Shown here piece by piece: positions 1 to 64,000 of a DNA stretch of 64,000 bases; positions within the stretch are counted from its first letter, which is position 1, and every line of letters starts with the position of its first letter. The notes beneath the pieces were generated by a model, which was not told where the DNA came from, made no database searches, and saw nothing but the letters and a program-made list of their open reading frames with translations. This stretch comes from Coriolopsis trogii. Lineage: Eukaryota > Basidiomycota > Agaricomycetes > Polyporales > Polyporaceae. The stretch covers positions 1,302,001 through 1,366,000 of the forward strand of contig JAHYIO010000039.1 in the NCBI GenBank assembly GCA_020543525.1. The letters are read 5' to 3'. The position numbers and the translations under genes are program-made.

Positions 1-1548
1 CTTGGTATGATGCAACATCCACCCCACGCCCAGATGCCCATGGACCCTGAAATACAGGCTGCGATGCGACAACCTGGCCACCCCTTACATCCTTCCCAGT
101 TCGGCCCCGGGCCGGGTGCCGGACCGCTCATGAGACGCTCGATATCTCCCGTTCCCCTCGGAGGTGGTGGCCAGAACTCTGTTCCTACGACTCTGGGCGG
201 CGGTCCTGTGCCTCCTGGATTTGCTGGTGCGAAGCCAAACGGATGGTCTGGTCCTTCCAGCAGCAAAGACTCACGGCGCATGAATGGCGAGACCGATAGG
301 GAGCGTATGACGGAGGTGCTTGCCCAGAAGGAACGTGCAGATCGAGAACGCCTACAGCGCGAGCTCGACCGCGAGCGCGAGAGGGAGGCAGAGCGATCCT
401 ATCAGATGCCTCATGCACAACCTCGCCACCATACGCATGCGCATGTCCACAACAACCCACAGGCGCAATCCGCCCACAGTCACCCCCACACACATCCGCA
501 CCATCATCATCACGTACACCACCATCATCACGGGCCGGGCACGCACCCTCCACCTATGGCGGGCTTGCCCTCAAATGCTGGTCCCGCACACCAGACTCTC
601 AGTCCTCACAGCAGCCGAGGGGAGTTTGAGCAACGACGACCACGCTCTGGAGCACCCACAGAAGTCATCGAGCTGTCAGTATCGCAATCGAAACCGTCGA
701 TGCCATCGCCCAGTATGTCCGCGTTTTGGCAAGGAAACGATGATTCCGTCGATCACCGCGAGCGGGAACGAGGGAGAGCCACAGGTCCGTTGGGTCCGCC
801 ACCGCCTGGGCCGAACGAACGCATGATGACACCTTTCACAATGGGTCCTTCGCAGGCGCTGCAAAGAAGTCTGCCGGGCTCACCTCGGAACATGCTGGGC
901 GGCACTGGACCTTCTAACCCTCCTCCTATGACTTCTTCTCGTCGTGGATCGTGGTCTGCAGCCGCAGAGGATATGGGTCATGGGCGACCTTCGTCTAGTG
1001 CTTCGGGTGCCGGGTTCCCACCTGGTCCATCTGGTTCCGGCTCACAGCGCGGTTCGGTAGCAAGATTGCCCCCGCCGCCCTCAGTAACCGGATTCCAAGA
1101 GTCGTACGGCTCCTCCCCTCGTAGCAACGGACGTACGCTACCGCCTTCAAGCCCGTCCTCTACACCGTACAACGGATCGCTCCGATCCCCAGTGCGTTCC
1201 ACACACCAAGGGCGGGTCCCGATCGGTGGTCCGCTTTCTCCCCCTCCGTCACTGCCACTCAGCCCGCGTCCCATGGGTGGTCCACCACCGAGGGTGCCCA
1301 GGGGATCTTCTCCACCGCTCACGAAGGCCCCTCTTCCGAAGCTCGGTGGCTTCCCCATACCCGAGAGTGGCAACATCGCTCAGATACCAATGGGTACTGG
1401 TGGATCTATCCCTCCTTCCTCGGCCATGCTGCCACCCTTGTCCTCGGCTCTACCACCATCTCGGATGGCAAACGGGTCTCTCGCGGAGAAGGTCGCACCG
1501 CAGCTGCCTCCCGCGAAAGCCGTATCGGTGCCCGGCGACGGGTCATAA
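1..1548 (+). CDS. C-terminal part of a Pro/Ser/His-rich low-complexity protein (5' partial)
   Basis: The frame is open from the first base of the window to a TAA at 1546-1548, so this is the 3' end of a gene that starts upstream. No folded domain is visible. In order there is a Met/Pro/Gly-rich stretch, a charged Arg/Glu helix-like run (about residues 90-130 of the visible part), a His-rich tract (HHHHHVHHHHHG near residue 165), then long Pro/Ser/Gly disorder with many SPxx sites. This composition is seen in fungal transcriptional co-regulators, and the tails of basidiomycete Cyc8/Ssn6 corepressors look similar. That identity is only a guess, because the diagnostic TPR part would lie outside the window. 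Confidence 0.6.
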   Translation, partial: LGMMQHPPHAQMPMDPEIQAAMRQPGHPLHPSQFGPGPGAGPLMRRSISPVPLGGGGQNSVPTTLGGGPVPPGFAGAKPNGWSGPSSSKDSRRMNGETDRERMTEVLAQKERADRERLQRELDREREREAERSYQMPHAQPRHHTHAHVHNNPQAQSAHSHPHTHPHHHHHVHHHHHGPGTHPPPMAGLPSNAGPAHQTLSPHSSRGEFEQRRPRSGAPTEVIELSVSQSKPSMPSPSMSAFWQGNDDSVDHRERERGRATGPLGPPPPGPNERMMTPFTMGPSQALQRSLPGSPRNMLGGTGPSNPPPMTSSRRGSWSAAAEDMGHGRPSSSASGAGFPPGPSGSGSQRGSVARLPPPPSVTGFQESYGSSPRSNGRTLPPSSPSSTPYNGSLRSPVRSTHQGRVPIGGPLSPPPSLPLSPRPMGGPPPRVPRGSSPPLTKAPLPKLGGFPIPESGNIAQIPMGTGGSIPPSSAMLPPLSSALPPSRMANGSLAEKVAPQLPPAKAVSVPGDGS

Positions 1549-1921
1549 CAGACGTCAATTTCATCATATGTTCACTCGAATGCTGTGCGGTTTGTACATA
1601 TCATCATCCTCGCTCTACGTACTCACTCTTCGTATTGTTCTCAATTTCTGTTGTCCTCTCTACTCTAGTCGGATTTGTTCAGCTCGATCGTCTGTTTTGT
1701 TAGCAAAGTGGCTCACAATGTATCTTGGTTAAATCTGTTCGCACACAGAAGGTTTCGAGGGCATCGTTGCTCGCTCGTCAGTTCGACTATGCGATACAGT
1801 GGCTGGCCGCAATGAGGCAAGCGTATAGAACGCTTAGCACGTGGTCGCTAGATGTGTCATCTTGAACTTCTGCTCGAACCAACAATTGACCCCATCGACC
1901 CGTTTCAGTTGTCTCACTAGC
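1549..1921. other. Intergenic: 3' flank of the first gene and 5' flank of the orphan gene
   Basis: AT-richer sequence without a supportable reading frame, repeat or RNA gene. It must hold the 3' UTR of the upstream gene and the promoter of the downstream gene; no clear TATA box was seen. Confidence 0.4.
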
Positions 1922-2359
1922 ATGTCGACTGTCACGGTAGAAACCGCCACTCAAGGTCAGTTTGTAAGGCGCTAGCTCACACCTACTGACCCGTCTCCGA
2001 TTTAGCTCTGTACCAATGTGGCCTCAAGGAAGAGACTGCGGCCAAGATAGCAGAAGAGTTAGCTCTCGAAGGATATGAGAATCTACCCGGGCCCGAGTTG
2101 TTGTCAACTTATCTCTCTCCTCAGTCGCGCAAGAATCTGTGCTTCTTACAGTCGAGTACGTCCTGTCCGTTCATCAGTCGCCCTGACGTCTCTCACCGTC
2201 GCTCTCGCAGGGGCCGAGCTCCAGGAGATGCTGGCAGATCTAGGCTTTCGACCGGAGGTTATTCCTCTAGCCACATTTGCAGACGAGATTCTTCCTCATG
2301 GCGTGGCCGAGTCCTGGGTTGTGCGGTTTGCACGTCACATCTATGCGATCTCAGAGTAG
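1922..2359 (+). CDS. Small hypothetical protein (110 aa, three exons)
   Basis: Joining 1922-1955, 2006-2155 and 2211-2359 gives an uninterrupted 110-residue frame from ATG to TAG. Both introns are GT-AG and 50-55 nt long, typical for this genome. The product starts MSTVTVETATQ, has a central helix-rich part (KEETAAKIAEELALEG) and ends FARHIYAISE. No signal peptide, membrane segment or known motif is visible, and I do not recognise the family. The clean phase across two introns argues that it is a real gene and not a chance frame. Confidence 0.55.
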
Positions 2360-2834
2360 TGCATGTGCCGCAGTTCGAATGTGTTATCAATCGTCTGGTC
2401 TGTGAACTGGGAATCGAGTGTGGTATGGCATTCGCAGTCAATTGAGTGCGTGTGTATATTTGCATTCTTAACCCTGTGGACAGCATGTGGTCGATACACA
2501 AGTTGACCGCGGATGTTCTCATGAGTAGGCGTTACATCTCAATATTCTCATAAACTGATGCTGCAAATGGAGCATTCAGAACAGCCTGTATTTCGCACTG
2601 TCGCAGTTACCCTTGCGTCGAACGCTGTAACTTCAAACAAACACAACGGCTACGCATGTTGAGTCAAGCGAAGGTCGATATCAAGCTTTGGGAAGCACAG
2701 ATGGCATTGCCATGAGCCAAGAGGGACTTATAAGTCTGACCAAAATCGCAAACGTATGAAGGAAAGGGGGAGGTCAGCAACTCGACTCTGCCGCACTATG
2801 GACGCATGGAGGACTCACAAAATCATCAACACGA
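2360..2834. other. Intergenic between two convergent genes
   Basis: Lies between the ends of the orphan gene (+) and the macro-domain-like gene (-), so it should hold both 3' UTRs. No coding, repeat or RNA signal was seen. Confidence 0.4.
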
Positions 2835-3597
2835 CTAGCCATCCATGGGGAGCCTGACGTTGAGAGGCATCTCCAAGATGTCATCCCACGACAGCGATGA
2901 CCACTTCTCTGGACGGCTCTTGGCATCCTGGTAGTGCGCAAAGGCAAGTGCAGTCTGCCGCGCACATACGGCCGGGGAGACGCGGCCAATGCCTGTGGCG
3001 AGGCCCGTCATGCCAACCGACGCGATGGGCGTCAGGCCCGAGTCTCTCTTTGCGGCGCGGGCGTTATGCTCGTCGATCGCAACAAGGAGAGACCAGACGC
3101 AATTGTACACAATCTCCTTGTGCCATGTGACATTGGAGGGGAAGCGCATTGTAGGGCAGAGTGCGATATACCGGCAGTTGAACGTATTGGGGTGGCAGGG
3201 CGTGCCGGAGAGAGGAATCAGGGTGCATGTACCCGGTGGCGCGAAACCTCGCCAGCGCTGGTACAGGACGGTTTGTGCAGTACGCGTGAGGGCTTCCGGG
3301 TCATCCGCAGGGGCGAGGACTTCCGAGAGGATCTGATCAAACCTGTGAAAAGTAGCAGAATGGATTGTATGGTCAACTCGAAGCAACATATGCGGGAAGA
3401 CCATACCCTCCATCAAATCTGCCGAACGAATTTGCAGGGGAGACGATACAGTCCAGGGTCGTGTTCAACTGCTGGAAATTAGTGTGTACAAAGGACACAT
3501 GATCCCGAACTTCGTCTGGAACGAGGGCGAAGAAGGACTGTCGCCACTGGTCGACAAGCTCTTCATCAAAGGAGAAGAGAGTGAACTGTATAGTCAT
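2835..3597 (-). CDS. Macro-domain-like protein (ADP-ribose-binding fold)
   Basis: Two exons, complement of 3407-3597 and 2835-3342, joined over a 64-nt GT-AG intron, give 232 residues. The join restores a macro-domain signature: SPANSFGRFDGGFD near residues 54-67, where macro proteins bind ADP-ribose through the PAN and glycine loops. A later segment (GMTGLATGIGRVS) resembles the second substrate loop. Macro domains bind or hydrolyse ADP-ribose, ADP-ribose-1''-phosphate or related ligands; the substrate here cannot be told. The N-terminus has no targeting signal, so it is probably cytosolic or nuclear. The family call rests on these loops, not on a search. Confidence 0.7.
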
Positions 3598-4764
3598 GGA
3601 GGCGACAACGACGGTATAAGTCCAGCAAGAGACCCTTGGTAATTCGTTGATACAGTTGGTTCGCGTCCGATCGATTGACAGAGGTGGGTCAGGTTGATGA
3701 TTTCTTTTGTTTGTCTTGGATTTGCACGTATTGACGGCGCCTAGGAGGCAATCATGAGTCCTCCGAGTCTTCGCCGGGGCAGACCATCTTCATCACAGCA
3801 TCTCAATCACATCATCATTTGTCTCAGCAGACACTCACAATGCACCCGCGCCGTGCCGTGTCGGGTCGTAAGACGCGGTTCGCGACGCGTCAGAACCCCT
3901 ATACCAGTGGCACCGGCGTGGTCAGATGAACTTGTTCAATAGTCTGAGGACGACGATGGTCGTGTACTGCAGGAACGAGCCAGGGGCTTCGTTGATGTAC
4001 AAGTATGTGTACCTTTACGGTCGCAATCAGGCCCGCCCAAGCCCGCTGAGACTGATCAGCATTCGGTGCTAAAGATCGTATACTCCCAATACATTGCTAT
4101 CGTCTCCGCATTCGCAGAATTATATCGCGTTGACAGAATACATACAACTGACTCGATGGGCTTGTTTCCCGTACGTACGAGGGATCTGAATGTCGCACTC
4201 GCATCCTCATAAACGTCTCTTCAAGTTGCCAAGCCAGGTCTAGCTTGCGACTACAGCGCCAGAACAGTGAAGGGCGACGATAAGCCATGCAAACATGCAA
4301 TTTACAGCAGCGTGGTCAAGCTCTATTGCACTAGCATCCGTTGGTACTAACACCCATCCGTTGTGTTGTTCCGACCTCAGACACCGGAAGTGGGATACAC
4401 GGGTCTGCCCATGCATCCAAGACTTTATTGATCCCTGTGCATTGGCGGATGGGCCGAATGAGCTGAAACAGACTACAATGAGGGGACAATGAATAAGTGC
4501 ATATGGAGGGAGGTCCACATCGGAGGGGAAACATGACGTGGCGCTGTCGTTAAGTCATACACCCGCACCGACGTGTGAAGAAGATTTCAGTAACGTTGAG
4601 AAGCTATCAGCGGAAGCGGGGCCAGCCTGGCCACTACACGCCTCAGTCCATCAGGACCCTTCAGCGACAGAACTCCCTTGCATTGCCGGCGACGCCGTGC
4701 GCCGAACCGCACTGCCATACAATCGCCAGTCAGCCAACATAATGCAGTGTGTGAGGTGAGTCTC
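3598..4764. other. Intergenic; possible unrecognised short spliced gene near 3838-4212 (+)
   Basis: Mostly without clear coding signal. An ATG at about 3840 opens MHPRRAVSGRKTRFATR, and a plausible 52-nt GT-AG intron would join it to an open frame that ends with TAA near 4210. The joined peptide matches nothing I know, so I do not call it a gene. The rest, including 4250-4760, shows only short chance frames. Confidence 0.25.
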
Positions 4765-5868
4765 TCACCGCTGGCAAGTAAGGTCGTCGCCTTCCGGACC
4801 CGCAATCGTTGTCATGCCAGTACACATCCATAGTGCCCATTCCAAGGCAAGCTCGTCCCTATAGGTATCGATCCAGAACGGATGTACGGCGTCCCAAAAC
4901 TGCTGCATCTTGAAGTTGTGCATCGCGTGGCATTCGATCATCGTCAGCTCCCAGTACTCGGGGTACCAGCCAGAGTGATCCCAATCGAGGATAGCGGCAA
5001 GCCGCCCGTCCTTGACAAGGATGTTGTAGCCATGAAGGTCTGCGTGCGTGAAGCAGATGCGATGCTGTTTCGCACGCACAGGTTCGAAGAGCTGGCGGAG
5101 TTTGGGCATGCGATGGGCGACGGCTCCGCCGACACGCTGCAGGAGGTGGTCCTTGAAGTCCTCTTGAGAATCAAAAGGTCCGATCGTCTCGAGCTCTCCA
5201 CATCGGACTGTGCGAAGTGGGCGACCACCCAATCGCGCCACAGCGGGAGGATCTGGTGGCGGGATTGCTCGAAGGCTGGAGAGTGCTTGGCGGAGGTCTG
5301 CGATGAGGTCGTCACTGTCAGTAAGGATAAGAGTTGGGGGCGGGAGAGTTTTGAGCTCGTCGGAGATACGCCAGAACGCTGTGACGTCGTCGCTTATTAT
5401 CGCAGCATTCAACCCCGCCAAAAGAGCGTCCCGTCGCGGACTCTCCTCAGCAGTCCCATGTCTCTCGATCCAGCTGCTGAGAGACTCTCCGTCAATCCAA
5501 GTCATTAATATGAAGCTGGCCTTGTCGGGAGTATCACTGGCTACAGCGTCGAGAAGGGCAGGGGTTGGGACCGTCGTGTGCTGTCGAACAAATTGCATGC
5601 TTTCCGCCTCGGGATATGGTGATCCATCAACAGCTTTCAAAGCTAGGCCGTACGGTAGCTGTGTGACGGAGGACATGGGGGTAGATCGGCCAAGCTTATG
5701 TAGTCGCAAATAACACGAGTGTCGTATGGAGACGGGGAACAGCCGCCACAGTGCCCAGATGGCCTTGACCTTGGACACATAGCAAATGATGCGTAGCAGT
5801 CTCGGAATATGAGACACTGACAAAGATGAGTGGGCAGATGTGTAACCAGTCTATGCAAACTTACCCAT
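4765..5868 (-). CDS. APH-fold phosphotransferase-like protein
   Basis: The main exon is the complement of 4765-5816. A GT-AG intron (5817-5864) separates it from an upstream exon that contains ATG at 5866-5868; the same frame stays open further upstream (TNTVDRIRELELIAM), so the true start may be earlier. The protein has the kinase-like catalytic core of the aminoglycoside phosphotransferase superfamily: HADLHGYN (catalytic HxDxxxxN) and ILDWDHSGWYPEYWE (metal-binding Asp). This family is strongly expanded in mushrooms, where most members have no known substrate. It should not be read as an antibiotic-resistance gene. A hydrophobic N-terminal stretch (IICYVSKVKAIWALW) could be a membrane contact. 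Confidence 0.75.
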
Positions 5869-7169
5869 GGCGATGAGTTCGAGCTCTCTGATACGGTCAA
5901 CGGTGTTGGTTGAACACGTACGAAGTCGCGACTCGCGAATACTGGTTGCAGATTCCAGTTCAAGCGGAGATATGTTTTCTGCTTACGTAACCTTTCTTCG
6001 GTCGTCGCAGGACCGTTCAAGCCTGTTATGGTACCTACAACTTTTAGTCCCAGTGCACCCCGCTCTACGGTGATCGTCCCAACTCGCTATCAGTGACCGT
6101 TAGGGTAGGTCGGACCCTCAGATCACTAGCACTCGCAGAGCGGCTTCTGCGACAGGCCCACCCTGCCATGGTACTGCCAGCTCGAGGGGCGCCTAGTCGA
6201 GAACGCCTTACCGTGACTAGCATCCTCGGTCCTCCTCGAGTACTCCATCTGATTCTCCGGCCCTCGGATTGCTCTGGCTGTGCACTAGTGTCATGCAGAT
6301 CGGCCACAAAGGGTGAGTACTTCATTGAGTAGGAGAAAATTTACTCTGATCTGGTCCCACATACCACTAGTGACGTACAATATTGAGACTTCGTCACTAC
6401 ATTTGGCAAGTAATTCCACGTGTTTTCTGTTTTATTCGACTCTGCACGCATCGTCTGTCGTATTCAAAAGCCACGTTTCGCCATGGGGTCTCGGACCACG
6501 CCACTACTAGTCAGGTCGCCACCGTTTCGGTATCAGTAGCCCCAATGTGATATTGTTGGCACTTATACGGCTTGTGGCTCGCAAGCCTGGACCCTTGTTT
6601 TTTGTATGGTACGAGGCCGATTGCAGCACAACAAGTACTCAACTCGTGTTGCTTCTGGCGTGATGCTGAGTGTAACACCAGCGCCCGAGGTGCTGATCAT
6701 CCTGATCCTCCAAGTCGCGCAAACAAGCTTCGAGTAATGTGGAAACGAATTCGACAGAAGTACACTGGGGTCATCCCTTCGGGAAGTAATTCCTTATATG
6801 CTGACATTCTGGGCTATTCAAAGTAACCTGCGATTTTGGGTCATTGACAGAAAACTACTAGCCTGCAGGCGTCGCCTCAAACCTCGGTGATAATAGGAAG
6901 CGTCTGAATAGCTGCAGGTCCTCATGCCTACCTGGGCATGATTAGCTGGATGTGAAAGCCGCTCCGCTTCTGACCGACCTTGTGGACGAGCTGCGATGGA
7001 TGTTTTTGTCACCCTGGCTCTCCTGCCTCAACTGTGGACACGCACGGCATCCTGCCATATTGATGGTTCACCTGCCGAACTATTCAGTCCACCCGACTGT
7101 GTGCGCAATAGTGTACAGGCAAGGACGGTATGTCCTCTTATTGTGGTCAACACGACCTCAGTGAAATCA
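5869..7169. other. Long intergenic stretch, no gene supported
   Basis: About 1.3 kb without a frame showing coding bias, splice signals or known motifs. No inverted termini or RNA genes were found by eye. It contains the 5' flanks of the APH-like gene (-) and of the orphan gene at 7287 (+). Confidence 0.4.
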
Positions 7170-7177
7170 TATAAATA
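7170..7177 (+). promoter_or_regulatory. TATA box of the orphan gene at 7287
   Basis: TATAAATA lies about 115 bp upstream of the ATG at 7287, on the right strand and in AT-rich surroundings. Distance and sequence fit a fungal core promoter. Confidence 0.5.
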
Positions 7178-7286
7178 AGGGGTCATGTCGACACTGGTGG
7201 ACACATCTCTCGACGACGTTTCATTGCTCCAGTGCTCGACATTTCTCCGTTACTCACTACTTCTGACAATCCATTGCAAAAGAATA

Positions 7287-8173
7287 ATGCCTGGAACACA
7301 GTGAGTAGAATCCATCGCATTGGTCTCGTATTCGCTCATCTAAGACTCGATATGCAGAGAAGACACGGATAGCACGCTTGCTGTAGGCTTCACTGATGAA
7401 GAGGTGGTCGACATCCTAAACCAATGGGCCAGTGAAACGGAGCATGATGAGGCTGTGAAGCAGCCTGAGCGAGACTGGAACGAGATTGCCAGACTCGTAC
7501 GGTTGTCCAACGTCAGGCTGGGAGACGTGCATGAAGTCAAACCGGGAAACATTCTGGTGGTTGCCTGCAGGACCCCCCAGATTGGGAAGTATCATTGGAT
7601 CGTATACCTTTGTGAGGTAGGTACATCTGCAGCCCATGGGTCGGTTCAACGTGCTTTCGGTGCCGATACTCACACCCCAGTGTACAGACCTCAACGAAGG
7701 GCTACAAGTATCACGCCACAAACAGAATGGGCACGCAGCCATGGGCATACGAATACGGCCCTTGGAACGCATTGATGTCAACTTCATGCATCGGTGTGCT
7801 CTTGCTTGGACGCATGCCTGAGTGGGACAGTAAGCCGGGTAAGGAAAGCGCGGATGCCCTGCACGATATTCTGAAGAATATCCCTGTGGGCACAATTCCT
7901 GGCGAATTGCGCGAAGAATTCAAGGCTATGGACATATTCACTTGCCGTGTTTGGTGCAGAAAGGCCATGACCACACTGAATCAAACCTGGCCAGGTATCT
8001 GCCCTGACGCGAAGGCCGCCGAGTGGAAGCTTAGCAAGCTACTAACCGGATACCAGTGGACCGACGCACCACTTCGGTGGGCCGGAGCCCACGACTGCTC
8101 TTTACTCTTCGGAAAGATCATACTTCCCAAGATCACTGAGGAGGAGGACGAGGACGAGATTGTTATGTATTGA
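7287..8173 (+). CDS. Hypothetical protein (252 aa, three exons)
   Basis: Exons 7287-7300, 7358-7616 and 7688-8173 join in frame (759 nt including stop). The first coding exon is only 14 nt (MPGT plus two bases). The N-terminal part is acidic and helical (FTDEEVVDILNQWASETEHDEAVKQPERDWNE, residues about 13-45, quoted here only as its edges FTDEE...RDWNE in sense). The middle has a hydrophobic beta-rich core (KPGNILVVACRTPQIGKYH). The C-terminus ends in an acidic tail, EEEDEDEIVMY. No known domain, signal peptide or membrane helix was recognised. It may be a lineage-restricted mushroom protein. The TATA box at 7170 supports real expression. Confidence 0.6.
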
Positions 8174-9209
8174 TTTCGTAGAGGCAGGTAAGTCCATTAC
8201 GCATGATTCCGCCCTGCTCATCATGATATATCTGACAACTTGAACTTATGGCTAAACTCATATGCTCCCTTTTCAAAGTAGCAGGTGCGCTCGTCGGCCT
8301 CCGGGCTCGCTTTTGTGACATTATGTGCGCGGGGCGCAGTACTACCGTAAGGCTAACCATGACCGGTAGCATTTCACGGTACATCTGCCCAAGCCGTCTC
8401 ACCTTCAAGTAGTACTCCTCTACATGTCCCAGCGATCACACTGCCTCTTTCTACGCCCAGAGCTATATAGTTGGCCATGTCATTCCAATCCCGTACATAC
8501 TACACTATACACCGAATTGATATGTAATCCCTTTCTGGCCAGTACAGACAGACTGGCTTCATTCGACGCACCCACCCGCTTCGAGCGCCGTTCACCTGAG
8601 AGCCATTCACCGACGGCTGGCCCGCCTCGCGCGCTACCAGAGCCGCTCTCCTCGTGGATGAATTTCCTCGCTGTTTGGTCGTTGAAGTCGAGATTAACGT
8701 GCACTGGCAGTACATTCAACGCGACAACCTCGGGCGAGCAAGTGCTGACAAAGACAACAAGAGAAGAAACAGGTGACGATGTAGCTTAATAGGCTCTGCG
8801 AGTATAAGCCATTCGAATTCGAGCGGGGGGTGCTGCTAGCGGGAGATTGCGGTTGGGAATCGTACCGTGATCGCACCCACAACAATCTTAGGAACCAAAG
8901 TTGTCGACAGTCCAAACAGTAGTATGAGTGCTCGTACGTTCAAGGGAGGGCATTGTAAGACTGTGATCAAGAGCGAGAACTCCCATTAGCTTGACAGGAT
9001 CATGCAAGGTCGCGCTCGAGACGGGAGATGACGGGTGCACTGGACGCGTAGTAGCTGAGCTGATTAACGCGTGGTGTCACAGAGTGACTGATCGCGCATC
9101 GACGGGCCCCTATCGTCCGACGCCCTCCTCGTCGGACTTGCGCTTGACTCCCACAACCACGTTCGCGCAGTAAACATATACGCATATAACCACACTTAAC
9201 CCTTAGTTG
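8174..9209. other. Intergenic between the orphan gene and the transposon
   Basis: No convincing gene. Several short frames overlap on both strands without splice structure or motifs. It ends at the TA that flanks the left end of the transposon. Confidence 0.4.
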
Positions 9210-9211
9210 TA

Positions 9212-9239
9212 AGGTAGGCCCAAAGCAGATTCGACCACT
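9212..9239 (+). repeat. Left terminal inverted repeat of the transposon
   Basis: 28 bp, starting AGGTAGGCCCAAAGCAG. It is the exact reverse complement of 12025-12052. Confidence 0.9.
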
Positions 9240-9256
9240 ATGTCACACCGTGACAT
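9240..9256. repeat. Left subterminal palindrome
   Basis: ATGTCAC-ACC-GTGACAT, a 7-bp inverted repeat with a 3-bp spacer, directly inside the left terminal repeat. It faces a different palindromic pair at the right end and could be a transposase-binding site. Confidence 0.6.
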
Positions 9257-9405
9257 CACGCAATAACATGGCGTCTAATACGATTAAGTCTTAATATTGT
9301 ACGACAATGGTCCAAGCGAGCGAGTATTTCAAGAGGGCGTAGAGTAGTGTAACGAATGTGTGAAAATCATCATAGGAGGGGCTGGCAAATTGAATGAAAG
9401 TGTGA

Positions 9406-11831
9406 TCAAATGTCTGCTAGTCCTGCAGCTGTGAGTTCCGTGAAAATGTTCTCAGGAATTACACGGTGTCCGCGGTATTTCTTGCTCGCCCACGCAGCCT
9501 GCTTGCCATTGAGTCCCTTCATGTATGCATCAGCAAACCGGAGGGCACGTGTATAGAACCTGCAGCAATATACTGTGAGAGGTGTACAACTAAACAGGAG
9601 TAACCAGTATAACTCACCGGCGCATGCACTCAAGAGGAACAGCGTCAATAGAATCCACCAGATTTCTCTCCAGGTCCGCCTCCTTTGAAGACGGGGGCTT
9701 CAAGCGGTACAGTCGCTTGGCGTAGCCCCAGCATTGCTCAATGGGGTTGAGCTCGCAGTGAAACTTGGGTAGAAAGAGTACTTGGCAGCCAAGCGCCTCC
9801 ATCTTGATTTCGAGCAAAGACTTGACGTTACGGAAGTCGGGCTGTTCGTAGAGAAGTCGCCGACAGCAGCAGGGATGATGTGTGTAATGCTCAAGAGGGA
9901 GGACACCAGCAGGGGGAGTAGGGCATTGGAATTTGTCGCACTGTACACGGAGCTGGTCAATGCCTGAATATTCACGCTCCTTGAGGAGACGTGCCATTCC
10001 CTTGAAGGCACCACGGAGGTCGGGGTCGGGATGGTCGTCAGGGAAATAGAGAGCCTGGACGGCACCATTCTCGAGTGTTGTGTCGGTCATGCGGATGCGC
10101 TTCTTCTGCACCTTGCCGTCGGGGGTGTGAACAGGCTTGCCATTCTCGTCCATAACACTAACGTCAATGCCGAAATTGCGCGATGGGTTCTTCGGCATCT
10201 GGCGGGCAGACAGCGCATCGGGAGCTCGCTTCTGGTGAGTCGGGGCGTTGTCAACGACAAAGACGATGTGTTCATGGGGCCAGCGCACTCGGGAGATCTG
10301 TGCAGCGAGACAGAATTGCTCGATGACATCGTCACTGTTAAAATAGCCATCTCGATTCTTTCCTGGACGGAACAGACGCCGCGCAGCCTCTTTCCCGTCC
10401 TCCGACCTCAACCAACCATCCTCTGCACTAAAGAAGTCCGATATCATCATTGATACACCCTCGCCCTTTGCCCGGGGGACTGCCTTCTCGTCTTTGTGGG
10501 TCCACCGGGTGGTCCGGCGATCATTGGCATAGAAGATTGATTCGTCATGCCACAGAATACGAGCACGTTGCACAGGGGCCGCAGGAGCTTGTGAATCGCA
10601 GGCAGAGGGCTCGAAAGGAATGGAGATGGGTGGAGAGAGCGGAGCAGGAGGGAGACTGAGCAATGGAGGTGTGTATTCATGGCCTTCTGCTGTGTACTGA
10701 CGGAGTCGCGGACGGAGAGCAGCCAGGGTGGGAAGGAAGACATTCTGTCGGTAGCGAACGACGTCCTCGCGCTCATGCCCATCGACAAATTGACCATTCG
10801 GAGCCTTCTTCCATCGGAAACCAAGATCGTGCATCCATGCCTGGGCCGTGGCAAGGCTGACCGTGTCCGTGAGCGCGTGCTTCTCCTGAATATCCGCTCT
10901 TGATAGGAATTCAACGATGTCGAGAGCACGGACATTCTTCCCAATACTCTGCAGGTGCGCCGAGATATCCTGCTCCAATGCTTCGTCTTCTAGCGGGGAT
11001 TTGGTCCATGTGTTCGGAATAGCAATGGGAAGAACGTGTCGGTCGGCAATGAAGTTGCGAGTCCATTTCCGGAGTTGCTTGGCCAGGTAAGCCCCGCGAT
11101 CGTTCACGTCTGCTGCCAGCACTGATGCCTCTATCCATTCCAACCTAAAGGAGGCATAGTGGTACAAGAAGAGCTTCATCATCTCCATCCGCTCGCGCAG
11201 CATATCCGTCCCTGCAAAGGGTACACGACGCTTTCCGGACGGGTTGCGAGGCTCGAGAAGGGCTCTGAGATCACGGAGCGCGGTGCGCGCAACCTCCCTG
11301 TCTGGCGGAGGAACCCACAGGTCTTCAGGTGTTGGAGCCGTACCCGGCACCCTTGCGACAGGACCCGATTGAGGCCAGCCATGCCGGGAAGCTGTCTCAG
11401 ACCGGATGGGACCGTGTGTAGGGCCGAGAGATGGAACAGAAATTGACACATCTTGACAGGACGTGGGAGAGCCTCGAGAATCAGAAGGAGGTGCTGACCA
11501 GGTGGGTGTCGAAATCTCTTGAAATGTGCTGCTGAACCGGCGCTGTACAAGTGCTGCAAAGCCTGGCTCCGTTGGAGTTGGTGTGCGCCTCAATCTAGTC
11601 TCTACACCTGAACCTTCAGGCTGAATCAAATAGTAAGTAATATGCTTAGCCGGCTCAATGCAGCAAACTCACAATGTTCTCCTTGTCCGCCCGAGAGATC
11701 TCCTCGGAGCCCGAGCCTCTGGGGTTCTCATGCCTGTCGAAGCTTGGGAGCAGTTGGGTGATTCTTCGCCGGAGGTTGTTCCTTATGTCCGCAAAGGACT
11801 GCGAGAGGCCCCGTTTGCGACCAGAGCTCAT
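9406..11831 (-). CDS. DDE transposase of Tc1/mariner type (771 aa)
   Basis: Three exons (complement of 11673-11831, 9618-11620, 9406-9559) join in frame to 771 residues. The first exon starts MSSGRKRGLSQSFADIR. The middle carries a DNA-binding region ending in a fungal hallmark (LGFRWKKAPNGQFVDGHE). The catalytic core has the three acidic sites: ILWHDES (first D), FVVDNAPTH (second D, about residue 510) and ELNPIEQCW (E, about residue 680). The NPIE-W signature is that of Tc1/mariner transposases. The second D and the E are about 170 residues apart instead of the usual 34-37, because of an insert rich in Cys and His (CDKFQC, HHPCCCRRLLY). A C-terminal tail (GKQAAWASKKYRGHRV) follows. No stop or frameshift interrupts it. 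Confidence 0.88.
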
Positions 11832-12005
11832 GGACAGGACAGCGGAGGCTGAGATTGGAGTGCGCGCAGACAGCAGGAGCAGGGAGAGCAGTCGTCTTGT
11901 CTATGGAACATAACATTTCCATACTGAGTAGCTACTTGATTTACACTTATTGACACATATCGAGCGCTATTGAAATACAAGTGATATTCAGAGTGACAGT
12001 CTGCA

Positions 12006-12024
12006 TCACGTGATAATCACGTGA
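12006..12024. repeat. Right subterminal TCACGTGA pair
   Basis: The palindrome TCACGTGA occurs twice (12006-12013 and 12017-12024), separated by TAA, directly inside the right terminal repeat. Each contains CACGTG, the E-box bound by fungal bHLH regulators, so the site might also act as a promoter element for the adjacent Nudix gene. Confidence 0.6.
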
Positions 12025-12052
12025 AGTGGTCGAATCTGCTTTGGGCCTACCT
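12025..12052 (-). repeat. Right terminal inverted repeat of the transposon
   Basis: 28 bp, exact reverse complement of 9212-9239, followed by TA at 12053-12054. Confidence 0.9.
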
Positions 12053-12082
12053 TACGTTCACCACGTACTCGTCTTCTCCACC

Positions 12083-13376
12083 ATGCCAGGCCCAACCCCC
12101 ACGCCGCCTCAAACTTACCTTCAGGTCCTCAGTAATTGCGACAACTACCGTGTCGGGTCGCCAGAAAACGAGCGAGTCGTCCCATGGCTCCTCTTCCCCA
12201 CCACATCCTCCCCGGCCGTCGGTCTCCTCCGACCGGAGATCGTCGCGCAGCTCCGCAAAGAGACCGCCTCGTCGCCAATGCCATCTTGGGAGATCAGCGA
12301 TGGTCCTGACGGTGAATGTCAGTGGGTCAGCTTCGCGCGCGGGATCGACACCCCCGCCGCTCGCTCGAGCGTCATGAAGGAGCTCTGCGAGCGTTGGCGC
12401 GACACCGGCTTATGGCCGGACGAGATCGGCCCTCGGAAATGGCGCGCGGAGCTCTACCCTGTCTACCGCAACGCGTTCGGGCCACGCGACTATCCGCGCG
12501 AAGGCGCGAGCGTCGAGGACGACAGCTTGAACTACGCGTTCGAGATGGAGAGGGCCGCGAGCGGGCTGTTTGGGATCGTCACGTATGGGATACACATGAC
12601 CGTGTATGAGGAGGTCCCTGGGCAGGACGGTGAGTATAAGATCTGGGTTCCACGACGGGCGGCGACGAAGCAGACGTGGCCTGGCTACCTGGACAACAGC
12701 GTCGCAGGCGGGATCGGGGCCGGGTACGGGGTATTCGACTGCGTGGTGAAGGAGTCGATGGAAGAGGCGAGTATCCCGGAAGACATCGTGCGGAAGCATG
12801 CGCGCCCAACGGGGAGTATCAGCTACTTCTTCAGGTGAGTCCCCCTCATCCGCCCGACGACGCTCGTACGAGTGATCGCGTATAGAACGCCGCGAGGCTG
12901 GCTCCAACCCGAGGTAGAGTGAGTGGTCGTCTTGATAGTCGCTGCGAGTATAGCCGGTCTTATCTCGATTGTGCGAAGGTATGTCTATGACCTATGCTTG
13001 CCTGCGGGCTCTGGGGTCGAATGTAAACCGCTGGATGGCGAAGTTGAGTCCTTCGAGGTTAGATCTCTCGCGTTCACCCTTCGACCATGCCTCCTTTAAT
13101 CCGCATCGCTTCTCTTCTTACCCTCACTAGCTGCTGCCACTGTCCGCGGTGACCGAGAATATCCGCATCGGTCTGTTCAAGTACAACTGCTCTCCCGGTA
13201 CGGTACTCCCGCAATAGGGCTCCACGTCTCTGTCAAGTTGACGATACTCCCCTCCAGTGCTGATAGATTTCATGATTCGGAAGGGCATCATCACCCCAGA
13301 TAATGAACCCGACTACCAGGAGCTTGTCACTCGACTACACGGTCGCTTCGACTATGACAGATGGGTCTCTCGATGA
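12083..13376 (+). CDS. Nudix hydrolase, DUF4743/thiamine-pyrophosphokinase-related type
   Basis: Five exons (12083-12834, 12886-12918, 12979-13057, 13131-13197, 13258-13376) give 349 residues. The product matches the fungal family of yeast YJR142W: an N-terminal DUF4743-like part (about 1-140), then a Nudix domain. The box ends in [13 protein letters not shown], supplying the metal-binding MEE glutamates; the first glutamate of the classical consensus is a Tyr here, a variation I believe occurs in this family. Family members hydrolyse oxidised thiamine diphosphate derivatives; that is family knowledge, not visible here. I start at [10 protein letters not shown] because an upstream in-frame ATG at 12026 lies inside the transposon repeat. 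All splice phases agree, so the gene is intact despite the nearby insertion. Confidence 0.85.
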
Positions 13377-13966
13377 ACAAACCCATATCTTGAATTCCAC
13401 GAAGTAGAGTAACAGAGTGCGTATAACGGCCTGACTCGTGAGACGATGTACTAACCTCATTCTCAAGTACTTGTATAGTAGACCCCAAGTTTGACCCGGA
13501 AGCTTTGTGTAGTCAATCAATGATCCGGCATGTGAGGTGCACCTATGCATCCATAGCCTCGCAGTCTCGAATTACGTCACGGTGAGATATGTTCTTCTCG
13601 CATCGATCCGCTAAACACGTCCTACTGTGAGGCAGACAGCGAGCGATACTCAGGAGAGTCCACCATGCGCGCACTTCTACCGCCGTCATCTATCAGCAGA
13701 TGCGGCCGGGTGCAGGCAGCCTGAGTGCTCTTCCAAGCAAGGCGGATCCGAAGCCGCACCAATAAGAATGATCATCTCTCGCCGAGGCTTCTTGACATCC
13801 TGGGAAGGAATGGTAGCGCACTTTTATGGATGAGCACGGTGTGTTCGTTCTTCGCGTTGAGACACCTTCGCATCCCCTTATCATCTCAACTCCTTTCGCC
13901 TGCTACCTCCTCGTTCACCCCGCTCTCAACGTCGCTATATACTTTCCAGTCGCACCGCAGATTATC
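13377..13966. other. Intergenic upstream of the peroxygenase
   Basis: No gene supported. It holds the 3' flank of the Nudix gene and the promoter of the peroxygenase. CTATATA at 13935-13941 resembles a TATA box but lies only about 30 bp before the ATG, so its role is uncertain. Confidence 0.4.
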
Positions 13967-15095
13967 ATGGCGCTGGTCATCCTCCAGCGTCTCTTGTCCG
14001 GGCTCCTCTCGTCCCTGGGTGGTCATTTACTGAACGCTGCGGTATTCGTTGTCGACTTGTTGCTGTTCGTGTACAACCTCGTCACCCCTGACCGCGCGGT
14101 GGGCCAAGTCATTCCGGAGGGTCATCCGGGAGCCAAAGGCAAGTGGCCACAGTACGTCCCGGCCAAGCAAGGCGACAGCCGGTGCTCCTGTCCCGCGCTC
14201 AACGCGATGGCGAATCACGGTGTGTCTCCGCCCACGCTCGCGCCTCGCGAACTACGATACTCGGATTGTTGAAGCTTCAGTGATGTGGTGCAGGGATCCT
14301 CCCGCATTCGGGGCGGAACATCACGTTCAAGGAGCTGTCCGCGTTGGTGCACGAGACGTACAACTTTGCGCCGACGTTCTGCTTCTTCGTCCCGAACTAC
14401 GCGGCGAACATGCTCAACCGGAGCTACTGGACGGACTCGTTCGATCTCTCCGACCTGGACGTGCACAACTGCATCGAGCATGACGGGTCGCTCGTCCGTA
14501 CGTCCTTCTGCTCTCTCATCGTTCGCGGAGAAATAGGCTGTTGACGATGTGCGCGCTCGGGCTGCCGGATGAAAGGGCTCGACTCGAGGGAAGACCCGGA
14601 CCAGAGCAAGATCGCGCTTCCGCTCGTCGATCGCGTCCTCAAAAGCGGGACGGGCCCGAACGGAGACCTCACGCCTGCAGACCTCTCCCGTCTCCTGGGC
14701 GAGCGCCGCCTCGAGTCGAAGAGGGCCAACCCGACGTTCAGCCAGGCGTTCATCCACCGCTTCTTTGGGAGCTCAAAGTACGTCGTCTGGCTGTGTACGG
14801 ATCTCACGGGGCGAGAGCGTGATGCTGAATGTGTGGATCGCGTCGTGCCAGCGGTTCGACGCTGCTGACGATCTTCGGGGGGAAGCTGGAGGACCTCAGA
14901 CCTTTCCTCACCGAAGAGCGGATCCCCGAGGGGTGGGAGCCGCGCATTCGCCATCAGATGGGGCTGACGATGATGGAGTTCAACAACACGGTGCTGAAGG
15001 TTGAGCTGAATATTCATGCCGAGGTGGATGGGTCGTTGAAGGCTGCGGGTCGGGAGCGGTACCTGAGTAGCGCGAGGGACAAGAAGGTCGCGTAG
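13967..15095 (+). CDS. Heme-thiolate peroxidase (unspecific peroxygenase / chloroperoxidase family)
   Basis: Four exons (13967-14219, 14294-14497, 14576-14777, 14852-15095) give 300 residues. The heme-binding loop is CSCPALNAMANHG, with the proximal cysteine at residue 75 followed by Pro. The acid-base site is EHDGS (Glu146-His147-Asp148), the peroxygenase motif. These enzymes use hydrogen peroxide to hydroxylate, epoxidise or halogenate small organics. Residues 3-40 are strongly hydrophobic (LLNAAVFVVDLLLFVYNL), more like an N-terminal membrane anchor than a cleaved signal, so the enzyme may be membrane-bound. An upstream in-frame ATG at 13826 would add 47 residues; I prefer 13967 because the hydrophobic start matches what I remember of relatives. 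Length is that of the short family branch. Confidence 0.87.
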
Positions 15096-16065
15096 ATTTC
15101 ATAGGACCAGATGGTTGAAAAATTGCGCGCAAGGCTTCTTGTCTCCGGTATAGAGAATGTTGTTGAGGTAGTGTATGTACATATATATATGATCAAGTGG
15201 CACTATTGTAGCAGATGGTTTCAGGCGCCCGTGATGCTTGCGGGTGGCGGCCCGTACGGCCGTATACTCTTGACTTGCAACCGTCATCATCCTTCATGGC
15301 AAGCCTGCAGTGCATTATCAGAGTGGCAAGAAATGCCTCAGGTCTCATGCTCTCATTATCAAAAGCGCTAGGAACTCACGCGCACGCGCTCCTCAACGGT
15401 GATTGACCGAAGGCTACATAACACTTCGAGCCCCTGGCTGTTGAAGGTGAGCGTAACCCCCCATACTACTGCATACCTGTGAGCATGAACGTGTTCATGT
15501 ACGACGTGTGCGTAATTTCTTGCGCCTTGTTATACCATCCAGGTGCTTCCGATAACGTCGACGGGATTGAAGGTCATGATGGAGCTGGCAACTCTGCTCC
15601 GTGGATTTGACCGTCCGACCCCGCGCTATGGTGCGCCGTCAATGATTGTGACCGGAAGGTAGTCTCTCTATCTCCGCCTCCTGTCTTAAGCTTGTGCACA
15701 CTCAATCAATTGCCTTCCTAGCTTCAAGTTCATCCGAGCATTTGGAGAGATCCGATACGCGCACTCGATTTGCTCCTATCTCCGTAGGGCAGCTCTCAAC
15801 AATCGTATCCCTTGCTGTGATGCAAGTCGGCACACATAGCCGTGGAGGACCGGGTCCGGACAGACAGCTCCGGATTCTGATAGCAGTGGGGCTCACATGC
15901 AAGTTCAACGTAACTTCGGTGCTTCTTCAAGTTCTTCTGGATATCCCATTGCTATCTTTCAGCTTATCACCCCCAGCATGACCTTCTCGGGCGACACTGA
16001 AGAAAACCGAGAGTGTTACTTCTTCCCTCTCTCGAGTACTGTCTCCTTGCTAGTGCGACATCATC
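15096..16065. other. Intergenic, possible coding remnant near 15540-15660
   Basis: Mostly without coding signal. A stretch near 15540-15660 stays open (VLPITSTGLKVMMELATLL) and is bounded by AG and GT dinucleotides like an exon, but no start, stop or partner exon was found. It may be a degraded gene or chance. Confidence 0.3.
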
Positions 16066-18740
16066 ATGTTCACCTCCGTGTCTGCTTTGCGGACAAAGCT
16101 ACCCTTTTCGCTCAGGCCGACCAAGCCCGACGAAGTCCAAACCGAGACTGTCGTGGTCGACGACTTGAAAGTAGAGTCGCTAGCGAGCGATGTAGACGAT
16201 GATGCGTCGAAGGAGCTCGTAACTACGTTGGACCCAGATCTCAATCCGGGTGAGCTGACGTTCGAGGAAGGTATGCAACGTTGAAATACTCTTCTGGAGG
16301 CGTTAGCTGACTGACTTTACCAGACATCGCCGGCGGAATGGGCCGCCATCTGGGGGTGTTCAGTTGTACGCTCATCATGTAAGTTTCGCTCATCTGGTGG
16401 ACTGTATGGAGGTAGGCGTGGACTTGGAGTTCTTCCCTCCAGTGCCTCTGCCCGGCCTCCGAAGTGATGCTGTGACTGACAGTGCCAACAGCGTCGGTAG
16501 CATCATAGGCACCGGGATCTTTGCCACTCCTTCGTCTATCCTAGGTTCTGTCGGCTCTGTCGGCGCATCCTTGATGGTGTGGATTCTCGGCTTTGTCCTC
16601 TCCTTCTGCGGACTCTTCATATGGCTCGAGTTCGGCACGATGTTCCCTCGCTCCGGTGGAGAAAAGGTGTACCTTGCAGCAGTATACAAGAAACCAAAGC
16701 ATCTCTCCACAGTCGTTTTCGCTGCAAACGCGATCGTCTTGGGCTTTACTGCCTCACAGTGCATCGTGAGTCGCGTCTTACCGTCGTCGATACATTGGCT
16801 GAGAGACCGTCATTCAGGTTTTCTCAGAGAAGTGGGCTGTTTACTTGTGCGCCAGTTCGCTGGACCTCATGGCCCACCTATACTTTCACAGCATCCTTGT
16901 AGCGGCGGGTCAGCCTGCAGACCGGTGGGTCTCCCGGGGCATAGCAATTGCTGGTATGAAGTACCCTGCAAGGAGATCACTCCCATACTGACTTCGCACT
17001 GTCCACAATCATATAGTGATCACGTTCGCAACGCTCGTACATGGCATCGCGCCCAGATTGGGAGTGATTACCATGAACGTAAGTTCTGCCTACTTGCTGT
17101 CGCGTGCGAGCTATGCTTAAGGTCGTCAAGGTCCTGAGCCTGTTCAAGATTTTCCTCCTCCTCTTCGTAGTTGTCACAGGTCCGTTATTTCGCGAAAATT
17201 GTAGATTCTGAACTGGCCGACTTCATTGACTGCTCCTCAGGTTGGGTCGTCCTCTCCGGTCATACGCACATTCAAGACCCACGTGCAAACTTCCGGAACG
17301 CCTTTGCTGGCAGCTCGAATAGCAGCAATGACGTGCGTATCTATCCCCAGCGCATGAAAGGTACCACTTCATTCACCTGGAAACGACAGTACGCTACAGC
17401 TGCATTCAAAGCCCTCAATGCCTACGCCGGGTGGGCGAATTTAAACTATGTGCTCAACAACGTCAAGAGTCCGGTGAGAACCTTGAAGATTGCCGGGCCG
17501 TTGGGTCTTGGAATCTCGGCGGTCCTCTATCTCTTCGCAAACGTTTCGTACTTTGCGTGAGTGTGTGGACTTCATCATCGTTTGGATGGGACGTATGTCA
17601 ATGACGCGCGATTGTATGGAAAGTGCTTCCACGAAGGAGGAGATTTTGAATAGCGGAGTAACAGTCGCGAGTCTCTTCTTCCGCAACGTGTTCGGTCCTC
17701 AGGGGCAGACAGCCTTGACAGTCTTCATAGCGTTAAGGTATGATCCATGTCGTCCAAGTCACATCTCAGACTGAGCTCCGATCAGCGCTCTCGGGTAAGC
17801 CTACCAATCGGCCTCGGAAAAGAGTACAAAATGCTGATTCACGAACTACGCATAATGGCCTATATGCAGGGTAAGCGCCTCTCTGGAAGAACTCCTCTCT
17901 ATGCACTGTATGCTGACCTCGATATACATGTAGAATGCTATTACTGTGGTGTGTTAATCAACCATTACATGGAGACTCAAACATTCTCATAGTATGCATC
18001 GCACAGACGTTCACATACTCCCGCATCAACCAAGAACTTGCAAAGGAAGGTATTCCTCTCCCGTTCGGAAACCGGTTTTGGGCGTCGAACTGGCCGACTG
18101 GAAAATCTCCGCTCCCGGGCCTGCTAATACATCTCATCACCTCCGTCGCGGTAATTATCGGACCGCCGCCCGAGGTCGCTTTCCCATTCATACTCGACAT
18201 CGAGGGGTATCCGCAGCAGATCATCAATTTCTTCGTTGTGGTTGGGCTGTTCTGGCTGAGGTATCACAAACCGGATGCGCCACGTCCCTTTAAAGGTGCG
18301 TAGTTTGTGCTGCGCGCCACCGTTCGAAAAGCTCATGTCGTGCGACGAATGGCAGTGTGGTGGCCTCTCGCCGTGTTCTTCTTGGCTGCATCCATCTTCC
18401 GTGAGTCCCGCGCCGCATTCTGGACTAGGATGCCGTCTAATAGTGACGATAGTGCTTGTTGCCCCGTTCCTGCCGCCCGCAAACCACGTCGGTGACACCC
18501 CTCCTCTGCCATATTACCTATATTGCCTGGTGGGCATTGCCGTCACCGTCTTTGGGGTTCTGTACTGGGCGGCGTGGCGTGTTGTTCCGAGATGGTTCGG
18601 TTACGAATTTGTGCCACGTAAAGAGACCTTGTCCGATGGAACGACGGTCAGCGTGGTGCGTCGCACAGTCTCCAGTCTCGTGGTGGGAACGCTACTGACT
18701 GGCTTGTCATCGGCAGTTTTCGTCAAAGAAGATCGAGTAG
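16066..18740 (+). CDS. Amino-acid permease of the LAT family, high-affinity methionine permease (MUP1)-like
   Basis: Seventeen exons give 567 residues and about 12 hydrophobic segments. Exons: 16066-16270, 16324-16378, 16492-16765, 16818-16846, 16892-16953, 17017-17078, 17122-17179, 17241-17332, 17390-17556, 17624-17737, 17786-17794, 17880, 17934-17948, 18007-18295, 18356-18400, 18453-18655, 18717-18740. The transporter start is VGSIIGTGIFATPSS, the APC-superfamily loop that holds the substrate; LNAYAGWANLNYVLNNVKSP and SRINQELAKEG are further family blocks. It should import methionine or related amino acids across the plasma membrane. Residues 1-70 form a hydrophilic cytosolic tail. Exon 11 has 9 nt, exon 12 a single G, exon 13 has 15 nt; without the one-base exon the conserved ALSALGN-AITV-TF block is out of frame. 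Confidence 0.87.
17880..17880 (+). other. Candidate single-nucleotide exon of the permease gene
   Basis: One G between the acceptor TATGCAG (ending 17879) and the donor GTAAGC (17881). The introns on each side have their own CTGAT and CTGAC branch-like sites. Adding this G turns GG|AAT into Gly-Asn and makes the coding length 1,704 nt, a multiple of three. Confidence 0.65.
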
Positions 18741-19163
18741 ATAGGGTGACATATTGCCAAGAGGCGCGCGCACAGGGTGGGGCGTTGAGTTCCGAGTATT
18801 CAGTTTCTGGTTAAATCACCCAGTGGACCCGGAAAGCTGTCACAGTGCTAGTGTTCCAACTGAGCTGTCGATAAGTGAGTCACTCTACAGTCGGTCCAGG
18901 CGCCTATGTACCACGCACATTCCGCATGTTATACGTATTGCGGTGTTCACACGCAAGGTCCGTTGATATGATCTCCATTTCGCTCGATATGACAATGTTC
19001 CCAGTGTCGACCGTTATCAAGATGCATGCTCGCTGCAGGGATATAAGGAGGTCCTCTTAACGGGGAAAATGGACCACAAGTCCATTGTGATAGCGAAGTG
19101 CGTTACTATCCCGCGCATCCCGAGTCCTATGATGAGTTCCGAGTCTGACCTATAGCTTCTTAT
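18741..19163. other. Intergenic between the permease and the F-box-like gene
   Basis: Holds the permease 3' flank and the promoter of the next gene. No repeat, RNA or frame stood out. Confidence 0.4.
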
Positions 19164-20987
19164 ATGCAGCATACAATGGCTCGCCCCCGTCAGAATCCAT
19201 CTCTGGTCATGGACGTCCTCGTCATGATTCTCCACACCTTTGACGAGCCGGTACACGTGTGGGACATGATGCGCACCTGCAAGGATCTGTACGACAATGG
19301 AGTATGCGACTTGCTCCGCTATGGGGCGTACATCCGGAGCAACGAGCAACTCCGAGGCTTCTGCTACTTCATCCTCCATGACGTGCCGACCAGAGCGGCA
19401 TTCCTTCGCGAGCTCACGCTCCGCATCCTCCCTGCCGAGGACAAAGGTTACGATTCCGACGACTCTATCGGCACCGATAGGATGCAGGTCGACGATCGAG
19501 TGCCGGATCTTCAAGCCGAAGACGAGGACGAGTTGGAACCATTTGTCCTCCTCGCTATCGTACTCCGCTCTGCCCATAGCTTGCAGCGTTTGCGTATCGC
19601 ATGCTGCGAGGAGCTGCTCAAACATGGCGATGCCGTCGCGAGACACATGAACGTCCTAGGTAATCCACTCATGGATGCCTTCTCTAGTCTGCAATCCTTG
19701 CACCATCTTCAGACTGCGTCGTTTGGATTGAGAACGTTCGATTCGCTGTCCCGCCTTGCCTCCCCCCTCGTCGAGGTCGACGTCAATCTCTATTCCTCGG
19801 ATCTCGGCGAATTCGAAGATCCAGGTATCGACTTTCTCACCCTCTTGGCGTCTTATCGCGACACCCTCCAGAAATTGACACTTTGGCACGTTGGCATGGA
19901 ATCGCGTACCGTGCAGCTCACTGCGCAAACTCCGACATTCCCTCACGTCCACACGCTATCCCTGCGCAAGGTGATGTTAATCAGTCTGCCGGTACTCCTA
20001 CATGCATTTCCCCATCTTCATACCCTCGAGGTCACCGACCTGTGGCTATATAATCCTCACGCCGTCGCAGACGGCATTGAAGATGAAGATGAAGATGAGG
20101 AAGACGACTCCATAGAAGGCAGCGTTGACATCTACCGGGCACTTAACTGCGCAGTGGATCCAGTGGACGCCGCCTGGCACACGTTGCAATACCTATGTGG
20201 TGATCTCCGTGCCCTGTATGTACTGGGATGGAGGCGTCACGTTCCCAGGGTGGAGATCACGGACGCACATGCTCTGCACCACCACGCCGAGATGATGTGC
20301 ACGATCTTAGAGGACCTCCGCCCGGTTCGCCTTCTCGTTCATATGGGTCAGGAAGGCAAGCGCGAGTCCGTCGATCACCCCGAATGCCAGCTCTACGACG
20401 TCCTGGATACACCCGCAACGTCTCAACTGACGCATCTTGCGCTTGACATTTCCGCCTCCCTGTACCATGATCTGGCCACGTCCGATGATGAGGGAAACCG
20501 GGTACGTCTAGGAGGCCTTGTGCACTCCGCGGCGCCACGCATGCTGACTCGTGTCGATTTACAGCAAAATCCAGTCGCTAGTCTGATCACGCGCATGCCA
20601 CTTGTGTCCCTCGTCGTTCGCGTCCATTCGGACGACTTCGACGACTTGAGAGAGCGCGAAGACTGCCCCGAGTACTCCGAGGTGGAGCACAGGACGATGA
20701 CGAGCAGATTCGCCGGACTCTGTTCCCTCTACTGCGCCTCCTTGGTCCACATCGCGGTTACGCTGAGCTGGACGCAGACGGACTACTGGCAGATCACCGA
20801 CTGGACGACGACTGGCCCCATGCTGGCGCTGCTCAGTCCTGAAGAGGGTGCAGACCTTGTGCGCGAGCATCAGTTGGAGTTTCGTCAACGTCGGAAGTTC
20901 ATCGATCACATCACTTACAAATGTGAACCAGGTTCGGATTCGGCGGAGTATGCCAGTGATATCACCTGGCGGGATATTGGCGAGTAA
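19164..20987 (+). CDS. F-box-like / leucine-rich protein of mushroom type
   Basis: A single uninterrupted exon, unusual beside its intron-rich neighbours. Translation may start at 19164 (MQHTMARP) or at the second Met, 19176. Residues about 15-50 (LVMDVLVMILHTF...WDMMRTCKDLYDNG) have the layout of an F-box: two helices, a Trp and a conserved CK. The remaining 550 residues contain irregular leucine-rich stretches (LHTLEVTDLWL, FPHVHTLSLRKVML) as in LRR-type substrate-binding parts, plus an acidic insert (EDEDEDEEDDS). Such proteins are expanded by the hundred in Agaricomycetes and are thought to recruit targets to SCF ubiquitin ligases. The substrate is unknown. Confidence 0.65.
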   Translation: MQHTMARPRQNPSLVMDVLVMILHTFDEPVHVWDMMRTCKDLYDNGVCDLLRYGAYIRSNEQLRGFCYFILHDVPTRAAFLRELTLRILPAEDKGYDSDDSIGTDRMQVDDRVPDLQAEDEDELEPFVLLAIVLRSAHSLQRLRIACCEELLKHGDAVARHMNVLGNPLMDAFSSLQSLHHLQTASFGLRTFDSLSRLASPLVEVDVNLYSSDLGEFEDPGIDFLTLLASYRDTLQKLTLWHVGMESRTVQLTAQTPTFPHVHTLSLRKVMLISLPVLLHAFPHLHTLEVTDLWLYNPHAVADGIEDEDEDEEDDSIEGSVDIYRALNCAVDPVDAAWHTLQYLCGDLRALYVLGWRRHVPRVEITDAHALHHHAEMMCTILEDLRPVRLLVHMGQEGKRESVDHPECQLYDVLDTPATSQLTHLALDISASLYHDLATSDDEGNRVRLGGLVHSAAPRMLTRVDLQQNPVASLITRMPLVSLVVRVHSDDFDDLREREDCPEYSEVEHRTMTSRFAGLCSLYCASLVHIAVTLSWTQTDYWQITDWTTTGPMLALLSPEEGADLVREHQLEFRQRRKFIDHITYKCEPGSDSAEYASDITWRDIGE

Positions 20988-21218
20988 GTCTGCACCAGAT
21001 ATACTTTCTCCCTTACCATGGAGGGGCCGATGCAGGATTACCGTGGACAGCGGAAGACTGCTCGTCATAGGACGAGCAGGATGACGGTTGTTCATATGTC
21101 AGTCCACAGAGCAGAATCCCAGAGTGGTGTATGTTATGTGCTCCCCGATTGTAGAGCCTCCTCAGGCTGTGAGACTTGCATTGCACTCGCGACTTGTAAC
21201 AGAGTGATTGGGCAGCCA

Positions 21219-21622
21219 TAGGGCACTGGCATCGCGCGGGTCGGGTACGGGTATTTTGAAGGAGATCCGACCCGTACCCGTGAGCTGCGGATACGGGTAC
21301 GGACGGGTACGTGCACAAAGATGCAGGGTCGGCGGGCGCACTGAGGGGATGCGGAACGCGATCTCGTCTATTTTGTCAGGCTTCGATGGCTAGAAAAATC
21401 CACACTGTGAGTGTGTAATACGCCTCAGAAAGGTGCATTCGAAGTCGTTGCAGCACCCTGCTGCGTGGACATACAGAGGCTCTCACAGGTACACGTACGC
21501 GCCAGCAGGTGCGGGTTTTGCGCGGGTTACCTTCTCCTCAACCCGTACCCGCACCTTGCCCGCACCCGTACGAGTATATACTCGTACCCGTCGCGGGTTG
21601 ACCCGACTCGTGCCATGCCCTA
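21219..21622. mobile_element. MITE-like repeat with inverted ends rich in GGGTACGGGT
   Basis: The left end (TAGGGCACTGGCA) and the right end (TGCCATGCCCTA) are near-inverted copies, and the similarity continues inward through GTCGGGT and CGGGTA blocks. The interior is packed with GGGTACGGGT and ACCCGTACCC in both orientations and holds a perfect 20-bp palindrome at 21568-21587. There is no coding frame, so it would depend on a transposase elsewhere. The CGGGTACCCG-rich termini resemble hAT elements. The 8 bp outside each end agree at only 5 of 8 positions; a TA duplication is the alternative. Either is uncertain. Confidence 0.6.
21568..21587. repeat. Perfect 20-bp palindrome inside the MITE-like repeat
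   Basis: GTACGAGTATATACTCGTAC reads the same on both strands. Confidence 0.85.
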
Positions 21623-21970
21623 AGCAACAATATGGGATAGGAGATATCACTCATTGAGACATCTGGAATGTTCAACTACGAACGAAAGGATAGGCCCGTG
21701 GCTTCTGCATAACGCGCCGTCGCCTGTTAATATCCCGATCGGGATGTACTGAACGTCAATATCTCTCTATCTCACTGGACATTAGTCAATGCGATCGGAG
21801 TAAAGTACTGAGTGCGGGCAACGACGGCCCCATTCGAGACGTCACCCGCGCGCACACTTGAATCGATTACTCACTATTCTCAGGACAGATCTTATATCTC
21901 GGACATGTACCGAGGGATATGTTTGTCAGGGTGTCCCCGTGGCATCACCGAACGGTGGGGCGTGTAGTGG
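21623..21970. other. Intergenic upstream of aldo/keto reductase 1
   Basis: No gene seen. Contains the short palindrome CCCGATCGGG near 21735 and leads into the reductase promoter. Confidence 0.4.
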
Positions 21971-21971
21971 G

Positions 21972-21979
21972 TATATAAG
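21972..21979 (+). promoter_or_regulatory. TATA box of aldo/keto reductase 1
   Basis: TATATAAG lies 97 bp upstream of the ATG at 22069. The paralogous gene on the minus strand has a TATA element at nearly the same distance. Confidence 0.6.
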
Positions 21980-22068
21980 TTGCGCTGTTACTCGTCGTGG
22001 AACACACACAGAGGACCCCGCAATCTCATACGTACCACCAAGCACGGCCACTTCATCCGTCCCATATC

Positions 22069-23688
22069 ATGTCTAAGATCTGGCAGCCCGCCCCGACTCC
22101 GGCGACGAACCTCGGTCGCTGTCGTCAGCTCTCCCCGCTCGCCGGGGTGCGCGTGTCGCCGCTCTGCCTGGGGGCGATGAGTATCGGCGACAAGTGGGAG
22201 AAATACGGGATGGGGACGATGAACAAGGAGACGAGCTTCAAGCTTCTCGACGCCTTCTACGAGGCTGGTGGCAACTTCATCGATACCGCGAACGGCTACC
22301 AGGACGAGTCCTCGGAGGAGTTCCTCGGGGAGTGGATGGAGGCCCGAGGGATCCGGGACCAGATCGTTATCGCGACAAAGGTGCGCACGCCCACACCGGC
22401 TTGTACTCTAGCGTGGCGGCTGTGGTGTTCACGAGACTGACGGTGTGAACGCGCACTGTAGTACACGACCAACTTCAAGCGCGCGTCGCAAGACATCAAA
22501 CAAAAGGTGCACTATATGGGCAACAACTTGAAGGCGCTGCACATCTCGGTTGAAGCGTCGCTCAAGAAGTTGCGCACGGACTACATCGACATCCTCTATG
22601 TGCACTGGGTACGTCATTTTGTATTCTGGCGTCTCAGAGGCCGACCTGTTGACGCAGTCCGATGTCAGTGGGACTGGGACACCAGCATGGAAGAGATCAT
22701 GAACGGCTTACACAACCTCGTCGTGTCGGGAAAGGTGCTGTACTTGGTAAGTCACGACGATACGAGTGCGCTAAACGCTCAGCATCGAGCACTTACCTAT
22801 ACTCGTTCCACTCCGTAGGGCATCTCGGATACTCCAGCATGGATCGTGTCGAAGGCGAACCTCTACGCGCGACTCATGGGTAAGTCGCCCTTCGTGATCT
22901 ACCAGGGTGCCTGGAGCATCCTCCAGCGCGACTTTGAGCGCGACATCATACCCATGGCTCGCGAAGAAGGTGAGCAACCTCTCTCGTCCTAACCTCGTTC
23001 GGCATTCGGTGTCCGAATTACTGAACAAATGCTTGTGATGTCAGGCCTGGCTCTTGCGCCGTGGAACGTGCTCGCTGCGGGTCATATCCGGACAGACGAA
23101 GAAGAGGAGCGGCGTCGACAGACAGGCGAGAATGGTGAGTATCCTGCCGAGTACCGCCTGCGCATCCCTGAGCGAACGCGACATGTACAGGTCGGACGAT
23201 CAGCCGACCGAACTGGGAGCGCACAGATGACGAGCGCAAGGTGTGTAAGGCTCTCGAGGAGGTCGCGCAGCAAGTAGGAACGAAGAGCATTCAAGCTGGT
23301 GAGTGGCCTTACGCATATTCGTCCGGCAGCGCCCCTGGTTCTGAAGAAGAGCATGCATGAAGTGGCAATCGCATACGTAATGCAGAAGACCCCCTACGTG
23401 TTCCCCATCATCGGCTGCCGCAAGGTCGAACAGCTCGAGGCCAACATCGAGGCCCTCAACGTTGCGTTGTCTGAAGAGCAAATCAAATACCTGGAGGGTG
23501 TCCTGCCTTTCGACAAGGGCTTCCCGCACGCAATGGTGGTAAGCAACCGGCACCGAATACGAGAATTGTTTGAACCACTCACGAGAAGCTCGTCGTTACA
23601 GGGAGATGGTTCCGAATATATCATGCTGTCGAAATCAGCTGGCACCTTCGACAAATGGCCGCGTGCTCAGGCTATCCGCCCAGCGTGA
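22069..23688 (+). CDS. Aldo/keto reductase, aryl-alcohol dehydrogenase (AAD) type, copy 1
   Basis: Eight exons (22069-22380, 22462-22608, 22669-22746, 22819-22969, 23045-23134, 23191-23298, 23363-23538, 23602-23688) give 382 residues. The TIM-barrel enzyme shows the tetrad: Asp in NFIDTAN, Tyr in [10 protein letters not shown], Lys in VIATK and His in YVHWWDWD. The AAD branch is recognised by [23 protein letters not shown] and [17 protein letters not shown]. AADs reduce aryl aldehydes such as veratraldehyde with NADPH, in the cytosol, as part of aromatic metabolism in wood decay; the substrate here is not proven. A paralogue with the same exon order lies at 35890-37464. Confidence 0.9.
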
Positions 23689-24070
23689 AAACCAAGGTAT
23701 ACCTGAGTCACCAAGTGGAAGATGCGGAGCATATGAACGATCGATATAGATATGCACCGCAGATCCTGAACAACATATTGGTCAGTAGCGCGCACATCCG
23801 CACTTACCAACCATGTTCCTATAGGCAAATATTGATCATCGAGCAATGTTTAAGGGAGAGACGGACCAAGTCAGTAAAATCTACAATAATAGTACAAACG
23901 TCCCGAGAGCGTCCCTCATGTAAATGCGAGATACGAAATCCGAGGTGTAGGATGCGATATGCAGAGGAAGCCTATAGGTGTGACACACCCGAGCACAGAA
24001 GATATGAGAGTACAGCTATAGTAGAAGGGCAAGTAGCTAAATAGTGGGAAGGCGAGAGGAGAGGCCGAAG
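23689..24070. other. Intergenic between convergent genes
   Basis: Holds the 3' ends of aldo/keto reductase 1 (+) and the ATG1 kinase (-). Nothing else seen. Confidence 0.4.
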
Positions 24071-27000
24071 CTACCGAGGTTCCGCTTCTGACGCAGATGG
24101 CGGCTCAAGGACGGGGACGTCCCAAGGTGCCGGTATCCGCACGACATCGGCCAGGTTGTTGTCCAGCCTTGCGTCTCTCAGGCGTTCGCGGTCTGTCATT
24201 TGCATACGTGCACGACACCGCACGAGACGGAGCTTCGTCCGCTTGATCCCTATCACAAGAGAGGTCAGATACACAACGCAAAGATAGTGGCGTATCACGA
24301 ATGCAAGACGTACATGTGGAGATCGTGTTCCGGTCCTCGTCGAGGAAAGGATTGTCCGCCTGCAGTAAGTCGTCCCGCAATGCGTACAAGCACCATAGCG
24401 ACTCCTCATAGAGCTTCTCGCATTCATCTGGTGTAGTCGCTTGGTCAAGAAGCTCCTTCTTGGCAGCTGTCCGGCTCTGAGGCGTGCATCAACAAACCCG
24501 CTCATTAAGCAATCGCGATCGAATCTCACCAGCAGAAGTGCGCGGTCGTACACCAACTGATCCAAGTATGTCGGTGGACCTGTATACTGAGCAGGCAACC
24601 ATGTCTTGACCAACGTCGCCCTATCGTGGCATTTGATGAAGTGGTCTTTGAACCAAGAGAGCGCTGTTCCGGAATCAGCATCAGCGAGACAGTACACATA
24701 TCTTCACAACACTCGCATGGGCTGACCTTGGTCAAAACCTTCGCTGACTTCGAGCTCGCCATCGGGGTCGCGCATTTGCAGGTGCTCGTGGAAGTTTCGC
24801 AGCTTGTCAATGCCCTTCTGCGAGAAGGACATAAGGAGCATGTACAGCGCAACGCAAGTCATCGCGTTGTATTCCGCTTGGATATCTGCATGCTTCCGTC
24901 GTGCGGCGAGGCGTTCTGGCTCCCCTTCGCGCCGCAAGAACTGCTTGGGATCAGGCAGAGGCTCTGCGCAAGAAGTACATCAACAAGAAGTTCATAGGAT
25001 GAGAGAACAGTGCGCACTTTGCGGGAAAGCCTTCACGTAGTCGAACATCTCATCCGCCCAACGCGTTAGCACGTCCGTCTTCTGCGCCAGCTCCTCGAGT
25101 GAAGTGAGCAGCTCGTCCTCCTCGGCATCCCGAACGCCCTGCAACTCCAACCCAAGCCCTTGGCCGCGAGTTCCAAACGTCTGCGTTCTTCTGGGCGAGG
25201 ATCCCATGTAGTCGGCCTGATATGATGATGGGCGTCGTCTCGAACCCTTGAGTATGCCCGTGGCGATAGTAAGCGCCCGTGTGAGCGCGTTACCGTTTCG
25301 AGGGCTCGAGCCTGATGGCGATGAAGACAATGGCGGTATGGTCGTGTTTGGCGGCGGCGGGAACGTGGTAGGGCTTGGAGACTCAACAATGGGCGAGTCT
25401 AACAAGTCCTCGACAAGAGGAGACGACTTGCGATCGCGGAGGGGACGTCGCCGCGATGTGATCTCTGAACAGATGTGAGTACCATTGCGGGCATGGAGTT
25501 GACAACTTACCATCGACCGCGCGAGTGATCTCGACAGCTTGTCGGTCGCCGACGAGCACGTACTCATGGCGCAACATACCATCCTCCTCTGTCTCGCCGG
25601 GAATGACAGAAGTGTCTGGCGACATTGGCTTCGACTTCGCTGCAGGACTAAACTGCGGTGAAGGTCCTGGAGGTGATCGTGAAGGACCCGCGACCTCCGG
25701 AGGGCTAATCATCCATGAGCCACAGGAAGACGAGCATGAGAATATGGCTCACCTATCCTGCACGTCCTGCACACCTTGCGACGCCCTACGCTTGAACTTG
25801 ATCTTCGCGGGCGGGATCATGGCCTTCGGATCAAGCACTTCAGGAGGGATTACCCGGTGGTGGTCAGGTATGCGGTCAGGATCATCGTCAAAGTCTGGCG
25901 GTGGCGGCGTGGGTTCCTTTGGTCTCGGGAACTTGGACTTCACCATCGCCGTGCTCGTGAAGAACTCTTCGAAGCCGGACCGCTCTGCGGGAACGCGCTT
26001 GAGCAGATTCCGGATGAGCATCTTGATGTCAGGAGGTACGGGCTTGATTTCCTCGCCCTTTGCTCGAGCGCGCTCTAGCATCTGCGGGTCCTCATCCGGG
26101 AACTTGATTCCCTTCGAGTTGTCGATCTTCTTCAACAGTTCAATGTGATTCTGAGCGCGATATGGCGGCTTCCCTACAGCCATTTCGTACAGCACGGCGC
26201 CAACGGACCACAGATCTGCCTTGGAGTCATACTTCTGATAGCTGAGGATCTCGGGCGCCATATACAACCTGGAGCAACTGAGCGAAAGGATTACGGAATG
26301 CGATTGGATCGAACTTACGGTGAGCCGCACAACGTTTCTGCCATCATCGCTTGGGGCAGGAAGCGGGCGAAACCGAAATCGGCGACCTTGAGCACTGGCA
26401 CACCGAGTGGATGACCTCGAGAGTACTCGTCTGGACCCGCCGGGTTGAGCAACAGGTTCTACACGCACGTTCATTATGAGGCTTCAGAACGGAAAAAAGT
26501 CGGCTCTTACCTGAGGCTTGATGTCACGGTGGATGAGATTACGGCCTCTGAGGAACTTGATAGCGCGAGCCAGTTGCCTCAAGAAACTCCGCACAACAAT
26601 CTCGTCAAGACCACCGGACTTGGGATGGGGGTAATACGTAGGGGCTGCGCCGGGAGCCGGGACGAACTCGAGTCCTTCGACTCGACCACGCTTCTTGATG
26701 TAGTTGGCTAGGTCGCCGCCGGCACAGAACTCCATGATGAGGTATATGTTGCGCTCCGCACGCTGGACTACCGTGAATGATCCACTTCGCATACATCCAC
26801 TTCCAAGGTTAGAATACTCACGATAACGTCAAGGAGGCGAGTAATATGTCGGTGTGAAAGACTCTTCAAGATCTCAATCTCACCCTGGAGGTTATCGAAG
26901 AGCTTGGGACTCAGGCCGCTGCGGTTCACAGTCTTGATTGCGACTTGATGGTGTGTTTGCTTGACTCAGATTCTCGTTCAGAGGTACGATCGTCGAGGCA

Positions 27001-27195
27001 GACAATAGGACGTACCTCATGATAGCCCCGATATACGGTGGCAAAACTCCCCTTCCCCAAGTCGCTGACAATGACATATGGTTTCACCTCTAGATCCTCT
27101 ACTCTCAGTCTGTCTGTGCGTTCTGCCATGGAACTCGCGTTGCGCTTGATCGTCGAGGGGGCGGAGGGAGCAGATGGGGCTGCAGACGGTGCCAT
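24071..27195 (-). CDS. ATG1: Serine/threonine kinase ATG1 (autophagy initiation; ULK1 homologue)
   Basis: Multi-exon gene starting at 27195 ([14 protein letters not shown]). The kinase domain begins after about 35 residues: [15 protein letters not shown] is the glycine loop; the conserved Lys lies in the next exon. Then come HRDIKPQ (catalytic loop), [13 protein letters not shown] (DFG), and [21 protein letters not shown]. The segment [20 protein letters not shown] and the exact spacing of [10 protein letters not shown] are typical of ATG1/ULK. The middle is disordered and Pro/Ser-rich. The C-terminal 400 residues contain helical MIT-like parts ([31 protein letters not shown]) that in the family bind ATG13 and membranes. 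ATG1 phosphorylates ATG9, ATG13 and ATG4 to start autophagosome formation. Introns divide the gene at many sites, and I did not fix each one. Confidence 0.9.
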
Positions 27196-27810
27196 TGACG
27201 AGGATAAGGCGTAAGTACAAGGTCAAAGATGCTGGTCAACAACCGGTGAGTCGTGAAGTGCTATAAGACATGAGAGGGTGAGGTGCTGAATTGAGCAGAA
27301 AGCCGGATACTTCTAGCTCGGTCGTCGAAGTTAAAGAGCAACTCAGGCGGTGTTACCAAACAATACTTGCCTTACTTATTCGTCCTGTCTGCTTTGTTAT
27401 CCTTGCTCACGTAAGCCATACGAACCTCCTTTAAGTCACCAACGTGCTTGTACTGCGACACGACCGCGACAACCTGTTTTCGTTCCTCTATATCGGTCCT
27501 AGCATCATAGCTACCTGTGAACCCTGTTTCGAAACATCCCGCAGTGCGTACTACAATGACTCGAGAGCAAGAAGCACAGAGGCCATGCGCAGGCAGCGGG
27601 CAGCACATGAAGACAGCGCCTACTAGTACCTAGCAGTGGAGGTGCCTACCCTAAGACCATCCTCTTCCGTGCACACGTCGAGTGTCAAGGCTCAGTCAAG
27701 ATGCGCGCATATGCATAGCCCAAGACATATCAACCTACTAGCCACTATTGCTAGCATCAATATTTATTACATACTGATATGGCTAACTATATTTCTGTCA
27801 CTGCCGGGGC
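27196..27810. other. Intergenic between ATG1 and the oxidoreductase
   Basis: Contains the ATG1 promoter (-) and the 3' flank of the oxidoreductase gene (-). No gene or repeat supported. Confidence 0.4.
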
Positions 27811-29144
27811 TTAGGCCGCCTCCTGCGGGTGCACAATCAACTTCACCCCACTGACTTCACCACGACACATACGCTCGGACGCCTCTGCAATGGCGCTTAG
27901 TCCCCCAGGGAGGACTTCCACGCGATTTGGCTGACCAGGTTGATAGTTTAGTCAGCACCTATATGCCTTTAGGCCTCGTGGGATTGCCAGAGACTTACCA
28001 CGAGTATCCCAGCCCTCAACCACTCCGAAAGGCGACTGTACAGTTCTTCACCGAGCTTTTTGTTCCCGGGTAGGCTGAAGCTCGCGAAAGGCCTAGCAAT
28101 CTTCTTCGAGCCTCCGTCGCGCGCCTCCTTCTCTGCGAGAACGGCATGCGATCGCGGCTGGGTGACGACGAGTGCACCTCCAGGTGCGACGGCGTCGTAC
28201 GCGAGGTGCTGCATCTCATCCGTGGAGATTGCAGCGTAGGCGTAAACGACCGACTTTCCTCCAGTCAGCTTCGGGATCTCCGCTAGAATCAACTCGGAAG
28301 AGAGCGAGCGGTCGATGACGTGCGTTGCGCCGATGGACTTCAGGTAGATTTCGTGACGAGGGGAAGCAGTCGCGATAATAGGAGAAAATCCTTGCAACTT
28401 CGCCATCTGGATGGCTGGAGGGCACACAACATCAGTAACAGCGCGTTGACACTCCGAGATCGATACCCCTCACCATACTGGCCCACCGATGAGGAACCTC
28501 CGATGACAAGAGCGGCCTGACCGACGAACTTAGTCGTACCGCCCTCCTCCCAAGGGGCGGGGAAGTCTACGGATTGAGCTTCAGGGTGGTGGGCCCAGAT
28601 TCCAGTGGCCACAGTAGCAAGACCAAGCGGAACGGCCGCAGCCTGGTCGAAGGTGATGTTCTCCGGGATCTGCACGGTATATTAGCAACACCGAAGTGCG
28701 AGCTTTGGACAAATGTCCCACTTTGGCCGTATTATCTGCGGGTACGATGTTATACTGCTGAAACGTGGCACGCGGCTTGTCGAAACCACCAGGGAAGAGG
28801 CTACACGAGCAGAAATTGTGAGACAATAATCCGGCATCTAGGCAAGCTGAGTGGAAGACGCACATTTTATCGCCTTTGGCGACGTTCGTCACCTCCGATC
28901 CAACCTCCTCAACTATTCCTGCGCCATCAAGACCGCCGTAGAACGGGTACGACTGAATGAAAGGAGCACCGAACTTTTGAATGTACGCGTCTGCGGGGTT
29001 GATGGCGGCAGAGAGTATTTTAACTAGAACTTCCTTGGGACCAGGCACGGGCACGCTGGAATCGATGATCTTCCAAGGCTGCTTCTCCTCTGGCACTACG
29101 CACGCTTTCTGAGTAGCAGGGGCCATGTCGTTACGAGTGACCAT
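27811..29144 (-). CDS. Zinc-less alcohol dehydrogenase-like oxidoreductase (enoyl reductase / quinone oxidoreductase type)
   Basis: About five exons. The start at 29144 reads MVTRNDMAPATQ; the last exon ends PGGLSAIAEASERMCRGEV...HPQEAA before TAA (27811-27813). The medium-chain dehydrogenase fold is shown by the GroES-like part (VPVPGPKEVLVKILSAAINPAD, given here as its ends VPVPGPK and INPAD), the YPFYGGLDGAGIVEEVGSEV block, and a Rossmann motif (ALVIGGSSSVGQY). The four-cysteine structural zinc site of classical ADHs is absent. Relatives act as trans-enoyl reductases or quinone reductases with NADPH; the substrate is unknown. A TATA box at 29208 supports the start. There is no polyketide synthase nearby, so I do not link it to a pathway. 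Confidence 0.83.
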
Positions 29145-29207
29145 CCGCGTATGGGGTTCGTGTGGAGTAGGATGCCGGTAATGCTTCTAGTTACTTGACG
29201 TACCCCC

Positions 29208-29216
29208 TTTATATAG
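29208..29216 (-). promoter_or_regulatory. TATA box of the oxidoreductase gene
   Basis: CTATATAAA on the minus strand lies about 65 bp upstream of the ATG at 29144. Confidence 0.55.
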
Positions 29217-29876
29217 AGTTTCCGATGTCCCACAGCGGCATCCGAGCAGCCTGCTTATCCGTATAGTCGAAGGCAGATCGGATCGGCTACCCAAGTGGGT
29301 TGCCTTCAAAGTAGCTACAAGTGTCTCGGCGTCGGAGTGGGTCAGGGCGCTAGGACTTGCACCCCACTAAATCTCGAGTGCATCCACATCGGCATTAACC
29401 CTGTATCGCTTCCTGTCGGGTATAACATGGCGTACTCACCCGGGTTGTTGTCATAGACCTCGGGACGCTCCCGCACTGCAAATCCTCTTGGTCTTACTCA
29501 TAACGACCGACGTTTCTTGAAGTATGGACGGCATCCTAGCAATGAACCGTGACATCTGACGATACACTCCAGATCAGTGTGGTTATATATTATACGTCCC
29601 TTGAAACTCTATGATGTAATGCACACACCCGTCTCGTTTCGCTCCTACGTGCTGCAAGTGTGTGCAGACGTGGAGCGAAGGTCAGAGACTCCTTCATGCC
29701 TTCCACGCTACCATAACGCTCTGAGGAAGCGGGGATGCCGTATATATTGCTCTGGCGTTTCGGTAGCCTGAGCCAGTCTACAGATCTATCTAGGATTCGT
29801 CATACTGCGAAACAAGCCGTCAGCAAAGACAGTTGAAGTACAGTAGGGAAACGCGACCAACGCAGTTGAATTAAAC
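29217..29876. other. Intergenic between the oxidoreductase and FOL1
   Basis: No gene, repeat or RNA supported. It includes the 3' flank of FOL1 on the right. Confidence 0.4.
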
Positions 29877-32687
29877 CTACGACGTCGACCACAACGCAGA
29901 GGCGGTTCTGACGACATCTCCTAGATTCAACACATCGTGTACGCGAACAACGCTCGCGCCCTGTTGTACCGCACAGCTAACGGCTGCCGCTGTTGCAAAG
30001 TCCCTTTCATCGGGCCGTGTCTGCCTCCCCTCATAACTATCGCCTTCCACGCTCCGCTGCTGCAGGATGGAACCCAAGAACGACTTGCGCGATGTCCCGA
30101 TTAACAGCGGATAGCCTCCGAGAGGATTCTTCGACGGTCTCGACGGCGGGGCCGTCACCTTCCTTAAGCGAGGCGAGTATTCGGCCACCACGCTTGCCGC
30201 GGACCGTAGGAGCTCGAGGTTACCTTCCAGAGTCTTGCTGAACCCGATACCTGGGTCGACGATGACTTGCCACCGCCTGATCCCTCCCGGACCCTTCACC
30301 GCTCTCTCCACCTTCTCGCCCAGCTCGACCCGCACGCCCTCCAGCACCGCCCCCTTCCCATCCTCGTCCGCCGCATACGCATACTGCCCGTACTCCTTGT
30401 TCTCCCCAGGCGGTCCGCGCGAATGCATGAGCACAACCGGCACAGCAAGATCCCGCACCACCTGGCGCATCTTCGCAAAGTGCGTCTCCGACCGCGCGGT
30501 GGGCGGCCAGTCGGGCCCGCTGAACGCGCACACGTCGTTGATGCAATTGGCACCTGCGTGGACCGACTCCTCTGCGACTTCCCACCGGAAGGTGTCGACA
30601 CTGATGAGCGTGGTCGCCGTGCGGGCAAGGAGGGAGGGGTGTACGTGGCCTGCGGGCTGCGGTGTGAGATGCGCCCCTTCTTCCCGGATCGCCTGCACGA
30701 CGGGGACGACCCGGGTGAACTCTTCTTCGGGGGAAACGAACGCAGCGCCCGGGCGAGTCGAGTAGCCGCCAATGTCAATGATGCTCGCGCCATTCGCCAC
30801 TGCTGTGGTCGCGTATGATAGGGCATCCGGAAGGGTGTAATGCGCGGAGCCGTCCGAGAATGAGTCTGGAGTGGCATTGAGGGTGGCCATGATGTACGTC
30901 TTGCGAGTTACCTTCTTTCCCTTGGAAGGATATGAGGTGATAGGATAGGTCCAGTATGTAGCGGTCGGGGGTACGCGCGGCAACCTTGTCATGAAGGGAG
31001 ATTGGGGCTGGGTATGCGGTAAAGGGTAGCGCGGAAAGGGAATGACTTTGTACATCGATGGGGCATTCGTCGGCTGTTCCATGAGAGTAGAGAGCAGCTG
31101 CGACACGGTCTTCCCGACCGTAGGTACGATGTATTCGGGCACCATACTGTGGCACGGATACGTCAGTCAATGCAGGGAGGAGGTTCACGATAGACGTACT
31201 CCGCGATTGGCCTCAAGACAAACTCTCGCTCTGTGAGCCGAGGATGCGGGATGACGAGTTCGCCTATCAGATTGTCTAAGCTACCTCGAGCCGCCTCAGG
31301 TCGAGTGTCCATGACAATAGAGTCGTATGTCACGATGTCCAAGTCAATAGCCCGAGGCCCGTTCCGGAACGTCGCAGTACGCCCCACAGTGCTCTCTATT
31401 TGCTTCAAGAACGATAGCAAAGCACGCGGTTCCAAATCTGTCTCAACCTGAGAAAAAATATTCCTATGTTAATCACAATAGTGGGATAGAGATGCACTGA
31501 CCATACACGCGCAGTTGATAAACTTCGGCTGGTTTTCGACGTACATTGGTGCGGTCTCGTACAGGAAGCTTGTGTCCACCACCAGCATTCTCGAAGGACC
31601 GACCCATTGCTCGAAACTCGCTCCGGGTGCTTCGAGAAGGCGTAATGCACATTCGATATTGGAGAAACGATCGCCCATATTTGCTCCTATTGCAAGTATC
31701 GCACAGTGGGGAAGGGATGTGCTCTTTGGTAAGACATAATCCGTAGGGCCGACCGAGTTTGGAGATGCGCTATCAGCGGATGTCCCGGCCACTGTGGATG
31801 TCGCCGTTGACGAAGAGGCACGGAAGTCGGCAAGCGTGCGCCCCACTTCTACCTCTGCGGAATCCGCGCCGACGATCGCACTGGGCTTTGAGATGCGTAC
31901 AATGGCTTTGGAGCTGACATCGTCCAAGATGGTGAGTACGGTGTGAGCGACCTCCGAAGCCAACGCTTCAACAGTAAGGAATTTCGATGCCTCGACAAAC
32001 TGCGAAGATATTCTAGTAAACAATTTGAGATAGTCAGGGCTTGACTCACGTCAAAGATCTGCTGCTCCAAGATACGAAAATCAAGTGCTTTCTGGCGAGA
32101 CAATCGCCTGTTGACCGAGACATTGACCCGAACGCGTTGTTTACGCAACCGCTCGTGTGGATGGATCCCGATGACGGCATAGCACAGGATGTCCTGGAAG
32201 AAGAACGTCTCCTCGTCGGGCTTTTCCTGGATCGCAAGCTTCGTGATCTCGATGCCAAACGCAGCGCCATAGAGCAACGTCTTGGTTCTCGCGATTCGTA
32301 CCGTGAAAGAGGGGACGTCGGGATACTGCGCCGCATACACCTCATACACGCGATCGGCGAGCGCTTCCAAAGAAGGAAAGACCTCGGTGTCTACGATCGC
32401 CTTCATGCCCGACGCGAGAGTGGAGTAACTGACCGAGTGCGCCAGGTCGTCGGTAGCGGCCGCTGCTGAGACATCGTGGGCGAAGCTGAACGTGAGAAGG
32501 ACAGGCTGAGCTTGCGGGGCGGAGGAGGGCCAACGCGAGCCGTCCGAGAACAAAACGGTGAGTGCGAGATCGTTGACGCGGATGCGGTCCCGAGGCTGCT
32601 GGGGTGGTGGGTTTTGCTGCTGGGCGGACAAACTGTACGATGCAGTGGGTATCCACGAGCATATCCAAGGCTGCGTACGCACCTCAT
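29877..32687 (-). CDS. FOL1: Trifunctional folate synthesis protein (DHNA aldolase, HPPK, dihydropteroate synthase)
   Basis: Starts at 32687 with a tiny exon (ATGAG), then a 47-nt intron, then LSAQQQNPPPQQ; roughly 850 residues. Domain order is that of fungal FOL1. Two FolB-like dihydroneopterin aldolase repeats come first (DLALTVLFSDGS... and FFFQDILCYAVIGIHPHERL). HPPK follows (AILAIGANMGDRFSNIECAL; later NGPRAIDLDIVTYDS and IPHPRLTEREFVLRP). Dihydropteroate synthase ends the protein (IMATLNATPDSFSDGS, DIGGYSTRPGA, LISVDTFR, IVDPGIGFSKT, LIGTSRKSFLG, RVHDV). The three activities run from dihydroneopterin to dihydropteroate; the last is the target of sulfonamide drugs. In yeast the protein is mitochondrial. 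All signature loops are present. Confidence 0.93.
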
Positions 32688-33285
32688 GGTGATGGTGGAA
32701 GGAGAGATCGATCGAGTAAGGTTTGCTCTTGTGTTAAGTAGGTGCCGAATGCTCATTCAAATGGGCCTTAGTCGGACGGGAGCGTATAAACTCAGCAGTC
32801 AGGCACAGGAGCAACAGTGGCAAGGTCGAGGTCGCAGCACAGAGGGCCTTTGAGGTCTCGGGCGAGCTTCAGACAACTATATGCGCCCTGGATCCGAAGA
32901 CGAAAATGAAGCGAAGCCGCGAGATTATGAGTTTTGAATGCCGTACCAGTCTGAGACCTTCGATTCTTCGAGATTCTCGCGTGCAAAAAGCACCGGACCA
33001 GTACAGTATTGGTGAGAGTTGACACAAGATAGCCTGAGGTGCGACTGCGATTGCGAGGAGAGAACACGCGAACGGACGGAAAGTAGTGGTCGAGTGTGGA
33101 CTAAAAGATGTGCGGATTTAATTATGCAGGTAGATAGCCGAGCCCGCCCCCCACACCATATATAGAAACAGGGCGGGCCCGAGACTCCGTACCTCCGCGC
33201 TGCTAACTTGAAGCCGCCCAGCACTTCTCATCATCCCTTCCGAGCTTCACAACATCTTATCACAATCGTTCAACTCACGACGGCC
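32688..33285. other. Divergent promoter region of FOL1 (-) and EMC2 (+)
   Basis: About 600 bp without a supportable gene. A TATA element flanked by GC-rich inverted repeats (33142-33178) lies on the EMC2 side. Confidence 0.45.
33158..33165 (+). promoter_or_regulatory. TATA box of EMC2 inside a GC-rich inverted repeat
   Basis: ATATATAG about 125 bp upstream of the EMC2 ATG, bracketed by GCCCGCCC (about 33142-33149) and GGGCGGGC (about 33171-33178). Confidence 0.5.
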
Positions 33286-34432
33286 ATGGAGTTCACGTTT
33301 TCGCTGCAGAAGCTCGCCGCGTATCAGCCGCGGAAAAGCGGAAAGTCCAAAGCCACGTATGATGAGGGTCTACCGCTACTGGAGCGCGGAGGGTTCGGCA
33401 AGGGGGAAGAAGGTATGTATCTGCTATACTCTGCGGTACTGACCACCTCGCTCACACTACGCGGTGCTGTATCGCAGGCTGGGACAAGTTAGAGAAGCTC
33501 GCACTGGCGGCGCTGGACCAGGGAGACGTCGAGGTCGCTGACGTGCGTGTCCCATCCACCTGCACCCTCGACGCGTGCCTCTCACTCACATGTTCGCTTC
33601 ATACAATTGTAGCGGTGTATCAAACTCCTGACTGACAAGTTTCCCGGCTCCGCGCGCGTCGACTGCCTGGCCGGTATCAGGTTGGAGCATACAGAGAATC
33701 CAGAGGTGTGTTTACAGTACTATGACGAGCTGCTCGAGGCAGACGGCACAAATTCTGTACGTGTTCAACCATCCTGTCTTTGTCTTACCACCCTGAGCGT
33801 TCGCTGCCAGGCACTATGGCGACGTAAGGCACACGTCCTACGGCGCATGGGCAAGCTCGATCGTGCGGTCGAAGAACTCTCCGCCATGCTGGACACCTTC
33901 TACACCGACGTCGACGGCTGGCTCGAACTCGCCGACATCTACTCCACCTGCCACCAATACACGTACGCCCTGCAATCTCTCTCGCACGCGCTCCTCCTCT
34001 CGCCTCAGAACCCGTCGCACTTCCTCCAGTATGCGGAGACGGCGTACCTTGCGGAGGACATCCCCCTCTCACTCAAGACATTCCTGCAGACCGTCGACAT
34101 GACCGACGATGACGATGGCGACCTTCCGCCTAGCGACTCGATACCAGTCGGCATCACGCTACGTGCATGGTTCGGTGTCAAACTCGTATGTGTCGTCGTT
34201 GCTCCACATAAGCTTGATCTGACCTCGTTTGCAGTGTACTCGTAAGCTCATCACGGAACCTCGCTCAGCGACTTCTGCTTCATCAACGGCTGCACCGAAC
34301 ACCTCCAACCTATCTCTTCTCGACGACCTCGCCACAGAACGCTTACGTACCGCATACCTGAACCTCAAAAACGAGTCACCACCAGCCGGAGAGTCAGATC
34401 TCATCGCTGCGTTAGCCACGCTTGTGAAGTAG
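33286..34432 (+). CDS. EMC2: ER membrane protein complex subunit 2
   Basis: Six or so exons encode a TPR-helical protein of about 300 residues. It starts MEFTFSLQKLAAYQPRKSGK and continues with stacked TPR helices: GWDKLEKLALAALDQGD, IKLLTDKFPGSARVDCLAGI, ALWRRKAHVLRRMGKLDRAV, DVDGWLELADIYSTCHQYT and LLLSPQNPSHFLQYAETAY. The last matches the EMC2 signature (P-x-N-x-x-x-x-x-Q-Y-A-E). EMC2 is the cytosolic scaffold of the ER membrane protein complex, which inserts tail-anchored and multipass proteins. An ATG-like start upstream (33208) would lack family sequence, so I use 33286. The C-terminus ends in a short disordered, Ser-rich piece and a final helix. Confidence 0.88.
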
Positions 34433-34718
34433 CGTAGCTAGGATGATATACCCTGGAGCATCTTCTCATTGGTCTTACATCGGCGGCCTTGGATACATCC
34501 GGTCCCAGGTTGCCCTTAGATCATAATCGTATACGGAGGGGCATATGCGTGGTGATAGAGTAACATGAGAGCGAGATGCGAATGATACAAACGATGCAAC
34601 TCCAAACCAACAATACTCCAAGGCCGTCGTGGGGGGACGTCGGGACCTCCAGGCCAGAGGCCTGCGACCCGCGTTGGGACGCCTGATGCGTCTCTAGTGT
34701 GACCCCGGGGCTGAGGAT

Positions 34719-35302
34719 TTTACTTCTCGGGGTTGGCGTTCCTGAAGGACAGGGGATGTCAGCAAACGAAGTGATGAGCGGTAAGGAGATAACGAGGGGG
34801 AGTGGATCAGATAGGAGCGAAAGACAAGATGAATGTTTTTCAACACAAGTTGTTCAGTGTGAACTATGCAAGAGATTCAAGTATCATCGTGGAAAGATGG
34901 TAATGGATCCGTCAACAGTCGGAGTGCACGTTGGTGCAAATTGTAGACTGAAGAACGGGAGAGCAAAAGAGATATGATCACTCACATTCTCCGCTTGCCG
35001 CCAGGGAGGAGAGTAACGTTTACGAAGCTGCAGCATTTCGTCAATACTTCATTGTCTCGCAGACAATTCACACTACGCACCGGCGGTTGTAGAGCATCCG
35101 CTTCTTGGCACGGCCCTTAGGCACCTTCTTCTTCTCCTGCTTTTCGACCTTGGGGGTCTGAGACTTGACCTTGCCGGCACGGGCGAGAGAGCCGTGAACT
35201 ATTGGAACAACCAGGGCATTTTAAACAAATCGACGAGGCGCATAGAGACCGTCAGTACGGGAGATACGATGGCAAAACGGAGAGGGAGCGACCTTTTCCC
35301 AT
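34719..35302 (-). CDS. RPS30: 40S ribosomal protein eS30 (four exons, 63 aa)
   Basis: Exons are the complement of 35293-35302, 35081-35198, 34986-35027 and 34719-34740. They join to 192 nt and a 63-residue, very basic protein: [15 protein letters not shown], then the [18 protein letters not shown] core and [12 protein letters not shown] near the end. This is full-length eS30, not fused to a ubiquitin-like domain as in animals. The first coding exon has only 10 nt. The last intron (34741-34985, 245 nt) is far longer than usual here and holds a C/D-box snoRNA candidate. The gene is easy to miss because no exon exceeds 118 nt. Confidence 0.93.
34802..34893 (-). ncRNA. Intronic C/D-box snoRNA candidate, snR60 / SNORD80-like
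   Basis: It lies in the last intron of eS30, on the same strand. In order there is a C-like box ACGATGA (34884-34890), a D' box CTGA (34854-34857), a C' box GTGTTGA (34840-34846) and a D box CTGA (34807-34810). The sequence before D' is complementary to GTGAACTATGC, and the 15 nt before D are complementary to ATAGGGGCGAAAGAC with one G-U pair. From memory both stretches lie about 90 nt apart in eukaryotic 25/28S rRNA and are the two sites served by yeast snR60 and human SNORD80, which direct 2'-O-methylation. The C box has one mismatch, and no terminal stem is obvious directly next to the boxes. Confidence 0.75.
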
Positions 35303-35889
35303 GTTTACTTGCTGTGGGGGACGATGGACGCTGTCGGTGAGTAAGGCGATCGTGGTCCTATACAGCTCTTGTGCACTTTTCAAGCTCCGCTACAATCCGC
35401 CAGCTCGGTACCGCCCGGCCCGTCATCATGATGGGCGTTTACCTTCATGCCTTCCCCATCGTCGCTGTTCTGCTCGCAATTGGCTGTGCTTGCTGCCTCC
35501 GCCCAAAGTCTCATAGTTGTCGCGCCATGACCGTTAGACTCTTGGTGAATCACTCTTGTGCATCTGTCCTGAGAGAGCTCGTCACAATGATGATATATTG
35601 CACACTTTGCCACGCAACATAGCTGCTTATGTGGTTCGGCGCACGCTATCAAGCATGCTTGTGTGAAGCGTGATCGGGCTACGTATAGGACTCAATGTAA
35701 GTTGCCAATAACATTGCTTGAACACCGTCCTGCAGACCTCGGAGGACTGGGACTTGGAGGGCAGAGGAGTAAAGGCTTCTCTCAACCAACATTCATGCAA
35801 GTACGTCATCTTACTAGGTACGTATACGGGTCGTTGATTCAATGATGCAAGTACTATTCTACATCCTCGATATGTTGGTCGAAGTACAC
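35303..35889. other. Intergenic between eS30 and aldo/keto reductase 2
   Basis: Contains the eS30 promoter (-) and the 3' flank of the reductase (-). No gene supported. Confidence 0.4.
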
Positions 35890-37464
35890 TCAAGTGAGAC
35901 GAATCGCTTGTGGGAGTGGCCACTTATCGAAGACTCCAGCGGATCGGGTCATCAGAATGTACTCTGTGCCGTCGCCCTACACAGGACACAAGAGAGGTGA
36001 GTCGCGGCATTATCATAGCCGTAAATGCATCACTTACGCAGAAGTTGTGAGGGAAGCCCTTGTCGAATGGCAGGATGCTCTCCAGGTACTTGATTTGCTC
36101 CTCGGACAGCGAAACGTTGAGGGCGTCGATGTTCGTCTGGAGCTGCTCGACCTTACGACACCCGACGATGGGGAACACATATGGTGTCTTCTGCATCACA
36201 TACGCGATTGCGACTAGCGACAGAAGATATTCAGCTCATGCGCAAGGCAGTGAACCCCAAGACGTACCCGCTTGAATGCTCTTCGCACCGACTTGCTGTG
36301 CGACTTCTTCGAGCGCCTTGCAGACCTTTCGCTCGTCTTCCGTCCGTTCCCAAGACGAGACGAAGGTGGTTCGGCCTGTGGGGATTGCGAACAGTCAGCT
36401 GTCGTTGGCACCCGGCCGCAAGCCTCGTTGACATGCCTTTCTCTCCCGTTTGCCGGCGTCGCTCTTCCTCCTCGTCAGTGCGGATGTGACCAGCAGCAAG
36501 GACGTTCCATGGACAGAGTGCCATTCCTGTGACAAGGGCACTTCAGTTCTAGTCACCCCACGGGCGAGCTCCAGCAACAGCCTCGCACCTTCCGCACGTG
36601 CAAATGGGATGATGTCGCGCTCGAAGTCACGTTGAAGGATGCTCCATGCACCCTGGTAGATGGCAAATGGCGTCTTGCCCATGAGTCGGGCGTAAAGATT
36701 GCATTGGGCGACAATCCACGCGGGTGTGTCCGAAATGCCCTATGCGCATACATTGACAGGTCAGCATAATCCATCCACCACGTCTCGTGCACGGTGCTTA
36801 CCAAGTAAAGGACCTTGCCGGACACGACGAGGTTGTGCAACCCGTTCATAACTTCCTCAATGCTCGAGTCCCAATCCCACTGTGTCGAATGCTTCAGAAC
36901 GGTGCTACACAAGGCAACAATGGCGGATAACGCACCCAGTGGACATACAAAATGTCAATGTAATCGGTGCGTAGCTTCTTCAAGGATGCTTCGACGGAGA
37001 GGCGAAGTGCCTTCACGTTGTTGCCGGTGTAGTGAACCTTCTGCTTGATGTCCTCAGCAGCCCTCTTGTAGTTTGTAGTATACTGTATCAAGGATCGAAC
37101 ATCAGTTCAGTATCTACGTCACATTTGTCTGGTAGGTGCGAAAGTCACATGCCTTTGTCGCGATGACCATTTGGTCACGGATTCCTCGGGCCTCCATCCA
37201 CTCCCCTATAAACTCCTCGGAGGAATCGTCCTGGTACACGTTCGCAGTGTCGATGAAGTTGCCACCGGCCTCGTAGTAAGCGTCAAGCAGCTTGAAGCTT
37301 GACTCTTTGTTCATCGCCCCCATCCCGTACTTGTCCCACTTGTCTCCGATGCTCATCGCCCCCAGGCAAATCGGCGACACGCGTACACCAGCGAGCTTGC
37401 TCAGTTGGCGGTAGCGACCGAGCGGGGTGGGTGGAGTAGGAGCGGCGACCCAGACTGTGGACAT
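35890..37464 (-). CDS. Aldo/keto reductase, aryl-alcohol dehydrogenase (AAD) type, copy 2
   Basis: Starts [20 protein letters not shown] at 37464 and ends [13 protein letters not shown] before TGA at 35890-35892. It has the same eight-exon plan as copy 1 at 22069-23688 and aligns along its whole length: [76 protein letters not shown] and [18 protein letters not shown]. The catalytic Asp, Tyr, Lys and His are all present. Differences are scattered substitutions, so this is an older duplication and not a recent copy. Predicted role as for copy 1: NADPH-dependent reduction of aryl aldehydes. Confidence 0.9.
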
Positions 37465-37550
37465 GGCGGCGTGAGGTGGGTGATACTACTGGACGTGTAG
37501 CTGAAGTGTTTTGGCGGAAGGCTAACGAATCCTCACAGTCACTCTGCTCC

Positions 37551-37559
37551 TATATATAT
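37551..37559 (-). promoter_or_regulatory. TATA box of aldo/keto reductase 2
   Basis: ATATATATA on the minus strand, about 90 bp upstream of the ATG at 37464. Confidence 0.55.
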
Positions 37560-39055
37560 GCTGTCCGTGGACTCGTCGAGGCATGTGAGATCTGGGGAGT
37601 GGGCGTTCTGCGATGTGCGACTTAGCCGCCTCAGCCCCAGCACGAAGACGAGAGTGACGTTCTCTGAGATCAAGAAAAACTTGGCGTGACCCGGGAGGTG
37701 GTACCGAAGCACGGAATGACTCTACTCACCCAAATTGAAGAACAGTTTGCACCGATCGGGCACTTGAAGCGCATCGAGCTCAGCATCCGGTCCCTCCATG
37801 GAGAATGTGTAATTCGCCATCGCCATGTGAGTAAGTCCCGGTACTTACGCCGATCGGAATTCAGCACGCGTCTAGTGACTTCTTGAGGTTGTTCAGTGGC
37901 TCGCTCTAGCAGGGGCAACACGGCCTGCTACGTCATAGACAAATGTTGATACTCAACTTCGACTGCGCTCTAAATCTCGCCAAATTCGAATTTTCGCGTC
38001 CATTCTCATCCACACACCAAGAAAAGTGACGAATGCATCATCTGACCTGATAATTGAGGTATGTTGTATATGCTCGGATGCCAGGTGAAATCCTAGTTAC
38101 ATCAGGATGCTTGTGTAGGACGCATGGGCTGCAAATGACTGGCGCCTAGACTCAATCTTTAGGTAAACGCCGTCCAACAATTCATTACTCTCACACCAAT
38201 TGGCCTCACCGTTGTCCGTTCAGTTGTTTCTACTCCAAGGGACCTGACTCGTTGATGAGTGACCGGGCAGCGGTCTGCACGGAAGATCTTGTCTGCAACA
38301 GACGTAGGATCATATTGACGATGGGGTAACGGCGCGCCACCCTGGCTCACAGCCGTTATACACAACTGTGCCCCGGCGCAACCAGTGGCGCTATGTAGAC
38401 GATGGTGAAGGCGGGGTTCGTGGCAGGATCAATGTGAACGACAGATGAGGTCTGATCGAGGCTGCCATTCTTGATCGACGCAGCCTTTGATCAGCGAAAG
38501 AAGGGGGCGGATGTATTCTACCATCCCAGAGAATCCCTTCCGACGTGTACGTGAGTGCCACCCCATCCATTCCTTGTTCTCGTGCATTTCTGACCAGTCG
38601 GAGGGGCTCGCCCGTATCCAGGGATGTCGAACTCAGCACCGGTGTTGCCATTCGGTCTCACGAGGGGCGCCACAGCCATCGAAGATGAAACCCATTTATA
38701 GCATCGCATTCCAGCGATCAAGTTGTGGCTGAAGCGATTGTAGGGATTTAGACTGTTACGCCTATTGCGGAAAAGTGATGACCTCTTCAAGGCTTGTGCC
38801 CGCCATTTGTGTACTCTTTGGGAGCGGGAAAATAAATGATCATCACAGCGCAAGCAAAATGATAGTGTGTCGGGATGCAGTAGGTTCCGTTCTACATTCG
38901 AGTACATTGGGCGCATCGGGCATAATGAACTGCGACGAGACACTCAAATATATTGCGAACCTCACGTATGAAACGCCTCGAATCCATCCACGCCCTCCTT
39001 CACACCCTCGAACACCCCTATACCACGACCTTGTGCTCTGGGAGCATTGAACGGT
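37560..39055. other. Long intergenic stretch, no gene supported
   Basis: Several short frames exist (for example minus strand near 37730-37820 and 38391-38651), but none shows a known motif or a convincing exon chain. No repeat termini or RNA genes were recognised. Confidence 0.35.
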
Positions 39056-39367
39056 ATGCGAATCACTCATGCGGTCGCTGTCCTGTGTTTTCTATCCTCG
39101 ATGGCGCGATCTGCCCCAGCTCCGAGTCAGCCCAAGATTCTTGCCTCTCAACAAGGGCCCGTCCTTGGGATGGAACCTTGGAGGTTGGATGCCAGAGACG
39201 TAGGTATTGAAACAATTGGAGATCGCAATCATGACTGTTTATTGTGAACGTAGATCCGCACCGAGGAATGCTCAGATATGGCACAGTGTCACACACCTCG
39301 CGCGCACAAGCATATGTTCGGACGCCTTCTCGATGGTGCGCGCGTCTCTTCGCCATGTCTATCGTGA
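39056..39367 (+). CDS. Candidate small secreted protein (85 aa)
   Basis: Exons 39056-39199 and 39254-39367 join in frame over a 54-nt GT-AG intron. The start MRITHAVAVLCFLSSMARSA is a good secretion signal with a likely cut before PAPSQP. The mature part is about 65 residues with three cysteines and no known domain. It could be a small secreted protein of the type common in mushrooms. Evidence is limited to the signal, the intron and the frame. Confidence 0.35.
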
Positions 39368-39928
39368 TTACCCATCTGACTTTGGGGCTCATTTGTCCAC
39401 ACCATTGTCCGCACATAACGTTGATACCTGTGCTCCATCCCTACCCTCGATCCACATTCTGTTTCACTACTCCACGCCGAACAGAGTGGACACTGTCAAA
39501 GCGGCGGACGTCAGGCCATGGACACACTGGTCACTTGCGAGGACAAACACATTCAGAGAATGGTGGCAGCATTTCGTACTCCCTCCTTCGACCTTCGTCG
39601 CCAGTATTATTCTCCGTATTGTCTTACTGGTTTTATTGTAACGTGCCATAGAAGCACTCCCCTACGACATGCTAATTTTGAATCATTATTCTGACCAATG
39701 ATTATCCAGAAACTGGGGCTGCAGTAGTACTCATGAAGTCGATATATCTGACTCAATGATAATCGACTTCAAGTTCAAGTGTCGATCGTCCGGATTAGGC
39801 AATATAGACGCCAGAAAATTGAGCTTCACCGACCATGCTCGCTTAGTTTCATCTCAATCCTTTAGTTCAGAGATCTGCCTGTAGCTCCGCATAGTATTTA
39901 AGAATCTGGCACTTTGGGAGCTTCTACG
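39368..39928. other. Intergenic upstream of SFM1
   Basis: No gene or repeat supported; includes the SFM1 promoter. Confidence 0.35.
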
Positions 39929-40942
39929 ATGGTCTTCTCATACGTGATTGGTGCGTGCTCGGAGGGATATCGGCCGATGCTTACTTCGTTGCAGAGCACA
40001 TGGAAGAGGACGAGGAAACACCAAAATCTATCCCCAAATGGGTAGAGCTAGAGTATATGGTAAGTTACTGACAGTATGCGTTTCTGTTTTTACTCACGAG
40101 ACTGCAGCATATGCGCACACTTGCGGGCTCAGGCTCGACCGTCCATTTCACCCATCTATCGCCGGCATCGTGCGCCACCTTGACCTCACTTTTCTCCGAC
40201 GACTCTCATACTTCTCGAGCAAGTGCTGAGGCACATCAAAAATCTGTTTTGCAGCTTATGGAAGAGAGGGGTGTGTCCATGGAAAACGTCTGTTTGCTGG
40301 ACCCCAAGGCAGAAAAAGTGCTCTCTCCCGAAGATGGCGATGGTCGCTTCGAGTGGTTCTTGTTCGGAGTACGTCTTGCACCCGATCGCAGCAAGTGCAA
40401 AAATTGATATATTTTCTAGGGAATTCTAGGTACGACAATCCACAGCCGTCGTACGCGTCTGCGAGTACTCACGCAGTCGGATGTATGTTCCAGGCGACGA
40501 TCCACCCCGCGACAGAACTTCCGAGCTGCGCGTCCTTGGTTTCCCCAATCGTCATCTGGGTCCGGTGCAGATGACCACGGATACAGCTCTTGGCGTGACG
40601 AAGATGGTCATTCAGGACAAGGGTGTGTTCTCATTCGGATTACTCCGAATGCACGAGTGCTGACTTCTCCATATTAGTCCCGCTAGATCGACTTCCCTTC
40701 ATAGTAGAGTACCTTCTCGCTCAAGTAATAAAACAATTCTAACAGCATGGCAGGACTTTCCAACCATAGTGTTCAACTCGAAGGAAAGCGTAGAGATGCC
40801 TTTCAGTGAGTGAAACAATGTTGCAGTTCTGGTGATTATTGACCATGTTTCAGGATACATCGCAGAAGAGAAAGAACCTATACTGCCACCCGGGATGCGC
40901 GAACATTTGAAGGCAGATCTCGACAAGAGCTTTGACTTCTAG
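39929..40942 (+). CDS. SFM1: SPOUT-type protein arginine methyltransferase SFM1 (DUF431)
   Basis: Eight exons (39929-39950, 39995-40059, 40108-40368, 40420-40429, 40494-40622, 40678-40703, 40754-40805, 40854-40942) give 217 residues. The fourth exon has 10 nt. The protein reads MVFSYVIEHMEEDEE at the start, then KWVELEYMHMRTLAG, FEWFLFGGILGDDPPRDRT, LGPVQMTTDTALGVTK, LPFIDFPTIVF and VEMPFRY. These blocks are the DUF431/SFM1 signature, including the GGILGD-PPRDRT knot that binds S-adenosylmethionine. Yeast SFM1 methylates one arginine of ribosomal protein uS3. No single exon shows the family alone, so the gene appears only after splicing. Confidence 0.9.
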
Positions 40943-41687
40943 TGTTCTGGCCATTCATTGGTAAGCATTGAGATCTTGGAGCGCAGAAGACCTGTTGAGT
41001 CGCCTGATGGCTTGTACAGATCTCCTTAGTTGCCTACTATCGCCCTAGCTGCGCATTGTCCCTGCCTCCGCGTCCGATGATCTGCTCGAAGAAGTCTAGA
41101 TGACAGTGCAACTTGTCCCGTATGCTGCATAAATGTGAAGGTAGCTCCGTATACGTTTGTCTAACTATAGCGTTGAAGGGCATGAGTGTATGTGAACGAC
41201 GCTTGTACGTCAGATCTGCCAAGGTTGGTCAAACTGCTGCCCCAATGACCCGTCCGGACGTCGTAGACTATAGTGAGGGTGGTGGTTGAAATGGTGAAAT
41301 ATCGACGGGAGCAAGACCTGCGTGCGAGCCGCTTATCGCGTGGTGGCGGCAAGACGCACGGGGATACTTCCATGGGAGAATAGTACTACACTGGTTCAAG
41401 AAGAGCAAGTGCACAGCGCGCACATAAGCGACATCTTTCCGCCGTACGTCCATCAACATGTCCCGTTTTCTCATCTCGCGTCTCAAGCCACATGGCGCTA
41501 TCACTGTTTGGACACCTCTACCCATGCAGTGAGATGTGCCTCGCATGAGTGTCCCTGGACGTGGTCTATTCTTACCCCCAGTCAACAGCGCATCAGAATT
41601 CTGGTAACCCGAACGCCAGCGCAACGCCTTAGTCCTTCTTACCACCGCAATGCTCTCTCGTGATCTCTCTGCCTGGCACGTATGCAT
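40943..41687. other. Intergenic between SFM1 and the S41 peptidase
   Basis: About 750 bp without a supportable gene, ending at the TA-repeat promoter element of the peptidase gene. Confidence 0.35.
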
Positions 41688-41704
41688 ATGTATATATATA
41701 TATA
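41688..41704 (+). promoter_or_regulatory. TATA / (TA)n element of the S41 peptidase gene
   Basis: A TATATATATATAT run about 95-110 bp upstream of the ATG at 41798; a short microsatellite in the position of a TATA box. Confidence 0.5.
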
Positions 41705-41797
41705 TGCCGGAGCACTAGGTCAAGCAGTCAACCTCAGCCTGATTGAGATCACTCTCTCGCTGGGTCTACCTCCCCCCTCTGGTTCTCAGCATTCGGC

Positions 41798-44700
41798 ATG
41801 TCGTCCTTCAGCGCCCGTATCGCGGTCCTTACGACACTGCTCAGTGCTTCCGCAGTATCACTCGGTGCACCTGCAGCTCAGGAGGATCCGTGCGCGAAGA
41901 TTTCAGGGTTGCTATTCGTCCCTCCAACCGACTCTCTTGCCTGTCTGAAGTCCTTCCCATTCAATGAGACGCTGCGGCAGAACGTTCTCACAGTTGTCTC
42001 GCGCGTGTTCGACTTCTACACGTTCGAGGACTTCTACCTTCGTTCGCCTCCGCCATTCCAGGACTCTACTGTCAACATCCGTGCTGAGCTCGCAAGGATC
42101 AACAGGACGCACTACGCCGTACGTACTGCTTCTGTGAAGTTCCTGCGCCGATTTCTGACCGCGCGCGTAGACGGACTATGATTTCAATCACGACCTGTAC
42201 CTGTTCACCGCTCAGCTGAACGACGGACACACCCGTGAGTCGCCGATTTGATGCGTAGTCTGTACGACTGCGATGACAACGACGACGTTGATGCCGCGCG
42301 TTGCCCTGTAATTCACTCACGATCATCGGAGATCGTATGTGAATTGACAGACAGCGACGCGTCTGAAGGCGTGCTTGTCTCCCATGCGGGTCGTCACCAG
42401 CTTTCGAGGCATGGGCGCGTCTGACTACCATCCCATACAGGCTGGTTCCCCAACTGCTTCACGACCTTCCAAAACTTGCTGCCCGCACCTGTGGTGACGC
42501 TCGAGGAAAATGGCGTCCAAGGCGTGTTCGTCGCGCCCGACTCGGTCGAATTGATCAACCTCCTTGGGACAGACTTCACCAACTTCTTCGACTCCATCGG
42601 CTTCGACTGGCAGCGCCTCGCGGGGGCGCGCGTGCTGGAAATCGAGGGGCGGGAGGCGTTCGCGTATGCGGAGTTCATCGCGGAGACGCAGTCCTCGAAC
42701 TACCTCGACCTCGGCGTGCGCGTGAACAGCGCGTTCAGCAGTTATCGTATCTCGGGCACGGACTTTTCGCAGCGGTTCGGGGACATCGCCGGCCCGGCGT
42801 TCCCCGACTTGACCCATCTCACTATGAAGCTCATCCCGGTCAACTCCACCAAGGCGGAGACGGTGCGGATCCCGTTCTTGTCGAGCTACTTGGGCTCGTT
42901 CTTCCAGAACAAGGAGGAGTTGTGAGTATTTGCAGCAGCAGCGTTGGTGTATCTGGCGTGAACGCTGATCGCTGCCGATAGCTGGGAACAAAACTGCGCC
43001 CCGGTCGCTGGAACGAACGGCGTCGACTTCAAGAACTCTGAGGCACTTCAGAAGTTGGCTCTTTCGAAGAAGACACGCAAGCTCGCGAAGGCAAACGTCG
43101 TCGAGGGTATCGTGCCGAAGCTCGCTGTTGGATTGCCTTCCCAGTTTGAACCAACGCTGCCCACGGTCGGCGGGAGCGAAGGTGTAATCAAGTCCTACAT
43201 CCTGCCTGACAACAAGACCGGCGTGGTGCGTTCATATACAGTATGATTGCCATTGCTTGGTTGCTCAAACCTATCTTGTGCCTTGATGTAGATGTTCGTT
43301 GGGTCCTTCGAACCGGATGACTTCTTCCAGTTCCAGACTGACGTCCAAGCTACCATGTCGGAGTTCCAAGCTGCAGGCTTGACACAGCTCATCGTCGATC
43401 TGACGAACAACGGCGGTACGTTACCCTCAATATAGACGTGGATGTGTTACATTGACACGAGTTGACGTCCTAGGCGGTTTTGTGTGCCTGGGCCACTTCC
43501 TTCACGAGTTCCTCACTGGCACCAAGAGCCTCGGCAGCTTCCCGAACCCGTGAGGCCAACCGATACCATACCATGGAACTGTTGCTGATCCCGTCATAGA
43601 GGCTTCCAGTCGACGAACCGTGCCAATCCACTAGCACAGAAGATCGTTGCCTCAGACATTGCTCTCGGGTTAGATGACAACTTCTCGTTCTACACTGCTG
43701 ACAACTGTGCGTTGACACCTCTTCTTCGACTCGGGGTTCATGCTAACATCCAACCGCAGTCGCATTTTTGAATAATACCGAGATGCCTGCGGATTTCAAC
43801 TACATGAAGCCAAGTCACACTAGGGTTATCAACGGACAGAAGTTCACGGAGTCTCAGCGTTTTCTTGTACGTCTTGGATCGATAGAATGGCGCGATATGG
43901 GACTGATCAAGGGGACAGGACGTGTGTCCAGTCAGCGTCGATATTCCCGAAGAGCCCCTTTTCCCGCCGGGGTACGTAGCAGTCTTCTTTGACCAAGTGC
44001 GTCCTAGCTGATGCGCGTATGTTCCGTGTTATAGAAAGATTGCAATCGGTTGGTTTACGTCCAGTTTGTACATGGCACCCTGACTTAGTGCGCATAGTCG
44101 GCAATGCGAACTGTGCTTCGACCTGCGCGATGTTCAGCACGCTCATGAACGAACGCCACAACACGACCATGGTGGTCTTCGGTGGCAAGCCCGGCCTGCC
44201 CATGCAATTTAAGGGCATGGCTGGCAACCAAGTTCTGGAATGGTTCGACATCGACTCGGAGATCAAGACGGCGAATCTCAAGGATGTGAGTGCCTTCGTG
44301 TGATACCGTACTTGGCGCTGAAGGGCATTGTGATCACCAGGACCCTCTCGCTCCACCCGATCTGTGAGTGTCTCGAGTTCCAGTGCATCAAGGGGAGTTG
44401 CGCTGACATGTACCGCAGGCTCGTTAACGGAGACTTCCGGTAAGCAGCAATGTCTCTCTTCGCTTTGTTACCATGACTGAGGCTGGGGGCACACCTTCGA
44501 CCAGGCACAATTGGCGTATTGGTACGTCCGACAACTCAGGTGCAATATGTGTGATCGCGATTGACACTTGATATTTCTGTAGCATACAGCTTCCTCGACG
44601 AGACCAGGCCGATCGGTGAGTAGCATGCTCCGTATTGTGAAGTCCGACATGCTAATCACGGTATCTAATCCAGAATACGTTTCGGAACTCCCCCATGGTG

Positions 44701-44896
44701 AGTATCACCCTCTCCGTAGTCTATATCACAGTATAACGTCCTGTCCCACACAGTGCGGCTCGCGTACACTGCCGACACGTACAACAACCCACAGAACCTC
44801 TGGACTTTTGCGTGAGTGCGCCCCAGTGGCTCTCTCCAGGATATAAGCGTGCTGACAATTCTGGTCATACATAGGGCGGAAAAGGTCTTCTCATGA
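41798..44896 (+). CDS. Secreted S41-family serine peptidase (fungal CPAF/UstP-like branch)
   Basis: More than ten exons, roughly 650-700 residues. It starts with a clear signal peptide (MSSFSARIAVLTTLLSASAV, cut near SLGAPA). An N-terminal helical part follows (DPCAKISGLLFVPP, then NHDLYLFTAQLNDGHT). The protease core has IVDLTNNGGGFVCLGHFL, the S41 strand-glycine block, and NANCASTCAMFSTLMNE, where the serine between the cysteines is the expected nucleophile. The last exon ends AAEKVFS before TGA at 44894-44896. Fungal members include UstP of ustiloxin clusters and many secreted peptidases; no cluster partner is nearby, so a general secreted protease is more likely. Confidence 0.85.
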
Positions 44897-45146
44897 AGGC
44901 AGTCTACGGAGATCAACTTGTTCAGGTACAGCGTAGTTGAGTTTCGTAGAACATGTATTCAGGACGAAGGATGTTGCCACGGCGGTGTTTCGAACCCCAA
45001 ACGCGCTGAGATGCAGAAGAGCGCTCTGAGGGTTGCCTAAGGGAGACTACGTCATCTACAAGGTTGTCCATTGACCACTACCACCGTCATAATCCCTGGC
45101 CCTCATCGCGCAAGTCTTTGTCTGTATCTGCTAGTGATTCTCTACT

Positions 45147-47164
45147 ATGTCTGATGCAGCGCATCCAGAGCTGCAGGATCTGCGTGCTCAGTTACGCGAC
45201 ATTTACAATGCTATGGGCACGTTTGGGCCCTCTCAGCTCGCCGTCAAACCTCCCATCCTCGACTCATCCATGGATCTAACAGGAGATAACCAGGAGGAGT
45301 TTCACTCCCACCAGGACGCCGTGCATGGTTTACGCGCACTGCGAGACGCTGTCAGACGAGATCTGGATGTGTTAGAGAAGGTGAGCTCCTGCAAACGATC
45401 GCGCACGAACCATCGTTTACTATCGTTCAGATATGCTACCAGTAGTTCCTCAACGATCCCGCATGCGTCACTTTTCCAGCTCTATCCACCAACGCGCCCT
45501 ACCTGATATCTGTATGGAACGAGGTGCTGCACGCGCCTCCGCCGATTATCACCATTTGGCGAAGCTTCTGTGAAGACGATGAGCCTGTCAACATTCCACG
45601 CAGGGGCTCGAGAAAGCCTCCAGGAGTGAAAGTAGATGTCGTTGCGGATGCTGGACGGAGATGGATCAGGGTGAACACGTGCGTCACAACCGCTATAGCT
45701 TGATATATGCACTCACGATTCGCTAGGACGAAGAACTCAAGGCTCTTGGCGGAGTTTCGCGAGATCGATTCGTACATGACAGAGTCTGAAGACGAGGATG
45801 ATGACTTGGAAGGACGCCCTAGCCTTGCGCCAAAGGATTTCGACAACAGCATCCTCCGTATGGGGCGCTCGCTACTTGAAGCTGCACGTCGTAACCCTTT
45901 ATCTGGAACCGATGTATGTCCCACAATCACCATCCGGTTGACTCGCCTGGACCCTTGTCCCTCCAATCCAAAAGAGCATGACCCTCGAATAGCACAGACT
46001 ATACATGCCTTACGTGCAATGGGGATAGAGGTCCAGCTGGGAGAACGCGATCCCAAGCAGCTACCCAAGGTCTCGCCTTCACCCGTTCGCCACTTAGAGC
46101 CATCGGTTCAAGTCAACCTAGACCTCTCCATCCTCATCGCCCTAGTCTCCGACATTACGCATTCTCCTTTGCCAGCCTCTCCCGACGAAGCCGACGCCCG
46201 ATATGTGCCTTCGGCTCAGTATCGTGAATGGAAGCGGAGGCGCCTTGAGGCTGAAAAGGGCGACGAGGACATAGACGAGAGTCGTCTGGGCGAGAATGGG
46301 ATAGGAAAGCACTCACGTGCGCTCGCCAACCAAGCGCTGCAGGAAATGGGACGAGGGCTCTTGCAGGAGCTGCGCGACCGTCTCGCTGCAGTGACGTCCC
46401 CTAGCCTCCAGAACGTCGAGTTCTGGACCACACCCGAAGCGCGCGACCGCTGTCTACGAATAGTTCTCTCTAGGATCGGAGGTCCGAACGAGAAGAGGCG
46501 TGCCGCCGCGCTCTTTGCTCATCCAGACAAGCCGCGAGCGGATGCAGAGGACCAGTATTGGCAGGGTTCGCGTTACCCGCGTGCGTTCCTCCCGCTCACC
46601 CCCATCCATGTCTTCCCGTCATCTGTGCCTCCGGATGATCTCGAGCCCCTACCGTCGTTGGAGGACGGCACCGGCCATTCGCCATCGCTCTCGCCATTCT
46701 TCGGTGTGCTCGCGCGGACGTGTCGCGACATTCTCGCCCAGGGCACCCTCCCATCTCCTGCTGCACCCATCGCACCATCGAAACTTGCCAATCGCAGCAA
46801 CGGCGCTGAAGACCACGCGCATACAGTGACCCACGACGACGAAGTCGAGGAGATCGAACGGGCGGCGGTGATGAAGGCGAACCCTCGCCTCACCGCGCAC
46901 ACGGTGCAGAGCATGCTGTGGGGCGCGGCCCGTGGGTGGACGACGCTGACAGCGAACAAGTCGAGCGTGAAGGCGATCCTGCGCGACATGCGCGCCACTG
47001 AGGGCGGATATGGCTACCGGCAGCGGCCCGTACCGGCCTCTGTCTCGACGTCTGCCGCAGCGGAAGGTGAAGGTGCGGAGTCGACCGTGGTGGAGAAGGC
47101 GGCGATTTGGGTGGTCGATCCGAGGAGTCTGGCGGAGGGGATGAGGTTTGACTACGCTGAGTAG
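45147..47164 (+). CDS. DUF1308-family protein (C7orf25-like)
   Basis: Three exons and roughly 610 residues. The N-terminal helices (LQDLRAQLRDIYNAMGTFG) are followed by a conserved core: ISVWNEVLHAPPPIITIW, VKVDVVADAGRRWIRVNT and SLLEAARRNPLSG. The C-terminal part has VQVNLDLSILIALVSDITH, then a long acidic and charged segment, and ends SSVKAILRDMRA...WVVDPRSLAEGMRFDYAE. The WIRVNT and DLSILIALVSDITH blocks fit the DUF1308 domain. Its molecular function is not established. The last exon (from about 45726) is long and unbroken. Confidence 0.75.
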
Positions 47165-47379
47165 GAAGGACCAGGCTTCAATTTTGCTTGCGGGAGATGA
47201 AGTTGTGAGGATCTCGACAGCGAGCATCATGAAAAAAGATGTGTATGATGGTATACGATGTAATGCGGTATGCATAGTTGTCGACAAAGCTATAGTCTGT
47301 CTTTGAATGATCCACAGCGAGAAACGACGGGAGTTTTCCTGCCACATAACGCAAGTGCTAAGCGTAATGGAATGCATAT

Positions 47380-47718
47380 AGGGCTGCTCAATTCTTGTGG
47401 ACGCTGGACGTTGGACGCGTTGAGAGACTTTTGAAGGGGATGATGGACTGAAGCGAGGGCAGCCGGTGGTTCGGCAAGCCTCGTCTTGCTCCTCCCTCTC
47501 CTCCTTAAAGCTCTCGCAGCGAGCTAAACTAGCCTTGGAATAACGTCGGAATTCTTCTGTGTTCGTGAAATACGGCACCCTAGCCAATGCATGTCTTTCA
47601 GGGATATGCATCTTGCGGGAGCTGGTGGGACGTCGGCTGTTCTCGCTTATACCATTGCGTCCATCAAAGTGCTCTGAACGCGTCCAACGTCCAGCGTCCA
47701 CAAGAATTGTGCAGCCCT
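47380..47718. mobile_element. MITE with about 45-bp terminal inverted repeats
   Basis: The left end (47380-47426, starting AGGGCTGCTCAATTC) and the right end (47671-47718, reverse complement starting AGGGCTGCACAATTC) match over about 45 bp with two or three differences. The repeats contain a ladder of GGACGCT, GGACGTT, GGACGCG. The 339-bp element has no coding frame. It sits in the 3' flank of the DUF1308 gene. No clean target-site duplication was found at the ends. Confidence 0.75.
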
Positions 47719-48208
47719 TATGACATACGAACGCAACGTAGGACAGTTTCCTGTGAACCAGCTGGGCGGTAGGAAAGTTTGTGAGGCGCTGCCATCGTCA
47801 AAATGAACATCGGTCGACCACACACGTTTGCGACATCCTCACAGTGCATAAAATGATCAGGATCTAAATATATGTAACTCCTTTCCAATCGAAACGACAT
47901 CCGCGAACGATACCAGATACACATTAACGCCGGGAGACACGTACGAAACCCCGCGATCGACGGGGCTCCCTCCCCCAAAGATCCAGAGTAACAGCACAGC
48001 GATGCGATACAGATACAGATGCAGTACTTAGCACTATGATGAATAAACAACCAAGCCGGGAAAGATATGTGGAAATATGGAAGGTGTGTACGAGATGCGA
48101 GCGAGATGGGGCAGACAGACGGAAGACGATGCGGAGATGTGAGGAGCACGAAGCACGGAGCACGGAGCACTGATAGAATCCAAGAAGATGGGGGACGCAC
48201 GAACACCT
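47719..48208. other. Intergenic: 3' flank of IRE1
   Basis: No gene seen between the MITE and the end of IRE1. A short GAGCACGAAGCACGGAGCACGGAGCACTG run near 48145 is a degenerate tandem GAGCACG repeat. Confidence 0.4.
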
Positions 48209-51200
48209 CTAGTCCTTGAGTTCGTAGTACGAGCGGAACATCGACTCGGTGCGGAGCGTAGACGACGAGATGACGCCGTGCACGTGGAGGAAGAGATGAG
48301 GGAAGCGCTTTGTAAAGTACGCCAGGAAGCCCTCGGGCATCGACCCGAGCAGCCGCTTCACGTTGTCCGGGAGGTCCTGGTAGTGGTGTTTCTGCGAACA
48401 CACAACACAGATTCCGTCAGCTCTCTCGCCACGCACAAATCGCATTAGCGGGGCAACTCACCTTATTCCGCAGCGCGCGCAAGAGGTCCTGCACGGACTT
48501 GCCGTCGTACTTGCGGAACTTGCCCAGGTTTTCGATAAACAGCTTGTCGAGCCGCGAGTGCCAATCGGCGCCCACGACGTCGTATGCGCCGGTCTCGAGC
48601 GCGACGAGGTTCGCGTCCTTCGGGTCCCGACACATGATCTCGAACCGGTCCGACGCGTCTTGCAGGAACGTGAGCCGCTTGCCGGGGTCCCAGAAGTACG
48701 GATGGAGCAGGCATGTACTCGTATCCGGTCTAAACCAACATCCCTCTGTTAGTTGTGAAAACCAGCTCGGAACGGAGTACGCAACGCACCTCTCGTACGC
48801 CTCTGGACTGAGCATCTTCGTGATAAGGTCCATGCCCTCCGCGCCCTCCTCCCCGAACCTCTCCAACCCCTCGAGATGCTTCGCGTTCTTGAGAATGTTG
48901 AACTCGCGCTCGAACCGGTCCCCAAATGGGTGCAGCCCGTTCGTGAGCACATAGTAGTACAGGCACCCCAGCGCAAAAATGTCCACCGACTTCGTCAGCC
49001 GCGTCGGCTTCCCCGTCGGTGTCCCCGCAGGCCCTCCCGAACCGCTCCCGACGCCCACGCTCCCTCTCGACGACTGCGACTCATCCCCGGCGTCGTCCAG
49101 CTTCACTTCGCCCCTGAGGATCTCCGGAGCCCGCCACCCGACCGTGCCCGCGGCCATCGAGCCGTGCGCAGTGGGCAAGAAGCTCGTCTGGTCGTACTCG
49201 AGCTTCTTGCACAGCCCAAAGTCCGAGATGAGCATCCGGTGCCCCGCGTTCTCCCCCACACCCTTCTTCGCGTCCGAGACAAGTATGTTCTGCGGCTTGA
49301 TGTCCCGGTGGATGATCTTGAGCGCGTGCAAGTGTCGCAGCCCCGCCGTGATCTGGCGCAGCGCACGCTTCGGCTCAAACGCGACGACGATGTCCCGGAA
49401 TTGGTCTGGTCGCTCAATGACGTCCGCGAGCGACGCCGGGCATAGCTCGAGCGCGATGTACAGAAAATTCGCGTGCGCCTCCTGGTAGTAGTACCGGATC
49501 ACGTTCGGGTGGTCGTCCGATTCTTGCAGCACGTTCACCTCGCGCGACGCGAGCGTCACAAAGTCGGCCAGCATCCGCTTCACGGCAACCGCGCGACCTT
49601 GCAGTGACCCCTTGAATACCACCGTCCCGTGTGAACCCATGCCTGGGCGCCATATGGTTCAGTCAATCAAAATGAAAGACACCGAAGACGCGATACATAC
49701 CTAGAATCTGGTCCGACACCACCAGCGTCGGAACGGCGGGCACAGGTGGAGTCGAGGGAGCAAGGAGAATGGTCGGCGCCGGAGTCTTGGGTGTCTCCTG
49801 AGTAGGCGTGGGTTCTGCCAACAGCTCGACTTCGTCCGCTGGGAGTGCGATTGTGACTGGGCCCTTCTTCTTCCCCTTGCCCCGCTTCCGCCTGATGCCC
49901 TTCTTCTTGCCAGTCGGGTCAGGTGCATCTCCGTCCTTGTCCGTGTCTTCGCCCGCATCAGTGAGAGCGCCAGTCACAGGCTCGAGAGCTTCTGGTGCGA
50001 ACAGGACCTTCTTCGCGTTGGGCAGCTCAGGGGTAGGAAGGTCCGATGGATCCTGCGCATGGCCATTGCCAACCTTGTCCGTAATTTCTGGGAGCGTAGC
50101 GTCCTGAACGGGCTTCGTGACGTCCTCGGGAATGTCGACAGGAGCGGAGACCGGGACCGCGGTTGGTGGAAGGGGACTAGGGCCAAGGAATTTCCGCACT
50201 GACATCCAAACGAGCAATACGATGGCACACAACGCGAAGGCAGAGAACGCCTGCGTAGGGCCACTCATTCCCAGAAGCCCAGCCGGCGGCTGCTCGTCGA
50301 CATGATGGCCGTCAGAGCCATTTCCCCAGGAAGGTGGAGGTGTCCATGAAGCGTTGTCGGGCTCGGATGGTCGCGGGGACGGTACGAGGGGGTCCTCCCG
50401 GACATCTATGGCGTTCGAGTTGTGCTGCTGGGATATCCCTGTCTGAGGCAAAACAGAAGGCGCCCCATCAAGCAAGCGGCTCAATCTGGACTGACTGTCG
50501 GACCCTAGCTTCCTAATACCGGTCAGGCAGCGAATGTCTGAAGACCCGTTCTTGCACTCCTCCAGGAGCTTGCGGGCTTTGGCTATCCGTGCGGCACTTT
50601 CAACGTCAGGTGGGTAGTCCTTGCCGTATTTGTACGTAGGGTCGAAGACGGCGCCGGGCGGTGGGTCGATAGACCGCAACCGGTTCTCGTTGGAGTCGCC
50701 AAAAACGACGAGAGGGAAACGGTCCGGGCTCATGACGAAGAGTGAGCCGGTGTCCTCGACAAGTCCGACGTATGCAGCGTCGAGATTTGGTAGGTGGCGC
50801 TGCTTGGCGGCCGATGTGAGATCCACAGAAGGGAGGATCTCTTGGAGGCGAGGTTGAGGCTGGAGAAGAACAAATGGATTCTCCCGTTTCGGTGAACGGA
50901 GAACATCGAAAGTGGCGACTCTGTTGAAATTCAGTATTAGAGCCAGATAGAGGGGGCTTCGGGACTTACATGGGCTGACGGAATGAGTGATACCACATGA
51001 GATGTGCGTTGGAAGAGGCATCGGACGAGTCTGACGCGGGGGTTTTGAAGGAGATTATCTTGCCAGAGGGAAGCGACTGTATATAGGTATTGTCGGCAGT
51101 GTGCTGGTAGAGAGTCTGGAGAGCATGGTCTTGATTATTGGGACCATATGTGGAGAAGGATAGTCTCTGGACGTGCGGACGACCTCCGGAGGAGCCAGTA

Positions 51201-51959
51201 GGGCGCGTGTGAATGGCAATATGGTAGTCTATGACAAGTCAGCCCTCGCTCGCCTACCCACCTGAACGACCTACCTGTGCGCCCAATGAATATCTCTCGC
51301 GGCTTGGATGCGACCTTGGGAGGCGTGGTCGAATCCTCGAGCTCGTCTAAGTCAATGTCTTGCGGGGTCTCGGCAAGGTCCTCGAAAGGCTGCCAGGGAC
51401 AAGTCGGGTCCACGGTCGCCTTGATCCTCCCCGTCTCTAGCTCGATCAGCAGCAAGGAGCTCTCCTTCTTGCCTACAAACACCCTCCTATCCTCGTCTCC
51501 TGCGAAGCTGAATGGGGACATGTCGACGAGCTGGGCCATGGAGAACGGGAGACGCTGTAAGGGGCTGTCGGGCGAAGACATGACATAGATATCGCCAGAC
51601 TGGGGCTCGATGACATAGACCTCGCGGCTTGCGTCGTCGTCGTCCGTGAGATCTGGGTCAATCTCGGGATGCTCTGTACGCACGAGAGGGCCAAAGGCAG
51701 GAGGGGCGGAGCCAGAGGAGGACATGGACCAGAGGGATACACCCGATGTGCGGTTGAGCGCATGCAGCTTACCGTCCACGGACGCTACGAGAACAATGTC
51801 GAGTAGCTCCAGGTCCTCAAATCCTCCAAACCGCTGCTCCTCCCGAGGAATGTTGACATGAGTTGAGAGGTCCTGAGAATTGGACCGTAGAGAGAGTACT
51901 TCAGCAAGACATATTCCAGCAGTGACGAGAAGGGCAGATAAAGCCGAGAGTGGTTTCAT
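48209..51959 (-). CDS. IRE1: IRE1: ER-stress sensor, kinase and endoribonuclease
   Basis: About 1,100 residues in several exons. The N-terminus is a signal peptide (MKPLSALSALLVTAGICLAEV). The luminal domain is a beta-propeller-like sensor (IVLVASVDGKLHALNRTSG is its first blade). One membrane helix follows (AFSAFALCAIVLLVWMSV), then a basic linker. The kinase has GMGSHGTVVFKG, the AVKRM lysine, HRDIKPQNIL, ISDFGLCKKL and GTVGWRAPEIL. The C-terminal RNase (KEN) domain has HHYQDLPDNVKRLLGSMPEG and FTKRFPHLFLHVHGVI. The KEN domain cuts HAC1/XBP1-type mRNA to start the unfolded protein response. A Gly/Ser-rich insert lies between the activation segment and helix F, typical of fungal IRE1. Confidence 0.94.
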
Positions 51960-52489
51960 GCCATACGAGTATGGTGAAGATGTGGTGAGCCAGCACGGTC
52001 AGAGAGCAATAGACGTTGGAGGACGACGTGTAAGACAGTGGGGACGACGAGAGAAAGCGGTGGAATTGTATTCCTGTCTGTGTGCACAGTATGTAAAGCA
52101 GCCGTGTCGGATTGCCCAGATTGAGGAGCACCACGTCATGTTAGGTACAGCCACGAACTACAGATGTTGCCTTGGCTCAGTGGCAGCGCGGTTCGCGCGC
52201 GTATCGTCGTGCGGGGTTCGATTCCCCTGCAGAGTTTATTTTTTACTTATCCCCCGGACAATAATACTTGGTCATTTGCGCCCAAACCTGAACATCATAT
52301 ACTCACTACATACTCAACCTCCTTGTGGTGCGAGAACTTCCGCATTGCTAGTTGCCGTATCATCGTACACGATTTCGGAAGCGTATTGGCGACAACGTCG
52401 ACCTGGATGTTGTCCAGGGCGCTCGGGACGGATCATTGTCACCCTCCAAGAACCGATGCTTGTTGGCGTCGACTGAGCTCATTACCACC
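51960..52489. other. Divergent promoter region of IRE1 (-) and ALDH7-type gene (+)
   Basis: About 530 bp. Apart from the tRNA-like element at 52166-52237, no feature is seen. Both flanking genes must be controlled from here. Confidence 0.45.
52166..52237 (+). pseudogene. tRNA-like Pol III element (A box, B box, T-run), cloverleaf broken
   Basis: A perfect A box (TGGCTCAGTGG, 52173-52183) and a perfect B box (GGTTCGATTCC, 52215-52225) are 42 bp apart, as in a tRNA gene. A TTTTTT terminator follows within about 15 bp (near 52238-52244). The T arm (GGGG-TTCGATT-CCCC) folds, but the acceptor ends do not pair, the D stem has one mismatch, and the anticodon stem fails. GCAGCGCGGTTCG resembles elongator-Met tRNAs. 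I read it as a tRNA pseudogene or a SINE-type Pol III unit; a working tRNA is unlikely. Confidence 0.55.
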
Positions 52490-54579
52490 ATGATCTCCAG
52501 GCGGGCAATCTCCTCGTTGCGACGCGCCCCACTTGCCCGTGGTCTCTCCACCCGAGCTGCCACAATCCTCCATGCCCTGGATATCCGCCCAGAGTCTGAA
52601 CTGTCCGGCGTATACGATGGAGAGTGGTCGGGGTCTGGAGAGTTGCTAGAGAGTGTATGTCCGACGACTGGGGAGGTATTAGCACGCGTTAAGACGGTAC
52701 GTGGCTATCGTCGTGTGCATCGTACAAGTCGGCGACGAGGCGCTTACTGTCGGTGGACAGGCATCTCATGCCGAAGTGCAGAGGGCACTTGAGCGCACGA
52801 GAGACGCGTACAAGGTCATCAGGAGCATCCCCGCACCGAAACGCGGCGAGATTCTAAGACAAATTAGAGAGGCCCTAGCGGCGAAGGTGAGCACGCCTCC
52901 GGGAGTTGAAAGTTGGGCTGAGACAGACTATATGCGCACAATGTCTAGCGAGATGACTTGGGAGCACTGGTATCCCTCGAAATGGGCAAAATTCGGACGG
53001 AGGGCGAAGGCGAGGTGCAGGAGTTCGTTGATATTGTGCGTCCATTCTCCTCGAAACGCGGGTTCATATTCACAGAAGAAGCCGTTGTAGGCCGACTATG
53101 CTGTCGGTTTGTCCAGAATGATGAACGGCCGTGTCGTCGCGTCAGAACGACCAGGTCACAGCATCCTTGAAGGTAACGTACTGCACGACGTCCTGTGACA
53201 TACCGCCTTCACTGACGCGGTATTGCAACACCCAAGTCCCCAACCCGCTTGGAGTAGTCGCCGTCCTGTCCGCATTCAATTTCCCCGTCGCCGTGTACGG
53301 CTGGAACCTCGCACTCTCCCTTACCGCGGGGAACGCGACGCTTTGGAAGCCCGCGCCCAGTACGCCGCTCTGCTCCATCGCGGTGACGAAGATTGTCTCC
53401 AGCGTGCTGGAGAAGAACGGCATCCCGGGCGCGGTCGCAGGCCTCGTTACCGGTGGCAAGGACGTGGGCGAGACTATCGTTGGGAGCACCAATGTGGACA
53501 TGGTCTCCTTCACAGGGAGCGAGGCTGTAGGGCGCGAAGTCGGAAAGGTTGTCCAGTCTCGCTTCGGCAAGGTCCTCCTCGAACTCGGCGGGAACAACGG
53601 TACGTTCATACTTGGGTGTCTCGTCTGGACCCAGCTCGTCCGCTCACTCTGCACACAGCTGCCGTCGTGATGCCGGACGCGGACCTCGACATGGCCGTTC
53701 CGGCTGTCTTCTTCGGTGCAGTTGGAACCGCGGGCCAGCGTTGCACATCCACTCGCCGCCTTTACCTGCACTCGTCCGTCGTGCAGAAGTTCCTCTCTCG
53801 TCTCGAGTCGCTCTACCAGTCTGTCCGCCCAGGAGACCCGCTCGACCGCTCAACCCTTCTCGGACCCCTCCATTCCCGTGCGGCCGTCAGCATCTATCAC
53901 AACGCTGTCGACCACCTCCACCAGACTGGCGCCGAAATCCTGTTTGGCGGAGCGTCATACCGCGACCTCCCTGCGCCTCTCAGTGGCGGCAACTTCGTGA
54001 TGCCGACCATCGCCATCCCGCAGGAGGTGAACGTGAAGGATAGAGTGTGGAGCACGGAGACGTTCGCTCCTGTTCTCAACGTCGGTGTCTTTGACGACCT
54101 TGAACAGGCCATCGAGTGGAACAACGGTGTCCCTCAGGTAAGCTCATGGCTGTTCTCACGGTAATTTCGTGCAGGAACGCTCATTGTGCATATATACAGG
54201 GCCTTAGCAGCAGTCTCTGGACGCGTGATATCCGCAACGTGGGCAAGTGGATCGGCCCCGCGGGTTCGGACGCAGGGATCGTCAACGTAAGTCGTTCGTT
54301 TGCAAGGGAAAAGAAGAATGTTGGGTGCTGATGGATCCCCATAGGTCAATGTTGGCACAAGCGGTGCGGAAATTGGTGCCGCGTTCGGTGGAAACAAGGT
54401 GTGCATATACCTTAATTCTGTTGCCCAAGCTCACGATGTATAATACGCAGAGTACTGGGTGGGGGCGCGAATCTGGTGGAGACGCATGGAAGCAGTACGT
54501 GCGCTGGAGCGCGTGCACGCTCAACTTCTCGGACGAGGCCCCTCTGGCACAGGGGGTGCAGTTCTCGAACACAACGTGA
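52490..54579 (+). CDS. ALDH7-type aldehyde dehydrogenase (alpha-aminoadipic semialdehyde dehydrogenase-like)
   Basis: About ten exons and 510-520 residues. The N-terminus ([20 protein letters not shown]) is rich in Arg/Ser/Leu and lacks acids, a mitochondrial presequence. Conserved blocks are [34 protein letters not shown] (NAD-binding Lys), [21 protein letters not shown] (catalytic Glu) and [13 protein letters not shown] (catalytic Cys). FNFP, RCTSTRR and the tail [17 protein letters not shown] are ALDH7/antiquitin features. Human ALDH7A1 oxidises alpha-aminoadipic semialdehyde in lysine breakdown; other ALDH7s act in osmotic and aldehyde stress. In fungi the role is less clear. The gene shares its promoter region with IRE1. 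Confidence 0.9.
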
Positions 54580-55089
54580 AGGAGTCACTCTGGATAGAGC
54601 ACGGACTTCTGCACGGCTCTCGGACAGATTCTGGAACATTGCACACACTTGTATCATACTATCAACACCATCGACTTGCATTGCACCATCGTTCGTGCAT
54701 AAATCTGCTTCGAAGCGCGTCAGCCATACCGACTCCTGAACACTGTTGAGCTTGCACACATACGTCTTGTTGAGTGAGAGGCACGGCCCGGCCTTGCATG
54801 ACAAGATGTCCGAAGCTGACATTCGCTGACACCACATATGCGCTCTGCGCTTGCCAAAGCGGACTTCTCGTCCGTCTACAGCGCAAGGTGTGAGTCGTAA
54901 TAGAACATGCGTTACAATATAAGATACAAATGTGTGCAGTGAGTCGGATGCAAGAGGATTCGATCAGTGAGAACAATGGCGTTGAGAGACTGAGAGACAA
55001 GACGGGGCACAAGGCACAAGACAGCAGGGCAGGGCAAGACAGGGGTATGACAAGCAATACCGACGTAGTATAAACATAACACCGCAGTT
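54580..55089. other. Intergenic between convergent ALDH7-type gene and SET1
   Basis: Holds both 3' flanks. No gene or repeat supported. Confidence 0.4.
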
Positions 55090-58000
55090 CTAGTTGAGAG
55101 TCCCACGACACTTTGCGGAACCGCAAAGGCAAGGTATCTTGTCCTGTTCAATAGGGAAATGATAATCTGTAGTCAAAGTCAGCAATGTGCGAAATGCAGC
55201 TGAGATGCAAGTCAGCGCGGCGTACCATATGTGATCTCACTGCCAAGCTCAATGTCCTGCTTCGCATATATCACGATCTTCTTCTCCCCACTGATCGTGA
55301 TAATCTTCGCAGTGCAGTTGGGGTCGCACGAATGGTTGATGAGACGGCTGCAAACTCGTCAGCCTACAACGAAGACGCATGACACCGCACGGGCACATAC
55401 CCAAGGTTCCCCTTCTTCGTAGCATCCACCACGAGATCCTCGTCGATGCGGAAGAGATAGCTACTCCCGATACCCTGTCGCTCATACGCCTTCTCGCGCT
55501 TGTCTGCAACCTGCGCGCGAATGACCTCGCCGACATACTCGATAACAAGGTCTCCGCGGTTGATCTTCTCCATCGCGTACAGCCCCCAGTCGTGGATAGG
55601 GGAGCGCGCGAACCGCAAGTGCTTCTTCCGCGTCTGCAGCTGGTTGTACTTCACGGAGTCCGGAGCAGCCGCCTCGCCCTTCGACAGCGCCATCGCTCGC
55701 TGTACCATGTTCATCTCCTCCAGCCCCTGCGCACGGCGACGCGCGTTGGCTCGGTTTGAACGCGACGAAGTGACCGCTTTTGGCGCAGACGGAGCATGCT
55801 CTGTTTCCGCCGCGACTGTCGCCGTCGTGCCGCGCAGGGCGTACTGAGCGACGTAAGCGGACTTCTCGGCGTGCGAGATCTTGTAGTACCCTTCCGTACG
55901 TGCTGAGCCTGTGAGATGCTTCCGGAACGGCTTCGGGTTGTCCGGGTCGTCCTCTTCGGCCTCTGGTTCCTCTTGTGGCGCGGCAGACTTGCCAAAGAGC
56001 GAACGCTCGAGCGCGAGCTTCGCGAAGTACATCTCCTCCTCGTCCTCGCAGATTCCCTCTGCGATGGGGTCGATGACGATTTCGGGCAACGACTTCGTGG
56101 GTGCAACAGGCGATACGAGCGGGGAGTCGTATGAAGTGATGCGCACCTGAGTAACTGATGGCGGCTCGAAAGGCAACGGCTCCGGAACAACCTGATGCAC
56201 CACCTCGTCCTCGAACACACTCGCCCCTCTGGAGTCCTGCACGACCTCGGCGACAGCGCTCTTCTTGATCTTTTTGGTACGGCCGACCTTGCCATCCTCC
56301 AGGGCCTGCTTAGTCTTTGTCTTTTTCTTGACAGGAACCTCGAGATCGCTCGCTTCCGACATGGCGCGTTTGCGCTGCTGCTGCGGCAGTTCAGGAACGG
56401 GCGTAGGCGCAGCCTCTTCGTCCTCCGACTCGATAATCCGCTCGACGACGAGCTTGGACTTCTTGGACTTCTTCTTCGGCCGCTCAACCGCCAGCTCCTC
56501 CTCGTCCAGAGTTTCCGCCGGGGTCGGAAGGTCAGCAGATACGACCTCAATTGGCTCTTCTCGCGGTCGTTTCTTCTGCTTGCGGAACGAAAGATTGCGA
56601 AGCCCGTTGCGGTCAATGTACTTCAAGTCCAAAGAGTCGACGACCTGCGCAACGTGACCGTCCAATGCGACAGGCTGTGTGCGGGCCGTAGATTTGGACC
56701 GCTCCTCCACTATCCGCCTAGCGTGCGGCGCGACCACTCGCTTGTTGATGTCCTTTTCCAGCACCTTCTTGAGGTCACGAAGGATGGTCATCTCAGCTTG
56801 TTCCAAGAGCTCTGCGTCGGTCCAATGCGTCTTGAAGGCAGTCGGGATGTGGGTGGGAGCAGGTCGTACAGTGACAGAGACCATGTGGTTCGCGAGCGTC
56901 CGATTCATGGCGTTGAGCACGAGAGAAGCACGTCGTGCCGAGTCCGATGTCTTGAAGGTGACATACCAACTATGTCGATCACGAAGCACCTGATTGTTCA
57001 TGGTTTGCTAAGCCCTTGAACGTTCGGTAGTAGGGGATGATACGCACCTCGTCGACAGGAAACTCGGCAAGAAACTTGCGCACCTCCTCCTCCCCACCGT
57101 TGCCCATATACCCATCAATGGCGATGTGTTCGTATCCGTTCTTCGCCAAGGTCGCTTTCACTACCTCGTAATCCACCTTCTTTGAGCCTCGACCATAGCC
57201 AGGCCGCCTGGACACGGGTGAAGGCGACCGCGAGGGAGGTAGCGGTATGGGGGATGGAATAGTCTCTCCTACGGTGATATTGAAGCGCATACTCGGGGGA
57301 AGGACCGGACCACCCGCAATACCGTTCGGGAAGAGGTGGATGGGAGGACGAATGTTGGCGGGAGGTACAGCACGAAGGACATGCATGCCACGGCCCCGAA
57401 AAGGAGCGTTTACAGGCCGACGGACCTTTGCAGGGTGCGCAGGACCGTTCCGTGGACCTGTGGGCGTCCCATTCGGGAGCGGACTAGTACTGTCGTGCAT
57501 GGGCGCCGGGGAATTAGACGACATCGGGGTGAGATGCGGGCGCATGGGGAGATGCACATTCGGAGGTGGCTGGCGCGGAGCATGATGCTGCTGTCGGGAT
57601 GGTGGAGGAACACCACCCGTCAACGCCGTCCTCCAAGGGTTGTTGGCGTGCATGGGGTTCTGCGCATGAACGGGAGTATGGCTAGCACTTGATGCAGGAG
57701 TATGCTTCAAATGCACCGACCCTGACTTCTCTTCCTTCTCTTTCTCCTGTCTCCGCTTCTCTTCTCGTTCTCGTCTGCGGCGGTGGTCCAACTCCGCCAT
57801 CACGGCCCTGAGCAACTTGCCCTCTCGATCGTGGACAACTCTTAACGCTTCACCCTCACCCGCTCCAGGGATCGCCAGTGAAAGTTTCTTCCCATGCTCC
57901 GCATCTACACACTTCTTCGCTTCTTCCTGAGTACTGAACCTGATCGAGACGATCCCAAGCGCAGCACCAGTCGACTTATCAATTTGTGGCTCGAACGACA

Positions 58001-59611
58001 TGATCGTCCCATGCATCCCGAAATGTCTTCGTATGTGCTGGTTAGGCATAAGTGGCGGAATGCCGAGGATGAGGATGGTCGTCGGCTCAGGTCCAACAGA
58101 ATGGGCATCATGCTAGTAACACCAGTGAGTGAGTACAGCTATTCTCGCCCGCAGGAAGGATGCCACGTACCTCGTACTTGCATTGATACAGTTCTGCCCT
58201 CTGTGGCCGTAATGGAGGTAGCCTCTTGACCTTCGTCTCCTTTCGTGGGTCTCTGATGACCGCCTCGTGTTCACCCTCAATGACCTCGCCCTCGTACCTC
58301 AAGATCATATCCTTGCCCTTGCCCTTCCCTTTCACCCGCGGATACTCACCCTGGTCCATTCCCTTCGAGCGTAGCTTCTCAGCAAGCATCCGATACTGGC
58401 CATCCTTGTCCTTGTCCGCAACATAGTCAAACAACACCTTCCAATTCTTACCCGGAGGATACTCGGAAGACTCTGGCGGCCATGGCGGCGGCGGAGGTAG
58501 AGAGTATAGGATGGGTGAGGGAGGTCGAGGAGGTGGCGGCTCCGTAGGCGGTGGCGGAGGTGGACTAGGCGGGCGTTGGGAACGAGGTCCTGTTGGAATC
58601 GGAGGGGGGAAGCGAGTAATTGTCATACCAGACGGATGTGTTCGTGTATATGGATCTCGTCGAGGTCCGGTGGGAGGTAACCGGACGGAAGATGTTGATG
58701 GCATGAGAGCAACGTCTGGAGGAAGCGGAGGTGGTGAAGACGGCGGCGGAGGGAAGGAATAATCAGACGGTAGTGGGGGTGGTGCAGAAGGTGGCGGGGG
58801 AGGCGGCAAGTCTGGAGGTGGGAGCGGTGGGAGAGAGGGTGGAGGAGGAGGTAAATCTGGAGGTGGCGGAGGTTCAGTAGCGGGAGGCGGAGGCGGGGGT
58901 GGCTCAGTCGTAGGCGGAGGTGGCGGAGGTGGTTCTGTTGTAGGTGGTGGGGGAGGCGGAGGCTCCGAAGTAGGAGGCGGAGGCGGTGGTGGTGGTTCTG
59001 AAGGTGGTGGGGGAGGCGAGGGTGCCGACGTTGGCGGAGGTGCGAAGGCAGACAACTGAGGCGCAGACGGTGGTTGTGGTCCATCCCCATTCGGTGCACG
59101 AAGTGAGGAGGTGCCGGATGGCCTGAGCTTGAATGAGATAGTAGGATGTCTTGTATTCAACGCTGTTGGCTCCTGTGGATGGGCAACCCGACTGGGACCC
59201 GCACCGTTTGCTTGTGCCTGTTATTGACGAAGAAATATCTATGAGCTTACGCTTATGCCTCCAGCCCAACGAAAGGGCACCTACACCATGCGAACTGCCC
59301 TGCTGAGCCCACCCAATATCAACTTGTTTACCCTTCAGTGACGCAGGGCCAGTAGGCGGCGACGCAGCAGCAGCAGCAGGGCCTGTGGGTATGCCAGCGT
59401 GGCCATTCACGTACGGTTTTCCGCCTCTACCTCTGCCTGCTTGCCCATTGAGGAGACTGCGAGGACCTGTGGGAGGAGTCGCTCCTATTCGCGAAGTTGA
59501 AGACGCGTTGGGTGCTGCAGAAGAAGAGGCATTGGCAGCAGCTGCGGCAGATCCGTGGAGAGAATTCAACAAAGCCCGCGGTGCTCGCGGCGGAGCCTTG
59601 CCCGACATCAA
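55090..59611 (-). CDS. SET1: SET1 histone H3-K4 methyltransferase (COMPASS catalytic subunit)
   Basis: About 1,400 residues. The start is at 59611 ([18 protein letters not shown]). A very long Pro-rich disordered region follows (coded by about 58470-59080, with many PPPPPP blocks). Then come a WKVLFDYV block, the SET1-type RRM ([19 protein letters not shown]) and a second RRM-like part ([18 protein letters not shown]). The n-SET region carries [12 protein letters not shown], the Win motif that binds WDR5. The SET domain has [34 protein letters not shown], and the post-SET cysteines in [13 protein letters not shown] at the very end (TAG at 55090-55092). It methylates histone H3 Lys4 at active promoters. 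The catalytic set appears complete. Confidence 0.93.
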
Positions 59612-60361
59612 CGAGCAGAACGAGATGGAGGGAAGAGGGAGAGAGGGAGGTCAAAATGTCGTGGCTGAGATGGTGGTCGTGGGTCAAGCGGCATCGCCCT
59701 GGCTGTTGTCCCAGGGCGCGAAGTTGCACCTTCGGCCACCTCTAATCTTGTTTTGCAATGCTTGCCACTCACTGACGTTCACTCATTCACTCGTTGTATA
59801 CGCACGACGTTCATATGCAGGACAAATTTTTCTCGCAACAGAAGCCTCCGAACCCTCCCATCCACTCGTCCGCATATCCTGATGCCACATATCCCTCCAA
59901 TATCTCCCCTTGGACCGACTGATGTTGCGTGACCAACCTCAAGCACATAAGCGTCCATCTCTCAGGGCATCAGCGACGTTGGCGCAGGCAGAAAGGCAGA
60001 GAGCATCGAGGCTGGGGATTGGTGGGAGTGCGACGATGAGCTGGCCAGTCGCCATGAGCCGGCCTAAAGGCGGAGAACTGACCCAGCTTTTCGGACTTTG
60101 AAACATCCGCTTACCCAGATCTGACTCGATCGCGTTCCTAAGCGCGGACAACAAGCGAGATAAGATTAGATCTATTTACTTTCCGGAATCAATCAGTACA
60201 AGATCGTTACTTCCTCCAGAATCGATGACTCGTAGCTTTCTTTCTCAAAACTACTCTCTTGTGACACACAGCCTACAGCAACCTGACTTCTTCTACCTTG
60301 GCTGACTCGACCCTCGTTGACAAAACAACCCACCGGACGCTGCACTGAGCGGTGAAACAAC
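59612..60361. other. Divergent promoter region of SET1 (-) and seryl-tRNA synthetase (+)
   Basis: About 750 bp, no gene supported. No clear TATA box on either side, as expected for housekeeping genes. Confidence 0.4.
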
Positions 60362-61966
60362 ATGACTCTAGACGTACTCCATTTCATCGACAACAAGGGC
60401 GGCAACGCCGAGGAGATCCGCGAGTCGCAGAGGAAACGCGGGCTCTCAGTGGAACTCGTAGATGAGGTCATTCAGATGTACGCCGACTGGGTGAAACGTA
60501 TGTCACTCCCCAATTCAAGTGTTCCTGCTCACTCACCGCTCGCAGTCGACTTTGAGGCAAACAACCTCGCAAAGCAGGTGAACACTGTGCAAAAAGACAT
60601 TGCAGCGAAGAAAAAGGCAAAGGAGAATGCGGACGAGCTAGTCGCGAAGAAGAAGGAGATCGACGCGCAAGTAGTCGCAAAACGGGCGGAGGCGAAGGAG
60701 TTGGAGGCGAAGATGCGGTTGAAGGCCTCAAATGCTGGGAACATCGTCAACAAGGATGTTCCGGTCAGTATGACAGAAGTACGCTGAGAAATTGATATGC
60801 CTTGATGCAGTCCTGATAGCTGAAAACAGGATGACAACGTCACGCTCCGGACATGGCACCCAGAAGGCAAGGAAGTGGAGAAGAAGACAGATATCATGCC
60901 GCATCATGAAGTACTGCTCCGCCTCGACGCGATGGATCTCGAGCGAGGTGCGTACCTGATTACTTGGTGAAGCACCACATACCGACCCCCTATAGGTGCC
61001 AAAATCACCGGTCACCGCGGCTACTTCTTAACGAACGATGGTATCGACTTGAACCAAGCCCTAATCTCGTATGGGCTTGACTTCCTGCGCAGCAAGGGTT
61101 ACAAGAAGATCCAGCCGCCCTTCATGATGAACCGCGACGTGATGGCCAAGACCGCGCAACTGGAGCAATTCGATGAGGAACTCTACAAGGTCATCGCAGC
61201 GGACGACGAGAAGTACCTCATCGCGACTTCGGAGCAACCCATATCTGCATTCCATTCGGACGAGTGGTTCGACTCCCCCGAGACACAGCTCCCTATCAAG
61301 TACGCTGGATACTCGACATGTTTCCGTAAGGAAGCCGGCTCTGCTGGCCGTGACATGTGGGGCATCTTCCGTGTACACCAGTTCGAGAAAGTCGAGCAGT
61401 TCTGTATCACGGAGCCCGAGAAGAGCTGGGAAGTGTTCGACACGATGATCGCCAACTCCGAGGCGTTCTACCAGAGCCTGAAGATCCCTTACCGTGTCGT
61501 CGCGATTGTCTCGGGTGCTCTCAATCTGGCCGCTGCGCAGAAGTTCGACCTGGAGGCGTGGTTCCCCTTCCAGGGCAACTACAAGGAACTTGTGTCATGC
61601 TCGAACTGCACAGACTACCGTACGTAATATTGTTTGCATTCGAAGGCGGAGTTGACCTTCAACCCTACCGCAGAGAGCCGAAGACTCGAAGTCCGCTGTG
61701 GTCTGAAGACGAAGGACCAAACGCGCAAAGTGTACGTTCACATGCTCAACGGTACCCTTTGCGCAACAGAGCGCGCGCTGTGCTGTATTGTCGAGAACTA
61801 TCAGACGCCCGATGTCAGTTTATGTCTGTGACTCTCCCAGAGCTCTTTCTGACTTCACTTGTAGGGCCTTGTCATTCCAGAAGTTCTCCGGCCGTATATG
61901 CAAGGACGCGAGTTCTTGCCGTGGGTCAAGGAACTACCGAAGAACTACCAGCGCAAACAAGCATAG
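60362..61966 (+). CDS. SES1: Seryl-tRNA synthetase, cytosolic
   Basis: About six exons and 440-450 residues. The start [20 protein letters not shown] has no targeting signal. The long N-terminal coiled coil ([19 protein letters not shown] to [14 protein letters not shown]) is the tRNA-binding arm. The class II catalytic core shows motif 1 ([16 protein letters not shown]), motif 2 ([21 protein letters not shown]) and motif 3 ([20 protein letters not shown]). The serine-binding TSEQ loop is at [13 protein letters not shown]. The C-terminus ends KNYQRKQA with TAG at 61964-61966. The enzyme charges tRNA-Ser (and tRNA-Sec where present) with serine. A short basic tail replaces the longer Lys-rich tail of some fungi. 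Confidence 0.93.
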
Positions 61967-62399
61967 AGTGTCGACTGCCGGGGATATGGCGTTAGAAGTT
62001 GCTGTGACATGATTTGTACTGTGTAGCGATGTATCGTTGTCAATTCAGTGTTGTACTTCAGATATACTCTCAGGCGATCGGAATTGACTTGCATCATGCT
62101 CACTTGGCAGAACCCGAGAGTAGCCTAACCGATTGTGGCTGTGCGGCGGTTTGTATGATGCCACTTTCGGGATGCCGAGGCCTTTCCCGTGATCGCCTAC
62201 GACCTGTGATATGTCGTCTCGAGCCTGCTGAACGTAAGCCTCAGTCTGTCGGGACGAGCTATAGCCGGTAGTCAGTGTTTAGTGATCATGCATTTCGAGC
62301 AGCCGTCCACCTTCCCCAAGCTCAAGAGTCTGACTATCCGGGCATCCACGCTCTTGGGGAACAAATTGCAGGCCTCTTCTCGACCCACGGTTATTCACG
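61967..62399. other. Intergenic between seryl-tRNA synthetase and the alpha/beta hydrolase
   Basis: No gene or repeat seen; includes the promoter of the hydrolase. Confidence 0.4.
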
Positions 62400-64000
62400 A
62401 TGTCGTTCGACCCGAATGCATTGACTTTTCCACCTCCAGAACCGTTTCCCATTCCCTCATGCCACCCTAAACCCCTCGAACCTCTCGAGACTCCTCCACA
62501 GGTGCAGGAGGGCAATGCCCGCCTACCCACACTGCCATCGCCCCCGCGGAAATCACTCATAGGGGAAAGGTATACGCTATCGACGCATCTCATACCAGCC
62601 GCCTACCCACGGACGACTCCGTTCATCCCGCTCCCACCGCTGCCGAAATGGTCATCTAACAAGGAGGAGTTCAAGAACTCCGTGCAGACAACGGCTCAGT
62701 CGCTCCTTGACGCTAAGGAGGGTCTGTGGGCAGGAAGATACAAGGACTTGCCGCCTAACCGGAAGCCGATGTGGATCTGTGTCAACAGATATGTCCGGAA
62801 AGACTTGCGCTCTCACGGGGACAGGGGTGTTACCCTGTTCCTTGCACACGCCAATGGCTTTCCGAAGGAGGTAGGAACTTGAATTGCAAAGGACGATCTT
62901 GTTAGGGAGGGCTGACGGAAACACGCTCATAGATCTGGGAACCGATGCTCGACCGCCTGCTTGCCCGGCATTCTGGGCAAGGCAACTACCAGATTGACGA
63001 GATCTGGTCCTGGGAGGCTGCAAACCATGGAGATGCTTGCCTCGTGAACGGCGACGCATTGGGTGGGCTATGTGAGCAGTCCCAAGAAGCATCCGTGTGT
63101 CTCTCTCGCTCACGTTCAGACAGATGACTGGAGGGACAACAGTCGCGACATCTTGCAGTTCCTGACGTACTACCTCCCGACTTCGGTCTCCCCTGAGCCA
63201 CTGCCAACTCATCTACCTCGCGTACGTGATGAGGAAGCGAAAATGCGCAAGATGCACGGCTTGAAGGGTCATACCATGATTTCCATCGGTCACTCATTTG
63301 GGGGATGTACTGTGTAAGTAGAGTATCTCCTCCAGCCTGTGCTTTACCGACTTACAATCCGTGGCTAGCGTCAGAGCCGCAATCGAGGAGCCCAAGCTCT
63401 TCGGCTCGCTATACATGATAGATGCTATGATCCGACCGATGTTAGACGAGGACAGAAGAGCAACTGTCCCAATTCAGAACTTCGTCGCTGGTGCTGTCCA
63501 GCGGAGGGACGGCTGGTCGTCACGGTATGCCTGTCCGCATTCTCCCTATGAATGCACCGCTGACATGGATCATAGGGAGGAGGCGTACAAAGCGTTCGCT
63601 GCCATACCTTTCTTTGCGGCATGGGACCCAGCAGTCCTCGAGATCTACGTCCAGTGTGGTCTATATGAAGCCCCCGACGGTCAGATCAAGCTGAAAATGC
63701 CTGGTGTTCAAGAAGCTGCCTGCTTCACGGAGCAGTATGCCAGCTACGAGACGTTCGAGCTTCTGGAGAAATTGGACGAGAGCATTGAAGTGCGCTGGGC
63801 GATCGCTGGAAAGCTCACCGACATGTGCGTGCACGGCATCAACACCTAGTATATCGCTCACTCACTCACACTGGTGCTTCACAGCGAATCCGAGATCCGT
63901 CGGTTGGTCGCGTGGCGTCGACCTGCGAACTCATCGCATATTCGTATCCTAAACTCAGGACACCTCATCGCCCAAGAAGCCCCTTCCGACGTCGGTGAGT
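62400..64000 (+). CDS. Alpha/beta-hydrolase-fold protein (3' partial)
   Basis: Starts MSFDPNALTFPPPEPFPIP, a Pro-rich leader. Visible hydrolase motifs are LFLAHANGFPKE (oxyanion-side loop), WSWEAANHGDACLVN, ISIGHSFGGCT (nucleophile elbow G-H-S-F-G) and NSGHLIAQEAPSD, which supplies the catalytic His. The last visible exon ends at 63994 before a GTGAGT donor, so the C-terminus continues outside the window. Introns are short and in phase. The layout recalls fungal peroxisomal or lipid-active hydrolases, but the substrate cannot be told. Confidence 0.82.

Follow-up and report, generated by a model that had tools for sequence, protein, structure and literature searches.

The single G at position 17870 of the window (the whole 64-kb stretch of DNA that was analysed) is very probably a constitutive coding exon of one nucleotide in a permease gene that is spliced by the spliceosome. 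One nucleotide lies directly between the AG and the GT of two canonical introns in this gene and in two paralogs from the same genome. A sequence-only reading had interpreted the isolated G as a 1-nt exon, and the analysis described here supports this interpretation at the level of genomic DNA.

The permease gene, its micro-exons and its paralogs

The gene for a Mup1/LAT-like permease spans 2,675 nt on the forward strand (16066-18740). A homolog-guided model, in which three splice sites outside the micro-exon cluster were set by homology, contains 17 coding exons. The resulting coding sequence comprises 1,680 nt including the stop codon, instead of the 1,704 nt that had been claimed before, and codes for 559 residues. 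The protein from an initial gene model matches PF13520 (AA_permease_2) with an E value of 3.7e-79; at 267 bits, the match exceeds the cut-off of 27 bits, which by the Pfam threshold makes the protein a permease of the AA_permease_2 or LAT type. A profile of its homologs matches b(0,+)-type amino acid transporter 1 (6li9, E 2.6e-50), and the glycine that is completed by the single base aligns with a glycine of this transporter. The nearest among the listed matches are polypore amino-acid transporters or "high affinity methionine permeases". Identity to the homolog from Trametes coccinea is 76% with the initial model; for the corrected model, the shared core is 82% identical. A putative amino-acid transporter is the likely product; the name methionine permease is taken from database records of the homologs.

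The micro-exon cluster reads ..GCGTTAAG/GTATGA..GATCAG/CGCTCTCGG/GTAAGC..TATGCAG/G/GTAAGC..ATGTAG/AATGCTATTACTGTG/GTGTGT..GCACAG/ACGTTC, with slashes at the predicted splice sites (Table 1). The sequence-only reading had correctly named the acceptor TATGCAG and the donor GTAAGC on the two sides of the G, the flanking exons of 9 and 15 nt, and the branch-like motifs CTGAT in intron A and CTGAC in intron B, which we find 32 and 17 nt before the respective intron ends. Its position for the G, 17880, is off by 10, and the introns that it gave as 85 and 53 nt measure 75 and 63 nt. The predicted mRNA would read ..GCTCTCGGGAATGCTATT.. across the junction with the 1-nt exon and ..GCTCTCGGAATGCT.. without it.

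Table 1. Predicted features of the micro-exon cluster and further ORFs in the window
Feature	Position	Strand	Basis
114-nt exon preceding the micro-exon cluster	17624-17737	+	gene model, spliced aligner
48-nt intron preceding the 9-nt exon	17738-17785	+	gene model
9-nt micro-exon CGCTCTCGG	17786-17794	+	gene model, path enumeration, aligner
Intron A, 75 nt, GTAAGC..TGCAG, phase 2	17795-17869	+	gene model, aligner
Predicted 1-nt exon G, third base of Gly codon GG/G	17870	+	gene model, path enumeration, aligner, two paralogs
Intron B, 63 nt, GTAAGC..TGTAG, phase 0	17871-17933	+	gene model, aligner
15-nt micro-exon AATGCTATTACTGTG	17934-17948	+	gene model, path enumeration, aligner
58-nt intron after the 15-nt exon	17949-18006	+	gene model
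289-nt exon, frame dependent on the single G	18007-18295	+	gene model, aligner, dN/dS downstream 0.058 against C6
Pterin_bind ORF	29877-31145	-	domain match
N-SET + SET ORF	55364-57001	-	domain match
Aldedh ORF	53223-54164	+	domain match
APH ORF	4765-5823	-	domain match

Another intron of the permease gene (16832-16891, 60 nt) is in frame and free of stop codons, and the homolog P0051, from a 2.1-kb contig, contains extra residues at this place. Based on these two observations, retention of the intron may give rise to a longer permease isoform. Elsewhere in the window, the ORFs with Pterin_bind, N-SET/SET, Aldedh and APH domains look like ordinary fungal genes. An ORF on the reverse strand (48417-49640) contains Pkinase and Ribonuc_2-5A domains, a pair typical of the unfolded-protein sensor Ire1. 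A long ORF on the same strand (9614-11629), with a weak match to the DDE_3 endonuclease, probably codes for a transposase.

A protein search of the same genome (38.8 Mb, 39 contigs), to which the comparison at the DNA level is confined, identified two close paralogs on contigs C28 and C6 that are 77-80% identical. Both can be read with exons of 9, 1 and 15 nt (9-1-15) at the same codon, as CTCGG/GTGAGT..GACAG/G/GTGAGT..TCCAG/ATC in C28 and as CTTGG/GTGAGT..TATCAG/A/GTGAGT..CGTAG/AAC in C6. The immediate surroundings of the single base are TGCAG/G/GTAAGC in the window gene, GACAG/G/GTGAGT in C28 and ATCAG/A/GTGAGT in C6. In each gene, the base (G, G and A, respectively) is the third of a glycine codon, and the A in C6 is a silent change. 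Since the third base of a glycine codon is four-fold degenerate, the identity of this base would be free and only its presence would matter. Given the 9-1-15 reading, exon lengths are equal across the three genes from the 274-nt exon onward, with the cluster edges of C28 set by hand. In three more distant paralogs (C5, C25 and C1), the conserved block runs through a single frame without interruption. Alignment of the window gene with C28 and C6 across introns A and B scores no better than with shuffled sequences (z -0.07 to 0.34). C28 and C6 resemble each other to some extent in intron A (z 3.0) but not in intron B (z -1.4). The three copies share ancestry and are therefore not independent events. 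Among the matches listed, the C6 protein is 90-91% identical to those of species of Trametes, Lentinus and allies. This identity and the tree described below place the fungus close to these genera. Three protein searches for a transcript of the same species found none, with a best listed identity of 91% (C6 as query), and an alignment-based search of viral contigs and genome contigs for related loci beyond this genome gave no relative.

Requirement for the single base

When the G is omitted, the window gene reads SALGMLLL and terminates four residues after the join. This agrees with the earlier claim that the conserved block and all that follows are shifted without the isolated G. We enumerated the GT-AG paths from the 114-nt exon to the exon coding for TFTYS, admitting no intron shorter than 40 nt. 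Only 23 of the 100 paths in the window are in frame and stop-free. The best of them (score 59) contains the 9-1-15 exons and produces the peptide SALGNAITV, and the runner-up (score 49) likewise includes the single G. The best path lacking exons shorter than 3 nt (SALGMLLLWC, score 29) loses the SALGN block. The 9-1-15 path is preferred in all three genes, with 71 versus 60 for the path without a tiny exon in C6 and, by a small margin, 57 versus 54 in C28.

A custom spliced aligner, which used a profile of 120 homologs, allowed frameshifts at a cost of 25 and contained no rule on small exons, arrived unprompted at the 1-nt exon of the window gene. Masking the acceptor of this exon costs 23-29 units in the window gene and about 14 units in C6. 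The aligner selected the exon at both intron costs in C6 and only at the lower one in C28, where the higher cost led instead to an exon of 28 nt behind a weak acceptor, TAAG. The small path margin and this dependence on intron cost make C28 the weaker witness.

We estimated the chance expectation from 5,000 dinucleotide shuffles of the 139-nt stretch of the window gene and of its counterparts in the paralogs. The pattern YAG/N/GTRNGY with at least 40 nt on each side appears at a frequency of 0.0012 in the window, 0.006 in C28 and 0.0264 in C6. Any exon of 3n+1 nt and up to 40 nt is possible at frequencies of 0.012, 0.040 and 0.139, respectively. The strict motif YAGNGTRAGY occurs six times on both strands of the window, the permease site included. 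The five other matches were read by eye; two of them (12918 and 58350) belong to ordinary exons, where they fall in the interior or at the end.

An alternative is that the 139-nt block is one intron with a non-canonical cut, shifted by one base (GT..TA with its last G retained, or TA..AG with its first G retained), that supplies the G. Such a cut is permitted in all three genes, as intron A begins with G after GG and intron B ends with AG. In each of them, however, it violates the GT-AG rule and offers no explanation for the internal YAG/N/GTRAGY, which all three genes contain although the introns of the window gene have ceased to align with the others. We consider this explanation very improbable.

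Purifying selection is strong downstream of the exon. Between the window gene and C6, the overall dN/dS is 0.063, with 0.071 upstream of the cluster and 0.058 downstream of it; a dS of 1.84 places synonymous sites close to saturation. Downstream values for the other pairs are 0.046 (window gene and C28) and 0.113 (C6 and C28). Since dN/dS is low where the frame needs the extra base, the downstream frame has been maintained by selection. In a tree of 59 rows, the three genes cluster together with weak support (83/67), and their branch lengths are 0.11 for C6, 0.47 for the window gene and 0.52 for C28. At 179 nearly invariant columns, the window gene and C28 depart six times each and C6 never.

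The longer branches and the departures of the window gene and C28 are compatible with another explanation, in which a G was dropped from a G run by sequencing error or by a true frameshift, and the gene is misread or dead. The lost base would indeed sit in a G run. Against this stand the purifying selection that persists downstream and the same one-base gap, with an internal acceptor and donor, at three separate loci. The spliced aligner required neither a frameshift nor an internal stop over the aligned window gene. We regard an error or a dead gene as extremely improbable.

Protein models of related species

The SALGNVIT stretch contains insertions or gaps in 24 of the 120 homolog rows. Other conserved stretches are affected in at most 5 of the 120 rows, except LLPKVFGY (43/120), where we presume natural length variation. 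Scored by string, 28 of 120 proteins are not clean at SALGNVIT; inspection by eye added 3 of 22 and 2 of 3 more. A pattern search found both micro-exon peptides intact with extra residues exactly between them, at the SALG/NV junction, in 12 of 145 proteins (P0005, P0011, P0012, P0017, P0050, P0064, P0072, P0100, P0102, P0131, P0143 and P0144). One of these proteins is from Cyathus striatus (Agaricales). Abortiporus, Sparassis and Trametes, also among the sources, belong to the Polyporales. The remaining sources are presumably polypores.

The inserts in these 12 public models are probably annotation errors. Six of them (P0005, P0050, P0072, P0100, P0131 and P0143) start with V and continue with C, S, G, C, R or S, as would happen if a gene finder took AG/N for the acceptor and read on through a donor GTNNGN. 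Two others (P0064 and P0102) consist of Y alone, as if an intron A donor GTATGT had been cut four bases late. Both decodings are our own, and over-reading of an ordinary phase-0 intron would equally produce strings that begin with V. The 9-nt exon alone could account for many of the failures at this junction.

All 19 proteins from jgi/lgn-only sources are clean, compared with 92 of the 123 others (Fisher p 0.0135), a comparison that is confounded because several of the site strings are Suillus-like and Suillus genome models are clean, too. Thirteen of the 19 are encoded on contigs of 2,430 nt or less, shorter than the 2,675-nt gene, and are thus probably cDNA-like.

The failures of relatives' models at the junction hint that the 1-nt exon may be widespread. 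A bolder proposal, which we consider rather doubtful, extends the 9-1-15 cluster as an ancient trait to the whole family of methionine-type permeases in Agaricomycetes. The wobble base would then specify nothing in the protein and persist purely as a key to the frame, retained when splicing proceeds correctly in two steps, while splicing in one step would lead almost at once to a stop codon; the speed or fidelity of splicing would in this way gate the uptake of nutrients. If this were true, the exon would perhaps be the most widespread fungal 1-nt exon, overlooked for want of gene finders able to place it. The exon would also offer a reason for the recurrent failure of the family's public models at one spot, and gene finders for mushroom genomes may need an option for 1-nt exons.

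Probable order of splicing and comparison with known single-nucleotide exons

The acceptor of intron A and the donor of intron B together fit into a stretch of ten bases, and the two sites can hardly be used simultaneously. Most likely, therefore, introns A and B would be recognised by intron definition and removed in sequence. Either order would produce CTC GGG AAT (Leu-Gly-Asn), in agreement with the earlier remark that stepwise (recursive) splicing that keeps the G gives an identical mRNA. The branch-like motif is located 17, 16 and 14 nt from the end of intron B in the window gene, C6 and C28, and 32, 33 and 20 nt from the end of intron A; intron A of C28 contains a second loose match at 35. 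The closer position in B suggests that this intron is removed first, and we would expect this order. The motif CTRAY is found only in both introns of the window gene and in intron B of C6, while the remaining introns fit a looser motif. From these data we infer that the sites are used in vivo, the order in which the introns leave and the presence of the exon in other species.

Each gene has one and the same hexamer as the donor of intron A and of intron B: GTAAGC in the window gene (17795-17800 and 17871-17876) and GTGAGT in both paralogs. A within-gene permutation, done post hoc, assigns a P of 0.0009 to this pairing. The pairing would suit a regulated switch, in which the 1-nt exon is real and removal of all 139 nt in one step leads to an early stop that tunes permease output; without the single base, the stop follows after 4, 4 and 15 further residues in the window gene, C28 and C6. 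However, skipping of any exon with a length other than 3n shifts the frame, and GTGAGT is the commonest donor in these genes anyway (12 of 47). The donors may match simply because both need to be strong. We consider such a switch unlikely, and the constitutive exon remains our preferred reading.

Three related arrangements were also considered. In contrast to a stwintron, donor B is intact in all three genes (GTAAGC, GTGAGT and GTGAGT) and begins one base past acceptor A. At a zero-nucleotide recursive splice site, the acceptor abuts the donor (AG/GT) and no base is retained; here, one base separates AG and GT in all three genes. Programmed ribosomal frameshifting on an mRNA without the G was set aside on general grounds.

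Exons of one nucleotide are rare, as the sequence-only reading had stated, and the published list is short. Its figure of one reported case, in Arabidopsis, is outdated, given the examples of APC11, VPS55 and CYP621A. A literature search of titles and abstracts, in which subscription journals were thinly covered, found no 1-nt exon from a basidiomycete. Within the literature searched, the permease would thus add a fungal phylum (Basidiomycota), as well as a gene family, to this very short list. Nuclear 1-nt exons are already known; the permease exon is distinguished by a third base that is free to be G or A, by the 9-1-15 cluster and by its three copies in one genome. Three copies with the exon, two with G and one with A, together with three uninterrupted relatives amount to a natural experiment, whose outcome suggests a base that can vary but is retained. 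The A in C6 in place of G also makes the splicing model testable.

The closest parallel is the 1-nt exon of CYP621A from Fusarium, which is backed by SRA reads and was described by its authors as the first in a fungal gene (PMC12940212). In that nuclear gene, too, a lone G is reported to sit between AG and GT, within a two-intron stretch of about 139 nt in F. graminearum (PMC12940212). It is likewise essential for the frame within a conserved motif, has an intronless relative that serves as a length marker, and is missed by gene models that are wrong at this place (PMC12940212). In CYP621A, the base is the central one of a glycine codon and is therefore fixed (PMC12940212); the permease base is the third and may be G or A. 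The exon with SRA reads is from an ascomycete (PMC12940212), and the permease exon, predicted from DNA, belongs to an unrelated family in the Basidiomycota.

Among plant genes, APC11 contains a 1-nt exon that is reported from Arabidopsis (PMC4674806) and from land plants (PMC8831610). Like the predicted permease exon, it is coding, and its base can be changed without harm to splicing, as tested in protoplasts for APC11 (PMC4674806). Copies with introns and intronless copies exist in both systems (PMC4674806, PMC8831610), and removal in two steps has also been argued for APC11 (PMC4674806). APC11 differs in being a plant gene of another kind, with an exon that was shown by experiment (PMC4674806, PMC8831610). 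The 1-nt microexon of VPS55 from land plants is followed by a conserved GTRAGT donor (PMC8831610). This exon resembles that of the permease in being conserved, in the donor after it and in having been missed by annotation; it differs in its plant origin and in the documented isoforms with and without the exon (PMC8831610). For plants, read aligners are reported to overlook such an exon at times when the annotation does not supply it (PMC8831610). A further 1-nt exon has been reported from placozoan mitochondria (PMC5436844). Finally, fungal stwintrons share with the permease two adjacent introns that need to be removed consecutively (PMC5639578). In the [D1,2] type, the external intron has its donor interrupted by the internal intron (PMC5639578), whereas in the permease genes donor B is whole and one base would be kept.
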